From the NCBI RefSeq assembly GCF_000239275.1, contig NZ_JH417570.1, positions 1 through 61,250 of the forward strand: DNA of 61,250 bases. Direction: 5' to 3'. This document shows positions 1 to 61,250 of the stretch, piece after piece. The translations under genes and the position numbers were made by a program. The stretch is from Megasphaera geminata F0357 (GTDB lineage Bacteria; Bacillota; Negativicutes; Veillonellales; Megasphaeraceae). How positions within the stretch are numbered: the first letter of the stretch is position 1; every line of letters starts with the position of its first letter. The notes under the pieces were generated by a model. The model did no database searches. It saw only the letters and a list, made by a program, of their open reading frames with translations, and had not been told where the DNA came from.

Positions 1-51
1 AGCAGATGGTTTTTCCGGGGTTATTCTGAAATAAATTTCCAGTGCGAATGA

Positions 52-92
52 AAGAGGACACATGCGGTTTCAGTACACACATGTGTCCTCTT
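52..92. terminator. Inverted repeat, possible terminator of the upstream gene
   Basis: Perfect 13-bp arms (AAGAGGACACATG at 52-64 and its complement at 80-92) enclose a 15-nt loop. The right arm is followed by an AT-rich stretch but no clean T-run, so termination is plausible rather than certain. No gene is visible in 1-182; the short minus-strand frames here are not convincing. Confidence 0.5.
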
Positions 93-182
93 CATATTTT
101 CACAATAAACCCATGCTTTACTGCGGCTTCTCATGAAGAATGGGCCCGGTTGTCGGATCATTGCTCTTTTTAGTAATCCGTA

Positions 183-212
183 CTGACAGAAAGTACCGTT
201 TTTTGGTATAAT
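183..212 (+). promoter_or_regulatory. Promoter of the LPS operon
   Basis: The -35 CTGACA (183-188) and a perfect -10 TATAAT (207-212) are separated by 18 bp. The predicted start near 219 leaves a ~30-nt leader with the SD AAGGAAGG just before lpxI. No other strong promoter is obvious before 13606, so this may drive the whole LPS gene run. Confidence 0.7.
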
Positions 213-249
213 AGGGCGTAATGTATCTGCTGACATAAGGAAGGTACTC

Positions 250-1065
250 ATGGGAAAAGTTGGTTTGTTGGCGGGTGTCGGGAATTTGCCCGTCGAGTTT
301 ATGCGCGCGGCCCGACAGACGGGACACGAAGTGATTGTCATTGCCGTCGTTCCGGATGTCGCGGCGGCTCTGAAAGAAGAAGCCGACGCGTATTACGAAA
401 TAAATGTGGCAAAATTGGATAAGGTCATTAAGACACTGCGGCATGAAGGCGTCAGGGAAGTGACCATGATCGGCAAGGTGACGAAGGAAATCCTTTTTAA
501 GGGCCTGCAGTTTCCCGATTTACGAACTATTAAGCTTCTTGCGGGACTGCACAATCGCAAAGACGATACGATTATGTTGGCCATTGTCGATGAACTGGCC
601 AAAGACGGCCTGGTTGTAGCCGATCAGACCGCTTATTTAAAACCGTTGATGCCGCCTGTCGGAATACTCTCGAAACGGCGGCCGACAGAAGCGGAAAGAG
701 AAGATATCCGTTTCGGTTTCGCAACGGCAAAAGCCATGGGCGGTATGGATATCGGACAAACAGTAGTCGTCAAGCAGAAGGCCGTTATGGCTGTTGAAGC
801 CATTGAAGGGACAGACGCCTGCATTCGTCGCGGCGGTGAACTGGGACAGGGTAACGCTGTCGTTGTCAAAGTTGCCAAACCGAAACAGGATCTTCGCTTT
901 GATGTGCCCGCCGTGGGCAGACAGACGCTGCAGGCCATGCTCGACAGCGGTTGTACCCTATTGGCCATGGAAGCGGAACGGACGCTTTTTGTCGAACGGG
1001 AAGAAGTGCTTGCGCTGGCGAATGAAAAAAATATTTGTATTTGTTCCGTCGACGAATCGTACTGA
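250..1065 (+). CDS. lpxI: LpxI, UDP-2,3-diacylglucosamine pyrophosphatase
   Basis: A 271-residue protein of the LpxI (DUF1009) family, which hydrolyses UDP-2,3-diacylglucosamine to lipid X and UMP in the cytoplasm, the step before disaccharide formation. It opens with the family's glycine-rich MGKVGLLAGVGNLPVEF and ends in the conserved block KQDLRFDVPAVGRQTL followed by an AMEAERTLF-type segment. Length is typical. The ATG lies 5 nt after the SD AAGGAAGG. It is the first gene of the LPS operon, 10 nt upstream of lpxB, its pathway successor. LpxI replaces the LpxH used by Gammaproteobacteria, as is usual in Negativicutes. Confidence 0.95.
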   Translation: MGKVGLLAGVGNLPVEFMRAARQTGHEVIVIAVVPDVAAALKEEADAYYEINVAKLDKVIKTLRHEGVREVTMIGKVTKEILFKGLQFPDLRTIKLLAGLHNRKDDTIMLAIVDELAKDGLVVADQTAYLKPLMPPVGILSKRRPTEAEREDIRFGFATAKAMGGMDIGQTVVVKQKAVMAVEAIEGTDACIRRGGELGQGNAVVVKVAKPKQDLRFDVPAVGRQTLQAMLDSGCTLLAMEAERTLFVEREEVLALANEKNICICSVDESY

Positions 1066-1075
1066 AGAGGTATTT

Positions 1076-2245
1076 ATGAAAATTATGTTTTCAGCCGGCG
1101 AAGCGTCAGGCGACCTGCACGGCGCCGGCCTGGCCGGGGCACTTCGCCGGCTTGACCCCGACATCGAGCTCCTCGGTATGGGAGGAGAGCTCATGCGTGA
1201 AGCGGGAGTACGCATTATATATGATATAAAGAATCTCGGCGTCATCGGTGTCGGTGAGATCATTAAAAAGATCCCCTTCTTTTTTAAGCTGCGCTCCTTC
1301 CTTGTCGACACGATGGCGGAAGAACGACCCGATGCCCTTGTTTGTATTGATTATCCGGGGTTTAACATGCGCTTGATCAAAAAGGCGAAAGCGGCGGGTA
1401 TCCCGGTTATTTACTATATTTTGCCGACTATCTGGGCCTGGCACAAAAGCCGCGGTGAAACCATTGCGCAATATACGGACTTGGCCGTTTCACTCTTTCC
1501 CTTTGAAGCGGCCATGTATCGTGAATTGGGAACAAATGTCGTTTACGGCGGGCATCCCCTTTTGGATACGGTCCATGCCGAGTGGACGAAGGACAAGGCT
1601 TACGAAGCGTTCGGCCTCGACGAGACAAAAAAAACGGTAGTCTTAATGCCCGGCAGCCGTATGCAGGAAGTGAAGGGTCTTTTTCCGCAGATGCTGGAAG
1701 CGGGCAGACTGATTGCTGAAAAAACGGGTAACGTACAGTTTATCGTGCCGAAAGCAACGACGATTGACCGCCGTGTTTTACAGAAACTGGCCGATACGGC
1801 GGCACTTCCGATTGTCATCGGTGAGGATCATGTATATGATATGATGAATATCGCCGACGCGGCCGTTTGCGCATCCGGTACGGCGACTCTGGAAACCGCT
1901 CTTATGGGGTTGCCGACTCTCCTGATTTATCGTGTCAATACATTGACGTATTTGTTGTCGAAAATACTCGTTCATATTGACAATATAGGGCTGCCGAATA
2001 TTATAGAAGGACGTCGTGTTATGCCGGAACTTTGGCAAAACGATGTAACGCCTGAAAAGATTGCGTCCGTTATCGTGCCTTTACTTACGGAGGAGGCGGC
2101 GCACGAAGAAGCGAGGCGGGCGATGCTTGCCGTTCGTGATAAGATGGGCGAGCCGGGCGCGGTCATGCGTACGGGTGAAATTATCTTAGAATTCATAAAG
2201 GAGATACGCCTCCATGAAGCAGTACAACAGTTGGGAGAGTTATAA
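1076..2245 (+). CDS. lpxB: LpxB, lipid-A-disaccharide synthase
   Basis: A GT19 glycosyltransferase that joins lipid X and UDP-2,3-diacylglucosamine into lipid A disaccharide at the inner face of the cytoplasmic membrane. The start ATG at 1076 gives MKIMFSAGEASGDLHGAGL, the family N-terminus; longer upstream frames would overlap lpxI. Visible family motifs include YYILPTIWAWHKSR, VYGGHPLLD and VLMPGSRMQEVK; the product is 389 residues, normal for LpxB. The SD GAAGAGG overlaps the lpxI stop. The 3' end overlaps msbA by 32 nt, suggesting translational coupling. Confidence 0.96.
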   Translation: MKIMFSAGEASGDLHGAGLAGALRRLDPDIELLGMGGELMREAGVRIIYDIKNLGVIGVGEIIKKIPFFFKLRSFLVDTMAEERPDALVCIDYPGFNMRLIKKAKAAGIPVIYYILPTIWAWHKSRGETIAQYTDLAVSLFPFEAAMYRELGTNVVYGGHPLLDTVHAEWTKDKAYEAFGLDETKKTVVLMPGSRMQEVKGLFPQMLEAGRLIAEKTGNVQFIVPKATTIDRRVLQKLADTAALPIVIGEDHVYDMMNIADAAVCASGTATLETALMGLPTLLIYRVNTLTYLLSKILVHIDNIGLPNIIEGRRVMPELWQNDVTPEKIASVIVPLLTEEAAHEEARRAMLAVRDKMGEPGAVMRTGEIILEFIKEIRLHEAVQQLGEL

Positions 2246-3971
2246 ACGCCTTTTGCGTTTTGTCGTCCCCTATAAGAAGAAACTGGGAGTCGCCGTTATC
2301 TGTATGTCTTTTTCCGGCCTCAGTAATGTCGTCGTACCGTGGGTCATTAAAGATGTTATCGATAAAGTATTGGCACAAAAGGATACACAGACGCTGAATC
2401 TTATTTGTATCGGCATTCTGGCGCTCTTTATCTTTCGCGGATTCTTCTATTTTTGGCAAAAATATTTGATGAGTTATATCGGCCAGCATATTGTCAACGA
2501 CATACGCGAAGCGCTTTATCGGCATATACAGAACATGTCCCTGTCCTATTTCGACAGACGAAAAACCGGTAATATTATGAGCAATCTGACCAATGATGTT
2601 ACGGCTTTACAGACTGCCATAGCGGATAATCTTATTTCTTTCGTTCAGGAAGCGGTCATTCTCATCGGCTCGCTCGTTTCCATGTTTTACCTTTATTGGA
2701 AACTTACTTTTCTGACGCTGGCTGTCGTGCCGCTCGTCGTCTTTACTATTAACTATTTCGGCAAAAGGCTGCGGCGGGCCGGTCACAAAGTGCAGGGGAA
2801 GCTGGCCGATATTACGGCTCTCATAGAAGAAGCGATATCCGGCATTCGCATTATCCGCTCTTTTAACAGGGAAGGCCATGAGATCGATCGCTTTGTTGAC
2901 CAAAATGATAAGAATTTTTGGGCTCTTATGGCGACGACACGTTTAACGGCTATGCTTACGCCGTTTATTCAGTTTTTTGCGGCTGTGGCCGTCGTCGGCA
3001 TTATCTGGTACGGCGGTATGAGTGTTATTAACGGGGCCATGACGGCAGGAGCGCTCATAGCTTTCCTCATTTACGCCATTAATTTGTCCAACCCCGTTCG
3101 CCGTATCAGTGAAATTTACGGTGACATCCAACGTTCTCTTGCCGCAGCCGATCGCGTGTTTGAGACGCTCGACACGGAATCGGACGTAAAAGAAAAAACG
3201 AACGCCGTACGTTTAGACATCGTTAAAGGGAAAGTCCAATTCGAACACGTTTACTTTTCTTATGATGAGGAGCACGAGGCGTTGACCGACTTCAATCTGA
3301 CCGTAGAGCCGGGACAGATCGTTGCTCTTGTCGGGCCCAGCGGTGCGGGAAAATCGACTATTGCCAACTTGGTTCCCCGTTTTTACGATGTTACGTCGGG
3401 CTCCTTGAAAATTGACGGTATCGATGTGCGCGATGTGACCTTTTCCTCCCTGCGCAGCCAAATCGGGCTGGTACCGCAGGAAACGATGCTTTTTAACACG
3501 ACCATTTTGGAAAATATACGCTACGGACGCCTCAATGCGACTGAAGAAGAAGTTGTAGCGGCCGCTAAAGCGGCTAATGCTCATAATTTTATCTTTGTAT
3601 TGCCCGACGGATATGCGACCGTCGTCGGCGACAGGGGCAATGCCCTTTCCGGCGGACAGCGCCAACGTATCGCTATTGCGCGCGCCATCTTAAAAGATCC
3701 GCGTATTCTTATTCTTGACGAGGCTACGTCCGCTCTTGATACGGAAAGTGAGAAAATCGTACAGGCCGCATTGGAAACGCTTATGCAGGGGCGTACGGCT
3801 TTAGTCATTGCACACCGTTTGAGCACGGTCCGCGATGCCGATAAAATCGTTGTCATCAATCACGGCTCCATTGTGGAAGCCGGCACGCACGAAGAACTGC
3901 TGGCACGGGAAGGCTTATATGCAAGTCTCTATGCCGTTCAATTTAATCCCGTATCCGTAACGGAAGGATAG
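2214..3971 (+). CDS. msbA: MsbA-type lipid A flippase, ABC transporter
   Basis: A 585-residue half-transporter with an N-terminal six-helix ABC transmembrane domain (about residues 20-310) and a C-terminal ATPase. The ATPase shows Walker A GPSGAGKST, signature LSGGQRQR, Walker B ILILDEATSALD and a switch His in AHRLST. As a homodimer it flips lipid A-core across the inner membrane. The start overlaps the end of lpxB and has its own SD AAGGAGA 9 nt upstream. Other lipid or drug exporters share this fold, so the MsbA call rests on sequence plus its place between lpxB and waaA. Confidence 0.93.
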   Translation: MKQYNSWESYKRLLRFVVPYKKKLGVAVICMSFSGLSNVVVPWVIKDVIDKVLAQKDTQTLNLICIGILALFIFRGFFYFWQKYLMSYIGQHIVNDIREALYRHIQNMSLSYFDRRKTGNIMSNLTNDVTALQTAIADNLISFVQEAVILIGSLVSMFYLYWKLTFLTLAVVPLVVFTINYFGKRLRRAGHKVQGKLADITALIEEAISGIRIIRSFNREGHEIDRFVDQNDKNFWALMATTRLTAMLTPFIQFFAAVAVVGIIWYGGMSVINGAMTAGALIAFLIYAINLSNPVRRISEIYGDIQRSLAAADRVFETLDTESDVKEKTNAVRLDIVKGKVQFEHVYFSYDEEHEALTDFNLTVEPGQIVALVGPSGAGKSTIANLVPRFYDVTSGSLKIDGIDVRDVTFSSLRSQIGLVPQETMLFNTTILENIRYGRLNATEEEVVAAAKAANAHNFIFVLPDGYATVVGDRGNALSGGQRQRIAIARAILKDPRILILDEATSALDTESEKIVQAALETLMQGRTALVIAHRLSTVRDADKIVVINHGSIVEAGTHEELLAREGLYASLYAVQFNPVSVTEG

Positions 3972-3978
3972 AATCCAT

Positions 3979-5319
3979 TTGAAACTGAATGCGAGATCCA
4001 CCTTTCTCTACTGGGTGTATAACATCCTTTTGCTCCTTTATTGGGCAACGTTGATACCCGTCCTGATTTATCGCCTCATCCGCGAAGAAGGATTCTTTCA
4101 GCGTATTAAACAGAGTATAGGCTGGTTACCGGAAGAGTTAAAACAAAAAATATCGAACAGGCATGCTATCTGGATTCATGCCGCCTCGGTCGGTGAGATC
4201 GTGGCGGCCAGTCCGATTGTCAGAGAAATGCGTAAAGAACATCCGGAAGAAATCATCATCGTTTCCGTAGTTACGGCTACCGGCTTCCGCATGGCTCATC
4301 AGATCATTGACGGTGCCGACGGGATTCTGTTTTTTCCTTTGGATCTGCCGTATTTTACTAACCGGATCTTAAATATCATCAATCCGAAGGTCATCGTTCT
4401 TGTCGAAACGGAAATCTGGCCGAACTTTCTGCGCGTCGCGGCCGGCAAGAGCATTCCCGTCATGATGATGAACGGGCGCATCAGCAATCGCAGCGCGTCA
4501 CGCTATCGGCTGATCACTTTTTTTACAAAGATGGTCCTTTCCTCCATACGTGTCTTCTGTATGCAGAGCCGCATTGACGCGCAGTATATCATCAGCATCG
4601 GCGCCGATCCGAATCGGGTTATCGTTACGGGCAATACAAAATACGATCAGACCTACGGGATCGTAACGGAAGAAGAGCAACAGCGCCTGCGCACCGCTAT
4701 GGGGTTTGCCGACGGCGCCTATCCGATCATGATCGCCGGCAGTACGCATAAGGGAGAAAATATTCCCGTTTATAGAGCATTCTGTAAAATAAAAGAACGT
4801 TTTCCCGCGGCTAAGCTGATCATTGCCCCGCGTTATATTTACCAGGCGGACCTTATCATTAACGCAGGGGTGAGTTTCGGCGTAACGATGGTTAAGCGCA
4901 GCGATATGCCGGACGGCGGGGAAGCGGTACGGCCGCGTGACGGCGTGATCCTTGATACGATCGGTGAACTGGGCCGGGTCTACAGCATCGGAGATCTGAT
5001 CTTCGTCGGCGGCAGCTTAGTTCGCGTCGGCGGCCATAATATTCTTGAGCCGGCAGCGCACGGCAAGCCTATTGTTGTCGGGCCGAACATGTTCAACTTC
5101 GTAGAGATATTCGAACTCCTCAGCAGCCGCGGCGCTTGTGTCATGGTCCGCAACGAAGACGAGTTCGTTCAGACATGTCTTGATATTTTGACGGATCCGG
5201 CACGGGCGGAACATATGCATGAAAATTGTCTGGCTGTCGTTGCTGAAAACCAGGGTGCGACGAAACGCAATTTGGATGAGTTGAAAAAACTGTTAGACAG
5301 GCTGCATTTATGGGGATGA
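3979..5319 (+). CDS. waaA: WaaA (KdtA), 3-deoxy-D-manno-octulosonic acid transferase
   Basis: A 446-residue GT30 enzyme that transfers KDO from CMP-KDO to lipid IVA. A membrane anchor (about residues 9-30) precedes the N-terminal GT-B domain with WIHAASVGEIVAASPIV, which holds the conserved catalytic Glu. The C-terminal domain carries VGGSLVRVGGHNILEPAAHG, typical of the donor site. The start codon is TTG, chosen because GGAAGGA stands 10 nt upstream and no in-frame ATG fits. It lies 7 nt after msbA and overlaps lpxK. How many KDO units it adds cannot be told from sequence. Confidence 0.94.
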   Translation: MKLNARSTFLYWVYNILLLLYWATLIPVLIYRLIREEGFFQRIKQSIGWLPEELKQKISNRHAIWIHAASVGEIVAASPIVREMRKEHPEEIIIVSVVTATGFRMAHQIIDGADGILFFPLDLPYFTNRILNIINPKVIVLVETEIWPNFLRVAAGKSIPVMMMNGRISNRSASRYRLITFFTKMVLSSIRVFCMQSRIDAQYIISIGADPNRVIVTGNTKYDQTYGIVTEEEQQRLRTAMGFADGAYPIMIAGSTHKGENIPVYRAFCKIKERFPAAKLIIAPRYIYQADLIINAGVSFGVTMVKRSDMPDGGEAVRPRDGVILDTIGELGRVYSIGDLIFVGGSLVRVGGHNILEPAAHGKPIVVGPNMFNFVEIFELLSSRGACVMVRNEDEFVQTCLDILTDPARAEHMHENCLAVVAENQGATKRNLDELKKLLDRLHLWG

Positions 5320-6455
5320 GGTATATGTCTTTTCGAGAGAATATAACAAGGCGGTTCCTTAAATTAACGAAAGAGGGCCCTCAAAACAAACTGGATGAAA
5401 TAGTTTTACGTGTCCTGGAAGGACTTGAGGCGGTGTATGAAAAAGGAGTAACCCGCCGGTACAATGCCTATGCAAGCGGGGCCAAAAAGCGGACGGAATT
5501 CGAGGCCGTCGTTATCAGTCTCGGCAATATCACTGTCGGCGGCACCGGTAAGACGCCTATGGCGGTATACTTGGCCAAAGAAATCAGACAAATGGGGTAT
5601 ACGGTGGCAGCACTAAGCCGCGGCTACCGTTCGGAAAGTGAACATGGCTGCGCCGTTGTTTCGGACGGGCATGCCGTGCTTTTATCGCCTGCACAGGCTG
5701 GCGATGAAGCCGTTCTCCTGGCCCGCTCTTTGCCGGGTATTCCCGTTATTGCCGGTAAAAAGCGTTCCGTAACGGGACAAAGGGCGATGGATGAGTTCCG
5801 GCCGGATGTCCTTCTTCTTGACGACGCGTTTCAGCATTGGCAGATTAAACGCGATTTGGATATAGTTCTTATCAATGCGTGCGATCCTGTCGGCAACGGC
5901 CATCTTTTGCCGCGCGGCACGCTGCGTGAACCTTTGGACGGGCTCGAAAGGGCCGATCTCTTTGTGGTGACGAAGGCTGACCGGGCCGATCGGGACGAGG
6001 TCGAAAAAATTTATTCTCTCTTACGCTATTACAATGAAAGCGCGCCTATTGCCGAAGCCAATCATCAGGCTAAGTGGTGTGTGCCTTTTGTAGACTGGCA
6101 GGCAGGCCATACGGACGGTGCGGCAAGCCTTGACGAGGATACGGCGGTCGTCGCCCTGTCGGCGCTCGGCAATCCGGAGTCTTTTGAAGAAACGTTAAGG
6201 GATCTGGGTTTTGATATAGTTCACGCCGTTCGTTTCGACGACCACCATTCTTATACAGAAGAGGACTTGCGTGAGGCGGCCGCCTTTGCGGCGGCAAAGC
6301 ATGCCGTTATCGTGACGACTGAAAAGGATGCCGTCAAGTTCCCGGCAGATACTATTAAAAACGAAGACCCCGTCTTTGTCATGGGGATAGAAATAGAAAT
6401 GACGGCCGGTGAGGAAGAAGTGAAACGCGTCCTTAAACGTGTGTTGGGAGGTTAG
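5310..6455 (+). CDS. lpxK: LpxK, tetraacyldisaccharide 4'-kinase
   Basis: Phosphorylates the 4' position of lipid A disaccharide to form lipid IVA at the membrane. The 381-residue frame holds a P-loop in VISLGNITVGGTGKTPMAVY and the family motif LLLDDAFQHWQIKRDLDIVL, with the catalytic Asp region. Three in-frame ATGs (5310, 5316, 5325) are possible; 5310 is given, but 5325 follows GATGAGG more closely and may be the real start. It overlaps waaA by about 10 nt and ends 3 nt before kdsB. Enzymatically the step precedes WaaA although the gene order is reversed. Confidence 0.93.
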   Translation: MGMRYMSFRENITRRFLKLTKEGPQNKLDEIVLRVLEGLEAVYEKGVTRRYNAYASGAKKRTEFEAVVISLGNITVGGTGKTPMAVYLAKEIRQMGYTVAALSRGYRSESEHGCAVVSDGHAVLLSPAQAGDEAVLLARSLPGIPVIAGKKRSVTGQRAMDEFRPDVLLLDDAFQHWQIKRDLDIVLINACDPVGNGHLLPRGTLREPLDGLERADLFVVTKADRADRDEVEKIYSLLRYYNESAPIAEANHQAKWCVPFVDWQAGHTDGAASLDEDTAVVALSALGNPESFEETLRDLGFDIVHAVRFDDHHSYTEEDLREAAAFAAAKHAVIVTTEKDAVKFPADTIKNEDPVFVMGIEIEMTAGEEEVKRVLKRVLGG

Positions 6456-6458
6456 GTT

Positions 6459-7196
6459 ATGAAATTTGTATGCATTATACCGTCCCGTTATGCGTCGACC
6501 CGCTTGCCCGGCAAGCCGCTCGTCGATATTGCCGGCAAACCGATGATACAGCGCGTATATGAACAGGCGAACAAGGCGGAAAAACCGGAGGTCACTGTCG
6601 TAGCTACGGATAACCCACGCATTTATGATGTTGTTACAGCCTTTGGCGGCCGTGCCGTTATGACACGGGAAGACCACAAAAACGGCACGGACCGCCTTGC
6701 CGAGGCAGTCGGATATTATGCCGATGCGGATGTGGTTGTCAATGTTCAGGGGGATGAGCCGCTTATTTCTCCTGACGTAATCGATGCTCTTTGCGAGGCG
6801 TTTGAAGCGGATTCGGCACTTGAAATGGCAACGGTAGCCGTTCCTCTGGCGCCGGAAGAATATGAAGATAAAAGCGCCGTCAAGGTCGTCATGAATTGCC
6901 GCGGCGAAGCATTGTATTTTTCCCGGTCGCTTATCCCTTATCCCCGTCACGATTTTACGAAAAAAAATCGTCCTTACAAGCATATAGGCTTTTATGCATA
7001 TAAACGCGATTTTCTCCTGCAATACGCGGCTATGGCGCCGTCACCGCTGGAAGAGGCCGAATCGTTGGAGCAGTTGCGTGTACTTGAAAATGGATATAAG
7101 ATTAAGGTTATCAAAACGGGCCATTCCTTTATAGGTGTCGATACACCGGAAGATGTTGTCCGCATCAGAGAATATTTTGCTAAGGAGAACGCTTAA
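6459..7196 (+). CDS. kdsB: KdsB, CMP-KDO synthetase
   Basis: A 245-residue cytidylyltransferase that activates KDO with CTP to CMP-KDO, the donor for WaaA. The N-terminal nucleotide-binding loop [15 protein letters not shown] is conserved, as is [11 protein letters not shown], whose Asp binds the metal, and a [14 protein letters not shown] block. The SD GGGAGG precedes the ATG. The stop overlaps the kdsA start by one base (TAATG), the closest form of coupling in this operon. A long open frame on the opposite strand (6195-7022) is a codon-bias shadow. Confidence 0.96.
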
Positions 7197-8032
7197 TGAA
7201 ATCTATCCACGTGGGGAATCAGGTTTTAGACGGTTCCCACCTGTTTGTCATGGCCGGTCCCTGTGTCATTGAAGACCCTGGACGCACTCTGTATATCGGC
7301 CGGGAAATGAAGCGTATTTGTGCGTCTCTCGGTTTGCCGTACGTTTTCAAGGCTTCTTTTGATAAAGCCAACCGTTCGTCGTATTCATCCTATCGCGGTC
7401 CGGGCCTCGAAGAAGGACTGAAAATTCTGGCTCATATAAAGGCTGAATTGCAGGTCCCTGTCGTCAGCGATATCCATACAGCGGATCAGGCGGAAAAAGC
7501 CGCGGAAGTTCTCGATATTTTACAGATCCCAGCTTTTCTTTGCAGACAGACGGACTTGCTTGAGGCGGCGGCTGAAACGGGAAAGTGCGTCAATGTTAAG
7601 AAGGGGCAGTTTTTGGCGCCGGAAGATATGAAAAACGTAGTAGATAAGATTACGCACTGCGGCAATGAAAATCTTATGCTTACGGAACGCGGCGTCACGC
7701 TGGGCTATCACAACCTCGTCGTCGATATGCGCAGTTTCCCCATTATGCGGTCATTCGGGTATCCCGTCGTCTTTGATGCCACACACAGCGTGCAGCTTCC
7801 CGGCGGCAGCGGCACGAAATCGTCAGGGCAGCGCCAGTTTATAGGCAATCTTGCGCGCGCGGCGGCCGGTTCCGGTATCGACGGGGTTTTTATGGAAGTC
7901 CATGACAATCCTGCGGAGGCGTTGAGCGACGGCCCGAACATGCTGTATCTTACACAGGTAGAAGGCGTTCTGCGCGATATGGCGGCGATCCGCGCTATTC
8001 AGTTAAAGAGTACGGAGACGGTAACGAGTTAA
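7196..8032 (+). CDS. kdsA: KdsA, KDO-8-phosphate synthase
   Basis: Condenses phosphoenolpyruvate with arabinose-5-phosphate to KDO-8-phosphate. The 278-residue TIM-barrel protein carries [24 protein letters not shown] and [11 protein letters not shown]. Cys23 in AGPC corresponds to the metal-ligand Cys of metal-dependent KDO8P synthases such as that of Aquifex, whereas the metal-independent Escherichia coli enzyme has Asn; a metal-dependent enzyme is therefore inferred. Its substrate is supplied by KdsD and its product goes to KdsC, both encoded directly downstream. Confidence 0.96.
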
Positions 8033-8053
8033 CCATACATTGAGGTGCATATA

Positions 8054-9025
8054 ATGAATATACTGGAAGAAGCAAAAGAAGTGCTGCAGCTGGAAGCGGC
8101 GGGCATAGAAAAACTCATTCCCGCATTGGATCAGCGGTTTGTCAATGCCGTAACCATGATTCTTGAGTCCCCGGGACGCGTCGTCGTCACGGGAATGGGA
8201 AAATCCGGCCATATTGCCCGCAAAGTATCGGCCACCATGGCCAGTACGGGGACGCCGGCGCTGTTCCTCCATCCGGCGGAAGCTATTCACGGTGATCTCG
8301 GTATGGTCACGGGACAGGATATTATCCTTGCGTTTTCCAACAGCGGGGAAACAACGGAAATCCTCAATATCTTGCCGTCGTTAAAACGTATCGGCGCGAA
8401 GCTCATTGCCGTTGTCGGCAATATGAATTCAACTCTTGCCAAGACCGCCGATATCGTTCTTGACGCGACTGTTGAAAAAGAAGCATGCCCGTTGGGACTT
8501 GCTCCGACGACGAGCACGACAGTGGCGCTCGCCTTGGGAGACGCCCTGGCGGTGGTTCTTTTATCGGAGCATCATTTTACGAAGGATCAATTTGCCGTCT
8601 TCCACCCCGGCGGGGCATTGGGGCGCAAGCTCCTGCTCACGGTTAAAGATGTTATGCATAAAGGCATCGATAATCCCGTTATCGGTGAAGACAGCACCGT
8701 TCAGGATGCCCTTTTCATGATGACGGAAAAAGGCCTCGGCGCCGCAGCCGTTGTCGGTGAAGACGGCACTCTCGCCGGTCTTGTCACGGACGGCGATGTG
8801 CGGCGCGGGTTGGAAACCGGTTCCAATTTCCTACAATGGCCCGTCGATGCCATGATGACCAAGAATCCGCGGCGTATTTCTCAGGATAAGTTGGCGGCGG
8901 AAGCGCTGCACATTATGGAAAAAAATCAACCGCGGCCCATTACGGTATTGCCTGTCATCGATGAAAATGATAAAGTTGTCGGCATGGTTCACTTGACCGA
9001 TCTGCTGAGACAGGGAGTTGTCTGA
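8054..9025 (+). CDS. kdsD: KdsD, arabinose-5-phosphate isomerase
   Basis: Converts ribulose-5-phosphate to arabinose-5-phosphate, the first committed KDO precursor. A SIS domain fills residues 1-180 (GMGKSGHIARKVSATMASTG, HPAEAIHGDLGMV) and two CBS repeats follow (VKDVMHKGIDNP... and VDAMMTKNPRRIS...). A GTG at 8045 could extend the frame, but GAGGTG sits 7 nt before the ATG at 8054, so that start is preferred (323 residues). The stop overlaps the kdsC start (TGATG). KpsF and GutQ paralogues share this architecture; the location favours KdsD. Confidence 0.94.
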   Translation: MNILEEAKEVLQLEAAGIEKLIPALDQRFVNAVTMILESPGRVVVTGMGKSGHIARKVSATMASTGTPALFLHPAEAIHGDLGMVTGQDIILAFSNSGETTEILNILPSLKRIGAKLIAVVGNMNSTLAKTADIVLDATVEKEACPLGLAPTTSTTVALALGDALAVVLLSEHHFTKDQFAVFHPGGALGRKLLLTVKDVMHKGIDNPVIGEDSTVQDALFMMTEKGLGAAAVVGEDGTLAGLVTDGDVRRGLETGSNFLQWPVDAMMTKNPRRISQDKLAAEALHIMEKNQPRPITVLPVIDENDKVVGMVHLTDLLRQGVV

Positions 9026-9543
9026 TGGGAACGTTGCATACATTGAAAGTCGTTGCCTTTGATGTGGATGGCGTCCTGACGGACGGAACTATTTATTACG
9101 GTCCTGACGGAGATTGTCTGAAGGGATTTTCCGCCAGAGACGGAATGGGAATCTCCTGCCTCCATGCGGCCGGCATTAAAACGGCGATTATTACGGGACG
9201 CAGATCGTCTATGGTGGAAAGGCGCGCCGCAGATTTACATATAGGGTATGTTTTTCAAGGCGTCGGTCGTAAGGTTGAAGGGGTAAGAAGGCTTTGTGAA
9301 GTCGCGGCTGTAAATACCGATGAAATCGCTTATATGGGCGACGATATTAACGATTTGCCGGTTATCGGGCAGGTGGCCTTTACGGGAGCCCCGGCTGATG
9401 CCTGTGCGGAAGTGAAAGACAAAGCGGATCTCGTCGTCTCGGCAAGAGGCGGGCACGGCGCGGTACGGGAGTTTTGCGAATACATATTAAAGGCTCGTGA
9501 TCAATGGGATACGGTACTGCAGATGTATGAGCTTAATCAATAA
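9025..9543 (+). CDS. kdsC: KdsC, KDO-8-phosphate phosphatase
   Basis: A 172-residue cap-less HAD phosphatase that removes phosphate from KDO-8-phosphate, giving free KDO for KdsB. The catalytic loop reads AFDVDGVLTDGTIYYG, with the nucleophile and acid/base Asp pair; motif IV is YMGDDINDLPV. A Lys and a Thr/Ser in the expected motif II/III places are visible (TAIITGRRS). It overlaps kdsD by one base and completes the KDO module kdsB-A-D-C. Confidence 0.94.
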   Translation: MGTLHTLKVVAFDVDGVLTDGTIYYGPDGDCLKGFSARDGMGISCLHAAGIKTAIITGRRSSMVERRAADLHIGYVFQGVGRKVEGVRRLCEVAAVNTDEIAYMGDDINDLPVIGQVAFTGAPADACAEVKDKADLVVSARGGHGAVREFCEYILKARDQWDTVLQMYELNQ

Positions 9544-9563
9544 AGAAGGGAGCGGCCGGGAGA

Positions 9564-10471
9564 ATGTTTAAAAACTGGCAGTATCATGCAGTCAGGGCAA
9601 TCGGAAGATTTGTATGCCTGTTTTCTTATGATACAATTGTTGCCTGGGGACGAAAACTGGGTCCCTTTGTGGGGCGACTCCTGAAAAAACAGCGCAACCG
9701 CGGTATTTTTCACGTTATGCGCGGCATGAAATGCAGTGAAGCGGAAGCGATTGAAATTATTGACGGCGTTTTTGCCAATTTGGGACAGTCTTTAATGGAA
9801 ATCCTTTACAGCCGAAATTGAATAAAGCTGATATATCCGATTACGTTACTCTTGACAGGACCGATATTCTTGAAGCGGCACTGGAAGAAAAAAAGGGTGT
9901 CATCGCCCTGACCGGACATATAGGAAATTGGGAATGGATGGGAGCATCCCTGGCTTTATACGGGTATCCGGCCACAACGATCGTCAAGAACCAGCCGAAC
10001 GACTCGGTAACCCGGTTCCTTAATGAAAACCGCGAACGTATGGGACTGGAAGTATTCGCCCGCGGCGGCAATGAGATGATCATCGCCGCTAGAGCGCTAA
10101 AAAGAAAAAAGATCCTCGGTTTTTTGGCTGATCAGGACGGCGGTTTTGACGGCGTGCCGCAGGAGTTTTTGGGCGAACTGGCGTCGACACCGCGCGGTAT
10201 TGCTCTTTTCGCCAGACAGTTTCATTCTCCGGTTGTACCTATTTTTCCGTATCATGACGGGCAGCACCGCAACCGTGTTTATATCGGCGATCCCGTATAT
10301 TATGTCGATACGGGTAATAAAGAGCGCGATGTTGCGGAACTGACCAGACAGACGGCGATTATTACAGAAAAATTCATTAAAGAGCATCCGACGGAATGGC
10401 TTTGGTTCCAGCACCGTTGGAGTACCAGACCTGAAGAAATGACAGCGTTACAACAACATGGAGGAGAATAA
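9564..10471 (+). CDS. lpxL: LpxL/HtrB-type lipid A late acyltransferase (frameshifted)
   Basis: A membrane acyltransferase of the LABLAT family that adds a secondary acyl chain to KDO2-lipid IVA. The catalytic HX4E motif is plain in GHIGNWEWMG. As read, the gene is in two frames: 9564-9821 (85 codons, ending MEILYSRN-stop) and 9818-10471 (starting LNKADISDYVTL). Adding one T to AAATTG near 9814 joins them into a normal ~300-residue protein, so a 1-nt homopolymer deletion is the simple explanation. The SD is GAAGGGAG. Whether it is an LpxL or LpxM type cannot be decided from sequence. Confidence 0.88.
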
Positions 10472-10477
10472 CGGCAT

Positions 10478-11026
10478 ATGAAGCAATGGGTACAAAATCA
10501 CAAATTAGGACTGATTGCGGCAGTTGTTGTTCTGCTTTTCGCAGGCCTGCTCATTTCGCTTTTGCGTGAGGGGGATACTCCGAGCGGCGTGAATACCGAA
10601 AAGCTCATCCAATTTGACGGTTCCGAGTTGGCAGAGCAGCGTGACGGTAAACTTGTCTGGCATCTTACTGCCGATAAAATCCTTGTTGACCCCGATACGG
10701 GAAAAGTATATTTTGTCAAACCGAAGGGGATATTTATTGCTGAAGACGGCACGGAACTGACGATTACAGCCGATCAGGGCATAGTTGACAGAAAAGATAA
10801 AGTCATTGAAATCAAAGCGCCTCTTGACGCGGTGACGGACCGGGGCGATTCATTGCAGACGGACGGGAGTGTGTATTATAATATGGATACCCGTGAAATA
10901 ACGGGCGGCAAAGTTATGATTAAGCGTGCCGATTCGGTCGAACTCAGCGCGGATACATTTGCAACGGACGCGGCGCTCGATAAAGTATCGCTTACCGGTC
11001 ATGCCCGTATCACCAAGGGGGAATAA
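10478..11026 (+). CDS. lptC: LptC, LPS transport periplasmic bridge subunit
   Basis: A 182-residue bitopic protein with one N-terminal helix (GLIAAVVVLLFAGLLISLL) and a periplasmic beta-jellyroll domain of the OstA/LptC type, showing short repeated strands such as LTADKILVDPDTGKVYF. It would link the LptB-LptF ATPase complex to LptA and hand LPS over. The sequence is weakly conserved in the family; the call rests on topology, domain pattern and position directly before lptA and lptB. The SD GAGGAG lies 11 nt before the ATG. Confidence 0.87.
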   Translation: MKQWVQNHKLGLIAAVVVLLFAGLLISLLREGDTPSGVNTEKLIQFDGSELAEQRDGKLVWHLTADKILVDPDTGKVYFVKPKGIFIAEDGTELTITADQGIVDRKDKVIEIKAPLDAVTDRGDSLQTDGSVYYNMDTREITGGKVMIKRADSVELSADTFATDAALDKVSLTGHARITKGE

Positions 11027-11032
11027 GAAGAG

Positions 11033-11763
11033 ATGAAAAAAACAGCAGCGTATACATGTGCAGCGCTCCTGCGGCCGCAGTTCTGGCAGTACCCGATACC
11101 GTGTCAACCGCGGCAACACAGTCGGCTGTTTCCGTTACGGCCGATAAATTGCAATATGACGGCAAAACACAGATTGCCACGGCGCAGGGTAACGTGATTA
11201 TCACTCGTGATCAGGCTACCATGACCGGGGCAACGGCGTTGTATAATTTGAAAACGGCGGAAGCTGATTTGGACGGCGGCGTTACGGTGGAACAGCCGGA
11301 TATGCATGTAACGGCGCAGAAACTTCACTCGACGAATAAAAATTATGTTGTCGCTACGGGTGATGTGCGCGGTATCTACGGTGACAAGAAATTAAACGGC
11401 GATCAGGTCGAATACTATCTGGATGAGGATCACGGCATCGTTTCCGGCAACGGGTATATGGAAGCGCAAGGTTCGCAGATGTGGGCCGATCATATTGATG
11501 CGTGGACCAAAAAAATATCCGCTGTCGGCACGGGTAATGTACATATCGAATCACCGAAGGATAATTTAACCGCTTATGCGGAGAGAGCGGAATATATACA
11601 CACTCCCGGTGTCAATGACGGCATTATCAATCTCTTTGACAATGTGTATGCGACGCAGAACGGCAGCAGTCTGAACGGAGATAACCTGCAGATTCGCCTT
11701 GCAGACAACTCGGCCCAGGCCATGAGCCGCTCCACGCTTATTATCATGCCGCAGAACAACTAA
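11033..11763 (+). CDS. lptA: LptA (OstA), periplasmic LPS-binding protein (frameshift in signal peptide)
   Basis: A periplasmic beta-jellyroll protein that forms the LPS bridge to the outer membrane. The mature part is clear: SVTADKLQYDGKTQIATAQG and further OstA-type repeats through residue ~235. The well-placed ATG at 11033 encodes MKKTAAYTCAALL and then leaves frame; the downstream frame reads AAAVLAVPDTVSTAAT. Inserting one G after CTCCTG (near 11074) fuses the two into an ideal signal peptide, so a 1-nt deletion is inferred. Alternatively translation could start at ATG 11056, but that product lacks a proper signal peptide. Confidence 0.87.
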
Positions 11764-11775
11764 AAGAGAGAGTTC

Positions 11776-12480
11776 ATGCATATACAGACGAATGACTTGA
11801 TTAAAACCTATAACGCTCATAATATCATTGACGGCGTTTCTATCCGCGTGGAACAGGGGCAGGTTGTAGGTCTTCTCGGCCCTAACGGCGCCGGCAAGAC
11901 GACGACTTTCTATATGATCGTAGGGATTGAAAAACCCTCGTCAGGGACGATTATGATTGATCGGACTGACATTACACAACAGCCCGTTCATGTGCGGGGA
12001 CACGAAGGTATCGGGTACTTACCGCAGGAAGCGTCTATTTTCCGTACGCTCTCCGTTGAAGACAATCTCATGGCCATGCTTGAAACGACAAAGCTTTCCG
12101 AGAAAGAACAGAAAGAAAAAGCCGCGGCGCTGATGGAAGAGTTCACTATTACAAAATTACGCGACCATCTCGGCATTCAGCTTTCCGGCGGTGAACGGCG
12201 CCGTGTTGAAATTGCCCGTTGTCTTTGTATGGATCCTGCCTTTATCCTGCTGGACGAACCTTTTGCCGGTATCGATCCTTTGGCGGTCAATGATATTATG
12301 AGCGTTATCGGTCATTTGAGAGAACGCGGCATGGGGGTGCTTATTACGGACCATAACGTACGTGAAACCTTACGTATTGTTGATAAAGCGTATTTGCTGA
12401 CTGACGGTAAAGTTTTCCTTGAAGGCGCGCCTATGGAAATTGCCGGAAATGAAAATGGCGAAGAAAAACTACTTGGGTGA
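11776..12480 (+). CDS. lptB: LptB, ATPase of the LPS extraction transporter
   Basis: A 234-residue cytoplasmic ABC ATPase that powers LPS extraction with LptF-type permeases. Walker A GPNGAGKTT, signature LSGGERRRVEIAR and Walker B FILLDEPFAGIDP are all intact, and the protein has the short LptB-type length with no membrane domain. It follows lptA by 12 nt and precedes the permease lptF. Confidence is high because ATPase, bridge subunits and permease are contiguous. Confidence 0.95.
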   Translation: MHIQTNDLIKTYNAHNIIDGVSIRVEQGQVVGLLGPNGAGKTTTFYMIVGIEKPSSGTIMIDRTDITQQPVHVRGHEGIGYLPQEASIFRTLSVEDNLMAMLETTKLSEKEQKEKAAALMEEFTITKLRDHLGIQLSGGERRRVEIARCLCMDPAFILLDEPFAGIDPLAVNDIMSVIGHLRERGMGVLITDHNVRETLRIVDKAYLLTDGKVFLEGAPMEIAGNENGEEKLLG

Positions 12481-12514
12481 AGACTTTACAATGTAAAAGG
12501 TCGGGAGACAGGTA

Positions 12515-13606
12515 ATGCGTATACTTGATAAATATATTTTAAAAGAATTTATAGGGCCCTTCTTTTTCGGTGTCTGTGCGTTTACGAGCATATTCGTCGG
12601 GACAGGGACCCTATATAGAATTGCAAATCTTATCAATCAGTACGGTGCATCTCTTTGGGCGGCATTCAGGATTTTGATTCTGGCGCTGCCTTCGATCATC
12701 GTTATCACCTTTCCCATGTCCGTGCTGCTCGGTTCGCTTATGGCTTTCGGGCGTATGTCCGCGGCCAGTGAAATCATTGTCATGCGTTCGGGCGGACAAA
12801 GTTTTTTGCGGTTGGCCATGCCTGTTTTTATTACGGCATTTTGTATTTCTTTAGGTACGACGGCTTTTAATGAATTTGTAGTGCCTAAAGCGAATAATGC
12901 GTATAATCGGATCATCAACGAAGAAGTAAAGACGGGCGCTCATCCGGCGACACAGGACCATGTTATTCTCAAGAATACGGACGGCGCCGACATATCGAGT
13001 CTTATGTATGCCCGCCAGTATGATTCCCGGGAACAGCGTCTCAAAGATCTGACCGTTCAGGAATTTGAAAATGACGTTCTCATGCGTGTGGAAAAAGCGG
13101 ATTTCGCCGAGTGGGAAGGCGATAAATGGGTCATGCACAAAGGCGTCATATATGATGTGTCCGGCGAAAACGAGCAGGTAACGAGAACAATGACTTTTAC
13201 CAGCCAGACATTGCCTATTTCCCAGCGGCCCAATAAGATCGCCCAATCTCAAAAGAAGCCTGATGAACTGACGATTCGCGAGCTGCGTGAACAGATTAAG
13301 CTGCTCGACAATAATTCTGTCGACACGAACAAGATGAAGGTGGAAATGTTCAACCGATTCGCGATGCCGCTGGCCAGTCTCGTCTGTGCCCTCGTCGGCG
13401 CTCCCCTGGGGCTGCAGAAGCAGCGCGGCAGTTCTTCTATCGGGTTCGGTATCAGCGTCGTGGTCATTTTTATTTACTACAGTATAATGACCGTCTTCAA
13501 CGCCTTGGGTAACGGAGGCCGTATCCCTCCGTATGTGGCGGCTTTCATGCCCGATCTCATTACGGGTCTTGCAGGCATTTATTTGATTTATAAAAAATCC
13601 CGATAA
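12515..13606 (+). CDS. lptF: LptF/LptG-family LPS export permease
   Basis: A 363-residue YjgP/YjgQ permease with three N-terminal transmembrane helices, a central periplasmic domain (about residues 125-270) and three C-terminal helices; the opening MRILDKYILKEFIGPFFFGV is characteristic. It works with LptB and LptC in LPS extraction from the inner membrane. Only one such permease gene is in the cluster; Proteobacteria need two (LptF and LptG), so here either a homodimer forms or the partner is encoded elsewhere. A terminator-like repeat directly follows, marking the operon end. Confidence 0.92.
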   Translation: MRILDKYILKEFIGPFFFGVCAFTSIFVGTGTLYRIANLINQYGASLWAAFRILILALPSIIVITFPMSVLLGSLMAFGRMSAASEIIVMRSGGQSFLRLAMPVFITAFCISLGTTAFNEFVVPKANNAYNRIINEEVKTGAHPATQDHVILKNTDGADISSLMYARQYDSREQRLKDLTVQEFENDVLMRVEKADFAEWEGDKWVMHKGVIYDVSGENEQVTRTMTFTSQTLPISQRPNKIAQSQKKPDELTIRELREQIKLLDNNSVDTNKMKVEMFNRFAMPLASLVCALVGAPLGLQKQRGSSSIGFGISVVVIFIYYSIMTVFNALGNGGRIPPYVAAFMPDLITGLAGIYLIYKKSR

Positions 13607-13609
13607 GTT

Positions 13610-13653
13610 AATTGTGTTATCTTTCCCGCTTGTGGAGGTAACACAATTTTTAT
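13610..13653 (+). terminator. Terminator of the LPS operon
   Basis: A perfect 10-bp inverted repeat (AATTGTGTTA at 13610-13619, complement at 13639-13648) is followed by a T-rich tail. The loop is long (19 nt). It begins 4 nt after the lptF stop and fits the end of the LPS run. Confidence 0.6.
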
Positions 13654-13674
13654 ATAGGCTAAAAGGTGGAGAAC

Positions 13675-14382
13675 ATGATTATGGAACCCTTTACGGCAGG
13701 CAAGAAAGAAATACTTTTCTTTCCGGCAGAAAAGGCCGACAGGCCGCTTATCATTTATCACGACCTGCCGGATATAGCGCGGACTGTTTGGGACGCCTTA
13801 CACGAAGAGGCGTGTCCCGACTTTAATTTACTTACTGTCGGCAATCTCGATTTCTTATATGATATGTCGCCGTGGCCCTGCGGTTTTCTGGAACAAAACG
13901 GGCAAAGCACGGGCGGTGCCGATGTGTATTTACGAAGCCTTGTTGAACATATTATACCTGCGGCGCTGGAACGGATAAAGGGTGCACCGCAATTTATCGG
14001 CCTCGGCGGATATTCGCTGGCGGGCCTCTTTGCAGTTTACGCTATGTACCGCACGGACCGGTTTGATCGTATCGCGTCTATGTCCGGTTCTCTCTGGTAT
14101 CCGGGTTTTGAAGAAATGGCGACGACGGAAACCGTGCGGAACGCACCTGAGCGGATGTATTTTTCCCTGGGCGACAGGGAGGCGAGAACACGTAATGAAT
14201 ATATGGCGACCGTTCAGGATAAAACGGAACGGCTCGTCGCGTTCTATAAAGAAGCGGGTATAGATGTCACCTTTGAGCTGAATAAGGGAAATCATTTCAA
14301 ACATACACTCGCCCGCAGCGTTAAGGGAATCCGGGCGATATTGCGGGAAGAGAAATCCGCCGCTGGAAGGGAATATTTATAA
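13675..14382 (+). CDS. Alpha/beta hydrolase, putative esterase
   Basis: A cytoplasmic protein of about 235 residues with an esterase-type fold. The nucleophile elbow is GLGGYSLAGLFAVY (Ser in GxSxxG form), the acid loop is near YFSLGDREARTR, and the catalytic His lies in KGNHFKHTLA, in that order. It resembles the broad esterase family that includes ferric-siderophore esterases, but no siderophore genes are near and the substrate is unknown. ATGs at 13675 and 13681 are both possible behind AGGTGGAG; a GTG at 13666 overlaps the SD and is unlikely. It is a single-gene unit between the LPS terminator and the next promoter. Confidence 0.78.
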   Translation: MIMEPFTAGKKEILFFPAEKADRPLIIYHDLPDIARTVWDALHEEACPDFNLLTVGNLDFLYDMSPWPCGFLEQNGQSTGGADVYLRSLVEHIIPAALERIKGAPQFIGLGGYSLAGLFAVYAMYRTDRFDRIASMSGSLWYPGFEEMATTETVRNAPERMYFSLGDREARTRNEYMATVQDKTERLVAFYKEAGIDVTFELNKGNHFKHTLARSVKGIRAILREEKSAAGREYL

Positions 14383-14407
14383 CAGTGAGATAAAAATATG
14401 GTATAAT
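14379..14407 (+). promoter_or_regulatory. Promoter of the DUF3084 operon
   Basis: A perfect -10 TATAAT (14402-14407) lies 17 bp after ATAACA (14379-14384, 4 of 6 to consensus), overlapping the end of the esterase gene. The transcript would cover 14460-16959, where three genes are closely packed. Confidence 0.6.
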
Positions 14408-14459
14408 GTAGCATATTACGGCTATATACAGCCTTATAAAGAGAGGAGGGGCGGCCGCA

Positions 14460-15698
14460 ATGGAATCGGGTTGGCTTATGCTCGTGGTGCTCGCCGTTAT
14501 GGGCGGGATTATCGCGTATTTAGGCGATAAAATCGGGTCAAAAGTAGGAAAACGCAAAATCAAACTGTTCGGCTTACGCCCTAAATACACATCTGTCGTC
14601 GTTACGATCATGACAGGTATCAGCATTGCCGTCGTGACTTTGGGCGTCATGTCCGTTCTCTCGGAAAATGCCCGTGTTGCGCTTTTCGGCATGAATAAAC
14701 TGCGTCAACAGCAGCAGGTGCTTGAGGCGCAGCGGGACAAACTCTTGCAGGAAGCCGACAAACTGGCCGAAGAGATGCAGGAAAAAAACGAACGCCTGGC
14801 GGATAATGAAAAGGTCCTCGCTTCACAGGAAGCGCAGCTTGACGGGGCTAACGAACAGCTGCGGTTGACCATGCTCGACCTGGACCAGGTGCAGGCCGCC
14901 CGTGATGATGCGGCTAACCAATTGAGTATTGTACAAGTTGCCTTTGATGAAGCCAATGCTGATTTAACGACAGCTCGAAGTGAAATTGAAGAACTGGAGC
15001 GGACGAAGGCCGGGCTTACAAAGACAGTGGCTGCTCTGGATGAACGGAACCGTCTCCTTAACCGATCTGTGGTTACCGTTCGTGAAGGCACGGTGCTGTT
15101 CCGCGTCGGTGAAGTCCTTTCCAGCGCCGTCCTTGATTCCGGCAAGGATGAAGCGCAGACGCGAACGCAGTTGAGTAATGTCATGGCGAATATTAATACG
15201 ATGATTCGCGTGCGTTTAAAAATAGAAGACGAAAAAGCCGTACTCCTCTATATTTCTCCCGATGAATTCAATCAGACCGTGCATGACCTCAGCCAGGCCC
15301 CGCCGGGAAAGAAATTGATTCGCGTTACGGCGGCAGGTAATATCATTGTCGGTGAACCGGCTCTCGTGCATGTCAATGTTTATGACAATAATTTAATTTA
15401 TCGCAAAGGTCAGATCGTGTACAGCGAACACTTTACAGGTGAAGAATTGGCGGGCAATGCGGAGCTGCATCTCCTTCACTTCTTGCATAATGTCAACCGC
15501 TGCGCTCAAAGTGACGGTATTTTACCGGATCCTCTGAGCGGCAACGTGGGTTCTTTGACGGCGGTAGAAATGTTCGACGTCATTGCCAAACTGAAGGCGT
15601 ACAGTTCGACGGGACTGACTCTCCGTGCTGCGGCGGCACAAAATGTCTATACGGCCGGCCCGTTGAAGATTGATGTCCGCGTTGAACCGGACAGATAG
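14460..15698 (+). CDS. DUF3084 membrane protein with coiled coil
   Basis: A 412-residue protein of the DUF3084 family. Two membrane helices lie near residues 5-25 and 40-65 (SVVVTIMTGISIAVVTLGVM), followed by a long coiled coil (about 75-220, rich in E, Q, K and L heptads) and a globular C-terminal domain with VRVGEV-like and HLLHFLHNVN segments. The topology suggests a membrane anchor with a rod on one side; function in this family is not established. It is cotranscribed with a YqgF-like protein 8 nt downstream. The SD GAGAGGAGGGG is very strong. Confidence 0.85.
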   Translation: MESGWLMLVVLAVMGGIIAYLGDKIGSKVGKRKIKLFGLRPKYTSVVVTIMTGISIAVVTLGVMSVLSENARVALFGMNKLRQQQQVLEAQRDKLLQEADKLAEEMQEKNERLADNEKVLASQEAQLDGANEQLRLTMLDLDQVQAARDDAANQLSIVQVAFDEANADLTTARSEIEELERTKAGLTKTVAALDERNRLLNRSVVTVREGTVLFRVGEVLSSAVLDSGKDEAQTRTQLSNVMANINTMIRVRLKIEDEKAVLLYISPDEFNQTVHDLSQAPPGKKLIRVTAAGNIIVGEPALVHVNVYDNNLIYRKGQIVYSEHFTGEELAGNAELHLLHFLHNVNRCAQSDGILPDPLSGNVGSLTAVEMFDVIAKLKAYSSTGLTLRAAAAQNVYTAGPLKIDVRVEPDR

Positions 15699-15706
15699 GA
15701 TGAAAT

Positions 15707-16120
15707 ATGATTTTTGCCATTGACCCGGGTTCCGTCAAAACGGGCGTTGCCGTATTGACGGAGCAAGGCGAGTTAGTTGAAAAGTGCATTATTCCGACGG
15801 AAGAGCTGTTGTCCTGTATACAGGACCGTTACGACAAAGGGCTCTTCCGCCTTATTGTAATGGGGAACGGGACGAATCACCGTCATCTCGGCGAGACTGT
15901 CCGGGCATGGATTAAAAACGGACATACTGATGTAATATTTACGTTCGTCAATGAAAAATTTACGACTGTAGAGGGCCGGGCTCTTTATTGGCGGCATACG
16001 CCGCGCAAGGGATGGCGGCGTTTTGTACCGGCGGCCTGGCAATATCCGCCTGAACCCGTAGACGATTTCGTTGCTTGGATTATCGGGCTCCGTTACATAA
16101 AGGGGAAAGGACAAAAATGA
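15707..16120 (+). CDS. YqgF/RuvX-like RNase H-fold protein
   Basis: A 137-residue protein with the RNase H-fold signature at its N-terminus (FAIDPGSVKTGVAVL, first acidic residue Asp5), a conserved central Glu in FVNEKFTTVEGRALYW, and a C-terminal Asp in EPVDDFVAWII. This matches the acidic triad of YqgF-type nucleases, which include the pre-16S rRNA nuclease, but it is divergent, so a Holliday-junction or rRNA role is not claimed. It overlaps the YitT gene by 4 nt and follows the DUF3084 gene, a pairing that suggests a shared regulon only. Confidence 0.72.
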   Translation: MIFAIDPGSVKTGVAVLTEQGELVEKCIIPTEELLSCIQDRYDKGLFRLIVMGNGTNHRHLGETVRAWIKNGHTDVIFTFVNEKFTTVEGRALYWRHTPRKGWRRFVPAAWQYPPEPVDDFVAWIIGLRYIKGKGQK

Positions 16121-16959
16121 TTACGAAATATCTTTTCAGAGCCTTCGGGCTTGCCTTCGGCGCTCTTATTTATACCCTCGGACTGGATGTCTTTCTGACG
16201 CCGAACAGCGTTATCGACGGCGGTATTGTGGGTATATCCCTGATGGCGGCAGCCGTTTCGGGCGTCAGCTTTTCTGTTTTTATCGTTGCCTTGAACCTGC
16301 CCTTTCTTATCATGGGTTACCGGAAAATCGGAGTTCATTTTACCGTTGCTTCCTTATATTCTATCTTATGGCTTGCCGTCTGGAGCCGTTTCATCCATTT
16401 GGAACCGGTCACAAAGGACCCTTTCTTATCAACCATCTTCGGCGGCATCATTATCGGCATCGGCGTAGGACTCATTATTCGCTGGGGCGGCTCTCTTGAC
16501 GGAACGGAAATGCTCGCCATCATCTGGGACAGGAAGCTGCCTTTTTCCGTCGGTGAAATTATCATGTTTTTCAATCTTTTTATCCTCGGCGTATCAGGCT
16601 TCGTTTTCTCCTGGAACAGCGCCATGTATTCCCTTATTGCCTACTTTATCGCCTATAAGGTCATCGATATCGTGTCGAACGGTCTTGACGAGATGAAGGG
16701 GGTACTCATCGTTACGTCGAAGGATGAAGAGGTGTCGCGCTGTATCACGCGGGATATGCATCGCGGCGTTACCAGACTCCACGGTGAAGGCGCGTATGCG
16801 CGGCAACGGACGTGGGTCCTTTATTGCGTTATTTCCCGTCTGGAAATCGTGCAGCTGCGCGATGCTATCATAGAAATTGACCCGAATGCATTTGTATCCA
16901 TCTTTGATATACAAGAAGCGCACGGCGGCTTGTTTAAAAAGAGGAAGACGGCGCATTGA
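16117..16959 (+). CDS. YitT family membrane protein (DUF161/DUF2179)
   Basis: A 280-residue integral membrane protein with five to six hydrophobic helices in the first ~190 residues (for example IFGGIIIGIGVGLIIRWGGS, ending GGSLDGTEMLA) and a cytosolic DUF2179 domain at the C-terminus (TRLHGEGAYARQRTWVLYCV). This is the YitT architecture, common in Firmicutes; its substrate is unknown. ATG 16117 overlaps the previous stop (ATGA) and follows AGGGGAAAGGA; the in-frame codons further upstream belong to the preceding gene's other frame. Confidence 0.88.
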   Translation: MITKYLFRAFGLAFGALIYTLGLDVFLTPNSVIDGGIVGISLMAAAVSGVSFSVFIVALNLPFLIMGYRKIGVHFTVASLYSILWLAVWSRFIHLEPVTKDPFLSTIFGGIIIGIGVGLIIRWGGSLDGTEMLAIIWDRKLPFSVGEIIMFFNLFILGVSGFVFSWNSAMYSLIAYFIAYKVIDIVSNGLDEMKGVLIVTSKDEEVSRCITRDMHRGVTRLHGEGAYARQRTWVLYCVISRLEIVQLRDAIIEIDPNAFVSIFDIQEAHGGLFKKRKTAH

Positions 16960-17037
16960 CCGGTCGGTTCGAGATAAGGGCGGCAATGCATGTATTGTGA
17001 TTCTACAGTAAGCCTGCAATGTGTGGAACCGCGGCAA

Positions 17038-17066
17038 TTGACAAAACTCTTCATTTTCAGTATAAT
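17038..17066 (+). promoter_or_regulatory. Consensus promoter of rpsU
   Basis: A perfect TTGACA (17038-17043) and a perfect TATAAT (17061-17066) with the optimal 17-bp spacer. It is the closest match to the housekeeping sigma consensus in the window, consistent with a ribosomal protein gene. Confidence 0.9.
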
Positions 17067-17122
17067 TTTTATGTGTGCAAACCAGCACTCCCTAACGATA
17101 ATCTTGGAGGGAGGGATACAGA

Positions 17123-17302
17123 ATGGCAGAAATAAGAGTTGGAAAAAATGAAACGTTGGACAGCGCGCTGCGTCGTTTTAAGCGTTCTTGCCAAAAGGCG
17201 GGTGTTCTTTCCGAAGTCCGTAAACGTGAGCATTACGAAAAACCGAGCGTGCGGAGAAAGAAAAAGTCCGAGGCGGCGCGTAAACGTAAATTTAAAGCGT
17301 AA
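17123..17302 (+). CDS. rpsU: 30S ribosomal protein S21
   Basis: A 59-residue, strongly basic protein. It opens [20 protein letters not shown] and has the S21 core [20 protein letters not shown] and a Lys/Arg tail ([16 protein letters not shown]). S21 binds the 3' domain of 16S rRNA and aids initiation. The SD AGGGAGGG precedes the ATG. The pair rpsU-yqeY is a standard Firmicute arrangement, here with an 18-nt gap. Confidence 0.97.
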
Positions 17303-17320
17303 TCCGAGAAGGTTGATACA

Positions 17321-17784
17321 GTGTCTTTAAAAGAAGAATTATGGCAGGACATGAAATGCGCAATGAAGAAGAAAGAAGCTGGCAAGACGGAGCTTTCGTT
17401 ATTCGTTCCGTGCGTTCCGCCGTCAGGAATGCGGAAATCGACGGAAAATGCGAACTTGACGATACCGGCGTAGGTTCGGTTATTGCCAAGGAAATGAAGC
17501 AGCGGAAAGAATCGCTGGAAGACTTCGTTAAGGGCGGACGCGCAGATCTTGCCGCACAGGCGAAGGCGGAAATGACGGTTCTTGAAAAGTATATGCCGCG
17601 GCAGCTTTCTAAAGAAGAAATTGAAGCCGTTGTCCGTAATGTTGTTGCCGGCATGGCGGCGGAAAACTTGAAGATGGGTGATGTCATGAAAGTGGTTATG
17701 CCGCAGGTTCAGGGCAAGGCCGACGGCAAGGTCGTTTCGGCCGCAGTAAGGGAAATTTTACGAAGCGAGCCTTTTCAACGTTGA
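17321..17784 (+). CDS. yqeY: YqeY (GatB/YqeY domain) protein (frameshifted)
   Basis: Belongs to the small GatB/YqeY helical family, whose domain occurs on the tRNA-dependent amidotransferase GatB; the free-standing role is unclear. A GTG at 17321 encodes VSLKEELWQDMKCAMKKKE, the family N-terminus, then the frame slips near 17399 and the remainder is read as VIRSVRSAVRNAEIDGK through VSAAVREIL. Restoring one G in CTTTCGTTATT (giving TCG GTT ATT) rebuilds the continuous family sequence of ~154 residues. A 1-nt homopolymer deletion is inferred. Confidence 0.85.
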
Positions 17785-17815
17785 CATATTGACAAACGGA
17801 CTGATTGATTGTAAT
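17781..17815 (+). promoter_or_regulatory. Possible glutamine synthetase promoter region
   Basis: Two overlapping TTGACA hexamers (17781-17786 and 17789-17794) precede TGTAAT (17810-17815). The nearest pair has a short 15-bp spacer, so the assignment is weak. A 10-bp palindrome AAGCATGCTT (17820-17829) follows. Confidence 0.35.
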
Positions 17816-17859
17816 GTTTAAGCATGCTTTGAAAAGAAAATTATAACTGAGTCAAAGAG

Positions 17860-17894
17860 GACTCCACACTCGATACAGGTGCGGAGTCTTTTTT
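17860..17894 (+). terminator. Terminator hairpin in the glutamine synthetase leader
   Basis: Arms GACTCCACAC (17860-17869) and GTGCGGAGTC (17879-17888, one mismatch) are followed directly by TTTTTT, ending only about 7 nt before the SD of the next gene. It could end the rpsU-yqeY transcript, or act as a leader attenuator if the promoter lies upstream of it, as proposed. Confidence 0.75.
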
Positions 17895-17914
17895 ATTATC
17901 CAAGGAGGAATATG

Positions 17915-19816
17915 ATGAACAGGGAAGGCTTACTCTATGTAATTCCTGCGGGACAGTATGGCAAAGAAGGCATTTTAGCCCTTTTGGAGCAGCATCGGGA
18001 AATTAAATTCGTTTCCCTCGTAGGGGTTGACCTCGCCGGTAACGATACGGACGAAAAAATTCCCATATCTGTCTTTTTTGCCGGCTATGAAAGCTTCTTC
18101 GACGGTTCCGCGTTCCAGACTGACGGTTCCTCCGTTGTCCTGCCCGGTATTGCTACGCTGTCGAATGCTCGTGTCGATATTAAAGCGGATCCGAGCGTAA
18201 ATTGGTTTGTCGACTATAATGACGGTAATCTTGATGAAGAAACGGGCAAGCCTGTCGGTACGCTCCGTATTCCGAGCTTCCTCGAGCATGCGACCGGTTT
18301 TATCGATTCCCGCTCCATACTCCGCAATACGACCGACTATGTGGGCGAAGAAATATTGAAACTTGTGAAAAAACACGGTATATCCGGGTTATCTGTAAAT
18401 TCCGACGATATTGAAAAAATTGTTTTCACAACAGCGACAGAATTGGAATTCTGGGTCAAATCGCCGAGCCAGGACGTGGCGTCGCGTAAACTTTCAGCGT
18501 CTCAGAAGCTGCAGGAACAATATTGGCAGCGTACGCACGGTGTTGTCCGTACGGCCTTGGAACAGGCTGTGGAACGCCTTGAAAAATACGGCTTGGAACC
18601 GGAAATGGGCCATAAGGAAGTAGGCGGGATTAAGGCGCATATTGACGACTCCGGTAAATTGATTTTTGTTTTGGAACAGCTTGAAGTGGATTGGAAATTT
18701 TCGTCCGATCCCGTACAGACGGCGGATAATGAAATTCAGGCGCGTATTATTATCCGTGAAGCTTTTCGTGAAAACGGTTTGGACGTTACATTCCAGGCAA
18801 AGCCGATTCACGGTGTGGCCGGCAGCGGCGAACATACGCACATCGGTATAGGTGCCGTTTTGAAAAACGGCGGCTATATCAATCTTTTCAATCCTGACGA
18901 TATGCAAAAGGAGTTCCTCTCCGCTGTCGGTTACGGTTCCATTATGGGTATACTGAAACACTATGAAGTCATTAATCCCTTCATTTCGGCGACGACGGAC
19001 TCGCTCAACCGGCTGAAACCCGGTTTTGAGGCGCCCGTGTGCATCGTTGCCGCGCTGGGCGGTGAAACGCCGGATGTGCCGACCCGCAACCGTTCCATCC
19101 TGGCCGGACTTATTCGCAATGCCGCCAGTCCGAAGGCGACGCGTATCGAAATGCGTGCGCCCAACCCGTTTACCAACACGTATATTGCCCTGGCACTTTT
19201 CTATCTGGCCGCTCTCGACGGCATCCGTTATGCCCTGAACGGCGGCAAAACGACGGCGGAACTTCTGGCGGAGCTTTCCAAGAATGTCGGTGATGATGCG
19301 GATTATCTTGAAAAGAACAGAGCTTATCGTTCGGAAGTTGATGTATTTGAAAACTTCACGGAAGAAGAACGCAATGTCATGTTCGGCAAAGCGCCGGCAA
19401 CGGTCTGGGAAAACTTCAAGGCCTTGACACTCTATCCGGAAAAAATTGACGCTCTCGCCTGCCCGGTTTTCGAACGGCGTGTAATGGAATCATTTAAACA
19501 GGGGGCGCTTATGCGTTGGGCCCTGGAACTCCAGTACCGCATCGTGCCGGATAATCTGGAAAGAGTTATCAATGCCAAAGCCCTTCATATCGACGGTGAC
19601 ACCAATCCCTTGGAAATAGAACGCTGGAAAGTTATCAATGCGCTTCGTACCGAATTGGGCCGCGATACGGACAAGAGTCTGTCCGTCTTTACGCAGATCA
19701 AGCATGCCCTGGCGGCCAAAGACTATGATAAGGCGTCGGAGCTTCAGGTTCTCATGAGCCGGAAAATGAATGAACTGAACGATTTGTATTATGAATATTC
19801 GCACAATGCTTTTTAA
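17915..19816 (+). CDS. glnA: Glutamine synthetase, ~630-residue clostridial form
   Basis: Makes glutamine from glutamate, ammonia and ATP. The 633-residue protein shows the GS catalytic core: AFQTDGSSVVLPGIA, TATELEFWV (acidic metal ligands), KPIHGVAGSGEHTHIGIG (ATP-binding block with the conserved His) and RIEMRAPNPF with the substrate Arg region. It is longer than type I (~450) and shorter than classical type III (~725), as in a clade common in Clostridia and Negativicutes. ATG 17915 sits 6 nt after AAGGAGG; ATG 17912 is too close. It is monocistronic between two terminators. Confidence 0.9.
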   Translation: MNREGLLYVIPAGQYGKEGILALLEQHREIKFVSLVGVDLAGNDTDEKIPISVFFAGYESFFDGSAFQTDGSSVVLPGIATLSNARVDIKADPSVNWFVDYNDGNLDEETGKPVGTLRIPSFLEHATGFIDSRSILRNTTDYVGEEILKLVKKHGISGLSVNSDDIEKIVFTTATELEFWVKSPSQDVASRKLSASQKLQEQYWQRTHGVVRTALEQAVERLEKYGLEPEMGHKEVGGIKAHIDDSGKLIFVLEQLEVDWKFSSDPVQTADNEIQARIIIREAFRENGLDVTFQAKPIHGVAGSGEHTHIGIGAVLKNGGYINLFNPDDMQKEFLSAVGYGSIMGILKHYEVINPFISATTDSLNRLKPGFEAPVCIVAALGGETPDVPTRNRSILAGLIRNAASPKATRIEMRAPNPFTNTYIALALFYLAALDGIRYALNGGKTTAELLAELSKNVGDDADYLEKNRAYRSEVDVFENFTEEERNVMFGKAPATVWENFKALTLYPEKIDALACPVFERRVMESFKQGALMRWALELQYRIVPDNLERVINAKALHIDGDTNPLEIERWKVINALRTELGRDTDKSLSVFTQIKHALAAKDYDKASELQVLMSRKMNELNDLYYEYSHNAF

Positions 19817-19835
19817 ATAATTCCCATATCCTTTT

Positions 19836-19873
19836 AAAGAGCGGGTTCTTTTCGCATAGGAATCCGCTCTTTT
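19836..19873 (+). terminator. Terminator of the glutamine synthetase gene
   Basis: A 13-bp stem with one mismatch (AAAGAGCGGGTTC against GAATCCGCTCTTT) and a T-rich tail, starting 20 nt after the stop codon. Confidence 0.85.
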
Positions 19874-19958
19874 GCCCTTTTGGGGAAAGTCAGGGGAAAT
19901 AGGCACGGAAAAATATTTGACTTTTTGACCAAAAGTGCTGTTTTTGGCTTAAAATCTA

Positions 19959-19987
19959 TTGACAAAGGAAATCAAACATGTTATCTT
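19959..19987 (+). promoter_or_regulatory. Promoter of the hrcA-grpE-dnaK-dnaJ operon
   Basis: A perfect TTGACA (19959-19964), 17-bp spacer and TATCTT (19982-19987). The start point would fall at the beginning of the CIRCE element, so HrcA binding would block transcription. Confidence 0.85.
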
Positions 19988-19998
19988 GTATACAGTTG

Positions 19999-20025
19999 TT
20001 AGCACTCCGCATATCGGAGTGCCAA
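19999..20025 (+). promoter_or_regulatory. CIRCE operator, HrcA-binding site
   Basis: TTAGCACTC (19999-20007), nine bases, then GAGTGCCAA (20017-20025). This is the CIRCE consensus with one change (C for T in the right arm). It lies between the promoter and hrcA, the classic autoregulated heat-shock arrangement. Confidence 0.95.
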
Positions 20026-20047
20026 CAAACGGAACCGAGGTGGACGT

Positions 20048-21085
20048 ATGGAACTGAATGAACGAAAACAAAGAATATTGAACGCCGTCATTCAGGATTA
20101 TATAATGTCTGCCGAGCCCGTAGGGTCACGGACGATAGCACGCAAGTATGATTTGGGCGTCAGTGCCGCAACCATACGGAATGAAATGTTTGATTTGGAA
20201 TTGATGGGCTATTTAGAACAGCCTCACACATCGGCGGGCCGCACGCCGTCAGCCAAAGGCTATCGTTTCTATGTCGACTGTCTCTTGCAGCCGTCGGAGA
20301 TAACGAAGGATGACAGACGTCTGATCCGAGCGTGGCTCAATGATAAAATGGATGATGTGGATCAAATCTTCCAATCAACGGCGAAGGTTCTGTCAAAGAT
20401 GACACATAATGTAACACTTGTCATAGCGTCACGGCAGTTAGGCGCAAAGTTGAAATACATCCGGTTTATGCCGCTTGACGACAGACGGGCTATTATGTTG
20501 ATCGTCGCCGACACGGGACAGGTTGAAAACAGCATTTACAATAAACCTGTTGATGTGGATGTAGACGAGCTGAATATCCTTGCCGAGAAACTAACTTACT
20601 GCCTCGCCGGTACGCCTCTTGAGAAAATCACGACGGATCTCCTTGACAGATTCCGTAATGATGTTGTCGGAGATTTGGATTTGTACCGTACGGCCTTTCG
20701 TTCGCTGCATCGGGCTTTTCGGAAACAGCAGCTCTATCAGGGCGGCACAATGGAACTGCTGAATGTTCCCGAATTTCGCAATGTCGATAAGGCCCGCTCC
20801 CTTTTCGGTATCCTTGAAGAACGGGAAAAAGTATTCGATTTGTTGAGCAACGACGATGAAGAAGACGAAAATCCCGTTGTTGTCCGTATCGGCGATGAAC
20901 ATTCGCCGGTACCGCTCAATGACTGCAGTATCATTGAAGCAACCTTCAGGGGGAACGATGAAGTTCTCGGAAAAATTGCCGTATTAGGCCCGACGAGAAT
21001 GGAATATGCCAAGATAATCGGGCTGCTCGATTTTATGAAAGAGCATATGATACAAGTTCTGGCGCACTATCATGATGACAAGTAG
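20048..21085 (+). CDS. hrcA: HrcA, heat-inducible transcription repressor
   Basis: A 345-residue repressor of class I heat-shock genes that binds CIRCE, with activity tuned by GroEL. The N-terminal winged helix (RKQRILNAVIQDYIMSAEPV, then ATIRNEMFDLELMGYLEQPH and TSAGRTPSAKGYRFYVD) is fully conserved; GAF-like and C-terminal dimerisation parts follow. It lies 22 nt after its own operator and starts the operon with grpE, dnaK and dnaJ. Confidence 0.97.
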   Translation: MELNERKQRILNAVIQDYIMSAEPVGSRTIARKYDLGVSAATIRNEMFDLELMGYLEQPHTSAGRTPSAKGYRFYVDCLLQPSEITKDDRRLIRAWLNDKMDDVDQIFQSTAKVLSKMTHNVTLVIASRQLGAKLKYIRFMPLDDRRAIMLIVADTGQVENSIYNKPVDVDVDELNILAEKLTYCLAGTPLEKITTDLLDRFRNDVVGDLDLYRTAFRSLHRAFRKQQLYQGGTMELLNVPEFRNVDKARSLFGILEEREKVFDLLSNDDEEDENPVVVRIGDEHSPVPLNDCSIIEATFRGNDEVLGKIAVLGPTRMEYAKIIGLLDFMKEHMIQVLAHYHDDK

Positions 21086-21100
21086 GGAGGTAGACAATAG

Positions 21101-21689
21101 ATGAGCGAGAATGAAGAAAAACATGAGGAGCAGGATGAGAAGCAGAATGCATCTGTACTGGATGCTAATGTAAATACGGAAAAACAGGATGAAGATCCTG
21201 TCGAAGAAACGGCGACAACGGAAAAAGACGCGGCGGAAACCGAAGAAACGGCCGCTGCCGTAAAAGAAATACAGGACAAGTTCGTGCGTCTTCAGGCGGA
21301 TTTTGCGAACTTTAAAAAGCGTTCTTCGGCGGAACGCCTGCAAGTGGCCAATGTCATCAGGGGTGAGATGGTCGCCGACATCCTGCCGGTCATCGATAAT
21401 TTTGAACGGGCGCTGCAAGTGCCGCAGGAGAAACAAAATGACGATGTAAAACCTTTTATCGAAGGCTGTGAAATGATTTATAAACAGCTTGCAGGTGTCC
21501 TTGAAAAGACGGGCGTGACAAAGATTGAGGCGCTTGATAACTTTCGACCCGAACTATCATCAGGCCGTTATGCGCGTACCTGCTGAGGGCGTGCCTGACA
21601 ATACGATAGTAGAAGTCTTGCAGGACGGCTATCTGCTCGGGGACAAAACAATCCGTCCCGCCATGGTAAAAGTTGCATTTAACGGTTAA
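21101..21689 (+). CDS. grpE: GrpE nucleotide exchange factor (frameshifted near C-terminus)
   Basis: Cochaperone that releases ADP from DnaK. An acidic N-terminal tail and a long coiled coil ([20 protein letters not shown]) lead to the beta-domain. The frame open from 21101 runs to 21586 with a nonsense tail after KIEALDN; shifting frame at about 21541 recovers [20 protein letters not shown] through VKVAFNG, with the stop at 21689. Restoring one A and one C (GATAAACCTTTCGAC for GATAACTTTCGAC) rebuilds the canonical FDPNYHQAV motif exactly. Two adjacent homopolymer deletions are inferred. Confidence 0.9.
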
Positions 21690-21723
21690 CAGATCGTGTG
21701 TATATATTGAGGAGGAATTTAAT

Positions 21724-23577
21724 ATGTCTAAAGTAATCGGTATTGATTTGGGTACTACAAACTCGGTCGTCGCAGTTATGGAAGGCGGCGAACCTACAGT
21801 AATTACAAATACGGAAGGCTCCCGTTTGACCCCGTCTGTCGTCGGTTTTTCCAAAACAGGGGAACGGCTCGTCGGCGAACTGGCCAAACGTCAGGCTATT
21901 TCCAATCCGGAAAATACGGTTTCTTCCATTAAACGTCACATGGGCGAAAACTATACGGTAAAAATTGAAGGCAAGGACTACACACCGCAGGAAATTTCCG
22001 CAATGATCCTGCAGAAACTGAAAGAAGATGCTGAATCTTATTTGGGCGAAAAAGTAACGCAGGCGGTTATTACCGTGCCGGCATACTTCTCCGACAGCCA
22101 GCGTCAGGCCACCAAGGATGCAGGTAAGATTGCCGGCCTTGACGTCCTCCGCATAATCAATGAACCGACAGCGGCGGCTCTTGCATACGGCCTCGATAAG
22201 GGCGGCGACGGGAAAATCCTCGTATTCGACCTGGGCGGCGGTACGTTCGATGTATCTATTCTTGAACTGGGCGACGGCGTATTTGAAGTAAAAGCGACAA
22301 ACGGCAATACCCATTTGGGCGGCGACGACTTTGACAACGCCGTTATGAATTGGATGGTTTCCGAATTCAAAGGGCAGTCCGGTATTGACCTTTCTCAGGA
22401 TAAATTGGCCGAACAACGGTTGAAAGATGCTGCCGAAAAAGCAAAGATTGAATTGTCCACCGTCCTGTCGACCAATATTAACCTGCCGTTCATCACGGCG
22501 GACGCAACGGGGCCGAAACATCTGGATCTTACGCTTACGCGCGCTAAATTCAATGAATTGACGGCAAACCTCGTACAGGATACGATGGAACCGACCCGCC
22601 AGGCGATTAAAGATTCGGGCCTTTCTATTGACGAAATCGACAAGATTATCCTCGTCGGCGGTTCCAGCCGCATTCCGGCGGTACAGGAAGCTATTAAACA
22701 TATTCTCGGCAAAGAACCGGACAAGGGCATCAACCCGGATGAATGCGTCGCTATAGGCGCGGCTATTCAGGCAGGCGTTCTCGTCGGCGACGTCAAGGAC
22801 GTGTTGCTCCTCGACGTGACTCCCTTGTCTCTCGGCATCGAAACAATGGGCGGTGTCTTCACGAAGATTATCGAAAGAAATACAACCATTCCGACGGAAG
22901 GCAAACAGATTTTCTCGACAGCCGTTGACAACCAGCCTTCCGTTGATGTACACGTCCTTCAGGGTGAACGTGAAATGGCTGCGGATAATAAGACTCTCGG
23001 CCGTTTCGAATTGACCGGCATTCCTGCGGCTCCCCGCGGCGTACCCCGCATTGAAGTCGCTTTCAACATTGATGCCAACGGGATTGTAAATGTTTCCGCA
23101 AAAGATCTCGGTACGGGCAAGGAACAGCAAATCACTATCACTTCTTCGTCAGGACTCGATCAGAGCGAAATTGACCGCATGGTAAAAGAAGCGGCGGCTC
23201 ACGAGGCGGAAGATAAAAAACGCAAAGAAGCTATTGAAGCTAAAAATAACGCCGATTCTCTCGTGTATCAGGCTGAAAAGACGCTGAAAGAGGTAGGCGA
23301 TAAAGCGGACCAGGCAAAGGTGTCCGAAGTAAAGGATAAGATTGCCGCTTTGAAAGAAGCTATGAAGGGCGATGATATCGAACAGATCAAGAGCGCGTCC
23401 GAAGCATTGACAAAACCTCTCTATGAATTGAGCGGCGATATGTATAAACAGGCTGAAGCTCAGCAGCAGGCAGCGCAGCAGTCCGCCGGTCAGGAACAGA
23501 CAGGCGGTAATGCGGACCAAGCTGATGACAATGTTGTTGACGCCGATTATAAGGTAGTGGATGACGACCAGAAATAA
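21724..23577 (+). CDS. dnaK: DnaK, Hsp70 chaperone
   Basis: A 617-residue Hsp70. ATPase domain motifs [32 protein letters not shown] and [12 protein letters not shown] are intact; the substrate-binding domain begins near [17 protein letters not shown], and a Gln-rich tail ends in [14 protein letters not shown] 21724 follows GAGGAGGAATTT. It works with GrpE and DnaJ encoded on either side. A 483-codon open frame on the opposite strand is a known codon-bias artefact of dnaK genes. Confidence 0.98.
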
Positions 23578-23602
23578 GATGTAAGAAAAGGAGCTGCCTA
23601 GA

Positions 23603-24829
23603 ATGAGTAAAAAAGATTATTATGAAGTGCTCGGCGTATCGAAAGATGCGAGCGAGGCCGATATAAAAAAGGCGTTCCGTAAGCTTGCCGTTAAGTATCA
23701 CCCCGACAAAAACCGGGATAACCCGGAAGAAGCGGAAAAGAAATTTAAGGAAATCAATGAAGCGTACGGCATTTTGTCGGACAAAACGAAACGCGCACAG
23801 TATGACAGGTTCGGTCCCGATGCTTTTCAGGGCGGCGGTGCCGGCGGGTTCGACGGCTTCAGTCAGAGCGGCTTCGGCGGTTTCGGGCAGGACTTCAGCG
23901 GTTTCGGCGATATCTTCGATTCTTTCTTCGGCGGCGGTCGCAGCAGACAGCAAAACGGTCCTCAGCGCGGTGCGGACTTGCGCTATGATATCGACATCTC
24001 CTTTAGACAAGCTGTTTTCGGGACGGAAATGGAAATTACCGTCCCGAAGGAAGATACCTGTGACCATTGTCACGGCAACGGTGCCGAACCGGGCAGTAAC
24101 ATAGGCACCTGCCCCGATTGTCACGGTACGGGCCAGCAGCGGGTCGTGCAGAACACGCCTTTCGGACAGATGGTCAATGTGCGGACATGTACGCGTTGCG
24201 GCGGTTCGGGTAAGATTATCGAAAAGAAATGTAAAAAATGTCATAGCGCAGGCAATGTCAAAGTACGCAAAAAAATCCAAATCAGAGTTCCGGCCGGTGT
24301 TGATGACGGCGCTCGCCTGCGCGTGGCCGGTGAAGGTGAACCGGGCAGTCACGGCGGCGGTCACGGTGATTTATATGTTTATATTTTCGTGCGTAAGGAT
24401 GACCGTTTTGTTCGTCGCGGCAACGATATCATTTCCCAGCAGACAATCAGTTTTACTCAAGCCGCATTAGGGTCCACAATCCGTGTTGAAACGATGGACG
24501 GTAAGATTGATTTGAAGATTCCCGCCGGCACGCAGACGGGGACGCTTTTCCGCATCAAAGGCAAGGGCGTTCCTTATCTCGGCTCGAAGGACAGGCGAGG
24601 CGATCATCATGTACAGGTCAATATTGCGGTACCGAGGCGTCTGAATAACAGGCAGAAAGAATTACTCAGAGAATTCGGTATTGCCGGTGGTGAGGATTGG
24701 ATTACGGAAGACGACGAAAAGGCGGATAAAAAGGAAAAAAAAACTAAAAAAGAAGGATTTTGGGACAAATTGACAAAGTTTATTCGTGAGAAATTTATCG
24801 GATACAGTCGATTTGCAGCTGGAATATAA
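23603..24829 (+). CDS. dnaJ: DnaJ, Hsp40 cochaperone
   Basis: A 408-residue class A J-protein. The J domain has HPDKN at residues ~33-37, followed by a Gly/Phe linker ([18 protein letters not shown]). Four zinc-binding repeats are present: [24 protein letters not shown] and CKKCHSAG; the last keeps both Cys but not the usual second Gly pattern. The C-terminal substrate domain and dimerisation helix end in a basic tail. It stimulates DnaK ATP hydrolysis and presents unfolded clients. A hairpin 8 nt downstream may reduce readthrough into prmA. Confidence 0.97.
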
Positions 24830-24836
24830 GTATATG

Positions 24837-24868
24837 GCTGCGGGCGTTATACATGTCCGCAGCTTTTT
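24837..24868 (+). terminator. Terminator-like hairpin between dnaJ and prmA
   Basis: A 7-bp GC-rich stem (GCTGCGG / CCGCAGC) with a 13-nt loop is followed by TTTTT. As no promoter is visible before prmA, it is probably a partial terminator that lowers expression of the distal genes relative to the chaperones. Confidence 0.75.
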
Positions 24869-24889
24869 CGGTTGAGGGGAATAAAGCTT

Positions 24890-25771
24890 ATGAAATGGAG
24901 AGAAGCGGGATTGATCGTCCCGGCCGCGTCCGTCGATATTGTCAGTCTGCTGCTGTGGGAATGCGGTACGAACGGTTCTATAATTCATGATGATAAAACG
25001 AGGGACGGTCTTGTCTCTTTGACCGTCCATATACCCGATGAGGGCGCGGATACGGTTATCGCCCGTATGAAGGCGTGCCTTGACGCCTTGTGGGCGGACA
25101 ATCCCGCTTGGCAGGCATACACTTTTGTACAGGGGCGGGCTGAAGAGGATACATGGCTTTATGCGTGGCAGCAGTATTTTTGTGCCGAGAAAATATCGGA
25201 ACGTTTTTGGGTCGTACCGGTATGGGAAAAAACGGATCCTCCCGACGCGGCGGAAGTACTCCGTATTGAACCCGGAGTGACTTTCGGCAGTGGGTTTCAC
25301 GATACGACGCGTATGTGCGTCCGTTATCTGGAAAAGTTTGTCCGGCCCGGTCAAATCGTATATGATATAGGTACAGGCACGGGAATCCTTGCCGTTACGG
25401 CTGCAAAATGCGGCGCGGCCGCAGTAAGGGCTGTCGACTTTGATCCTGCGGCTGTAAAACAGGCCGCTGTTAATGCGAAGTTGAACGGTGTCGACGAAAT
25501 TCTGGATATTTCACGGAGTGATCTGCTGAATGACCTGGGCGATGCTGTTCCCCGGGCGGATTTGATTGTCGGCAATTTGGTGACCGACCTTATTTTGCGC
25601 CTTTTACCGGAACTTCCGTCATACTTGAAAGAAAACGGTATTTTTATCGGCAGCGGCATTATTGACGAACGGATTGATGAAGTCCGTCAGGTCGTGCGGA
25701 AACGCGGTTTTACACAGATTGCCGAGGATTTGGAAAACGGCTGGTATACCGTCGTTTTGAGGAAAACGTAA
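24890..25771 (+). CDS. prmA: PrmA, ribosomal protein L11 methyltransferase
   Basis: A 293-residue SAM-dependent enzyme that methylates ribosomal protein L11. The class I Rossmann motif YDIGTGTGILAVTAAKCGA lies near the middle, preceded by the substrate-site GVTFGSGFHDTTRMC, and DLIVGNLVTDL is the post-motif with the NP-like catalytic segment altered to GNLV. ATG 24890 lies 9 nt after GAGGGGA; an in-frame TTG further up overlaps that SD. It is translationally coupled to rsmE (TAATG). Confidence 0.93.
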   Translation: MKWREAGLIVPAASVDIVSLLLWECGTNGSIIHDDKTRDGLVSLTVHIPDEGADTVIARMKACLDALWADNPAWQAYTFVQGRAEEDTWLYAWQQYFCAEKISERFWVVPVWEKTDPPDAAEVLRIEPGVTFGSGFHDTTRMCVRYLEKFVRPGQIVYDIGTGTGILAVTAAKCGAAAVRAVDFDPAAVKQAAVNAKLNGVDEILDISRSDLLNDLGDAVPRADLIVGNLVTDLILRLLPELPSYLKENGIFIGSGIIDERIDEVRQVVRKRGFTQIAEDLENGWYTVVLRKT

Positions 25772-26496
25772 TGAGAAAACTGTTTACATCTTTCCCTATA
25801 GGCGGAGAATTTCATCTGACAGCCGACGACACGCATCATCTTATGCGTGTCCTGCGGGCTGCCACAGGTGATGAGGTCATCGTAACGGACAGCAGGGGCG
25901 CCTCCTTTCACTGTAAAATAAACGGCATGGACGGGAAAGAGGCTGTCCTTCTGCCTGTTGCACGGGTGGAAGAAACTGACACGGCAGGCCCCGAACTCAT
26001 TTTAGCGGCTGCCGTTCTGAAAAACGATAAGTTCGACTGGCTCGTTCAAAAGGCGACGGAACTTGGTGTAAACCGCATTATTCCTATACAAATGAAATAC
26101 TGTGTAGTAAAATTAAATGAAAAACGCCGCCTTGAAAGATGTAAAAGATGGCAAAAAATAGCTTTAGAAGCGGCAAAACAATGCGGTCGTACGGACGTGC
26201 CGCCTGTTGATGACGTACATTCTCTTGCTGAGCTTGTCCGTGATTACGGAGATCGTTTTATCGTCGTCCCTTATGAATTGGAAACGGTGCCGGCGCAGGC
26301 CGCGGCAGTTGCGGCGAGCAGGGCGGATACGGTCGTCTGTATCGGGCCGGAAGGCGGTTTTGCGAGGGAAGAAATAGAGTTTCTCAAAACCTGTGAGCGG
26401 TGTATGACCGTTTCTCTGGGCAGGCGTATTTTGCGTGCCGAGACGGCGGCACTTACGGCAGCTGCCGTTATTATGTATGAAAGAGGTTTTAAGTGA
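25771..26496 (+). CDS. rsmE: RsmE, 16S rRNA m3U1498 methyltransferase
   Basis: A 241-residue SPOUT methyltransferase. A PUA-like N-terminal domain (about residues 1-70, with HHLMRVLRAATGDEV) precedes the knotted domain containing KATELGVNRIIPIQ and the SAM-binding knot CIGPEGGFAREEIEFL ... SLGRRILRAETAA. It modifies U1498 in the decoding region. It overlaps prmA by one base and mtaB by one base (TGATG). Confidence 0.95.
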   Translation: MRKLFTSFPIGGEFHLTADDTHHLMRVLRAATGDEVIVTDSRGASFHCKINGMDGKEAVLLPVARVEETDTAGPELILAAAVLKNDKFDWLVQKATELGVNRIIPIQMKYCVVKLNEKRRLERCKRWQKIALEAAKQCGRTDVPPVDDVHSLAELVRDYGDRFIVVPYELETVPAQAAAVAASRADTVVCIGPEGGFAREEIEFLKTCERCMTVSLGRRILRAETAALTAAAVIMYERGFK

Positions 26497-27812
26497 TGCC
26501 GACTATCGCTTTTACGACGCTCGGTTGCCGGGTAAATCAATATGACACGGACAGTATGCGCGGCCTTTTCTTCGCCGACGGTTTTACGGAGACCGATTTT
26601 AACGGCCGTGCCGATGTATATGTTATCAATACGTGTTCCGTTACACATATGGGCGAAAAGAAATCCCGCCAGATTATCAGGCGGGCAAAAAAGAATAATG
26701 CCGACGGTCTTGTTATCGTGACGGGATGCTATGCCCAACTCAGTCCGGACGCGCTGGCGGCCATTCCCGACGTCGACGCCGTTATCGGTACAAATGAACG
26801 AAAAAATATTGTGCCCGTCGTCAACCGTCTTTTGTCTGAACGTACGAATGTGGCCGTACAGGCCGTGCATGATGTTATGGGCAGAGACGCCTTTGAAGAA
26901 ATCCCTCTCTACCCGTCAGCGGTTGAACATACGCGCGCCGATTTGAAGATCCAGGAAGGGTGCAATAACTTTTGCAGCTACTGCATCATTCCGTATACGC
27001 GGGGAAGCCTTAAATCACGTCGCCCCGATGCGGTTATAGCCGAAGCCGGACGTCTTGCCGAAGCCGGGTTTAAAGAAATCGTTCTCACGGGGATCCATCT
27101 CGGGGCCTACGGACTTGATTTGCCTGAGCGGCCCACATTGGCGCTTATCCTCAAACGCCTTATTGAAGAAACGGATATTGAACGCATACGGATGGGCTCC
27201 GTCGAGTCTGCGGAGATTGATGATGCTCTGATTGATGTTATCAATTCGTCGTCCCGTATTTGCCCTCATCTACATCTGCCTATACAGTCGGGGGCCGATG
27301 AAATTTTACAATCCATGCGGCGTCGTTACACAAAAGATGAGTATATTTCTCTGATTGAACGATTGACCGGACGGATTCAAGGCCTCACCGTGTCGACCGA
27401 CCTGATTGTAGGCTTTCCCGGTGAGACGGATATGCTCTTTGCGGAGACCATGGACACATTAAACCGCTTGCGGTTTTCCCATATCCATGCCTTTCCCTAT
27501 TCGCCTCGGCAGGGGACACCCGCCGCCGCGATGGCAGGTCAAGTGCCGAATAATGTGAAGAAGCGGCGTGTCGATACGGTCAACGCTCTTTCAGAACGGC
27601 AGAAAAAAGCGCTTCTCGACAGTTTGATCGGAGCGGAGGTACAGGTTTTATTGGAAGAAATAAAGGACAATGCGGGGGAAGGCTTTTCAGAACAATATGA
27701 ACGGGTCCGCGTGGCAGTACCGGCCGGATGTGAGAGAGGCCGTATTATAGATGTCCTGTTGACAGGCAGAGACGGCACTGTCCTTACAGGAAGAGTAAAG
27801 GAGGCATTTTAA
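26496..27812 (+). CDS. mtaB: MtaB-type tRNA t6A37 methylthiotransferase
   Basis: A 438-residue radical-SAM enzyme that converts t6A37 to ms2t6A37 in tRNA. The UPF0004 domain begins FTTLGCRVNQYDTDSM with further Cys residues in NTCSVTHMGEKKS and VTGCYAQL; the radical SAM site is CNNFCSYC; a TRAM domain closes the protein. Three N-terminal Cys bind the auxiliary cluster. The pattern fits MtaB (YqeV) rather than MiaB. ATG 26496 is preferred; the GTG one codon earlier precedes the rsmE stop. Confidence 0.92.
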   Translation: MPTIAFTTLGCRVNQYDTDSMRGLFFADGFTETDFNGRADVYVINTCSVTHMGEKKSRQIIRRAKKNNADGLVIVTGCYAQLSPDALAAIPDVDAVIGTNERKNIVPVVNRLLSERTNVAVQAVHDVMGRDAFEEIPLYPSAVEHTRADLKIQEGCNNFCSYCIIPYTRGSLKSRRPDAVIAEAGRLAEAGFKEIVLTGIHLGAYGLDLPERPTLALILKRLIEETDIERIRMGSVESAEIDDALIDVINSSSRICPHLHLPIQSGADEILQSMRRRYTKDEYISLIERLTGRIQGLTVSTDLIVGFPGETDMLFAETMDTLNRLRFSHIHAFPYSPRQGTPAAAMAGQVPNNVKKRRVDTVNALSERQKKALLDSLIGAEVQVLLEEIKDNAGEGFSEQYERVRVAVPAGCERGRIIDVLLTGRDGTVLTGRVKEAF

Positions 27813-28157
27813 ATGGAAGATTGTATTTTCTGTAAAATTACGAAGGGTGAAATCCCGAGCAGAAAAGTATATGAAGACGATAATTTTTATGCTTTTGAAG
27901 ATATCGCCCCCGTGACACCCGTACATGTTCTCGTCGTTCCGAAAAAACATGTACGGAGTATTGCGGCGCTTACGGAAGCCGATACGGAGGTGGCCGGCAA
28001 AATGCTCACGGCTATTCAGAAAACGGCAGAAAAGATAGGTCTTGCTGAAGACGGCTATCGTGTTGTTTTCAATACCGGTGAAAAAGCCGGTCAAACCGTG
28101 CACCACCTGCATGCGCATATTCTGGGCGGCAAGGAAATGGCCTGGCCGGGAGTGTAA
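27813..28157 (+). CDS. hinT: HinT-type HIT family nucleotide phosphoramidase
   Basis: A 114-residue HIT protein with DCIFCKITKGEIPSRKVYED at the N-terminus and the His triad in GQTVHHLHAHILGG. Bacterial HinT hydrolyses purine nucleoside phosphoramidates; the physiological role is uncertain. It directly follows mtaB with no gap, SD AAAGGAGG, and is followed immediately by a 38-codon frame. Confidence 0.94.
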   Translation: MEDCIFCKITKGEIPSRKVYEDDNFYAFEDIAPVTPVHVLVVPKKHVRSIAALTEADTEVAGKMLTAIQKTAEKIGLAEDGYRVVFNTGEKAGQTVHHLHAHILGGKEMAWPGV

Positions 28158-28274
28158 ATGGAAAAGAAAGATAAGAAGACGCTCCTGCCCGTGAATACGG
28201 CGAAGACTGTTCGTACTATAGCCGTTATTGCTTTATTGGCTGTCATCGTGTTTTTGGCCGTAAAAGGGATATAA
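28158..28274 (+). CDS. Small single-helix membrane peptide, unknown function
   Basis: A 38-codon frame starts right after the hinT stop. The first ~18 residues are polar and basic (MEKKDKKTLLPVNTAKTV), followed by one hydrophobic helix (IAVIALLAVIVFLAVKG), giving an N-in topology by the positive-inside rule. It has no obvious SD of its own and probably depends on coupling to hinT. A strong terminator begins 16 nt after its stop. I do not recognise it; expression is unproven. Confidence 0.6.
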   Translation: MEKKDKKTLLPVNTAKTVRTIAVIALLAVIVFLAVKGI

Positions 28275-28289
28275 TAAAAGTTTCAAGCA

Positions 28290-28321
28290 GCGGCAATACC
28301 GTTTCGGTATTGCCGCTTTTT
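28290..28321 (+). terminator. Strong terminator of the chaperone-to-hinT operon
   Basis: A perfect 11-bp stem GCGGCAATACC / GGTATTGCCGC with loop GTTTC and a T5 tail. Confidence 0.95.
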
Positions 28322-28400
28322 CTTTAATGAAATTTTAATGGACGCTTTAATCGTTATTTCAGAAAAGCACTGTATAGTAAGTATTGGAGGAGGAATGACG

Positions 28401-28766
28401 ATGACGGATGATAAGGCGTTCGGCACAACGGGGGAACGGGAAGCCGCTGTTTATCTGCAAGAAAAAGGATATACTCTTTGTTGTCTCAATTACAGGGCAG
28501 CGACCGGTGAAATAGATATTATTGCCGAAGACGGCAGGACTGTCGTTTTTGTAGAAGTGAAAGCACGCCGGTCGTTGGATTACGGCTTGCCTGCCGAAGC
28601 GGTGGTACCGATAAAACGGCAAAAGATAATACAAACGGCTCAGTTCTACTTAAACAGATATAACCGGTGGGACAGGCCCTGCCGCTTTGACGTCATCGAA
28701 ATATTCAAGCCCCCGGGAAGATCTTCTTTATTCAGACATATTACGCATGCGTTTTCAGTGGAGTAA
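28401..28766 (+). CDS. YraN/UPF0102 nuclease-like protein
   Basis: A 121-residue protein of the UPF0102 (YraN) family, with the restriction-endonuclease-like core ATGEIDIIAEDGRTVVFVEVK, in which the spaced acidic residues and Lys form a D-ExK-type site, and Gly-x-Pro-x-Glu-Ala in YGLPAEAVVP. Function is unknown; nuclease activity is inferred only from the fold. ATG 28401 is 7 nt after GGAGGAGG, while ATG 28395 is too close. It lies 5 nt before comM, a common pairing. Confidence 0.88.
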   Translation: MTDDKAFGTTGEREAAVYLQEKGYTLCCLNYRAATGEIDIIAEDGRTVVFVEVKARRSLDYGLPAEAVVPIKRQKIIQTAQFYLNRYNRWDRPCRFDVIEIFKPPGRSSLFRHITHAFSVE

Positions 28767-28771
28767 GCAGT

Positions 28772-30289
28772 ATGTTTGCACGGATTTTCGGAGCGGCCGT
28801 GTTAGGCCTGCACGGCCGTTTAATTACAGTTGAAGCGGATATTGCCAACGGCTTGCCTGCCTTCGATATTGTCGGTATGGCGACAGTAGCGGTTAAGGAA
28901 TCGAAGGAACGGGTACGGGCTGCCGTGAAAAACAGCGGCTTTGAATTCCCGATGCGGCGGATTACGGTTAATCTCGCACCGGCGGATATGAAAAAGGAAG
29001 GCGCCGGCCTGGATTTACCTATAGCCGTAGCGCTTATGGTTTCGAGCGGGCAGATTAAGCCGGAAGCTTGCGAGAGCTGCCTCTTTATGGGTGAGTTGTC
29101 TTTGGACGGGCGCGTGCGTCAGACTGCCGGCGTGTTGTCAATGGTTCTTGCCGCGGCGGAAAGCGGTTTTAAGAAAGTATTCGTCAGTCCTGAAAATACA
29201 GGGGAAGCTTTGCTGTGCGGAAGTATCGATGTATATGCTGTAGCGACTTTTTCAGATCTGGTGGAACATTTACAGGGGCTTGCACCGCTTACGGCAGCTA
29301 AACCCGGGAAAAATAACGAAACTTTACCGCATTATGATGTCGATTTCAGTGAGGTCCAGGGGCAGTTCATTGCCAAGCGAGCCCTGGAAATTGCCGCTGC
29401 AGGCGGTCATAACCTGCTTATGGTAGGTCCGCCGGGTGCCGGTAAGTCCATGCTGGCTAAGCGTATACCGACGATATTGCCGCCCATGAATTTGAAAGAA
29501 TCGTTGGAAGTGACCAAGATATATAGTGTAGCCGGCCTCTTTCATCGTGAAAACCGGCTTATGGAACGGCCTTTCCGCAGTCCGCACCATACTGTATCCG
29601 CTGCCGGTCTTATCGGCGGCGGTTCCGTTCCCAAACCGGGAGAAGTCACGCTTAGTCATAACGGCGTTCTTTTTCTTGATGAATTGCCCGAATTTTCCAG
29701 GTCCGTTCTGGAGGTCCTGCGTCAGCCTTTAGAGGACGGGAAAGTAAATCTCGTCCGTGTCAATGCCGCCTTGTCGTATCCGGCCGGGTTCATGCTCATT
29801 GCGGCTATGAATCCCTGTCCTTGCGGTTATCTGCATGATAAAGACCATATCTGCGCCTGCACATCCGGTGAAATCAGGCGGTACGTACGGAAGATTTCCG
29901 GTCCTCTTTTGGATCGTATCGATCTTCATATTACCGTAGAGCGCCCGAAATATGAAGAACTCACGTCAGCCGTTAAACAGGAAAGTTCCGCCGTTATACG
30001 GGAACGTGTCCTGTCGGCCTGCAAACGGCAGGAAAAGCGTCTGGAACCTTACCGTATCTATAGAAACGGTAATATGGGTCATCAAGAGATCCGCGAAACC
30101 TGCCGCATTACGCCGGACGGCAAACGGCTTTTAGAAGAAGTGTTCAGGAAATTAAAATTGAGCCCCCGCGGGTATGATCGTCTTATTAAGGTAGCCAGGA
30201 CGGTTGCCGATTTGGACGGCGCCGAAGATATAGGAGAGCGCCATATTGCTGAAACCGTCAGTTATCGTAATACTTTACAAAGGATGTGA
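28772..30289 (+). CDS. comM: ComM (YifB) Mg-chelatase-like AAA+ ATPase
   Basis: A 505-residue protein with an N-terminal Lon/S5-like domain (about 1-180, starting MFARIFGAAVLGLHGRLI), a central AAA+ module with Walker A GPPGAGKSMLAKR and Walker B VLFLDELPEFSR, a Cys cluster in AAMNPCPCGYLHDKDHICAC, and a C-terminal Mg-chelatase lid. In competent bacteria ComM is a hexameric helicase that promotes branch migration during natural transformation. It is followed by dprA, which fits a recombination role. SD GGAG is 8 nt upstream. Confidence 0.94.
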   Translation: MFARIFGAAVLGLHGRLITVEADIANGLPAFDIVGMATVAVKESKERVRAAVKNSGFEFPMRRITVNLAPADMKKEGAGLDLPIAVALMVSSGQIKPEACESCLFMGELSLDGRVRQTAGVLSMVLAAAESGFKKVFVSPENTGEALLCGSIDVYAVATFSDLVEHLQGLAPLTAAKPGKNNETLPHYDVDFSEVQGQFIAKRALEIAAAGGHNLLMVGPPGAGKSMLAKRIPTILPPMNLKESLEVTKIYSVAGLFHRENRLMERPFRSPHHTVSAAGLIGGGSVPKPGEVTLSHNGVLFLDELPEFSRSVLEVLRQPLEDGKVNLVRVNAALSYPAGFMLIAAMNPCPCGYLHDKDHICACTSGEIRRYVRKISGPLLDRIDLHITVERPKYEELTSAVKQESSAVIRERVLSACKRQEKRLEPYRIYRNGNMGHQEIRETCRITPDGKRLLEEVFRKLKLSPRGYDRLIKVARTVADLDGAEDIGERHIAETVSYRNTLQRM

Positions 30290-30293
30290 GAGC

Positions 30294-31421
30294 GTGGGCA
30301 CGGATGATGCCGGCAAAAAGTATACACAGGAACAGCTCTGTTTTATTGCCTTGGCCGCTCTGCCTAAGGTCGGCCCGGCCATGTTGCGTAAGCTTATCAA
30401 ACGGTTCGGCTCGGCGACGGATATTTGGACCGGTGATATCGGTCATTCCGATTTGAAGAAAAGTGCTGTCGACTTACTTCTGCACTGGCGGAAACACTTT
30501 GATTTTGATGAACTCCTGGCCAAATTGAGCCGTTTTCACGCGGTGGCCGTAACATGGCATGATCCCGATTATCCGATCCTGCTGAAAGAAATAAAAAATC
30601 CGCCGCCCGTACTTTACTGCTGCGGCAGACTGCCGTCAACGGCGCGTTCTGTCGCTATTGTGGGCGCACGCAAGGGCAGTGTTTACGGCCGCAATGCGGC
30701 GCGTCTCCTCGCCCGGGATACGGTGCGGTTCGGTGCCGCCGTCGTCAGCGGCGGCGCTCGCGGCATAGATACGCAAGCTCATTTAGGAGCTCTTGAGGGC
30801 AAAGGGAAAACAATTGTCGTTACCGGTTCGGGACTGGATATATCCTATCCGCCTGAAAACGAAACTCTCTTTGCTGAAATTGCGGCTCAAGGCGGCGCCG
30901 TATGCAGTGAATTTCCCTTTGGAACGGCACCCTTGCCGGGAAATTTTCCCGCGCGTAATCGTATTATTGCCGGCATGGCTCTATGCACTGCCGTTGTTGA
31001 AGCGGATGTGCGCAGCGGTTCTCTCATTACGGCGGATCTTGCCCTTGACGAGGGACGGGATGTCTTTGCCGTACCCGGGACCATATTTTCCAACCTCTCC
31101 AAAGGAACGAATAACCTTCTTCGTAACGGTGCGTTGCCGCTCTTGTCGGCGGAAGATATAGCCCGTGAATACGGCTGGCTTAATGAAGAAGCCTGTACGG
31201 TGCCGGAGGAGATACAATTACAGCTGTCGGCAGAAGAGCGGCTTCTGTGGGAACTGCTCAAAGACGATGAGATGTTGTCGGCAGAAGAATTAACAGGTGT
31301 GTCGGGACTTAGCGCGGACCGGTTGTCAACCGTTCTTGCCGTACTTGAACTGAAAGGACTTTTATATGCCCGCGGGGGAATGTACTCACGTCTTGCAAGG
31401 TCTTATATGAATAAATCATAG
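30294..31421 (+). CDS. dprA: DprA, DNA processing protein
   Basis: A 375-residue protein that loads RecA on incoming single-stranded DNA in transformation. The Rossmann-like core shows AIVGARKGSVYGRNAARLL, SGGARGIDTQAHLGAL, TGSGLDISYPPEN and SGSLITADLALDEGRDV; an N-terminal helix-hairpin segment (LPKVGPAMLRKLIKRFG) and a C-terminal winged-helix domain flank it. GTG 30294 is chosen because AAGGATG lies just upstream and overlaps the comM end; the longer ATG frame would run inside comM. Both comM and dprA look intact, whereas comFC further on is frameshifted. Confidence 0.93.
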   Translation: MGTDDAGKKYTQEQLCFIALAALPKVGPAMLRKLIKRFGSATDIWTGDIGHSDLKKSAVDLLLHWRKHFDFDELLAKLSRFHAVAVTWHDPDYPILLKEIKNPPPVLYCCGRLPSTARSVAIVGARKGSVYGRNAARLLARDTVRFGAAVVSGGARGIDTQAHLGALEGKGKTIVVTGSGLDISYPPENETLFAEIAAQGGAVCSEFPFGTAPLPGNFPARNRIIAGMALCTAVVEADVRSGSLITADLALDEGRDVFAVPGTIFSNLSKGTNNLLRNGALPLLSAEDIAREYGWLNEEACTVPEEIQLQLSAEERLLWELLKDDEMLSAEELTGVSGLSADRLSTVLAVLELKGLLYARGGMYSRLARSYMNKS

Positions 31422-31442
31422 AAACGATATAGTTTATCGTTT
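31422..31442. terminator. Short hairpin after dprA
   Basis: Arms AAACGATA and TATCGTTT (8 bp, 5-nt loop) begin at the dprA stop. There is no real T-run, so it may only be a weak terminator or mRNA 3' end stabiliser. Confidence 0.45.
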
Positions 31443-31470
31443 AATCTAAGGAGAAATTAAAAAAATAAGA

Positions 31471-31556
31471 AAAACGCATTGACAAGACCGTCGGATTTTC
31501 GGATAATAAGTTCAATCTTTCCTGAAAAAGATAAACCGCAAAGTGAAATGCGTTTT
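31471..31556. repeat. Inverted repeat bracketing the MFS gene promoter
   Basis: AAAACGCATT (31471-31480) touches the -35 box and its exact complement AATGCGTTTT (31547-31556) lies about 40 nt into the leader, next to the terminator hairpin. It could be a two-site operator or an RNA element; unproven. Confidence 0.5.
31479..31507 (+). promoter_or_regulatory. Promoter of the MFS transporter gene
   Basis: TTGACA (31479-31484), 17-bp spacer, GATAAT (31502-31507). The predicted start near 31514 gives a leader of about 134 nt. Confidence 0.8.
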
Positions 31557-31603
31557 AAATATAGGTGCTGCCGGCAACAGTTACGGCGGCCCTATATTTT
31601 TAT
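31557..31603 (+). terminator. Terminator hairpin in the MFS leader, candidate attenuator
   Basis: A two-part stem: AAATATAGG (31557-31565) pairs CCTATATTT (31591-31599), and inside it GCTGCCG pairs CGGCGGC with one wobble. TTTTTAT follows. It sits after the promoter and 44 nt before the start codon, so it must be bypassed for expression. Confidence 0.75.
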
Positions 31604-31647
31604 CTCTCTTTTTCAGAAAGAAATTTATACATATAAGGTGATTCAGT

Positions 31648-32955
31648 ATGGAAAATGTAGACGGTCAAGCACGTACCGCGCAAAAGATGACTCAGTTCAG
31701 ATGGAAAGTAGCGCTCTTTATTTTTCTCCTTAGTTTTATAGCATATATGGATCGTGTCAATCTGTCCGTCGCAACACCTGTCATTATGCAGGAATTCGGC
31801 TTTAATAAAGTTGATATGGGTTTTATTCAGACCTGTTTTTTTGCGGGTTATGCGCTGATGCAGGTACCCGGCGGCATTATTGCCGAAAAATTCGGCCTTC
31901 GGAAGACCGGTACGGTTGCCATGTTCTGGTGGTCTTTCTTCACGGCCCTGACCGCGACGGCAACGACAAAACTCGACTTTGCGGCCGTCCGCTTCGCTTT
32001 CGGGATCGGTGAAGGGCCCGTATTTCCCGCATTGGGGCAGACCGCGTTTAAATGGTTCAACAGTAACGAAAAAGGGAAGGCCAGTTCGGCCATCCTTGCA
32101 GGCGTATTCTTCGGCCCCGTTGTCGGTCCCGCCGTAACCGTAGGTTTGATCACGGTTTTCGGTTGGCATGAAGTATTTCTTATTTTCGGCGGTGCGGGAA
32201 TTCTTTTATCCTTTATCTGGCATCGCTGCCTGACGGATGATCCGGCGGACAACAAGCACGTCAATGCCGCTGAAACGGCCTATATCAATTTGGGACGCAA
32301 CGAAGCGTCATACGAAAAGAAAGTCGCTCCCTGGCACCGGTTAATATGTAATCCCCGTTTCTGGGCAGTCGGCATCCAGTTTATGGTCGTCGACTATATT
32401 ATGTATGTATTTCTCGCCTGGTTGCCTCTCTATTTGACGGAAGCGCACGGGCTTTCTTTAAAATCAATGGGATTCTGGGCATCCCTGCCGTGGCTTGCGC
32501 TGACCGCAACGGTTCTCTTGGCGGGCTGGTTCTCCGATAAACTTGCCATGGGTGTCAATAAACAAAGACAGTATACCATGCGTACTGTATCGGCCGTTAT
32601 CGGTATCGTCGTGACGTCTGTCGGCCTCATTATGGCGGCGAATACATCATCTGTGGGCATGAACATTTTCTGGATGACCGTTTCTCTCGGGTTCCTCGGC
32701 TTCTGCATGAGCGCCAGCTGGTCTTCCGTTATTTCTCTCGGCGGCAGGTACACGGGATCCGTTTCCGGGTGGATCAATCTCTGGGGGAATATAGGCGGCA
32801 TTTTGGCGCCGATCGGGACGGCTTTTCTTGTAGAAGCGTACGGCTGGGACAGCGCTTTCATAACTACCGCGCTTTTCGGTATCGTCGTAATCGTTTGCTG
32901 GCTTTTCGTCAAACCCGGTAAAGCCCTTATCGAGGAAGAGGCTATTCGGGAATAG
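31648..32955 (+). CDS. MFS transporter, anion:cation symporter type
   Basis: A 435-residue carrier with 12 predicted helices. The ACS-family signature near helix 1, FIAYMDRVNLSVATPVIMQE, and the loop 2-3 motif GGIIAEKFGLRKTG are clear. Members of this family import organic anions such as hexuronates, glucarate, galactonate and phthalate with protons or sodium. No catabolic enzymes for sugar acids lie nearby, so the substrate is unknown; the downstream glycyl radical enzyme is a possible but unproven user. SD TAAGGTGAT precedes the ATG. Its long structured leader suggests regulated expression. Confidence 0.88.
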   Translation: MENVDGQARTAQKMTQFRWKVALFIFLLSFIAYMDRVNLSVATPVIMQEFGFNKVDMGFIQTCFFAGYALMQVPGGIIAEKFGLRKTGTVAMFWWSFFTALTATATTKLDFAAVRFAFGIGEGPVFPALGQTAFKWFNSNEKGKASSAILAGVFFGPVVGPAVTVGLITVFGWHEVFLIFGGAGILLSFIWHRCLTDDPADNKHVNAAETAYINLGRNEASYEKKVAPWHRLICNPRFWAVGIQFMVVDYIMYVFLAWLPLYLTEAHGLSLKSMGFWASLPWLALTATVLLAGWFSDKLAMGVNKQRQYTMRTVSAVIGIVVTSVGLIMAANTSSVGMNIFWMTVSLGFLGFCMSASWSSVISLGGRYTGSVSGWINLWGNIGGILAPIGTAFLVEAYGWDSAFITTALFGIVVIVCWLFVKPGKALIEEEAIRE

Positions 32956-32994
32956 CCTTTCACGATGAGTTGGACGAAGTATCTTTTACCCGTT

Positions 32995-33022
32995 TTGACA
33001 CTGTTTATGAAAATAGTATAAA
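32995..33022 (+). promoter_or_regulatory. Promoter of the secreted unknown gene
   Basis: TTGACA (32995-33000), 16-bp spacer, TATAAA (33017-33022), 35 bp before the start codon. Confidence 0.75.
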
Positions 33023-33057
33023 ATAGCGATAGAAAATACTGAAAAGAAGGTACACTT

Positions 33058-33681
33058 ATGAAATCAAAATGGATTGCCTGCCTTATGGCGGCTATGTTGA
33101 TTGTAACGGCTCCGGCAGCGGCTAAAAATAAAGGCACACAAACGATCCTCGATAATTGGGGCAGTGTGACGGTGCCGCAGAATATTTATATGGAAGCGGG
33201 AACGCAACCGACGCTTGCCGCTCAGGAAGCGGATAACGATATGGCGGCGTATATTGCCGAAGTGTTGCCGGCCAATACACCGCGAACCTACCAAATCGTC
33301 AAGATGGATCAAGGTGTGTTTCAGTATGCTTATATGCTGCATTATACGCTGTCGGCGGCAGACGTACGGAGCCTTGTCGGTACAGACGGTATGTCCGTAA
33401 CCGCTGCCAATGACGCATTGCGGCAGCGGTTGCCCCGCGGCTTTTATTTGGTTGATGCTCTTACGGAACATAAGAGCAACGGAACGGTCTTTTATACGGG
33501 CGCAGTGGAGCGTAATCTCTTTATCAACGGGAACGGGTTTATCGAACGGATGTATATTCTTGCCTGGCAGCACGGTACGTACACGGAAGCGGCGCTCATT
33601 ATAGGCCGCAATGAAGGCAGTGACGATCTTTTACCGGACGTGTTGAACATGCTGATGCAGGCAAAAGTGTCGAAACGATAG
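33058..33681 (+). CDS. Secreted protein of unknown function
   Basis: A 207-residue protein with a Sec signal peptide (MKSKWIACLMAAMLIVTAPAAA, cleavage predicted after residue ~22). The mature part is mixed alpha/beta with no Cys and no motif I recognise; segments such as WGSVTVPQNIYMEAG and TGAVERNLFINGNGF look like short beta-hairpins. With an outer membrane present it is expected in the periplasm. It has its own promoter; a 39-nt gap with SD AGGAGGA separates it from the next gene, so the two may be cotranscribed. Confidence 0.8.
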   Translation: MKSKWIACLMAAMLIVTAPAAAKNKGTQTILDNWGSVTVPQNIYMEAGTQPTLAAQEADNDMAAYIAEVLPANTPRTYQIVKMDQGVFQYAYMLHYTLSAADVRSLVGTDGMSVTAANDALRQRLPRGFYLVDALTEHKSNGTVFYTGAVERNLFINGNGFIERMYILAWQHGTYTEAALIIGRNEGSDDLLPDVLNMLMQAKVSKR

Positions 33682-33720
33682 AGCTTTCCCGGCACCCACA
33701 TATGTCAGGAGGAAATGCGA

Positions 33721-34758
33721 ATGATTCGATTTGAATGTGATTACTTGGAAGGCGCGGCGCCGCAGATCCTGGAGGCCATCGCGCAGGCAAATTATGAGCA
33801 AAATCCCGGTTACGGCTGTGATCCTCATACCGAGCGGGCATGTGAACTGATCCGGGAGGCTTGCAAAACGAAGGATATTGCCGTCTGTTTTGTTGTCGGC
33901 GGCACGCAGGCCAATCTCACCGTTATCGGGGCGGCCCTGAAAAATTATCAGGGTGTCATTGCGCCTGTTACGTCTCATATTAATACTCATGAAGCAGGCG
34001 CTATTGAATTGACGGGACACAAGGTTATTTCCGTGTCTTCTCCCGACGGCAAAATCAGACCGGAGCAGGTTGAGAAACGATGCAAGGCCTATACGGCCGA
34101 TGCGCACCGGACCCATTTGGTACAGCCCGGTATGGTTTATATTTCTCAAACGACGGAAGTAGGGACCCTCTATACGAAGGCGGAAGTAAAAGCACTTCAC
34201 GACGTATGTAAGAAATACGGCCTTCTTCTTTTCCTTGACGGCGCTCGTCTCGGATATGCCGTGGAATCACCAGGCAACGATTTAAAACTGGAAGACTTGC
34301 CGCACCTTTGCGATGTCTTTACTATCGGCGGAACAAAGCAGGGCGCCCTGTTCGGGGAAGCTGCGGTCATTGTCGATGAAGAACTGAAACGCGAGTTTCC
34401 GTACCATATTAAACAACGCGGCGCCCTGCTTGCCAAGGGATGGCTTTTGGGAATTCAATATGAGACGCTCTTTACGGACAATCTGTATTTCCGTTTGGCC
34501 AGACATGCGGCCGATTTAGCCGTAAAAATGCACAAGGGATTTAAAGAGGCGGGCTTTGATTTTCTTCATAACCACGAGACGAATCAGCAACTGCCTATTT
34601 TCACGCAGACACAGTTTGACAGACTGAAGGAAAAGGGTTTTTATTTTGACCATTTTGCAGATATGAAAGACGGCCGCATTGTAACGCGTTTTTGTACGTC
34701 ATGGGCTACCGATCCCGCCAATGTAGATAAACTTTTAGAAGCGATAAAAGATTTATAG
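33721..34758 (+). CDS. Threonine aldolase family PLP enzyme
   Basis: A 345-residue fold-type I PLP enzyme. The PLP lysine is in FTIGGTKQGALFGEA, the PLP-stacking residue region is VVGGTQANLTVIGAAL, and the Asp that pairs with the pyridine N lies in LLLFLDGARLGYA. The nearest functional family is low-specificity L-threonine aldolase (threonine to glycine and acetaldehyde); related beta-eliminating or aldolase activities are possible. ATG 33721 is 7 nt after AGGAGGA, better than ATG 33715. A terminator follows, so it is not cotranscribed with the glycyl radical enzyme. Confidence 0.87.
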   Translation: MIRFECDYLEGAAPQILEAIAQANYEQNPGYGCDPHTERACELIREACKTKDIAVCFVVGGTQANLTVIGAALKNYQGVIAPVTSHINTHEAGAIELTGHKVISVSSPDGKIRPEQVEKRCKAYTADAHRTHLVQPGMVYISQTTEVGTLYTKAEVKALHDVCKKYGLLLFLDGARLGYAVESPGNDLKLEDLPHLCDVFTIGGTKQGALFGEAAVIVDEELKREFPYHIKQRGALLAKGWLLGIQYETLFTDNLYFRLARHAADLAVKMHKGFKEAGFDFLHNHETNQQLPIFTQTQFDRLKEKGFYFDHFADMKDGRIVTRFCTSWATDPANVDKLLEAIKDL

Positions 34759-34770
34759 GCTGTAAGCAAG

Positions 34771-34808
34771 AAGCACTCTCTTTGGGATCACCTTAGAGAG
34801 TGCTTTTT
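34771..34808 (+). terminator. Terminator after the threonine aldolase gene
   Basis: A perfect 11-bp stem AAGCACTCTCT / AGAGAGTGCTT with a T5 tail. Confidence 0.92.
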
Positions 34809-35018
34809 AATTTTTCTTTTAACAATTCAGTTCAGCATCGAACATAAAGAGATACAGTATTAATAATCGAGTCGTCGTGAAATTCGGATGTAATATATAT
34901 CCGCCTGTTCACTGCCGGGAGAGAATACTTTGAAGAAATTGCAGTGTCATAAAAAATTATCATACATGAAACGGAACTATATCAGTATGGCAGCTCCTTC
35001 ATTTTTACGTAGTTAATA
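34809..35018. other. AT-rich non-coding stretch upstream of the glycyl radical enzyme
   Basis: Together with the terminator before it and the promoter after it, this forms a gene-free gap of 316 bp (34759-35074). No open frame with an SD is visible. It is clearly AT-richer than the flanking operons. One short dyad CGGAT...ATCCG (about 34885-34902) could be a protein site. Nothing else is recognised. Confidence 0.5.
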
Positions 35019-35047
35019 TGTTATAATGACTATATAGACTTTATAAC
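35019..35047 (+). promoter_or_regulatory. Extended -10 promoter with overlapping dyad, glycyl radical enzyme gene
   Basis: TG-T-TATAAT (35019-35027) is a full extended -10; the -35 is weak. The arms GTTATAA (35020-35026) and TTATAAC (35041-35047) form an inverted repeat covering the -10 and start point, as expected for a repressor operator. Confidence 0.6.
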
Positions 35048-35074
35048 GTATGTGCAAGGTGGAGGTGATAGGTT

Positions 35075-37446
35075 ATGTTGACGGAACGTATTCAAATGGC
35101 GAAAGATAATTACGTAAACAGTAAACCCCATATTTCGTATGAACGGGCGAGAATTTGGACGGAAGCGTATAAAAAGACTGAGGGAGAACCGGTGATTATA
35201 CGAAGAGCCAAGGCTTTCGGCGCCGTTTGTGAACAGTTGGCGGTTACTATCTTTCCCGGAGAGTTAATTGTCGGTGCCGTCGGTGAGTTTCGCAAGTGCG
35301 GTATTCTGACACCCGAATTTTCTTGGACATGGGTAGATGCGGAAATGGACAGTTTTTCTGAACGCGTACAGGATCCTTACGAAATGACCGATGAACAGCG
35401 GCAATTTGTGCGTAATCATATATTCCCCTATTGGCGGGGAAAATCCCTTGAAGAGGCATATTTGGCGCAGCTGCCGAAAGAAATCGCAAAAGTTGCCGTT
35501 GATACGGGTATTATTGATATTGATTCAAAATGGCGGCAATCTGTCGGTGAAATTACGCCGGACTATGAAGACGGATTATTTCCTAAAGGATTACGCGGCA
35601 TTATTGAAGAGTGCAGGGCGAAAAAAAGTAAGTTAAACCTTTCATATCCGGGGGATCGGGAAAAAAGAGAGTTTTATGATTCGGTTATTTTAGTAAGCAA
35701 GGGATTGATTACACTGGCCCGCCGTTATGCCGACAAAGCCGAATTGACGGCAGAAACTGAAAAGGACAAAGAGCGTAAGCGTGAGTTGATGGATATTGCT
35801 CGCATTTGCCGGCGTGTTCCCGAATTTTCTCCCGCATCATTTTTCAGGAAGCTTTACAGATGATCTGGTTCTATCAACTGGGCGGAATCTTGATGGAAAA
35901 TCCCCTTTCTTTAAATCCCGGTCGGTTTGATCAGTATATGTACCCGTATTATCAATATGACGTTCGGCATAAGCTTCACAGTAATGAAGAAATTTTGGAG
36001 CTTATTGAATGTTACTGGTTGAAATTATCTGAATGGGTCTGGACTATTTCAGCTAATACAGCCGATTTTTTTGCCGGCTATAACCAGTTTCAGAATCTTA
36101 CTGTCGGAGGTTGTGATCGGGACGGTAAAGATGTTACGAATGAACTCAGTTATTTAGCGTTGAGAGCAACTTCGGAGTTAAAGACACACCAGCCGGGGCT
36201 TTCTGTTCGAATATCCAGAGACAGTCCGCGTGAGTTTATCGATGCTGTTATGGAGTTGGTCGCACAGGGAACGGGATTTCCGGCTATTCACAGTGATAGA
36301 ACCGGATATCGCATGTTGAAAAATTTAGGATATGAAACGGAAGATGCGCGCGATTGGAATAATTGCGGTTGTGTTGTGCCGCACTTCCGTAAGACTTTTG
36401 AATGGACCAGTACCGTTAACGTCAACTTCAGCGGTGCTCTGGAATATGCTACCAACGGTGGAAAAAGCCGCCTTACGGGCAAACAGATGGGCCTTGCTTT
36501 AAACAGATCCCGTAAGTTTAAGACATATGAAGAACTGGAAGCCGCGTTTTTCAAACAGTTTGATAATTTAATTGAAATTTCCGTTGCAGGCACGCTCGTT
36601 GCTCAGAAATTACAGAAGGAAATGATTCCGCGCCCCCTGTTTTCCGCTTTGTTCGGGGAATGCCTTGAGTCGGGACGGGATCTGGTGGAGGGCGGGGCCA
36701 AATATAATATTGGGCCGGTGCTTACGGGTATCGGACTGGCGGAAACGGCGAACAGCCTTGCTGCAATTAAACAACTCGTTTACGTTGATAAAGTTTGCAC
36801 TGTAGATGAATTGTTAACGGCTCTTGATCATAACTGGGAAGGATATGAAAAGCTGCGGGTCTTGGCTGTCGGAGCGCCTAAGTACGGCAATGATAATGAT
36901 TTCGTAGATGATATTGCCCGTAAGATAGCTAATCATTTCAACGAAAAGGCAAGTACGTATACTGATATTTACGGGAGCCGATTTGTCAGCGCTTTTATGG
37001 GTATTTCCAACTTTATCCCGACCGGTCGTGTCATTGGAGCCACCGCCAGCGGCAGAAAAGCGGGAACTCCAATTTCGGAGGGGGTTTCACCGGTCGCGGG
37101 AACGGATATATCTACGCCGTTGGCAGTTATGAAATCGGCGGCAAAAATGAATCAGGATATTCATTCCGGCGGTACGTTGCTGAATATCAGACTGGGGCAT
37201 GAGCTTGTTAATACGAAACGAGGACGCAGCAGCCTTGCTGCCGCCGTCCTGGCGTTTTTTGATCTGGGCGCCTTCCATGTCCAATTCAATACGCTGTCTA
37301 CGGAAACATTGCTTGATGCGCAGGCCCATCCGGAAAATTACAAAGATTTACTGGTCCGTGTCGCCGGCTACAGCACTCAGTTCGTACACTTGTCGAAAAC
37401 ACTGCAGGACTCGATTATACGCAGGAGCGTACATAATGCCTTCTAA
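35075..37446 (+). CDS. Glycyl radical enzyme of unassigned substrate (frameshifted)
   Basis: An oxygen-sensitive radical enzyme of about 790 residues in the pyruvate formate-lyase/diol dehydratase superfamily. The glycyl loop LLVRVAGYSTQFVHLSKTLQ is canonical (radical Gly codon 37366-37368). The thiyl loop reads NNCGCVVP (catalytic Cys codon 36370-36372); the Glu two residues after Cys in glycerol, choline, hydroxyproline and isethionate enzymes is Val here. Two frames, 35075-35863 and 35806-37446, join if one T is added to the T5 run near 35846, giving PASFFQEALQMIWFYQL. It overlaps its activase gene by 11 nt. Codons look AT-richer than neighbours, which hints at transfer. Confidence 0.88.
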
Positions 37447-38339
37447 AGGGAAGGTGCTTCAGTTACAGCATTATTCGCTTAATGACGGGAGCGGCATCCG
37501 GACGATCATTTTTTTCGCAGGCTGTCCTTTGCGCTGCAAGTGGTGTGCGGAATCCGGAAGGATTCAGTACGAAAAATCATATTATGTACGATTCGACCCG
37601 CTGTACCGCTTGCGATGAATGCCGCGCCGCCTGTCCGATAGGTCTGGCACCGGACCTGAATGATGAAAAAGTAAGACGGAATTGTACCGGATGCGGTGCT
37701 TGCGTGACCGTATGTCTTACAGGGGCGCGGAGGAACAGTCTTTATGAAATAACCGTCGAGGAGGCAGTATCCGCATTGGAGCCGCAGCGTATATTTTTTG
37801 AACAGTCAGGTGGCGGAGTGACTTATTCCGGCGGTGAGTGTACACAGCAGGCAAAATTCCTGTGCGATTTATCACAGACAATGTATGATCTGGGGATCAG
37901 TCAGACGATGGAGACAAGCGGTTATTTTGAATTGGACAGGATTCGGCCTGTTTTGGAACGAGTGGATTTACTGTTCATTGATATTAAGATGATGGATAGA
38001 GAGCGGCATAAATACTATACCGGTGTAGATAACACGCTTATTTTGAAAAATATACGCACGCTCGGAGCGGAGGAAAAACAAATTGTTATCCGTATTCCGT
38101 TAATCATGGGGGTAAACGGGGATGATGAAAATGTGAAAAACACGGCGGCTTTTGTCAAACGATACCTTCCGTATCCTAAAATAGAACTGTTGCCGTATCA
38201 TGAGTATGGCAAAGATAAGTACCGACAATTGGGATTGGTATATGAAAATACCGGATTCCGCACTCCTTCGGCAGAAGAATTGGAGAAATGTGAAAATATC
38301 ATACGTTCACAAGGAGTGGAAATGATTTCCTATAAGTAG
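37436..38339 (+). CDS. Glycyl radical enzyme activating enzyme (frameshifted)
   Basis: A ~300-residue radical-SAM activase that abstracts hydrogen from the partner's glycine. It begins KGKVLQLQHYSLNDGSGIRT and has the radical SAM motif GCPLRCKWC. An insert carries two ferredoxin-type clusters, CTACDECRAACP and CTGCGACVTVC, as in activases of non-PFL glycyl radical enzymes. The frame breaks near 37549: removing one G from GCGGAAT gives CKWCANPEGFSTK, the expected CxNPE motif, so a 1-nt insertion is inferred. Translation is probably coupled to the upstream enzyme by the overlapping start. Confidence 0.88.
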
Positions 38340-38383
38340 TAAAAACGAGTCACTGCAGAAGGTGCCGGTTCTGCTTTGAAAAG

Positions 38384-38470
38384 ATAACACCGTACCATAC
38401 GTAATTGATGTGTACCCGGAATTTCGGATGCATTAATCATTAAGTAAACACATGTATGGTACGGTGTTAT
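38384..38470. terminator. Long palindrome, bidirectional terminator
   Basis: Perfect 17-bp arms (38384-38400 and 38454-38470) with an inner 6-bp stem ATGTGT / ACACAT, lying between the convergent activase and cupin-HTH genes. ATTTT follows on the + side and an A/T-rich TTTTCAAAG-type run on the minus side. Confidence 0.75.
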
Positions 38471-38480
38471 TTTCGTGCGT

Positions 38481-39050
38481 TCAATATTTCATCAGATTTT
38501 GAAATATGACATCTTCCTTCGTTTCGTTGGCATAGGTATGGTGGATATTACAGGGGAAATTAATTTTTGCGGGGGCCTCGAGATGAAAGGTTTTATCTTC
38601 CAATAGTAATGTAAGCGTGCCCTTCGTCACGACTATATATTCTTCCACCATCTCCCTGTGGGGTTCTGAACGATGTATTGTATCGGGCTTGAGGATAATA
38701 TAAAAATACTCGAAACCGCGGATCGGTGAAAACGGAAAGGTATTATAGAGAATCATGGAGCGGTTTTCATTGTAAATCGGCGGTATCTCCGTAGTAATAT
38801 GTACCGGTTTATAATTTTGTTCCGGTTCATTAAGCAAGGTGGAAAGAGAGACTTGTAAACCCTTGGCAATTTTCCACAGGACGGAGATCGTCGGGACGGA
38901 GACGCCGCGTTCGATCTGTCCCAGCATTGTCTTGCTTACGCCGGTAATTTCGGCTGCATTATCTAAGGTTAAAGATCGTTCTTGTCTGATTTTTTTTAAT
39001 ACACGCCCTATTTCGTTAACAGGATCATAGGCATCGCCGGTATTGATCAT
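38481..39050 (-). CDS. XRE-cupin transcriptional regulator
   Basis: A 189-residue regulator with an XRE helix-turn-helix at residues ~12-65 (LKKIRQERSLTLDNAAEITG, then MLGQIERGVSVPTISVLWK) and a C-terminal cupin_2 sensor (RSEPHREMVEEYIVVTKGTL, then HHTYANETKEDVI) with the metal-type His/Glu pattern partly kept. Such proteins control small-molecule catabolism or transport in response to a ligand. It is 4 nt downstream of the transglycosylase gene and probably shares its promoter. It faces the glycyl radical enzyme pair and may regulate it; this is inference. Confidence 0.88.
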   Translation of the reverse strand: MINTGDAYDPVNEIGRVLKKIRQERSLTLDNAAEITGVSKTMLGQIERGVSVPTISVLWKIAKGLQVSLSTLLNEPEQNYKPVHITTEIPPIYNENRSMILYNTFPFSPIRGFEYFYIILKPDTIHRSEPHREMVEEYIVVTKGTLTLLLEDKTFHLEAPAKINFPCNIHHTYANETKEDVIFQNLMKY

Positions 39051-39054
39051 TGCG

Positions 39055-39807
39055 TTATTCTCCTTGTTTTTGCAGATGTATATTTTCTCTATACGCTGTC
39101 TCAGCCTGACTGCGCGTGATCATATCCTGGCTTACCATTTGCTCAAGCACTGTTTTCTGACGAGCTTTGGCGCCGCTGTAGTTTTCAAAAGGATTGTAGT
39201 AGGTAGGCGCTTGGACGAGACCGGCGAGCATGGCCGACTGAGCCAGTGTCAAACTTTCCGTGTCAATACCGAAGTAGATGCGGCTGGCCTGATTAATCCC
39301 GGTCGCGTTAGCGCCGAAATAGGCCGTATTCAGGTAGATGGCCAGGATTTCATCTTTTGTATAATTCCGCTCCAGCAAAATGGCCAGGAAAAGTTCGCGT
39401 CCTTTACGTGATAACGTCTGCTCTTGCGAAAGAAAGGAATTTTTAATGACCTGCTGACTCAGTGTACTGCCCCCTTCAACGGTTTCTCCGGAATAGACAT
39501 TTACTGCCGCTGCGCGGATAATGCCGAAGGGATCGACGGCACCGTGTTCATAAAAGCGTTTATCTTCAACCGCGACGATTGCCTGTTTTAAAGATTTCGG
39601 AATTCGGTCGGGGTGTACGTACCCGTGTATTGAGTTGATTTTTCTCTGCATTGATTCACGAAAATGAATATATGGCGATACAGAGTGGCCGTCTTCCGTT
39701 TCATTTGCCGCGGCGGCTGTCGGTTTATAGGTTCTGTCCGTTATATGGTTCCAGGCCATAGTCGCGGTGAATGCAACGATGAAGAAGAGAATATATTTTT
39801 TCTTCAT
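39055..39807 (-). CDS. mtgA: Monofunctional peptidoglycan glycosyltransferase (GT51)
   Basis: A 250-residue enzyme that polymerises lipid II in the periplasm. One N-terminal anchor helix (KKKYILFFIVAFTATMAW) is followed by the GT51 domain: AIVAVEDKRFYEHGAVDPFG (catalytic Glu in EDKRFY), EGGSTLSQQVIKN, RKGRELFLAILLERNYTKDE and AIYLNTAYFG. No transpeptidase domain follows, unlike class A PBPs. Gene symbol by analogy with MtgA. The SD AGGAGGG lies upstream; the stop is 4 nt before the cupin-HTH gene. Confidence 0.88.
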   Translation of the reverse strand: MKKKYILFFIVAFTATMAWNHITDRTYKPTAAAANETEDGHSVSPYIHFRESMQRKINSIHGYVHPDRIPKSLKQAIVAVEDKRFYEHGAVDPFGIIRAAAVNVYSGETVEGGSTLSQQVIKNSFLSQEQTLSRKGRELFLAILLERNYTKDEILAIYLNTAYFGANATGINQASRIYFGIDTESLTLAQSAMLAGLVQAPTYYNPFENYSGAKARQKTVLEQMVSQDMITRSQAETAYRENIHLQKQGE

Positions 39808-39827
39808 AAGCCCTCCTATATGGACGA

Positions 39828-39856
39828 ATTATATCATATTGTAGTATAAACCGCAA
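39828..39856 (-). promoter_or_regulatory. Promoter of the transglycosylase-regulator pair
   Basis: On the minus strand, TTGCGG (39856-39851), 17-bp spacer, perfect TATAAT (39833-39828), 20 nt before the start codon. Confidence 0.7.
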
Positions 39857-39924
39857 AAATAAGCGATTTTTGTTTTCCATGAGAAAATGATCGGAATTTT
39901 TTGGATAAAATAATATACAAAATA

Positions 39925-39954
39925 CTTGAATAAAATATCATAAAGGTGTATACT
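39925..39954 (+). promoter_or_regulatory. argG promoter with an ARG-box-like operator
   Basis: TTGAAT (39926-39931), 17-bp spacer, TATACT (39949-39954). The -35 lies inside CTTGAATAAAATATCATA (39925-39942), which matches the Bacillus ArgR/AhrC box CATGAATAAAAATTCAAG at 13 of 18 positions. Arginine repression of argG is inferred. Confidence 0.65.
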
Positions 39955-40018
39955 TTTACTCATCATAGCGGCCGATATTGTTTCGACCCAAGCCGAGATA
40001 ATGAAAGGAGTATGGAAA

Positions 40019-41245
40019 ATGAATGAGATTAAAAAGATTGTCTTAGCGTATTCCGGAGGGTTGGATACGTCCGTGATTATACCGTGGTTGAAAGAAAACT
40101 ACAAAGGCGCCGAAGTCATCGCGGCCTGTGCCGATGTGGGCCAGCCTGACGATTTTCCGGCCATTGAAAAAAAGGCTTATGCGTCCGGTGCGTCTAAGGT
40201 CTATATCATGGATATAAAAAAAGAATTTTTGGAAGAGTATGTTTGGCCCGTCGTTAAAGCGGGTTGCGTCTATGAAGGTAAATATCTTCTCGGCACATCC
40301 TTTGCGCGGCCGCTTATCTCCAAAAAACTTGTTGAAGTTGCCAGAAAGGAAGGAGCCGATGCCATTGCCCACGGCGCGACCGGTAAGGGAAATGACCAGG
40401 TCCGGTTTGAGCTTACGGTCAAAGCGCTGGCGCCGGACATCAAGCTGATTGCACCTTGGAGAATGTGGCATATTAAATCAAGAGAAGATGCCCTTGCATA
40501 TGCGGCTGCACATAATGTTCCCATTGCCCATCAAACGGAAGGAGAACCGTAACCGTACAGTATGGACTGGAATATCTGGCATCTCAGCCATGAAGGAGCG
40601 GATTTGGAAAACCCGGCGAATGCGCCGAAAGATATGGTTTATATGGTAACGACACCTCCCGAAAAAGCTCCGGATATGCCGGAATACGTGGAAATAGGCT
40701 TTGAAAAAGGCATTCCCGTTTCCGTTAACGGAGAGAAAATGGGTGCCGTTGAGCTTTTGACGAAACTCAATGCCGTCGGAGCGAAAAACGGTATAGGCAT
40801 TGTCGATATTGTCGAAAACAGACTCGTCGGCATGAAGAGCCGGGGCATTTATGAAAACCCCGGCGGTGCCATCATCATGTATGCGCACAAAGAGCTGGAA
40901 TACCTTTGTCTTGATCGGGCGACGATGCACTGCAAAGAACAGCTTGCCGGCAAATATGCGGATCTCGTTTATGACGGTATGTGGTTCTCCACCTTACGGG
41001 ACGCTTTGGCGGCCTTCGTCGACGTGACGCAGGAAACGGTTACGGGCACTGTCCGGTTGAAACTGTATAAGGGCAATATTATCAGTGCCGGATCGACGTC
41101 GCCGTATTCCTTATATAGCGAAGAATTTGTCACGTTCGGTGAAGACGAAGTGTACAACCAAAAAGATGCGGAAGGTTTCATCAACCTCTTCGGCTTACCC
41201 CTCAAAATGAAAGCCATGATGATGCGGAAAACGGAGAAAAAGTAG
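40019..41245 (+). CDS. argG: Argininosuccinate synthase, interrupted by a 6-bp duplication
   Basis: Joins citrulline and aspartate with ATP to argininosuccinate. The ATP loop [17 protein letters not shown] and later blocks [13 protein letters not shown] and [17 protein letters not shown] are conserved; total length ~408 residues is normal. An in-frame TAA at 40550-40552 splits it (183 residues from the upstream ATG, then 41 kDa-family continuation from ATG 40562 in the same frame). The stop arises from a tandem copy of AACCGT (40545-40550, 40551-40556); removing one copy gives HQTEGEPYSMDWN without any frame change. ATG 40019 is 8 nt after AAAGGAG. Confidence 0.9.
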
Positions 41246-41270
41246 GGGAACGGTACCGGTTGAGAATATC

Positions 41271-41298
41271 GGCCGGAGGCTGCAATCAGCCTCCGGCC
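41271..41298. repeat. Perfect GC-rich hairpin between argG and argH
   Basis: GGCCGGAGGCTG (41271-41282), loop CAAT, and the exact complement (41287-41298). There is no T-run, so it is more likely an mRNA-stability or factor-dependent element than an intrinsic terminator. The SD of argH begins 11 nt later. Confidence 0.75.
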
Positions 41299-41320
41299 CC
41301 GTTGTGAGAGGAGTTTTTCT

Positions 41321-42754
41321 ATGAAATTGTGGGGCGGTCGATTTACAAAGGCGACGGATAAAGCGGTAGAAGAATTTAACGCTTCCGTTCAATACGACTG
41401 CAGAATGTATGCCGAAGATATTTGCGGCAGCATCGTCCATGCGACGATGCTTGCCAGAGAAGGTATTATTTCCGCGGACGACAAGAATGCCATTGTGCAC
41501 GGACTGAAAGAGATTTACAGGCAGATTGAAGCCGGTGATTTTGAATTTTCCGCGGCGCTGGAGGATATTCATATGAATGTTGAACAGCGCCTTACCGAAG
41601 CCGTCGGTGAAGCCGGCAAGCGTCTTCACACGGGACGTTCCCGGAATGACCAGGTCGCCTTGGATACACATTTATACGTCCGTAAGGAAATTACCGGACT
41701 TGCTGAACTTCTCGTCCGTTTTCAAAAGTCTCTCTTGGCGGCGGCGAAAAAGAACAGCGATGTTATCATGCCCGGATATACTCATTTGCAGCGGGCCCAG
41801 CCCATTCTCTTCAGCCATCATATGATGGCCTACTTTTCCATGGTTTCACGGGATTTCAAGCATTTGCGGTTTGCCTGGCACATGGCCGATATGATGCCGC
41901 TCGGAGCGGGGGCGCTTGCCGGCACTACCTATCCGCTGGATCAGACTTATGTGGCTGAGCGGCTCGGCTTCGCGTCAATTTATGAAAACAGTCTTGATGC
42001 GGTCAGCGACAGAGATTATATTATTGCTTTTCTCGAATTTGCTGCCGGCACGATGCTGCATTTGAGCAGACTTTCTGAAGAGCTTATTCTCTGGTCGACA
42101 GCGGAATTCGGTTTTATTGAGCTGGATGATGCTCATTGCACGGGATCATCGATTATGCCTCAGAAGAAGAATCCCGATATCTGTGAGCTCGTGCGCGGTA
42201 AAACCGGCCGCTTCTACGGACATCTCATGGGTGTTCTGACGATGATGAAAGGCATTCCGCTTGCCTATGACAAAGACATGCAGGAAGATAAGGAAGGCCT
42301 TTTTGATGCCGTTGATAATCTTAAATTTGCGCTTACCGTTTATGCGGATATGATTGACGGCATGATCGTCAACGGTAAACGGACGCGTCAGGTGTTGGAA
42401 GAAGATTTCTCCAACGCCACGGATATGGCCGATTATCTTGTAAAAAAGGGGCTGCCTTTCAGAGAGGCTCACGCGGTTGTCGGCAGAGCCGTTCGTAAAT
42501 GTATCGAAAGAGGGATCGTTTTACAGGATCTCAGTTTGGATGAATTACAAGCTATGAATCCCCTATTCGGTGCAGATATCCATCATTATCTTTGTATAGA
42601 GACGTGCGTCAGGCAACGGAAAACTTATAACGGCACAGCTCCCGAATCAATAGCGCGGCAGTGTGCGGCAGCTGAAACGGTCCTTGAGGAAGAGTGCCGG
42701 CAGATAGATATATGGACGGCTGTCACAAATCGTGTGTATGCCGTTTTACAATAA
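41321..42754 (+). CDS. argH: Argininosuccinate lyase
   Basis: Cleaves argininosuccinate to arginine and fumarate. The 477-residue fumarase-superfamily protein begins MKLWGGRFTKATDKAVEEFN and carries TGRSRNDQVALDTHLYVRK, PGYTHLQRAQPI with the catalytic His, and the flexible signature loop GSSIMPQKKNPDICELVRGK with the catalytic Ser. The C-terminus is slightly longer than the common ~460. It follows argG by 75 nt with a hairpin between. Intact, unlike argG. Confidence 0.95.
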   Translation: MKLWGGRFTKATDKAVEEFNASVQYDCRMYAEDICGSIVHATMLAREGIISADDKNAIVHGLKEIYRQIEAGDFEFSAALEDIHMNVEQRLTEAVGEAGKRLHTGRSRNDQVALDTHLYVRKEITGLAELLVRFQKSLLAAAKKNSDVIMPGYTHLQRAQPILFSHHMMAYFSMVSRDFKHLRFAWHMADMMPLGAGALAGTTYPLDQTYVAERLGFASIYENSLDAVSDRDYIIAFLEFAAGTMLHLSRLSEELILWSTAEFGFIELDDAHCTGSSIMPQKKNPDICELVRGKTGRFYGHLMGVLTMMKGIPLAYDKDMQEDKEGLFDAVDNLKFALTVYADMIDGMIVNGKRTRQVLEEDFSNATDMADYLVKKGLPFREAHAVVGRAVRKCIERGIVLQDLSLDELQAMNPLFGADIHHYLCIETCVRQRKTYNGTAPESIARQCAAAETVLEEECRQIDIWTAVTNRVYAVLQ

Positions 42755-42790
42755 ACGTATTATTTTTTCCTACTATTCTCCTGATTCTTG

Positions 42791-42819
42791 TTGCAAGAAC
42801 AAAGAATATATGATATTAT
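42791..42819 (+). promoter_or_regulatory. Promoter of the first rubredoxin gene
   Basis: TTGCAA (42791-42796), 17-bp spacer, TATTAT (42814-42819). The 5' leader is AT-rich (TTAATTAATAATAATAATT). Confidence 0.7.
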
Positions 42820-42877
42820 ACAGACAGATAGTTAATTAATAATAATAATTAGTTGATAAAATCAGGAGGAATTAAGA

Positions 42878-43036
42878 ATGGATAAATACGAATGCACAGT
42901 ATGCGGTTACATTTATGATGAAGCTGAAGGCGATCCCGATAACGGTGTAGCCGCAGGTACCAAGTGGGCCGACTTGCCGGAAGATTGGGTATGTCCCGTA
43001 TGCGGCGTAGATAAGGATTCTTTCAATAAATTGTAA
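42878..43036 (+). CDS. Rubredoxin, first copy
   Basis: A 52-residue one-iron electron carrier. Cys6, Cys9, Cys39 and Cys42 ([20 protein letters not shown] and DWVCPVCG) bind the Fe; the length and short loop resemble the Megasphaera/Clostridium rubredoxins. In anaerobes rubredoxin serves peroxide and superoxide reductases and flavodiiron proteins; none is adjacent. SD AGGAGGAATT. A near-identical copy lies 330 bp downstream, each with its own promoter and terminator. Confidence 0.97.
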
Positions 43037-43053
43037 TAATAAAGCACTTCCTC

Positions 43054-43123
43054 TTACTGAAAAAGTGAGATGACCTCAAAAAAGTCCGACTCTTTGGGGT
43101 CACCTCAAAGGGGAGTGTTTTTT
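43054..43123 (+). terminator. Large structured terminator after the first rubredoxin
   Basis: The core stem TGACCTCAAA (43071-43080) / TTTGGGGTCA (43093-43102) is extended by TGAG/CTCA and by an outer CACTTCC / GGGGAGTG pairing, then TTTTTT. It is more elaborate than other terminators in the window. Confidence 0.8.
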
Positions 43124-43127
43124 GTAT

Positions 43128-43155
43128 TTGACGGCCCGGTTTAACGTGGTATGAT
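43128..43155 (+). promoter_or_regulatory. Promoter of the second rubredoxin gene
   Basis: TTGACG (43128-43133), 16-bp spacer, TATGAT (43150-43155), immediately after the preceding terminator. Confidence 0.7.
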
Positions 43156-43207
43156 TAATTTGGTCGTTTTATTATCGGTTCTTTGTATTTTTAGGAGGTA
43201 AGTAAAA

Positions 43208-43366
43208 ATGGAAAAGTATGAATGCACAGTATGCGGTTACATTTACGATGAAGCTGAAGGCGATCCCGATAACGGTGTAGCTGCAGGTACTAAGTGGGCC
43301 GATTTGCCGGAAAGTTGGGTGTGTCCCGTATGCGGCGCGGATAAAGACGCGTTCGTGAAACTCTGA
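43208..43366 (+). CDS. Rubredoxin, second copy
   Basis: A 52-residue rubredoxin differing from the first copy at only about six positions (for example E for D at 2, S for D in [12 protein letters not shown] for V after CG, and an AFVKL end). All four Fe-binding Cys are kept. The nucleotide identity across the first ~100 bases is nearly complete, pointing to a recent tandem duplication. It is separately transcribed, and followed by a perfect terminator and then an FMN enzyme. Confidence 0.97.
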
Positions 43367-43390
43367 GGCAAGATTAGACGCACTGCGGAA

Positions 43391-43425
43391 AAACTGCTAT
43401 CATATTTTTATGATAGCAGTTTTTT
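43391..43425 (+). terminator. Terminator of the second rubredoxin gene
   Basis: A perfect 14-bp stem AAACTGCTATCATA / TATGATAGCAGTTT with a T4 loop and a T-rich tail. The next gene starts 21 nt later, with its SD inside the tail region. Confidence 0.92.
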
Positions 43426-43445
43426 CTATGACAGGAGATGATGGA

Positions 43446-44477
43446 ATGGATTATGCGGAAATACGGCGGGAGGCAAAAAGAAAAATGAAAGGGTGCCGGG
43501 TCTGCCGTGAATGCAACGGCCTCGGCTGCATCGGCGAAATACCCGGCTTTGGCGGGCTGAGGACGGCACGGTCCTTTATTCGTAATATTGAAGCTCTCCG
43601 TGGATACGGACTGATTATGAACAGTCTTTCCCATATAGAAGAGCCGGACACGGCGATGCCTCTTTTCGGCAGGACCCTTTCCATGCCTGTTATGGTGGCA
43701 CCTGTCGGAGCGGTTACGCTCAATTGCAAGATAAACGGGGATGCGGCTGAAGAAGAATTGAGGTATGATCTGGCTGTCGCCAAAGGGGCGACGACGGCGG
43801 GTACGCTTGCTTTTTGCGGTGACGGCGGGGCTCCCTATATGTATGAAGGTACCCTGGCGGCTTGTAAGGCCTGTCCCGGCATGGTCGTGCCGACGATCAA
43901 GCCGCGTGAAGACGCCCGGATAATAGAGAAAGCAAAGCTGGCCGAGGCTGTCGGAGCTCCTGCGGTGGCGGCAGATATTGATGCGGCTACACTTATTAAT
44001 ATGCGCCTTCTCGGACAGCCTGTCGGCCCGAAAAGCCCTGAAAGTATCCGTAAAGTTGCGGAAAGCGTGAATATACCGTTTATTGTTAAAGGAATTATGT
44101 CTGCCGATGAAGCTCTGCAATGCGCGGCTGCCGGTGCCAAAGCCGTTGTCGTCAGCAACCACGGCGGCCGTGTCCTCGACGGTATGGCGGGAACGGCCGA
44201 TGTCCTACCGGCAATTGCGGCGGCCGTCAAAGGGAAGATTACCGTGCTTGTGGACGGCGGTATCCGTTCCGGTGAAGATGTGCTCAAAATGCTCGCCTTA
44301 GGTGCCGATGCAGTCCTTATCGGCCGCCCTGTTGCCGTGGCGGCAGTAGGCGGCGGGGCCGCGGGCGTCGCTCTCTACTTGGAGAAAATTAGACGGGAAC
44401 TGTCCGACGCCATGATGATCACAGGTGTTGCCGATGTACGGCACGTGTCGGCGGACATCTTGATGAAATTAAAATGA
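43446..44477 (+). CDS. FMN-dependent alpha-hydroxy-acid dehydrogenase-like protein with N-terminal Cys cluster
   Basis: A 343-residue TIM-barrel flavoprotein of the lactate/glycolate oxidase family. FMN and substrate motifs are present: MVAPVGAVTLN, VVSNHGGRVLDGMAGTADVL (catalytic His-Gly-Gly-Arg) and VDGGIRSGEDVLKMLALGAD. It has an unusual N-terminal CX2CX2CX4C motif (Cys17, 20, 23, 28), suggesting a metal or Fe-S centre. ATG 43446 is 8 nt after AGGAG. The rubredoxin genes just upstream suggest a redox partner, but the terminator between them argues against a shared transcript. Substrate unknown. Confidence 0.84.
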   Translation: MDYAEIRREAKRKMKGCRVCRECNGLGCIGEIPGFGGLRTARSFIRNIEALRGYGLIMNSLSHIEEPDTAMPLFGRTLSMPVMVAPVGAVTLNCKINGDAAEEELRYDLAVAKGATTAGTLAFCGDGGAPYMYEGTLAACKACPGMVVPTIKPREDARIIEKAKLAEAVGAPAVAADIDAATLINMRLLGQPVGPKSPESIRKVAESVNIPFIVKGIMSADEALQCAAAGAKAVVVSNHGGRVLDGMAGTADVLPAIAAAVKGKITVLVDGGIRSGEDVLKMLALGADAVLIGRPVAVAAVGGGAAGVALYLEKIRRELSDAMMITGVADVRHVSADILMKLK

Positions 44478-44549
44478 CAGGTTTTTATTCTGAGAAAACG
44501 CCGCGCGTAAAAGCAGTTTTATATGTACCGGCCCGTATATAGGACATAC

Positions 44550-44581
44550 AAAAGGAACGCCCCGGTTGAGGCGTTCCTTTT
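44550..44581. terminator. Bidirectional terminator
   Basis: A perfect 12-bp stem AAAAGGAACGCC / GGCGTTCCTTTT with an 8-nt loop. A-run on the left and T-run on the right serve the convergent FMN-enzyme and permease genes. Confidence 0.93.
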
Positions 44582-44586
44582 GTACG

Positions 44587-46041
44587 TTACTCTTCTATAT
44601 ATTCCGCCCTCGTCAGATTTACATCTTTTAAAGGGATGAGACGAGTTTTGTGTTTTGCCTTATGATAGAGGAAAACGGCCAAAAATACGGGGATGCCGAT
44701 GTAGGCGACGCTGGCTCCGTACCAGTCGATTTCCGGACCCGTAAAGGCCGAATAGTTTTGGCCCGCCGTTACGATAATGCAGAGGATAAGGGCCAGAATC
44801 GGGCCGAACGGGAAGAGAGACGCCTTGTAAGGCAGTGCTGAAAGATCTTTGTTTTGCGCTTTGAATGCCCGGCGGAAACGATAGTGACAGACAGCAATAC
44901 CGATCCATGTGATGAAACCTGCCATGCCGCTGATGTTGACGAGCCAGTCATATGCTTTGCCTTCACCGATAAGGGAGGTAAGGAAAGCGGCCAGGCCGAA
45001 TACGGCCGTGGCGAAGAGGGCGTAAGACGGCACGCCGCGCTTATTGAGTTTGAGAAAGAGTTTCGGCGCCTGACCTGTTTTTGCCATGGCATAGAGCATG
45101 CGTGTCGAAACATAGAGGCCTGAATTACCGGCCGAAAGGACGGCCGTCAGGATAACGGCGTTCATAACGGAAGCCGCGGCAACGAGACCGAATCGTTCAA
45201 AGACAAGGGTGAACGGGCTGATGGAAATGTTCTCAACGTCCGTATTCAGGAGGTTCGGATCCGTATAAGGAATGAGGAATCCGATGACGATGAAAGCGCC
45301 CAAGTAGAAGAGAAGAATCCGCCAGAAAATGGAATGCACCGCTTTCGGGATGTTCTTTTCCGGGTCTTCACTTTCACCGGCCGCGATCCCGATCATTTCC
45401 GTACCTTGGAAGGAAAAGCCCGCCACCATGAAGATGCCGAGGATGGCGGTACCGCCGCCGACGAACGGTGCGTCTCCGATCGTCCAGTTGACAAAGCCGG
45501 GCGATTCCCCGCCTACTCCGAGGATAAGAAGCGTACCGACGATGAGAAAGGTAATAACCGTAATAACCTTGATGCTTGCAAAAAGAAACTCGCTTTCGCC
45601 GTATGAACGGGTAGAAAGATAATTCAATGAGAACAGGATAACCAGAAAAATTCCGCTCCAAACGGAAGCGGGGATGTCCGGGAACCAGTACTTCATGATA
45701 AGGGCGCCCGCAACGAGTTCCGCCGCCAGGGTGATGGCCCAGTTGAACCAGTAGTTCCAACCGAGAGCAAAGCCGAGAGACTTATCCACATATCGGTTTG
45801 CGTAGGTTTCAAAGGAACCGCTGACAGGCAGGTACGCCGCCATTTCACCAAGGCTGGTCATGAGGAAATAAACCATAACGCCGATAAATGAATAGGCCAC
45901 GAGAGCACCGCCCGGGCCTGCCGAACTGACCGTCTCGCCGCCTGCCACAAAAAGGCCCGTGCCGATGGCGCCGCCGATGGCGATCATGTTCATGTGACGC
46001 GCTTTCAGACTGCGCCGCAATTCTTGTCTTTCTTCTGCCAT
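44587..46041 (-). CDS. Amino acid permease, LysP-like (APC superfamily)
   Basis: A 484-residue carrier with 12 predicted helices. The amino-acid transporter signature is visible in RHMNMIAIGGAIGTGLFVAG (helix 1) and in FSFQGTEMIGIAAGESEDP (helix 6), with VSGSFETYANRYVDKSLGFA and GWNYWFNWAITLAAEL between. The closest functional family is the lysine-specific permease LysP (proton symport); other cationic or aromatic amino acids are possible. It is a single gene, convergent to the FMN enzyme and divergent from chorismate mutase. Confidence 0.88.
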   Translation of the reverse strand: MAEERQELRRSLKARHMNMIAIGGAIGTGLFVAGGETVSSAGPGGALVAYSFIGVMVYFLMTSLGEMAAYLPVSGSFETYANRYVDKSLGFALGWNYWFNWAITLAAELVAGALIMKYWFPDIPASVWSGIFLVILFSLNYLSTRSYGESEFLFASIKVITVITFLIVGTLLILGVGGESPGFVNWTIGDAPFVGGGTAILGIFMVAGFSFQGTEMIGIAAGESEDPEKNIPKAVHSIFWRILLFYLGAFIVIGFLIPYTDPNLLNTDVENISISPFTLVFERFGLVAAASVMNAVILTAVLSAGNSGLYVSTRMLYAMAKTGQAPKLFLKLNKRGVPSYALFATAVFGLAAFLTSLIGEGKAYDWLVNISGMAGFITWIGIAVCHYRFRRAFKAQNKDLSALPYKASLFPFGPILALILCIIVTAGQNYSAFTGPEIDWYGASVAYIGIPVFLAVFLYHKAKHKTRLIPLKDVNLTRAEYIEE

Positions 46042-46100
46042 GAAAAAACCACTACTTTCTTTAAATATTATTTTACTTTACTAAAATTCGGATACATATC

Positions 46101-46129
46101 ATTATAGCGAATGACCGTATGTAATACAA
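46101..46129 (-). promoter_or_regulatory. Probable promoter of the permease gene
   Basis: On the minus strand a perfect TATAAT (46106-46101) lies 17 bp after TTGTAT (46129-46124). The -35 is a partial match. Confidence 0.55.
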
Positions 46130-46185
46130 TTGTTGCGGCTATATTAATTATGTAGTATGACAATATGATATATGTGCGTAAGCGG

Positions 46186-46223
46186 CTATTCGAATAGTTT
46201 TTGCAGGAAAACTACGGTATAAT
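46186..46223 (+). promoter_or_regulatory. Palindrome and -10 box before chorismate mutase
   Basis: A 12-bp perfect palindrome CTATTCGAATAG (46186-46197) ends 20 bp before TATAAT (46218-46223), in the place of the -35 box. This could be an activator or repressor site for the chorismate mutase-recD2-comFC transcript. Confidence 0.5.
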
Positions 46224-46265
46224 TAATAAAATAAGTGTATTTTTTCTGCGAAGGAATGAGCTACG

Positions 46266-46538
46266 ATGAATCTGGACGCTTGTCGTAATGAAATTGACAG
46301 GATTGACAAAGAGATGACATCACTTTTGGAAGAACGAATGAAAACGGTCGCCGCTGTAGCCGCTTATAAAGAAGCGCACCGTATGGCTGTTTTCGACGGT
46401 GAACGGGAAGCGGCCGTCTTGTCTAAAATCGCCGGTCTTACGGCAGATAAAGAATTGGTGCCGTATTTAAAGCGGATTTATCAGAAGATCATGGACGAAA
46501 GTAAAGCGTACGAACGGGCAAAGATACAGAGGGATTGA
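46266..46538 (+). CDS. Chorismate mutase, AroQ class
   Basis: A 90-residue all-helical protein. It opens NLDACRNEIDRIDKEMTSLL, with the catalytic Arg and Asp pattern of AroQ mutases, then VAAYKEAHRMAVFDGEREAA (conserved Lys and Glu/Arg) and a final helix LKRIYQKIMDESKAYE. It converts chorismate to prephenate for tyrosine and phenylalanine. Free-standing, without a DAHP synthase or prephenate dehydratase domain. It is followed 1 nt later by recD2, an unusual partner. Confidence 0.9.
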   Translation: MNLDACRNEIDRIDKEMTSLLEERMKTVAAVAAYKEAHRMAVFDGEREAAVLSKIAGLTADKELVPYLKRIYQKIMDESKAYERAKIQRD

Positions 46539-46539
46539 G

Positions 46540-48705
46540 ATGGAAGAGACGGAAAAAATTACAGGCACGGTTGAACGTATCCTCTTCCGATCGCCTGATT
46601 CGGACTATGTTGTTTTTCGCGTCAGGCGGGAAGATGATAAAGCTTTCATGACCGTTACGGGAAACGGTGATATACCCTTTATAGGTGATCGTTTAGCCGT
46701 ATCGGGCAGCAGTGTTGTCCACAAAAAGTACGGCCGTCAGTTTGCCGCCTCATCATGGCAACGGATACTGCCCGATACGAAAGAAGGGATTGAACATTTC
46801 CTCGGCTCCGGTGCGGTGGAAGGCGTGGGTCCCGCGCTTGCCGGCCGTATTGTCCGTGCTTTCGGCAGCGAGACAATGCGTATTATGACGGAAGAACCGG
46901 AGCGTCTTCTGGACATACAGGGGATCGGAAAAAAGAAACTTGCCGTCATTTCGGAATCATTGCAGGAAGAGCGGGAAATCAATGAGCTGGCAGTGCTTTT
47001 AGAAACACATCGCGTGTCCGGGCGGTATGCAAAACGGCTTCTCTCACAGTACGGTGCCGATGCGGCTTATGTGCTTGAACACGAACCGTATCGCATGATC
47101 ATGGAAATAGACGGTATCGGTTTTAAAACGGCTGACCAGATCGCCCTTGCCTTCGGTACGGATCCGCTGTCATCGGAACGTCTTTCGGCAGGATTGCAGT
47201 TTATCCTTCGCGATATGATGACAAACGGCCACGTTTGTATCCCGCGTGATGAACTAATTGCCGGTGCCGCGAATATCCTCGGGGCCGAACCGTTGCAGCT
47301 GAGTGAAGTCCTGGATGAAGCGATTCTTTCCGGCTTTCTCGTCGCGGAGGATTACGGCGGTGAAACCTATGTCTATACGGCGGAAGCGTACGAAGCGGAG
47401 CTGCGTGTCGCTGCGCGTATACGTGAGATGGCCGCCATGAACCCGCCGCAAATGCATACGCATATACAGTTGTTTTTGGACAGGCGGGAAGAAACCGCCC
47501 GCTTTCATCTGGCAGATAAGCAGCGGGAAGCGGTGGAGCAGTCATTACAGTCGGGCTTTTCCGTTATTACCGGCGGTCCCGGTACGGGGAAAACGACTGT
47601 TGTCCGTACCATCATTGCCCTGGCCGAACAGGAAGGTCTTGCCATTCTTCTTTGCGCACCTACGGGACGCGCGGCCAAACGTCTTGCCGAGACGACGGCA
47701 CGGAAAGCCAAAACCATTCACCGGCTCCTTGCCCCGGTCGGTTATGTCGGTGACAAGCAGGTCTTTGAATATAATTCAGAAAAGCCTTTAAAAGCGGATC
47801 TCCTCATTGTAGATGAAGTATCTATGCTTGACTTGGAGCTGACAGATAATCTCCTGCAGGCTTTAGAGGCGCATTGCCGCTGTGTTTTCGTCGGTGATGC
47901 GGACCAATTGGCGTCCGTCGGCGCCGGTGCCGTCCTGCATGATATTATCGCTGCCGGAACGGTACCTGTCGTACGTCTCGAAACGGTTTTCCGGCAGGAA
48001 GAAGGCGGTGTCATCGTCACCAATGCCCATCGTATTAACCGCGGTGCCATGCCTGTCGTCAGTAGGGACGGGGAGTTCCGTTTTCTTGAAATAAAAGAGG
48101 AGCATTCCGGTGCCGATGCAATTGCCGAACTTTATGCGGCTGAAACGGAGAAGGCCGGCGGCGACAAATTTGCCGTTCAAGTTCTTTCCCCCATGTACAG
48201 ACAGGCCTGCGGCGTTGATGCTCTTAATAAACTTATCCAGAAGCGGATGAATCCGCCCGCTCCGGATAAAGGGGAATTCAGATCGGGCGAAGCGGTTTTT
48301 CGTGTCGGCGACAAAGTCATGCAGAAGCAGAACAACTATGAGAAAGGCATATTCAACGGTGATTCGGGAGAAATTTTCGCGGCTTCCGATGATTTTGTTT
48401 ATGTGCGTTATCCCGAACAAGACGTGAAGTATACCGGCGCCGAGTTGAATGAAATAACGCTGGCCTATGCCGTAACCGTCCATAAAAGCCAGGGCAGCGA
48501 GTACGAGACCGTCATTATCGTTTTGACAAACAGCCATGCCGTCATGTTGCAGCGGAACCTCTTTTACACGGCTGTGACACGTGCAAAAAAACAGGTTATC
48601 CTTGTCGGTACGAAGCCCGCACTGCGACGGGCCGTGGAAAACACACGGACGAGCCGCCGCCATACCCTGTTGGCGCAACGGCTGAAAGGTGAAGAAATAT
48701 GCTGA
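46540..48705 (+). CDS. recD2: RecD2-type SF1B helicase
   Basis: A 721-residue 5'-3' DNA helicase. An OB-like N-terminus (TGTVERILFRSPDSDYVVFR), tandem helix-hairpin-helix motifs near residues 80-210 (GSGAVEGVGPALAGRIVRAF, LLDIQGIGKKKLA, IDGIGFKTADQIA), helicase motif I VITGGPGTGKTTVVRT, motif II LLIVDEVSMLD, and motifs V/VI in VHKSQGSEYETVI and LFYTAVTRAKKQV follow in order. RecD2 acts outside RecBCD in replication-fork and repair work. It overlaps comFC by 7 nt. Confidence 0.94.
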   Translation: MEETEKITGTVERILFRSPDSDYVVFRVRREDDKAFMTVTGNGDIPFIGDRLAVSGSSVVHKKYGRQFAASSWQRILPDTKEGIEHFLGSGAVEGVGPALAGRIVRAFGSETMRIMTEEPERLLDIQGIGKKKLAVISESLQEEREINELAVLLETHRVSGRYAKRLLSQYGADAAYVLEHEPYRMIMEIDGIGFKTADQIALAFGTDPLSSERLSAGLQFILRDMMTNGHVCIPRDELIAGAANILGAEPLQLSEVLDEAILSGFLVAEDYGGETYVYTAEAYEAELRVAARIREMAAMNPPQMHTHIQLFLDRREETARFHLADKQREAVEQSLQSGFSVITGGPGTGKTTVVRTIIALAEQEGLAILLCAPTGRAAKRLAETTARKAKTIHRLLAPVGYVGDKQVFEYNSEKPLKADLLIVDEVSMLDLELTDNLLQALEAHCRCVFVGDADQLASVGAGAVLHDIIAAGTVPVVRLETVFRQEEGGVIVTNAHRINRGAMPVVSRDGEFRFLEIKEEHSGADAIAELYAAETEKAGGDKFAVQVLSPMYRQACGVDALNKLIQKRMNPPAPDKGEFRSGEAVFRVGDKVMQKQNNYEKGIFNGDSGEIFAASDDFVYVRYPEQDVKYTGAELNEITLAYAVTVHKSQGSEYETVIIVLTNSHAVMLQRNLFYTAVTRAKKQVILVGTKPALRRAVENTRTSRRHTLLAQRLKGEEIC

Positions 48706-49354
48706 AACAGCTGACCGAAATTTGCAAAAATATCATCTATCCGCCCCGGTGTCCCGGCTGCGGCGCGTCCGTGCCGGTACAGGGCGAGTGGTGTGATACC
48801 TGTACGGCCGGGATCTTTCACTTTCGTATGATTGACGGCAGTCGCAGGAGCCTGGGCCTTGACGGCTGTTACGCTTTGGCCGATTATACCGGTGCGGTCC
48901 GCCGCGCCTTGAGCCGTCTGAAATATAACGGTAAGGTTCACTATGGCCCGGCCTTTCACTATATGCTTGAACGGTTTCCCTGGCCGGAACGGATCGCGAC
49001 ATGCGATCTCGTTGTGCCGGTGCCCTTATACCCGCTGAAAGAAAAAAAACGCGGGTTCAACCAAAATGATATTATCTTCCGCCCGTGGGCCGAATCACAC
49101 CGGTTGAAATGGGCCGAGGCCCTGCAACGGGTGCGTCCGACGGCATCACAGTACAGTCTGGATCGGGAAGAACGACGTGAGAATATACAGAGAGCTTTTG
49201 CGATAAAAAGTTCCTTCTGCCGTGTTCAGGGGCATATTCTTCTTGTTGACGATATTTATACGACGGTGCGACGATGCAGACGTGCGCTGCCGTTTTAAAA
49301 CGCAAGGGGGCAAAGAAGGTGACCGGCCTCGCCATTGCCGGCGCGTCACGGTAA
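48699..49354 (+). CDS. comFC: ComFC-type amidophosphoribosyltransferase-like competence protein (frameshifted)
   Basis: A ~218-residue protein with a Zn ribbon (PPRCPGCG and WCDTC) and a PRTase-like domain: VPVPLYPLKEKKRGFNQND and the PRPP loop HILLVDDIYTT. In Firmicutes it supports DNA uptake. After IYTT the frame as read ends at 49298 with an unrelated tail; adding one G to ACGACGGTGCG (near 49264) restores TTGATMQTCAAVLKRKGAKK and the ending TGLAIAGASR with the stop at 49354. A 1-nt deletion is inferred. It overlaps the end of recD2. Confidence 0.87.
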
Positions 49355-49370
49355 TCGACGTGCCGGCAAT

Positions 49371-49426
49371 ACAATATAAAACGTCGGGATAAGAGAGTAT
49401 ATCTCTGTCCCGACGTTTTGTATTGT
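49371..49426. terminator. Long bidirectional terminator
   Basis: An inverted repeat with ~19-bp arms (outer ACAATA / TATTGT, inner AAAACGTCGGGA / TCCCGACGTTTT, one wobble) plus an inner AGAGA/TCTCT loop stem, between the convergent comFC and HD-GYP-like genes. Confidence 0.9.
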
Positions 49427-49428
49427 AC

Positions 49429-50034
49429 CTATTGTCCCAGTGTATCAATGAAAGCCTTGATGATTTCCGGATCAAAAAGGAGCCCCGACGCGCTGAAGAG
49501 TTCCCGTACCGCCTGCTGTTTGGTTTTCGCCCAAAAATCGGACGACGGGTTGATGATCGTGTCGTAATAATCGGCGACGGCAATAATGCGTGCTCCGAAG
49601 GGAATATTGGCGCCGCGCAGGTGTTTCGGAAATCCGGAGCCGTCCCAGCGTTCATGGTGATGGACTATATAAGGAACGATATCCTGGCAGCAGGGAATAT
49701 TTTCCAACATGTTACCGCCTGCCGCCGCATGGCGGCGATAGAGGGCCTTTTCCGTACGATTCAGGTAAGGTGCCTTTGCCAGCAACGAATTGGAAAGGCT
49801 CAGTTTACCGACGTCATGTAAGAGGGCGGCATGTTTAATCAGTTCGATTTCGCTCTTCGGCAAGCCTAACTTGGCGGCAATACTGATGCTGTAATTGGCT
49901 ACTTGCAGGGAATGCCTGTATAAGCGCTGGCTTTTCAGCTGCAGGAACGAAATGAGATTGGCCGTTATTGCTTCCAATGATTCTTTTTCATCAAAGCCCA
50001 TGCCGGCAGACTGTTTCAAAGATAACATGTACAT
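49429..50034 (-). CDS. HD-GYP-like domain phosphohydrolase
   Basis: A 201-residue single-domain protein. The metal-binding motifs run in order: RHSLQVANYSISIAAKLGLP, HAALLHDVGKLSLSN (HD), then VHHHERWDGSGFPKHLRG and ARIIAVADYYDTIIN. HD-GYP proteins hydrolyse cyclic di-GMP; here GYP is replaced by GFP, so the subgroup and substrate are uncertain. No sensor or receiver domain is attached. It is 33 nt downstream of the SpeD-like gene on the same strand and may be cotranscribed with it. A GGG-containing weak SD precedes the first ATG. Confidence 0.82.
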   Translation of the reverse strand: MYMLSLKQSAGMGFDEKESLEAITANLISFLQLKSQRLYRHSLQVANYSISIAAKLGLPKSEIELIKHAALLHDVGKLSLSNSLLAKAPYLNRTEKALYRRHAAAGGNMLENIPCCQDIVPYIVHHHERWDGSGFPKHLRGANIPFGARIIAVADYYDTIINPSSDFWAKTKQQAVRELFSASGLLFDPEIIKAFIDTLGQ

Positions 50035-50067
50035 GGGAAGTAAACCCTTTCTGTCACTGACGAACTG

Positions 50068-50556
50068 TTATTTCTCATTCGGCGGCCGTTTAGGATGCCG
50101 TAAAATATTAATCATCTTCGTACTGGTCCGTTTTAATTTGGCACCCGTATTTTTCATGCGGCGGACCGTCGTGATCTTTGATTTGCGTTTCGGCCGCATA
50201 TCGCGGATCGAGCCGAAATCGCCGCGACGTACACTCGTCGCTTTAATGCGATCCGATTTCAGACCGCTCTTGAAAATGCTCATCATACGGTTTAAGTTGA
50301 AGTCCGCAGAGAAGCTGTACAAATCTACGGCCGCATAAGAAAGGACGGGATAGTAGTGGACGCAAATGTGAGTGTTACCTGCCAAAGCGACACAGGTCAT
50401 TTCCTCGCTTGTCCGGAAAAAGCTTGTTATTTCCGGGGTTTCCCCGATGAATTCAAAAGCGCGCTCTATAGGGGGCTGCAATTCTTCGGGTTCGGCAATG
50501 ACGAGTCGGCAGTTATAAAAATCAATAAGTAAATGCTTGCCTAACGTATTATTCAT
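50068..50556 (-). CDS. SpeD-like protein lacking the pyruvoyl serine
   Basis: A 162-residue protein whose first ~115 residues match the S-adenosylmethionine decarboxylase fold: LGKHLLIDFYNCRLV, GNTHICVHYYPVLSYAAVDL. In active SpeD the motif is ESH-x3-H with Ser as pyruvoyl precursor and a Cys proton donor in TCG; here these are NTH-x3-H and SFS, so processing and decarboxylation are doubtful. A ~45-residue Lys/Arg-rich tail (RDMRPKRKSKITTVRRMKNT...) is added. ATG 50556 is 7 nt after AGGTG; a GTG at 50565 is the alternative. A fold relative with a new role is inferred. Confidence 0.72.
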   Translation of the reverse strand: MNNTLGKHLLIDFYNCRLVIAEPEELQPPIERAFEFIGETPEITSFFRTSEEMTCVALAGNTHICVHYYPVLSYAAVDLYSFSADFNLNRMMSIFKSGLKSDRIKATSVRRGDFGSIRDMRPKRKSKITTVRRMKNTGAKLKRTSTKMINILRHPKRPPNEK

Positions 50557-50586
50557 CCGGTTCACCTGTCAACATATTTGCACCTC

Positions 50587-50616
50587 ATTATATAATTTTT
50601 TCTATCCCTTGTAAAC
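50587..50616 (-). promoter_or_regulatory. Promoter of the SpeD-like gene
   Basis: On the minus strand TTTACA (50616-50611), 18-bp spacer, perfect TATAAT (50592-50587), about 30 nt before the start codon. Confidence 0.7.
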
Positions 50617-50718
50617 GTAAACCGGTGTACGGTTCGCCGCCTCTAAACGAGAACGGGCGGACCGAAATGCAGTGTCCGGTAATGATGCAGGAGTGATAAA
50701 TATCAGGCTCGTGACGGC

Positions 50719-50764
50719 AAACGGCTCTTCTCATTTTCGAGAAGAGCCGTTTGTTCTTTTTTTT
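50719..50764 (+). terminator. Strong terminator in + orientation, near clpB 3' end
   Basis: A perfect 14-bp stem AAACGGCTCTTCTC / GAGAAGAGCCGTTT with loop ATTTTC, then GTTC and a run of nine T on the + strand. Neighbouring genes here are on the minus strand; for clpB the hairpin lacks a T-tail. Confidence 0.8.
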
Positions 50765-50812
50765 ATATAGATATGGAATAGGGCCGCATATCCTATGTGA
50801 AATATCTATAGA

Positions 50813-53392
50813 TTATGCATTGACAGGAGTGAATGTGAAGTCCGTGCCGTCATAACCGATGGATACGCTCTGCCCTTCCTGCACGTCGCCGCTGATAATG
50901 CTGCGGCTGAGTGCCGTTTCCACCGTATGCGTGATAAGGCGGCGGAGCGGGCGTGCACCGAACTGCGGTTCGTACCCTTTTTCAGAGAGCGCCCGGAGGG
51001 CTTCATCTGTCCACGTCAAGGTAATATTCATTTGCTTTTGGAGACGATTGCTGAGATTCCGCAGAAGAATGCGGGCAATGTCGAGAACCTGTTCCCGTTT
51101 CAATCCTTTGAATACGACGATGTCGTCAATACGGTTGAGAAATTCCGGACGGAAATAGTTCTTTAGAATATCTTTAACCTGCTTTTCCGCATCTTCAAAA
51201 TTCCCGGTTTCCAGAATTTCATGAGACCCCAGGTTACTCGTCATGATAATGACCGTGTTTTTGAAATTGACAACACGGCCCTTGCCGTCAGTCAGGCGGC
51301 CGTCATCGAGGATCTGCAGCAGGACGTTGAAAATATCGGGATGCGCTTTTTCGATTTCATCCAGCAGGATAACGCTGTACGGATGCCTGCGGACGGCTTC
51401 CGTAAGCTGACCGCCTTCGTCGTAGCCGACATACCCCGGAGGTGCCCCGATCAGCCTGGATACAGTATGTTTTTCCATGTATTCACTCATGTCGATACGA
51501 ACGATATTGCGTTCGTCATCAAAAAGTGATTCGGCCAACGCTTTGGCGAGCTCTGTCTTGCCTACGCCGGTCGGGCCGAGGAAAATAAACGAACCGATAG
51601 GTCGATTCGGGTCTTTAATGCCGGCGCGGGCGCGGATAATAGCGTCGCTGACCACCTGAACGGCTTCGTCCTGCCCGACGACACGTTTATGTAGCGTATC
51701 GTCAAGATGGAGCAGCTTTTCCCGTTCACCCGTCATCATTTTCGTGACGGGAATACCCGTCCAACGGCTGACGACCTGGGCGATATCTTCTTCGCCGACC
51801 TCTTCCTTGAGAAGATGGCTGTCGCTTTCTTTGGAGAGGCTTTCTTCCTGTTCGGCCAGCTGGTGCTGTAACTCAGGTAATTTGCCGTATTTCAATTCGG
51901 ACGCCTTCGTCAGATCGTATTCCCGTTCGGCCTTTTCCATTTGATGCCGTACGTCGTCCAATTCTCTCTTTAAGGCCTGCGTACGGAGAATAGCCTGTTT
52001 TTCTTTATCCCAACGAGCCTGTAATTCTTTTTCTTCAGCCTGCAATTCCTTCTTGTTGTCCACAATTTTGGCGAGGCGTTCTTTTGAAGCTTCGTCCGTT
52101 TCCTTATTAAGGGACTGTTCTTCAATTTCAAGCTGCATGATCTTATGCCGGATTTCATCAAGCGGCGCCGGCATGGATTCGATTTCCGTCCGTAATTTCG
52201 CCGCCGCTTCATCGACGAGGTCGATAGCCTTGTCGGGAAGAAAACGGTCCGAAATGTAACGATCCGAAAGAACGGCGGCGGCTACCATCGCGTTATCACG
52301 GATGCGCACGCCGTGATGGACTTCGTACCGTTCTTTCAGGCCGCGCAGGATAGTAATCGTGTCTTCCACAGACGGCTGATCGACCATGACCGGCTGGAAA
52401 CGGCGTTCGAGAGCGGCATCTTTTTCAATATATTTCTGATATTCATTTAATGTCGTTGCCCCGATACAACGCAGTTCGCCGCGGGCAAGCATCGGTTTCA
52501 GGAGATTGCTCGCATCCATTGACCCTTCGGAGGCGCCGGCGCCTACGACCGTATGAATTTCATCAATGAAGAGCAGGATCCGGCCTTCCGATTTGGAAAT
52601 TTCCGTTAAAACGGCTTTCAGCCGTTCTTCAAATTCACCGCGATATTTGGCGCCGGCAATGAGCGAGCCCATATCAAGAGAGTAGAGCGTCTTATTTTTT
52701 AAGGATTCCGGTACGTCGCCCGCGATGATACGGCTTGCCAATCCCTCGACGATTGCCGTTTTACCGACGCCCGGTTCACCGATAAGCACGGGGTTGTTCT
52801 TTGTGCGCCGTGAAAGGATCTCGATGGTGCGGCGGATTTCATCGTCGCGCCCGATAACCGGATCAAGTTTGCCCTTACGCGCGGCTGCCGTCAAGTCGCG
52901 GCCGTATTTTTCGAGAGCTTTATAATTGCCTTCGGGATTATCCGAACTGACGGACTGTTTCCGATTTGTTTTAATCGCGTTCAGGACCTTGTCGGCATGA
53001 AGACCGAATTGCCTGCAGACATCCTGCATCTCTCTGTCGCCGGCTTCAATGACGCCGAGCAGCAGGTGTTCCGTGCTGATATAGTCGTCATGCATGGCTT
53101 CGGCACGTTGTTGTGCTTTGCCGATGATACGAACCGCTTCCGTCGACATGGAAAGACTGCTTTGTCCTTGAACGGACGGAATTTTCTTCAGCATCTGTTC
53201 GAGTTTGGCGCGAAGCATAGGCAAATCGGTCCCGCAATCTTCAAAGATCGTTGCCAACAGGCCTTCCGGGTCTTTTGTAAGCCCCAGCATCATGTGAACG
53301 GACGTAATTTCCTGATTGTAGTGGAGTGCCGCCAGTTGCTGCGCTTCTTGGAATACTTCCATTACTTTTTGTGTGTATTTTTCATTTCCCAT
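50813..53392 (-). CDS. clpB: ClpB, protein disaggregase
   Basis: An 859-residue Hsp100 ATPase that rescues aggregates together with DnaK. The N-terminal repeat domain ([20 protein letters not shown]), NBD1 Walker [16 protein letters not shown], a long coiled-coil middle domain (about residues 405-525), NBD2 Walker [16 protein letters not shown] and a C-terminal [13 protein letters not shown] are complete. ATG 53392 is 8 nt after GGGAGG; ATG 53398 is too close, and the longer frame opens upstream of the SD. No CIRCE or well-spaced CtsR site is visible at its promoter. Confidence 0.97.
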
Positions 53393-53477
53393 AGTCATGA
53401 CCTCCCTTATCTGTCGGTGCAGAGGAAAGAATGTGTTCATATTTATAGTAGCTGTTTATTCTTTAACTACGTATTCT

Positions 53478-53505
53478 ATTATACATATAAAAGTCAAAAA
53501 GTCAA
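53478..53505 (-). promoter_or_regulatory. Promoter of clpB
   Basis: On the minus strand TTGACT (53505-53500), 16-bp spacer, perfect TATAAT (53483-53478). A second TTGACT overlaps within the spacer. The predicted leader is ~80 nt. The gene-free gap 53393-53696 (304 bp) otherwise holds only the facing promoter of the HTH gene and AT-rich sequence. Confidence 0.75.
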
Positions 53506-53641
53506 ATAAACAAAGAGATAAAGTGTGAAAGAATAAATATCTCCGCTGTAAACAGGATTATTACTTATAGTCAGCGCTCGGGAAAAGCTCTTCCGGATAA
53601 ATCAGCGCAACGGCCAGGGACTATCTGCAAACGTATTTTTA

Positions 53642-53670
53642 TTGAAAGTTTGACATTCTTAGTATACAAT
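53642..53670 (+). promoter_or_regulatory. Promoter of the small HTH gene
   Basis: TTGAAA (53642-53647), 17-bp spacer, TACAAT (53665-53670). SD AAGGAGG (53681-53687) follows, so the leader is very short. Confidence 0.75.
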
Positions 53671-53696
53671 TGAATCTGAAAAGGAGGCTCCTTTTT

Positions 53697-54077
53697 ATGA
53701 CAAAAGAAGAGTATCTGAAAAAACTGATTCTAAACCGCCGGACACTGAAAGACTTCGCGGCGGAAATCAATATGCCGTACGGGACATTGTATTCTATTCT
53801 GAAAAATGTGGACGGCGCTTCCATGTATAATATAATGAAAATATGCAAGGGACTGCATATTTCTGCTGACGGATTATCTCAAATTGATAAAGGACAGACA
53901 GATTGTTTTTTAGCTGAAGCTCCGAATGCTTACAGCCATGAGGAAAGACCGGATTTGAAAGAAATTTTGAGAAATTCCCCGATTCGATTTGACGGTGAGG
54001 AATACATGCTCCCGGAGGGGGAAAGGAATATATTGATCCGCATTATCGGGGCCGTGCTGGAAGGGAGGAAAGAATAA
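53697..54077 (+). CDS. Small XRE-like helix-turn-helix protein
   Basis: A 126-residue protein with a repressor-type HTH at residues ~5-60 (LILNRRTLKDFAAEINMPYG, then LYSILKNVDGASMYNIMKIC) and a short C-terminal part ending in ERNILIRIIGAVLEGRKE. It resembles small phage-type or stand-alone XRE regulators; targets are unknown and no phage genes are near. Start ATG 53697 lies 9 nt after AAGGAGG. It has its own promoter and terminator. Confidence 0.82.
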   Translation: MTKEEYLKKLILNRRTLKDFAAEINMPYGTLYSILKNVDGASMYNIMKICKGLHISADGLSQIDKGQTDCFLAEAPNAYSHEERPDLKEILRNSPIRFDGEEYMLPEGERNILIRIIGAVLEGRKE

Positions 54078-54105
54078 TATTATTATTTGAATGATGAAAA
54101 CAGGA

Positions 54106-54137
54106 ATGAGCTCGATTTTAAATGAGCTCATTTTTTG
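54106..54137 (+). terminator. Terminator of the HTH gene
   Basis: A 9-bp stem AATGAGCTC / GAGCTCATT with a 10-nt loop and a T6 tail. Confidence 0.85.
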
Positions 54138-54184
54138 TGTACGGCAGCCCTTTATCGGGTATTTCAGTTTTTCTGTAAATATGG

Positions 54185-54249
54185 TACAATAGCTGATAGC
54201 AATTATGCTGATGATGGTATTTTTTTCATGAATGTACCTTATATATAAT
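54185..54249 (+). promoter_or_regulatory. Possible murA promoter region
   Basis: Two -10-like boxes are present, TACAAT (54185-54190) and TATAAT (54244-54249); neither has a convincing -35. The second would give a leader of ~23 nt. Confidence 0.35.
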
Positions 54250-54278
54250 AGTAATATATGTATTGGGAGGCACCGGAG

Positions 54279-55550
54279 TTGGAGAAACTGATTGTCAGCG
54301 GCGGTAAACCGCTTACCGGTACGGTTCGTGTCAGTGGAGCAAAAAATGCCGTATTACCCATTATCGTGGCATCCATGTTGGGCTCGGGAAAATCGACATT
54401 AACGGAAATCCCGAAGCTTGCTGATGTTCATACTGTTTGTGATGTTATTAATTCGTTAGGCGTTACTATAGAAAACCCCTGTAAGGGGACCCTGGTTTTT
54501 GACGGTTCTGATCTCACGTCCACTGTTGCCCCGTATGATTTGGTGCGCCGCATGCGCGCGTCTTTTCTCGTTATGGGGCCGCTTCTCGCGCGTAAGCGGC
54601 ATGCGAAGATTTCCCTTCCCGGCGGCTGTTCCATCGGGGCCAGGCCCATTGATCTGCACCTTAAGGCTTTTGAGGCCATGGGTGCAAAAATTGATTTGAC
54701 GAACGGCGATATTGAGGCGTTTGTGCCGAACGGGTTACAGGGGGCGCGTATTTACCTTGATTTTCCCAGTGTCGGCGCGACGGAAAATGTCCTTATGGCC
54801 GCTTCCATGGCGACAGGAAAGACGATTCTCGAAAATGCTGCCGAAGAACCGGAAATTGTCGATTTGGCAACATATCTGAATTCGATGGGGGCTAACATTA
54901 AAGGTGCCGGTACGAACACCATCCGCATTGAAGGCGTACAGGAACTTCACGGTGCGCCCCATTCCGTCATTCCCGACCGCATTGAAGCAGGTACCTTCAT
55001 GGTCGGGGCTGCTATGACTCAGGGCAATGTATATGTGGAAAACGCCCTGTCTGAACACTTGAAGCCCCTTGTCGCAAAGCTTAAAGAAGTGGGTGCCGCC
55101 GTCGAAGAAGACATCGACGGTATTCGTGTTATCGGCCGTAAACCGCTGCGTGCCGTTGAAATCAAGACCCTTCCGTACCCCGGTTTCCCGACGGATATGC
55201 AGGCGCAGTTTATGGCTCTTGCGACGATTTGCGAGGGGAACAGCATTATTACGGAAACAGTGTTTGAAAATCGGTTTATGCATGTTGAAGAATTCAAGCG
55301 CATGGGTGCAAAAATCCGTATTGAAGGCCGCAGCGCTTTTGTCGAAGGAGTGCCTAAGCTTGCCGGCGGCCGCGTCAAAGCGACGGATCTGCGTGCCGGT
55401 GCCGCTCTTGTTCTGGCAGGTCTCGTAGCGGCCGGACGGACGGAAATCGGATCGTTATATCATATTGATCGGGGTTATGATGACCTCGTGGCCAAATTGC
55501 AAAGGCTGGGTGCAGACATTGTCCGAGTCCACGTTGAAGACGAACAGTAA
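54279..55550 (+). CDS. murA: MurA, UDP-GlcNAc 1-carboxyvinyltransferase
   Basis: First committed step of peptidoglycan synthesis: transfer of enolpyruvate from PEP to UDP-GlcNAc in the cytoplasm. The 423-residue EPSP-synthase-fold protein begins [20 protein letters not shown] and has [20 protein letters not shown], where the Cys that reacts with PEP and fosfomycin sits, and [20 protein letters not shown] 54279 is preferred (SD GGGAGG, 8 nt), as ATG 54258 precedes the SD. The mreB-like gene overlaps its 3' end, linking wall precursor and shape genes. Confidence 0.95.
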
Positions 55551-56596
55551 GAAACGCGTATCCCCGTTGCGATATTTGTCACCGTCCTATTGGCTCGGTA
55601 CGGATCTTGCCGTTGATTTGGGAACGTCCAATATAATTGTATATGTGAAAAATCGCGGTGTCGTCATTAACGAACCGGCTGTCATTGCCGTCGATGAAAC
55701 GAATAACCGCGTGGTCGCGGTTGGCAGGGAAGCGAAGGCCATGCTCGGCCGTTCACCGCGAAATATCCGTACATACCATCCGCTGCAGTACGGTGTTATT
55801 GCCGATTATGATGCGACGGAATATATGCTGCGGCATTATATTCAAAAGGCTGTCGGCCGTTATATGCCCGGTAAACCGCGGGTTATCGTGTCCGTACCGT
55901 CCGGTGTGACGAACGTTGAACGCCGTGCCGTTATGGAAGCCATCATACAGGCGGGCGCCCGGAAGATCGTCGTCATGGAAGAACCGCTGGCGGCAGCTAT
56001 CGGCGCCGGTTTGGATATTGCCGCTTCGAACGGCTCTATGGTCGTTGACTTGGGCGGGGGGACGACAAATGTGGCCATTCTCAGTTTGAGCGGTGTCGTC
56101 ATCAGCGAGTCGCTGCGTGTCGGCAGCCATACCTTTGATGAAGCGATCATCCGTTATCTGGAACGAAGTAAAGCGATTACAATCGGCTGCCATACGGCTG
56201 AGGAACTGAAGATGCTTATCGGCACCGCTATTGCCGACGGCCGCAGTTTGATGGCGGATGTCCGCGGCAGAAGCACCGAAACGGGCCTTCCCGCCGAAGC
56301 GGACATAGATTCGCAGGAGATACGGCGTGCCCTCCGGGAACCGCTTGAGCATATTGTCCGCGTTGTAGTCTCCATTTTGGAAAAGACACCGCCCGAATTG
56401 GCTGCGGATATTGCCGATCACGGTATTGTGCTGACCGGCGGGGGAGCGGTTTTGGACGGCTTTGACAGACTTATTGCCAGGGCGACAGGTATGGCCGCAT
56501 ATTTATGTGACGACCCCGCTCTTGTCCGTGGCCAACGGGGCCGGCAAGGCCCTGTCCGAAATGGACAGGCTGAAAGACAGTTTTTATGAATCTTAA
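55534..56596 (+). CDS. mreB: MreB/Mbl-type actin-like cell shape protein (frameshifted near C-terminus)
   Basis: A ~353-residue bacterial actin that guides lateral wall synthesis. Actin-fold motifs are intact: [20 protein letters not shown] (phosphate 1), [16 protein letters not shown] (phosphate 2) and [19 protein letters not shown] (adenosine). After [10 protein letters not shown] the frame goes off to a stop at 56589; dropping one G from CTTGTCCGTG (near 56513) restores [20 protein letters not shown] and a stop at 56596, so a 1-nt insertion is likely. The start is uncertain: TTG 55534, overlapping murA, is proposed. MreB versus Mbl cannot be settled here. Confidence 0.85.
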
Positions 56597-56608
56597 GAGG
56601 TGAACGCA

Positions 56609-56911
56609 ATGAAAAAAATAAAAAAAGTGTTGGTTCTCATGGGCTTGGCCGGTGCCATGACACTGCCGGTAAACGCGGCCGAGATGCACTATACATCCAT
56701 CCTGAGCGGTACGGTTGCAAGTGTTGCCGCAGTCGGAACGGAAGTACGCGAAGGAGACGTGCTTTTAACGGTAAATACACTGACCGGGCCTATGGCTGCA
56801 GCGCGTGCGCAAGCGGCAGGTATCGTTAAATCTGTATCCGTAAGCGTCGGTACGGCTGTCAATGCGGGCGATACGGTTCTCGTTTTAAGAAACGGAATAA
56901 AATATGAATAA
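56609..56911 (+). CDS. Small secreted protein with lipoyl/biotinyl-like half motifs
   Basis: A 100-residue protein with a signal peptide (MKKIKKVLVLMGLAGAMTLP, cleavage near VNAA). The mature part has two similar segments, SVAAVGTEVREGDVLLTVNT and SVSVSVGTAVNAGDTVLVLR, which look like the hairpins of a biotinyl/lipoyl or HlyD-type hybrid motif, but no modifiable Lys is present. It could be a free-standing adaptor domain in the periplasm. It overlaps the S55 peptidase gene by 8 nt, so the two products probably act together. Confidence 0.72.
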   Translation: MKKIKKVLVLMGLAGAMTLPVNAAEMHYTSILSGTVASVAAVGTEVREGDVLLTVNTLTGPMAAARAQAAGIVKSVSVSVGTAVNAGDTVLVLRNGIKYE

Positions 56912-58898
56912 AATACGGAAATTCCGTCGCTTTGCCCGCACCGTAATGGCGGCGACATTCTGCTGTCTTGCTTCTTTTTCGGCGATGGCTGAAACCTTCA
57001 TGCAGATTAATGAAGTCCAACCGGGCATGACGGGGTATGCCAAGACGGTCGCTCACGGCAGAGATATAGAGACGTTCCCCGTTGAAATACTGGGGATTAT
57101 GAAAAACGGCGGCCCGTCCGGCGATTTGATTCTTGCCAGATTTTCGGGGCCTCTTATTGAAGAGACGGGCGGTATTGCGCAGGGGATGTCGGGCAGCCCC
57201 GTCTATATCGACGACAAGCTTGTCGGGGCCATTGCTTACGGCTGGTCCTTCACAAAGTCGCGCATGGGCATGATCACGCCTATTGCCGATATGGTGAAAC
57301 TTTGGAATAACCTGACGCGGGAAGAAATTCCCGACTTTAATGCGCGTGAGACGCAACTTATCCCTATAGCGACGCCTCTCATGGCCTCCGGCTTTGACGG
57401 GGCGTCTATGGAATGGCTGAAAGGTAAGCTTAAATCCTATAATTTTCAGCCTGTCGATACGGCCTCGGCCGGAGACGATGATACGGCCTTCCCCTTACAG
57501 GCGGGCAGTTCCGTAGCGGCGGCGTTTGTGGACGGCGATATGCGTCTCGGCGCTATCGGCACGGTTACGTACGTTGACGACAACAACATCGTTGCTTTCG
57601 GGCATCCTTTCTTAAAACGCGGCAGTATTAACTATTTTATGCACAATGCATATATTTTTACGATTGTGAATAACTTGGACAGTTCCTTTAAACTCGGTTC
57701 GATCGGTGCGGAGATCGGCAAGATCGATCAGGACCGCGGCTCCGGCATTGCCGGCGAATACGGTATGACTGCGCCGGGTATACCTGTCACCATTACCGTT
57801 ACGGACAGGGATACGCAGCGGTCGCAGACGAAACGTGTAAAAATTATTGAAGATAACGAATTGACACCCGTCCTTGCGGCGACATCCGTTTATAACACCG
57901 TCAATAAGACGATTGACCGCAGAGGCGGCGGCACGGCTACTTTTACGTATAAAATCCGCTCGGCCGACGGTACGGAAAAAGATATTACGCGTCACAATAT
58001 GTACTATTCGGAAGACAATATCAACGAAAAGTCGATTGATGAAATTTATAATGTTCTCGATATTTTAAAACATAATGAATTTATTAAATATCCCGTCCTG
58101 TCCGTTGATATGGAGATGTCCGTAACTCAGGCGAAACAATCGGCGCGCATTATTGACGCGACGGCCACGCCTGTCGTTGTCAGTCCCGGCGATACGATCT
58201 ACTTTAAAGTAAAAATCCATCCATATCGCGGCGAAGATGAAATCCGCGATATGTCCTTTACCGTGCCGCAGGACCAGCCGTTAGGCGATATGGTTCTTGA
58301 AGTACGCGGCGGCGGCATCGTGCCGTTACCGTACCTTATTCAAAAACAGCAGTATAACCTGACCGATGAAATTCTTGAACGGCTGCGCACGTATAAGGAC
58401 TTTTCCGATTTGAAGAAAAAAATTGAAGGCGAAGATTCGAACAATCAGATCGTTATTGAGATTCTTGAACAAAACGTAAGCATGGTGAATGATGAAAAAA
58501 CAAAAGCGACAAAGGTAAAAATAGAAGGGAAGGAACCGGTAAAGCCGAATAAGGAACTTCTGAAACCGAAGAAACACCTTCTTAACGACGGCGACGAAGA
58601 TGAAGCTGTAAAAGCGACCGTCGATACGCCGTACATTGTTAAAGGGGACGGTCAGATCACGATTAAGGTGATGACGCCGGCCAAGCGTGACGCGGAGATT
58701 GCGAAACGCAAAAAGTCACATCAGGAAGGTAAAGTCAGTCTTGCCGAATCTACGGAGGATGATGATGACGATATTTCCGTAAAATCTGAAAACAGGAGTA
58801 ACGGCGATAAAAAAGACCGATCAGCCGCTGAAAAAGACAAGCGGCCTGACGGCCCGGACAAAGAGGGAACGGGCGGGCATGACGAGGCTTCCGCATAG
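56904..58898 (+). CDS. Secreted S55 (SpoIVB-type) serine peptidase-like protein
   Basis: A 664-residue protein with a signal peptide (cleavage after Ala29). The S55 peptidase motif GGIAQGMSGSPVYIDDKLVG carries the catalytic Ser at about residue 98, and AFGHPFLKRGSINYFMHNAY is a second family block. The C-terminal third is beta-rich, then charged and low complexity (Lys/Asp/Glu, with DDDDD). SpoIVB itself signals in sporulation; no sporulation genes are here, so another envelope role is inferred. It is coupled to the small secreted protein upstream and lies before the mla genes, separated by a terminator. Confidence 0.85.
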   Translation: MNKIRKFRRFARTVMAATFCCLASFSAMAETFMQINEVQPGMTGYAKTVAHGRDIETFPVEILGIMKNGGPSGDLILARFSGPLIEETGGIAQGMSGSPVYIDDKLVGAIAYGWSFTKSRMGMITPIADMVKLWNNLTREEIPDFNARETQLIPIATPLMASGFDGASMEWLKGKLKSYNFQPVDTASAGDDDTAFPLQAGSSVAAAFVDGDMRLGAIGTVTYVDDNNIVAFGHPFLKRGSINYFMHNAYIFTIVNNLDSSFKLGSIGAEIGKIDQDRGSGIAGEYGMTAPGIPVTITVTDRDTQRSQTKRVKIIEDNELTPVLAATSVYNTVNKTIDRRGGGTATFTYKIRSADGTEKDITRHNMYYSEDNINEKSIDEIYNVLDILKHNEFIKYPVLSVDMEMSVTQAKQSARIIDATATPVVVSPGDTIYFKVKIHPYRGEDEIRDMSFTVPQDQPLGDMVLEVRGGGIVPLPYLIQKQQYNLTDEILERLRTYKDFSDLKKKIEGEDSNNQIVIEILEQNVSMVNDEKTKATKVKIEGKEPVKPNKELLKPKKHLLNDGDEDEAVKATVDTPYIVKGDGQITIKVMTPAKRDAEIAKRKKSHQEGKVSLAESTEDDDDDISVKSENRSNGDKKDRSAAEKDKRPDGPDKEGTGGHDEASA

Positions 58899-58930
58899 AT
58901 GAGCGCCTTTTACGACAGCGAATCAAGAGT

Positions 58931-58964
58931 AAGAGAGAAGAATTCCGTTCTTCTCTCTTTTTTT
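58931..58964 (+). terminator. Terminator after the S55 peptidase gene
   Basis: A perfect 12-bp stem AAGAGAGAAGAA / TTCTTCTCTCTT with a 5-nt loop and a T-rich tail. Confidence 0.93.
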
Positions 58965-59006
58965 GAGAAAAAAGCGCCGGAAACGGCGATATATGGCGAA
59001 AAATAT

Positions 59007-59035
59007 TTGAAAAATGCAGCTGTTCATGGTATGAT
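59007..59035 (+). promoter_or_regulatory. Promoter of the mla operon
   Basis: TTGAAA (59007-59012), 17-bp spacer, TATGAT (59030-59035), giving a leader of about 90 nt. Confidence 0.75.
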
Positions 59036-59134
59036 TAAATCCGTGAAAACTTAAAGAGAATAGTCAGTTTTCGTATTCTTGAAAACGGTGTGTCTTCGCG
59101 GTTTTTCGGGAGACTGTATGTACGGGAGGTTACC

Positions 59135-59899
59135 TTGCAGCACGCGCTGGAGCGTATCGGTCGCTTTACATTGCATATTTTCGAAGAAGTAGGCGTCGTG
59201 TCCGTCCTCTTCGGGCAGACTTTAAAGCAGCTGCCGCGTATTCAACGGAAATTGACAATCCGTCAAATGGCACATCTCGGTGTCGATTCGTTGCCGATTG
59301 TCAGTTTAACGCTTCTCTTTGCCGGCATGGTTATGACGCTGCAAATCGTTGATATCCTCATGCGTTATGGCGCGCAGTCGACGTTGGGCGGTATCATGTC
59401 CGTTGCCATGGGCCGTGAGTTGGGGCCTATTCTGACGGGCGTTGTCGTTGCCGGCCGCGTCGGTGCGGCCATGACCGCCGAACTGGGGACGATGAAGGTT
59501 ACGGAGCAGATTGACGCCCTGCGCTGTATGGCGACCAATCCCGTTGCATACCTTGTCGTGCCGCGATTTGTCGCCTGTGTTATTATGGTCCCGCTGCTGA
59601 CTTTTTACGGCTACCTTATCGGTACGGGCGGCGGCTATGCCGTGGCTATTTACAGCGCCGGGTTAACTCATTTTACGTATATGCATTCCATCGAGTTTTT
59701 TACGGAAGTGAGCGATGTCCTTTTCGGCCTTATCAAGGCTATGGTATTCGGCGGTATTATTTCTCTTGTGGCCTGCTATGAAGGAATGCATGCCAAAAGC
59801 GGTGCCGAAGGTGTCGGGCAGGCGACGACGAAATCCGTCGTTACATCAATTATTTTTATTTTCATTACGAATTATATTTTGTCCGTTATTTTGTATTAG
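59135..59899 (+). CDS. mlaE: MlaE-type phospholipid transport permease
   Basis: A 254-residue MlaE permease with five to six helices. The family core VDSLPIVSLTLLFAGMVMTL, GRELGPILTGVVVAGRVGAA and MTAELGTMKVTEQIDALRCM is intact. It forms the membrane part of an ABC system that moves phospholipids between inner and outer membranes. TTG 59135 is chosen because GGGAGG lies 5 nt before it; the longer GTG start at 59090 lacks an SD. It heads mlaE-mlaF-mlaD. Confidence 0.92.
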   Translation: MQHALERIGRFTLHIFEEVGVVSVLFGQTLKQLPRIQRKLTIRQMAHLGVDSLPIVSLTLLFAGMVMTLQIVDILMRYGAQSTLGGIMSVAMGRELGPILTGVVVAGRVGAAMTAELGTMKVTEQIDALRCMATNPVAYLVVPRFVACVIMVPLLTFYGYLIGTGGGYAVAIYSAGLTHFTYMHSIEFFTEVSDVLFGLIKAMVFGGIISLVACYEGMHAKSGAEGVGQATTKSVVTSIIFIFITNYILSVILY

Positions 59900-59907
59900 G
59901 AGCTGTA

Positions 59908-60654
59908 ATGATAAAATTACAGGACATTGTCGTCGCTTATGATGACAGCAAGATTGTTTTGGACCATGTCGATTTGGATATATATGACGGCGAGACGCTG
60001 GTTATTCTCGGTGCCAGCGGTTCCGGGAAGAGTACGGCTCTGCGCCTTATTATCGGCTTGCAGAAGCCTACAAGCGGCAGGATTTTTATCGACGGCGAAG
60101 ATATTACGGACTATGACGAAGAGCGGATGGACCGTGTGCGGCGATACATGGGGATGGTTTTCCAGTATTCGGCCCTCTTCGATTCCATGACGGTCGGTGA
60201 GAATGTCGCCTTCGGCTTGCGTCAGCATAGGGAGCTTTCTGAAGAAGAAATTCGGGAAATCGTTGCCGCCAAGCTGCATGATGTCGGCCTTGACGGGACT
60301 CAAGACATGATGCCCAATGAATTGTCGGGCGGCATGAAAAAACGCGTCAGCCTGGCACGGGCGATTGCGCTCGATCCGAAGATTATTCTGTACGACGAAC
60401 CGACAGCGGGACTTGACCCTGTGCGCAGTACAGATATAAGCCGGCTTATTGTGGCGACACAGAAGAAACTTCATCCCATTTCAATCGTCGTTACGCATGA
60501 TATGAACTCGGCCTTTGCAGTGGCTGACAGGATGACGTTTTTAGAAAACGGGAAGTTTCAAATGACAGGGACGGCGGAGGAATTCAGAACCACGGCCAAT
60601 GAAAGCATACGCCGTTTTATTACCGGCGGCTGGGAAGGAGGAGATGAGGCGTGA
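59908..60654 (+). CDS. mlaF: MlaF-type ATPase of the phospholipid transporter
   Basis: A 248-residue ABC ATPase. Walker A LGASGSGKSTALRL, signature LSGGMKKRVSLARA and Walker B IILYDEPTAGLDPV are clear, with the MlaF-type KKR after the signature Gly-Met. It pairs with MlaE, 8 nt upstream (SD AGGAG), and overlaps the mlaD start by 4 nt (GTGA). Confidence 0.95.
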   Translation: MIKLQDIVVAYDDSKIVLDHVDLDIYDGETLVILGASGSGKSTALRLIIGLQKPTSGRIFIDGEDITDYDEERMDRVRRYMGMVFQYSALFDSMTVGENVAFGLRQHRELSEEEIREIVAAKLHDVGLDGTQDMMPNELSGGMKKRVSLARAIALDPKIILYDEPTAGLDPVRSTDISRLIVATQKKLHPISIVVTHDMNSAFAVADRMTFLENGKFQMTGTAEEFRTTANESIRRFITGGWEGGDEA

Positions 60655-61250
60655 AAACTATGACGGCGGAAGCAAAAGTCGGTTTGATGACGATTATCGG
60701 CGTTCTTTTGCTCTTTTTTGTCGTGGTAGGCTTGTCGCACGGCACTTTATTCCGCCCTTCCGGTATGACCGTGCACGTTACTTTTGCGGATGCCAACGGA
60801 CTTCAGGCGGGGAATTCCGTCCGCTATGTCGGCGTTAACGTCGGTAAGGTGGAAACGGTAGCGACCGGTAAAGACGGTGTTGAAGTGACTCTTCTTTTGA
60901 AAAAAGATGCACAGATTCCCAAGGATTCGAAAGCCGTTATCACGACGGACGGCCTCTTGGGTGAAAAGCTCGTTTCCATCACTCCCGGACAGGATACGAG
61001 TCATCTGCTTGCCGACGGTGGTACGTTGACCGGCGATAAGGCCAAGTCGGTGGACGACGTTATGGATAATGCCAACAAGCTTTTGAATAATGTCAACGAT
61101 ATGATGAAGAATGTCAATTCCGTTATCGGCGACGAGAAAACGCAAGACGCTATGCGCGGCTCCATTCAAAATATTGAAGGTATTACGGGCAATGTCAATC
61201 AGATGCTTGCGGAAAATGCCGGCAACGTCCAGCAAACGGCCGCCAATATG
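60651..61250 (+). CDS. mlaD: MlaD-type MCE domain protein (3' part beyond window)
   Basis: The first 200 codons of a lipid-binding MCE protein; the frame is still open at the window end. One N-terminal helix (LMTIIGVLLLFFVVVGL) anchors it in the inner membrane, followed by the MCE domain (VHVTFADANGLQAGNSVRYV, GVNVGKVETV, TTDGLLGEKLVSITPG) and the start of a helical, Asn-rich segment. It binds phospholipids and caps MlaE. GTG 60651 overlaps the mlaF stop and follows AAGGAGGAG; ATG 60660 is the alternative. Confidence 0.93.
   Translation, partial: MKTMTAEAKVGLMTIIGVLLLFFVVVGLSHGTLFRPSGMTVHVTFADANGLQAGNSVRYVGVNVGKVETVATGKDGVEVTLLLKKDAQIPKDSKAVITTDGLLGEKLVSITPGQDTSHLLADGGTLTGDKAKSVDDVMDNANKLLNNVNDMMKNVNSVIGDEKTQDAMRGSIQNIEGITGNVNQMLAENAGNVQQTAANM

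Follow-up and report, generated by a model that had tools for sequence, protein, structure and literature searches.

Subfamilies of glycyl radical enzymes (GREs) have repeatedly proved responsible for key reactions of the gut and of sediments, namely those of TMA, p-cresol, H2S, and hydroxyproline. The mechanisms of the eliminase GREs rest on the Glu residue of a Cys-x-Glu (CxE) motif. The DNA stretch analyzed here (61,250 nucleotides, hereafter the window) is from a Megasphaera-like draft genome and encodes a GRE, a radical-SAM activase, and an XRE-cupin regulator (Table 1). Both radical loops of the GRE, RVAGYS and NNCGCVVP, can be read directly in the window sequence, as originally predicted. 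The two pieces of the GRE gene score 223.8 and 416.8 bits against Pfam PFL-like, and the score against Gly_radical is 102.4 bits. The RVxGY glycyl loop, the catalytic Cys, and the cognate radical-SAM activase nearby, together with these Pfam matches, place the protein in the GRE superfamily; the kind of enzyme is already known, but the subfamily is apparently new.

Table 1 Features of the GRE cassette in the window.
Feature	Position	Strand	Remarks
Inverted repeat before the GRE, ATATGTTATAA / TTATAACGTAT	35016..35051		Arms complementary at 10/11 positions
GRE gene	35075..37446	+	Split by a frameshift into ORFs 35075-35863 and 35806-37446
GRE thiyl loop, in DWNNCGCVVPH	36358-36384	+	Catalytic-position Cys 36370-36372; Val-Val-Pro 36373-36381
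GRE glycyl loop, RVAGYS	37357-37374	+	Gly at 37366-37368
Radical-SAM GRE activase gene	37437..38339	+	Split by a frameshift: 37437-37619, then a frame that runs to 38339
XRE-family regulator with C-terminal cupin domain	38481..39050	-	Convergent with the activase; HTH_3 and Cupin_2 above cut-offs

The CGCVVP motif is not a chance feature of the window: all 101 related loci keep it, of which 96 are distinct, falling into 30 clusters at 80% identity and coming from records of several phyla. By alignment, the CxE Glu is certainly lost in this clade, whereas the 29 other GREs compared comprise 27 with CxE and two of the PFL type. Of 380 genomes from the class of the host, 44 contain a member of the clade. 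In the phylogenetic tree, the Val clade forms a separate branch (SH-aLRT 100, stem 0.42) nearest to choline lyase (CutC), which falls in the same tree group, and six members searched against NCBIfam reached no equivalog cut-off, CutC scoring best. Since the branch is separate and these six members stay below the family cut-offs, the clade does not cluster inside any characterized subfamily tested, whereas clustering with one that shares C-V-V-P was the counter-case named with the original prediction; along with Cys-Gly-Cys, these results bear out the claim that the enzyme belongs neither to a characterized eliminase subfamily among those tested nor to PFL. Titles and abstract openings in the literature searched describe no Cys-Val-Val GRE, and within this literature, NCBIfam, Pfam, and the PDB, the subfamily is apparently undescribed. 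The family is scattered and seemingly unstudied, and since Val replaces the usual catalytic Glu, its reaction is probably not among the known ones.

The cassette core is the GRE-activase pair, to which the regulator is often added. Counting ORFs within 7.5 kb, an activase-type ORF lies near the GRE at 90 of the 96 distinct loci and in all 30 clusters. In the window, the first activase piece carries CX3CX2C, and the second carries two further Cys-cluster motifs and scores 233.2 bits against TIGR02494 (cut-off 174.35); by itself, the first piece (61 aa) matched no family in the profile search. The predicted two-cluster activase is real in the window but not a universal or defining feature, since the second cluster region is present in only 47 of 65 activase rows, which include a few fragments and one row from another GRE. 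In the cupin-HTH gene noted nearby, both domains pass their cut-offs, and a homologue occurs at 39 of the 96 distinct loci.

The inverted repeat upstream of the window GRE is a possible operator for the XRE-cupin regulator. A repeat as good arose in 12 of 300 shuffles, and the weight of the predicted promoter dyad, weak in the window itself, comes from relatives, where the palindrome GYRYGTTATAACRYRC is matched at 15-16 of 16 positions in 14 of the 61 upstream regions scanned, 45-114 bases ahead of the GRE start. The best such site in the window matches 12 of 16 positions, inside the shuffle range (maximum 13). A regulon search with this palindrome, allowing at most one mismatch in 10 genomes, returned 16 sites where the reversed control gave 12, and is therefore of no use for finding distant targets; the sole site in 7 of these genomes has the sequence of the pre-GRE site. 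Genome G072 has an exact extra site 18 bases before a YbaK/ProX-like ORF. A small regulated cassette is supported by the synteny across loci and by the operator-like palindrome that some of the relatives have. An MFS gene upstream of the GRE (31648-32955) had been counted in the system as nearby uptake, but it is not conserved in the relative G004, and we dropped it. By eye, an MFS-like ORF is also seen near the GRE in L173.

Partners were ranked without selection from every ORF within 7.5 kb. After the activase, the most widespread enzyme partner is an M20 amidohydrolase, seen at 21 distinct loci in 8 of 30 clusters; a single-query count gave 20 loci, likewise in 8 clusters. It is absent near about three quarters of the loci, including the window, and a search of the window's own genome, run without a positive control, found no M20 match. 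The second enzyme partner is an aldo/keto reductase (12 loci, 5 clusters), which adjoins the cassette on the opposite strand in L005, L006, L007, and L058 and on the same strand in L020, L025, L029, L037, and L063. The GATE transporter YjiH occurs at 13 loci (4 clusters) and a DUF5058 transporter at 3 loci (3 clusters). L045, L178, L179, and L183 share the gene order FCD regulator, GRE, activase, M20, YjiH, YjiG, pyruvate:ferredoxin oxidoreductase (PFOR), and RidA, and the PFOR and RidA of L045 exceed their NCBIfam cut-offs. Linked PFOR (7 loci) and linked RidA (4 loci) are both confined to one of the 30 clusters. Six genomes each encode three to four full-length PFORs, one of which is the linked copy. 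Partners restricted to one lineage or to one to three loci were set aside: threonine aldolase (window, L131), ilvA and BCAT (L040, L046, L047), aspartokinase (L041, L052), a hut-like operon (L051), and TRAP genes (L034, L036). A chemotaxis-type sensor ORF (10 loci, 5 clusters) was judged unrelated by its position. An OSBS/NSAR-like enolase occurs at 5 of 96 loci (3 clusters; 3 loci and 2 clusters within 7.5 kb), of which the match in L058 is doubtful (26%, about 9 kb away).

We consider, at a probability of roughly one in three, that the clade GRE acts on an amino-acid-type substrate, often as an N-acyl amino acid or dipeptide, yielding an imine and then pyruvate. The activase would install the glycyl radical on the GRE, the radical would pass to the catalytic-position Cys, and the resulting thiyl would abstract a hydrogen from the substrate, either free or in an N-acyl or dipeptide form to be opened by the M20 enzyme. 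The beta-substituent would then depart without help from a base on the Cys loop, and return of the hydrogen would give an imine or enamine, whose hydrolysis, with or without RidA, would release pyruvate and ammonium. PFOR would consume the pyruvate, and the XRE-cupin regulator would sense the substrate. A new GRE reaction class, in which radical elimination on an alpha-amino acid, either as such or in N-acyl or dipeptide form, proceeds without a Cys-loop Glu to the imine and then pyruvate, seems possible but doubtful. If it exists, anaerobes could ferment amino-acid conjugates that are closed to hydrolytic and PLP enzymes.

This amino-acid reading is suggested by the recurrence of the M20 and GATE/DUF5058 partners, by the lack of any match to the M20, YjiH, and DUF5058 queries at 17 loci of other GREs, and by the M20-YjiH-YjiG-PFOR-RidA run downstream of GRE-activase in one cluster. 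A homologue of diaminopropionate ammonia-lyase, an enzyme of 2-aminoacrylate chemistry, is the next gene in L022 and lies about 3.3 kb upstream in L041, which points the same way. Many named hosts are amino-acid fermenters. R154 (clade numbering of L002, with all residue equivalences taken from sequence alignment) occupies the position of HypD Arg156, which may help stabilize the substrate carboxylate according to an excerpt of PMC7077986. The carboxylate ligands Ser334 and Thr645 of HypD, given in the same excerpt, are replaced by Phe332 and Ile641 in the clade, and this replacement and the majority of loci without M20 count against this reading. The restriction of PFOR and RidA to one cluster, where RidA may simply travel with PFOR, and other genomes such as G540, whose several PFORs are all unlinked to the GRE, also count against it. 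The scheme has no need of aldo/keto reductases and does not account for a class III CoA-transferase (L038, L173) or for a 3-hydroxyacyl-CoA dehydrogenase relative near the GRE of L156. A short list of substrates to try follows from the neighboring M20, transporter, reductase, and PFOR genes.

The aldo/keto reductases, found at none of the 17 control loci of other GREs, would be explained if the enzyme were a conventional, dehydratase-like eliminase that turns a hydroxylated substrate into a carbonyl for the reductase, with the base moved from the Cys loop to a strand position, E159. This residue is kept in all 57 aligned members, aligns with CutC Asp216 and HypD His160 (Asp, His, or Arg stands there in the reference rows), and might stand in for the lost CxE Glu; the overall similarity to eliminases, with CutC first, is also in keeping with such an enzyme. 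However, CxE is present in all 27 non-PFL GREs compared, the reductases match named models only weakly and occur at fewer loci and in fewer clusters than M20, and no microcompartment genes were recognized by eye among the displayed neighbors. We regard a conventional eliminase as conceivable but doubtful.

Whatever the reaction, the window copy itself could be a recent pseudogene, inactive here even if the family works elsewhere. The cassette has two frameshifts, one in the GRE and one in the activase, both of which are intact in the relative G004 (locus L131); of the 18 ORFs of L131, 15 are matched in the window, the GRE and activase as two pieces each and the remaining 13 as one piece each (one antisense). 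The GRE pieces, however, differ from the intact G004 copy by a dN of 0.085 and 0.059, far under the dS of 1.8 and 2.0 (near saturation), giving dN/dS of about 0.05 and 0.03, and purifying selection acts on the GRE. A search of 16 further genomes from the same genus or family turned up intact GRE homologues of 79-90% identity in 7 of them. The argG gene of the window is broken as well, at 40552, pointing to errors in sequencing or assembly. A pseudogene is unlikely in our view.

C-N cleavage of a quaternary or secondary amine, as by choline lyase or the hydroxyproline lyase HplG, might be expected from the tree group shared with CutC, the top-scoring characterized family, and is improbable: Tyr208 and Glu491, among the CutC residues holding the trimethylammonium group, are replaced by Ser151 and Val434, a betaine-type ABC transporter adjoins one displayed locus only (L034, by eye), and the PDB match to HplG is weak (238.6 bits versus 407.7 for the best CutC chain). 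Fumarate addition or another C-C bond formation of the X-succinate synthase type, with the product activated by the class III CoA-transferase, is very improbable, since this transferase occurs in 2 of 96 loci, benzylsuccinate synthase scores 220.5 bits against 407.7 for CutC, and the activase follows the GRE in most displayed loci, leaving no room for a small subunit. In its favor, the transferase gene overlaps the GRE start by four bases in L038 and has a homologue downstream in L173, and an excerpt of PMC12358834 indicates that the oxyanion hole of the Cys loop can bind the fumarate carboxylate in X-succinate synthases. Among the listed ORFs, called from 60-70 codons upward, no small Fe-S accessory subunits were recognized.

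Compared with known GREs, the clade is closest to CutC (TIGR04394), although all six members score below the cut-off of 1050 (L002, 701.2; L045, 774.9; L035, 754.9; L034, 722.8; L040, 691.3; L122, 721.6 bits). In the alignment, the glycyl loop and the Phe and Thr pocket positions are common to both, whereas the clade has Val for the CxE Glu, Ser for Tyr208, and Glu for Asp216 (CutC numbering). HypD (NF043068) scores 545-625 bits in the six members (cut-off 1100); the Arg156 equivalent is retained and an amino-acid-type substrate is proposed, but the CxE Glu, Ser334, Thr645, and His160 are all altered. The arylacetate decarboxylases HPAD (NF033715) and IAD (NF033718) score 312-366 and 373-438 bits in five members, below their cut-offs of 1150 and 1100, and the HPAD copy seen has CLE at the Cys loop instead of CVV. 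The X-succinate synthases (BSS, MASS), considered for their carboxylate-binding Cys loop, differ by the low sequence score of the clade.

PFL also lacks the CxE Glu, but it has a Cys-Cys pair (CCVS or CCVA in the copies seen) where the clade has Cys-Gly-Cys, and it scores 120-165 bits in five members (TIGR01255, cut-off 994.2). In the loop region, all five structures listed among the 17 nearest are Cys-Val-Glu. Among the nearest solved sequences there, PDB 8id1, a deposited formate C-acetyltransferase, and 8iof, a deposited benzylsuccinate synthase alpha subunit, both without a match to their codes in the literature search, have Cys-Gly-Cys-Val in common with the clade but retain the Glu (C-G-C-V-E). 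The eliminase GREs in general carry the Glu of CxE by the thiyl Cys, whereas the clade carries C-V-V at every locus, and it makes GRE function without that residue directly testable.

The glycyl radical enzyme (GRE) of the window carries the thiyl loop D-W-N-N-C-G-C-V-V-P-H and the glycyl loop RVAGYS, both where the original prediction had read them. In the genome-contig scan, the best 80 of 585 relatives comprise 63 at 56–83% identity and 17 at 37–41%, with a gap between the groups. The loop [N/S]-N-C-G-C-V-V-P-H is present in 71/71 close rows from the 100 loci collected at that stage, and the 29 other GRE rows of these loci carry C-x-E (27) or the PFL-type C-C-V-A (2). With later loci added, CGCVVP occurs in 101/101 close loci, of which 96 are distinct and which fall into 30 clusters at 80% identity. 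These loci were picked by overall similarity; of six patterns used in the scan, one (DWNNCGCV) stops just short of the second Val. Hosts according to the records, among the matches listed, are Megasphaera, Sedimentibacter, Clostridium magnum, Anaerotignum, Tissierella, Sporomusa, Pectinatus, Acidaminobacter, Dethiosulfatibacter, Romboutsia, Clostridioides difficile strains HC132 and CD160, Synergistaceae, a Treponema MAG, Cohaesibacter, and Oleispirillum. The distribution is patchy: across the phylum, 5 of the 398 sampled genomes have the family, two of these beyond the window's own genus, and in the host's class it was found in 44/380 genomes and 22/102 genera. Our most secure claim is that this GRE family (hereafter the Val clade) is real, conserved, and scattered over several phyla, with no assigned substrate in the sources searched.

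The Val rows (n = 20) form one branch of a 42-row tree (SH-aLRT 100, stem 0.42), built by a quick method with long PFL and arylacetate decarboxylase (HPAD) branches and with references limited to hydroxyproline dehydratase (HypD), choline lyase (CutC), HPAD, PFL, and unassigned GREs. The group to which this branch belongs also contains two rows of CutC and a single Synergistes GRE, and the SH-aLRT of 98 applies to the group as a whole only. None of six members tested reached an NCBIfam equivalog cut-off, and three of the six passed the broad PFL2-3 cut-off. In the PDB search, CutC and 8id1 were the best matches of the second GRE piece, and a 58-residue thiyl-loop query returned 17 sequences, with Cys-Val-Glu in all five displayed (8id1, three CutC, and 8iof). 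Judged from sequence, the Val clade belongs to no CHARACTERISED subfamily within the tree, NCBIfam, and PDB as searched. Since these comparisons put the clade apart, with no clustering inside a characterised subfamily sharing C-V-V-P, the original suggestion of a GRE distinct from standard eliminases and PFL survives. In a Synergistes MAG locus (L066), two very different GRE genes stand side by side in tandem: the first (4774–7143; thiyl loop CMNCVESD) has glycerol dehydratase nearest in the PDB search, and the second (7182–9578; GGCVETN) falls in the tree group of CutC and the Val clade.

Genes of the GRE cassette in the window
Feature	Position	Strand	Basis
GRE gene, two frames	35075–37446	+	read from sequence, family search
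Activase gene, two frames	37437–38339	+	read from sequence, family search
XRE-cupin regulator	38481–39050	-	read from sequence, family search

The draft genome holding the window (1.80 Mb, 57 contigs) has as its closest named relative, among the matches listed, a Megasphaera MAG locus (L002; 83% identity over the second GRE piece). Fifteen of 18 ORFs in the region of another relative with intact copies (G004, locus L131) have counterparts in the window; the GRE and activase are broken relative to L131, and the remaining 13 are each in one piece. Since dN is 0.085 and 0.059 for the two GRE pieces against dS of 1.8 and 2.0 (near saturation), the protein was kept under purifying selection until recently. 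Sequence errors in the draft are likely, because argG (argininosuccinate synthase, named by eye from sequence; 40001–41245) is also interrupted, at 40552, between two same-frame ORFs. The family-wide analyses are based on intact GRE copies from relatives. Upstream, on the strand of the cassette, lies a PLP-dependent Beta_elim_lyase-domain (threonine-aldolase-like) gene (33715–34758), common to the window and G004 among the Megasphaera loci seen.

An activase-type ORF lies near the GRE in 90/96 distinct loci and all 30 clusters. The two-cluster activase of the original prediction needs qualification across the family: the second Fe-S cluster region was not found in 13 relatives' rows (L011, L012, L019–L021, L023, L024, L026, L030, L038, L039, L045, and L062), which span about 220–235 residues from the SAM motif onward against 271, with a conserved partner GRE. 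A regulator homologue occurs in 65/96 loci (XRE-cupin, 39; FCD-type GntR, 26). The palindrome GYRYGTTATAACRYRC matches at 15–16 of 16 positions in 14/61 GRE upstream regions (shuffle control: mean 10.8, highest 14). Each of these 14 belongs to the 35 regions scanned whose locus has an XRE-cupin gene, and 0/26 others reach 15. The window, with a score of 12, is among the 21/35 XRE-cupin regions below 15; the promoter dyad of the original prediction is weak in the window and gains weight from these relatives. In seven Anaerotignum-type loci below 15, the regulator gene lies directly before the GRE, and the scan covered GRE upstream regions. In 7/10 genomes the GRE site is the sole one genome-wide, but over all ten the 16 sites barely exceed the 12 of the reversed control. 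The GRE cassette is likely to have a local regulator. A Clostridium with the cassette also has an exact palindrome copy (G072:C1:4657736, L139), 18 bases ahead of an ORF that by eye resembles YbaK/ProX; a YbaK-like ORF is also present in L062.

We ranked partners without selection from every ORF (n = 1093) lying no more than 7.5 kb from the GRE across the 101 loci; the counts are lower bounds, since many loci end at contig edges, and loci inside one cluster are non-independent. After activases and regulators, M20 hydrolases lead (21 distinct loci in 8/30 clusters), followed by aldo/keto reductases (12 loci in 5 clusters), a chemotaxis-type sensor (10 in 5), and YjiH GATE proteins (13 in 4); among lower-ranked groups (≤4 clusters), YjiG, another amidohydrolase group, and a DUF5058 pair reach 3 each. 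For the M20 proteins tested, the top-scoring model was PRK06133 (glutamate carboxypeptidase) or PRK07338, with scores under the cut-offs. L136 was confirmed to encode PF16481 (DUF5058) and Gate domains, and an AbgT-family transporter lies beside M20 genes in L173 (family tested) and L165 (by similarity). Queries for M20, YjiH, YjiG, PFOR, RidA, DUF5058, and XRE-cupin had no match in 17 other-GRE loci, four of them <10 kb; FCD gave one weak match among the 17. The uptake gene linked to the cassette by the original prediction, an MFS gene, is not conserved in G004. No M20 match was found in the window's own genome, which has one RidA above the cut-off and three places that match PFOR (one in two pieces), all outside the window's contig.

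M20 hydrolases together with peptide- or conjugate-type transporters suggest that an amino-acid amide is taken up and opened. PFOR (pyruvate:ferredoxin oxidoreductase; 7 loci) and RidA (4 loci) lie downstream in one cluster only, and there suggest conversion of an imine or enamine to pyruvate. Six genomes have 3 or 4 full-length PFOR copies, the linked one included; two further genomes searched have 4 and 2 copies, none in the GRE region. 2-Iminopropionate is a RidA substrate. So is 2-aminoacrylate, according to the literature consulted. We infer a pathway in which the amide would be imported and then opened by the M20 hydrolase, the GRE would take a hydrogen from a position beside nitrogen, as in HypD, and expel a β-substituent, and the resulting imine or enamine would become pyruvate. 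This scheme needs no hydroxyl deprotonation and so fits the loss of the C-x-E Glu. Its main rival is a conventional eliminase with a displaced catalytic base, giving a carbonyl product, toward which the aldo/keto reductases point; their queries matched 0/17 other-GRE loci. Aldo/keto reductase genes of two sequence groups adjoin the cassette, on either strand, in L005, L006, L007, L058, L020, L025, L029, L037, and L063.

In L022 the next gene encodes a diaminopropionate ammonia-lyase homologue (TIGR03528 490.2, 532.25 required; PRK08206 489.5, cut-off 276), of which L041 has a copy, 53% identical, some 3.3 kb upstream, and a 3-hydroxyacyl-CoA dehydrogenase relative lies 12 bases past the activase in L156. 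L038 and L173 each combine a pair of OSBS/NSAR-like enolases with M20 genes and a class III CoA-transferase. In the former, a Dethiosulfatibacter operon (L038:2477–10348) that also holds the GRE and activase, the CoA-transferase overlaps the GRE start; L173 carries a similar set.

Pocket residues were assigned by alignment of 57 rows in L002 numbering. The thiyl Cys is Cys432, and Val434 occupies the eliminase Glu position. Asp148, Asp150, Ser151, Lys152, Trp153, Arg154, Glu159, Phe332, His371, His405, Asp407, Trp427, Asn429, Cys430, His436, Thr444, Asn643, and His732 are invariant in 57/57 rows. Glu159 and Thr444 align with CutC residues that we take to be Asp216 and Thr502. In HypD, Glu159 aligns with His160 and Arg154 with Arg156, and Phe332 aligns with CutC Phe389 and HypD Ser334 (HypD numbers and CutC Phe389 from PMC7077986). 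Compared with CutC and HypD, the acid-base apparatus of the Val clade looks, from these alignments, rearranged rather than merely lost.
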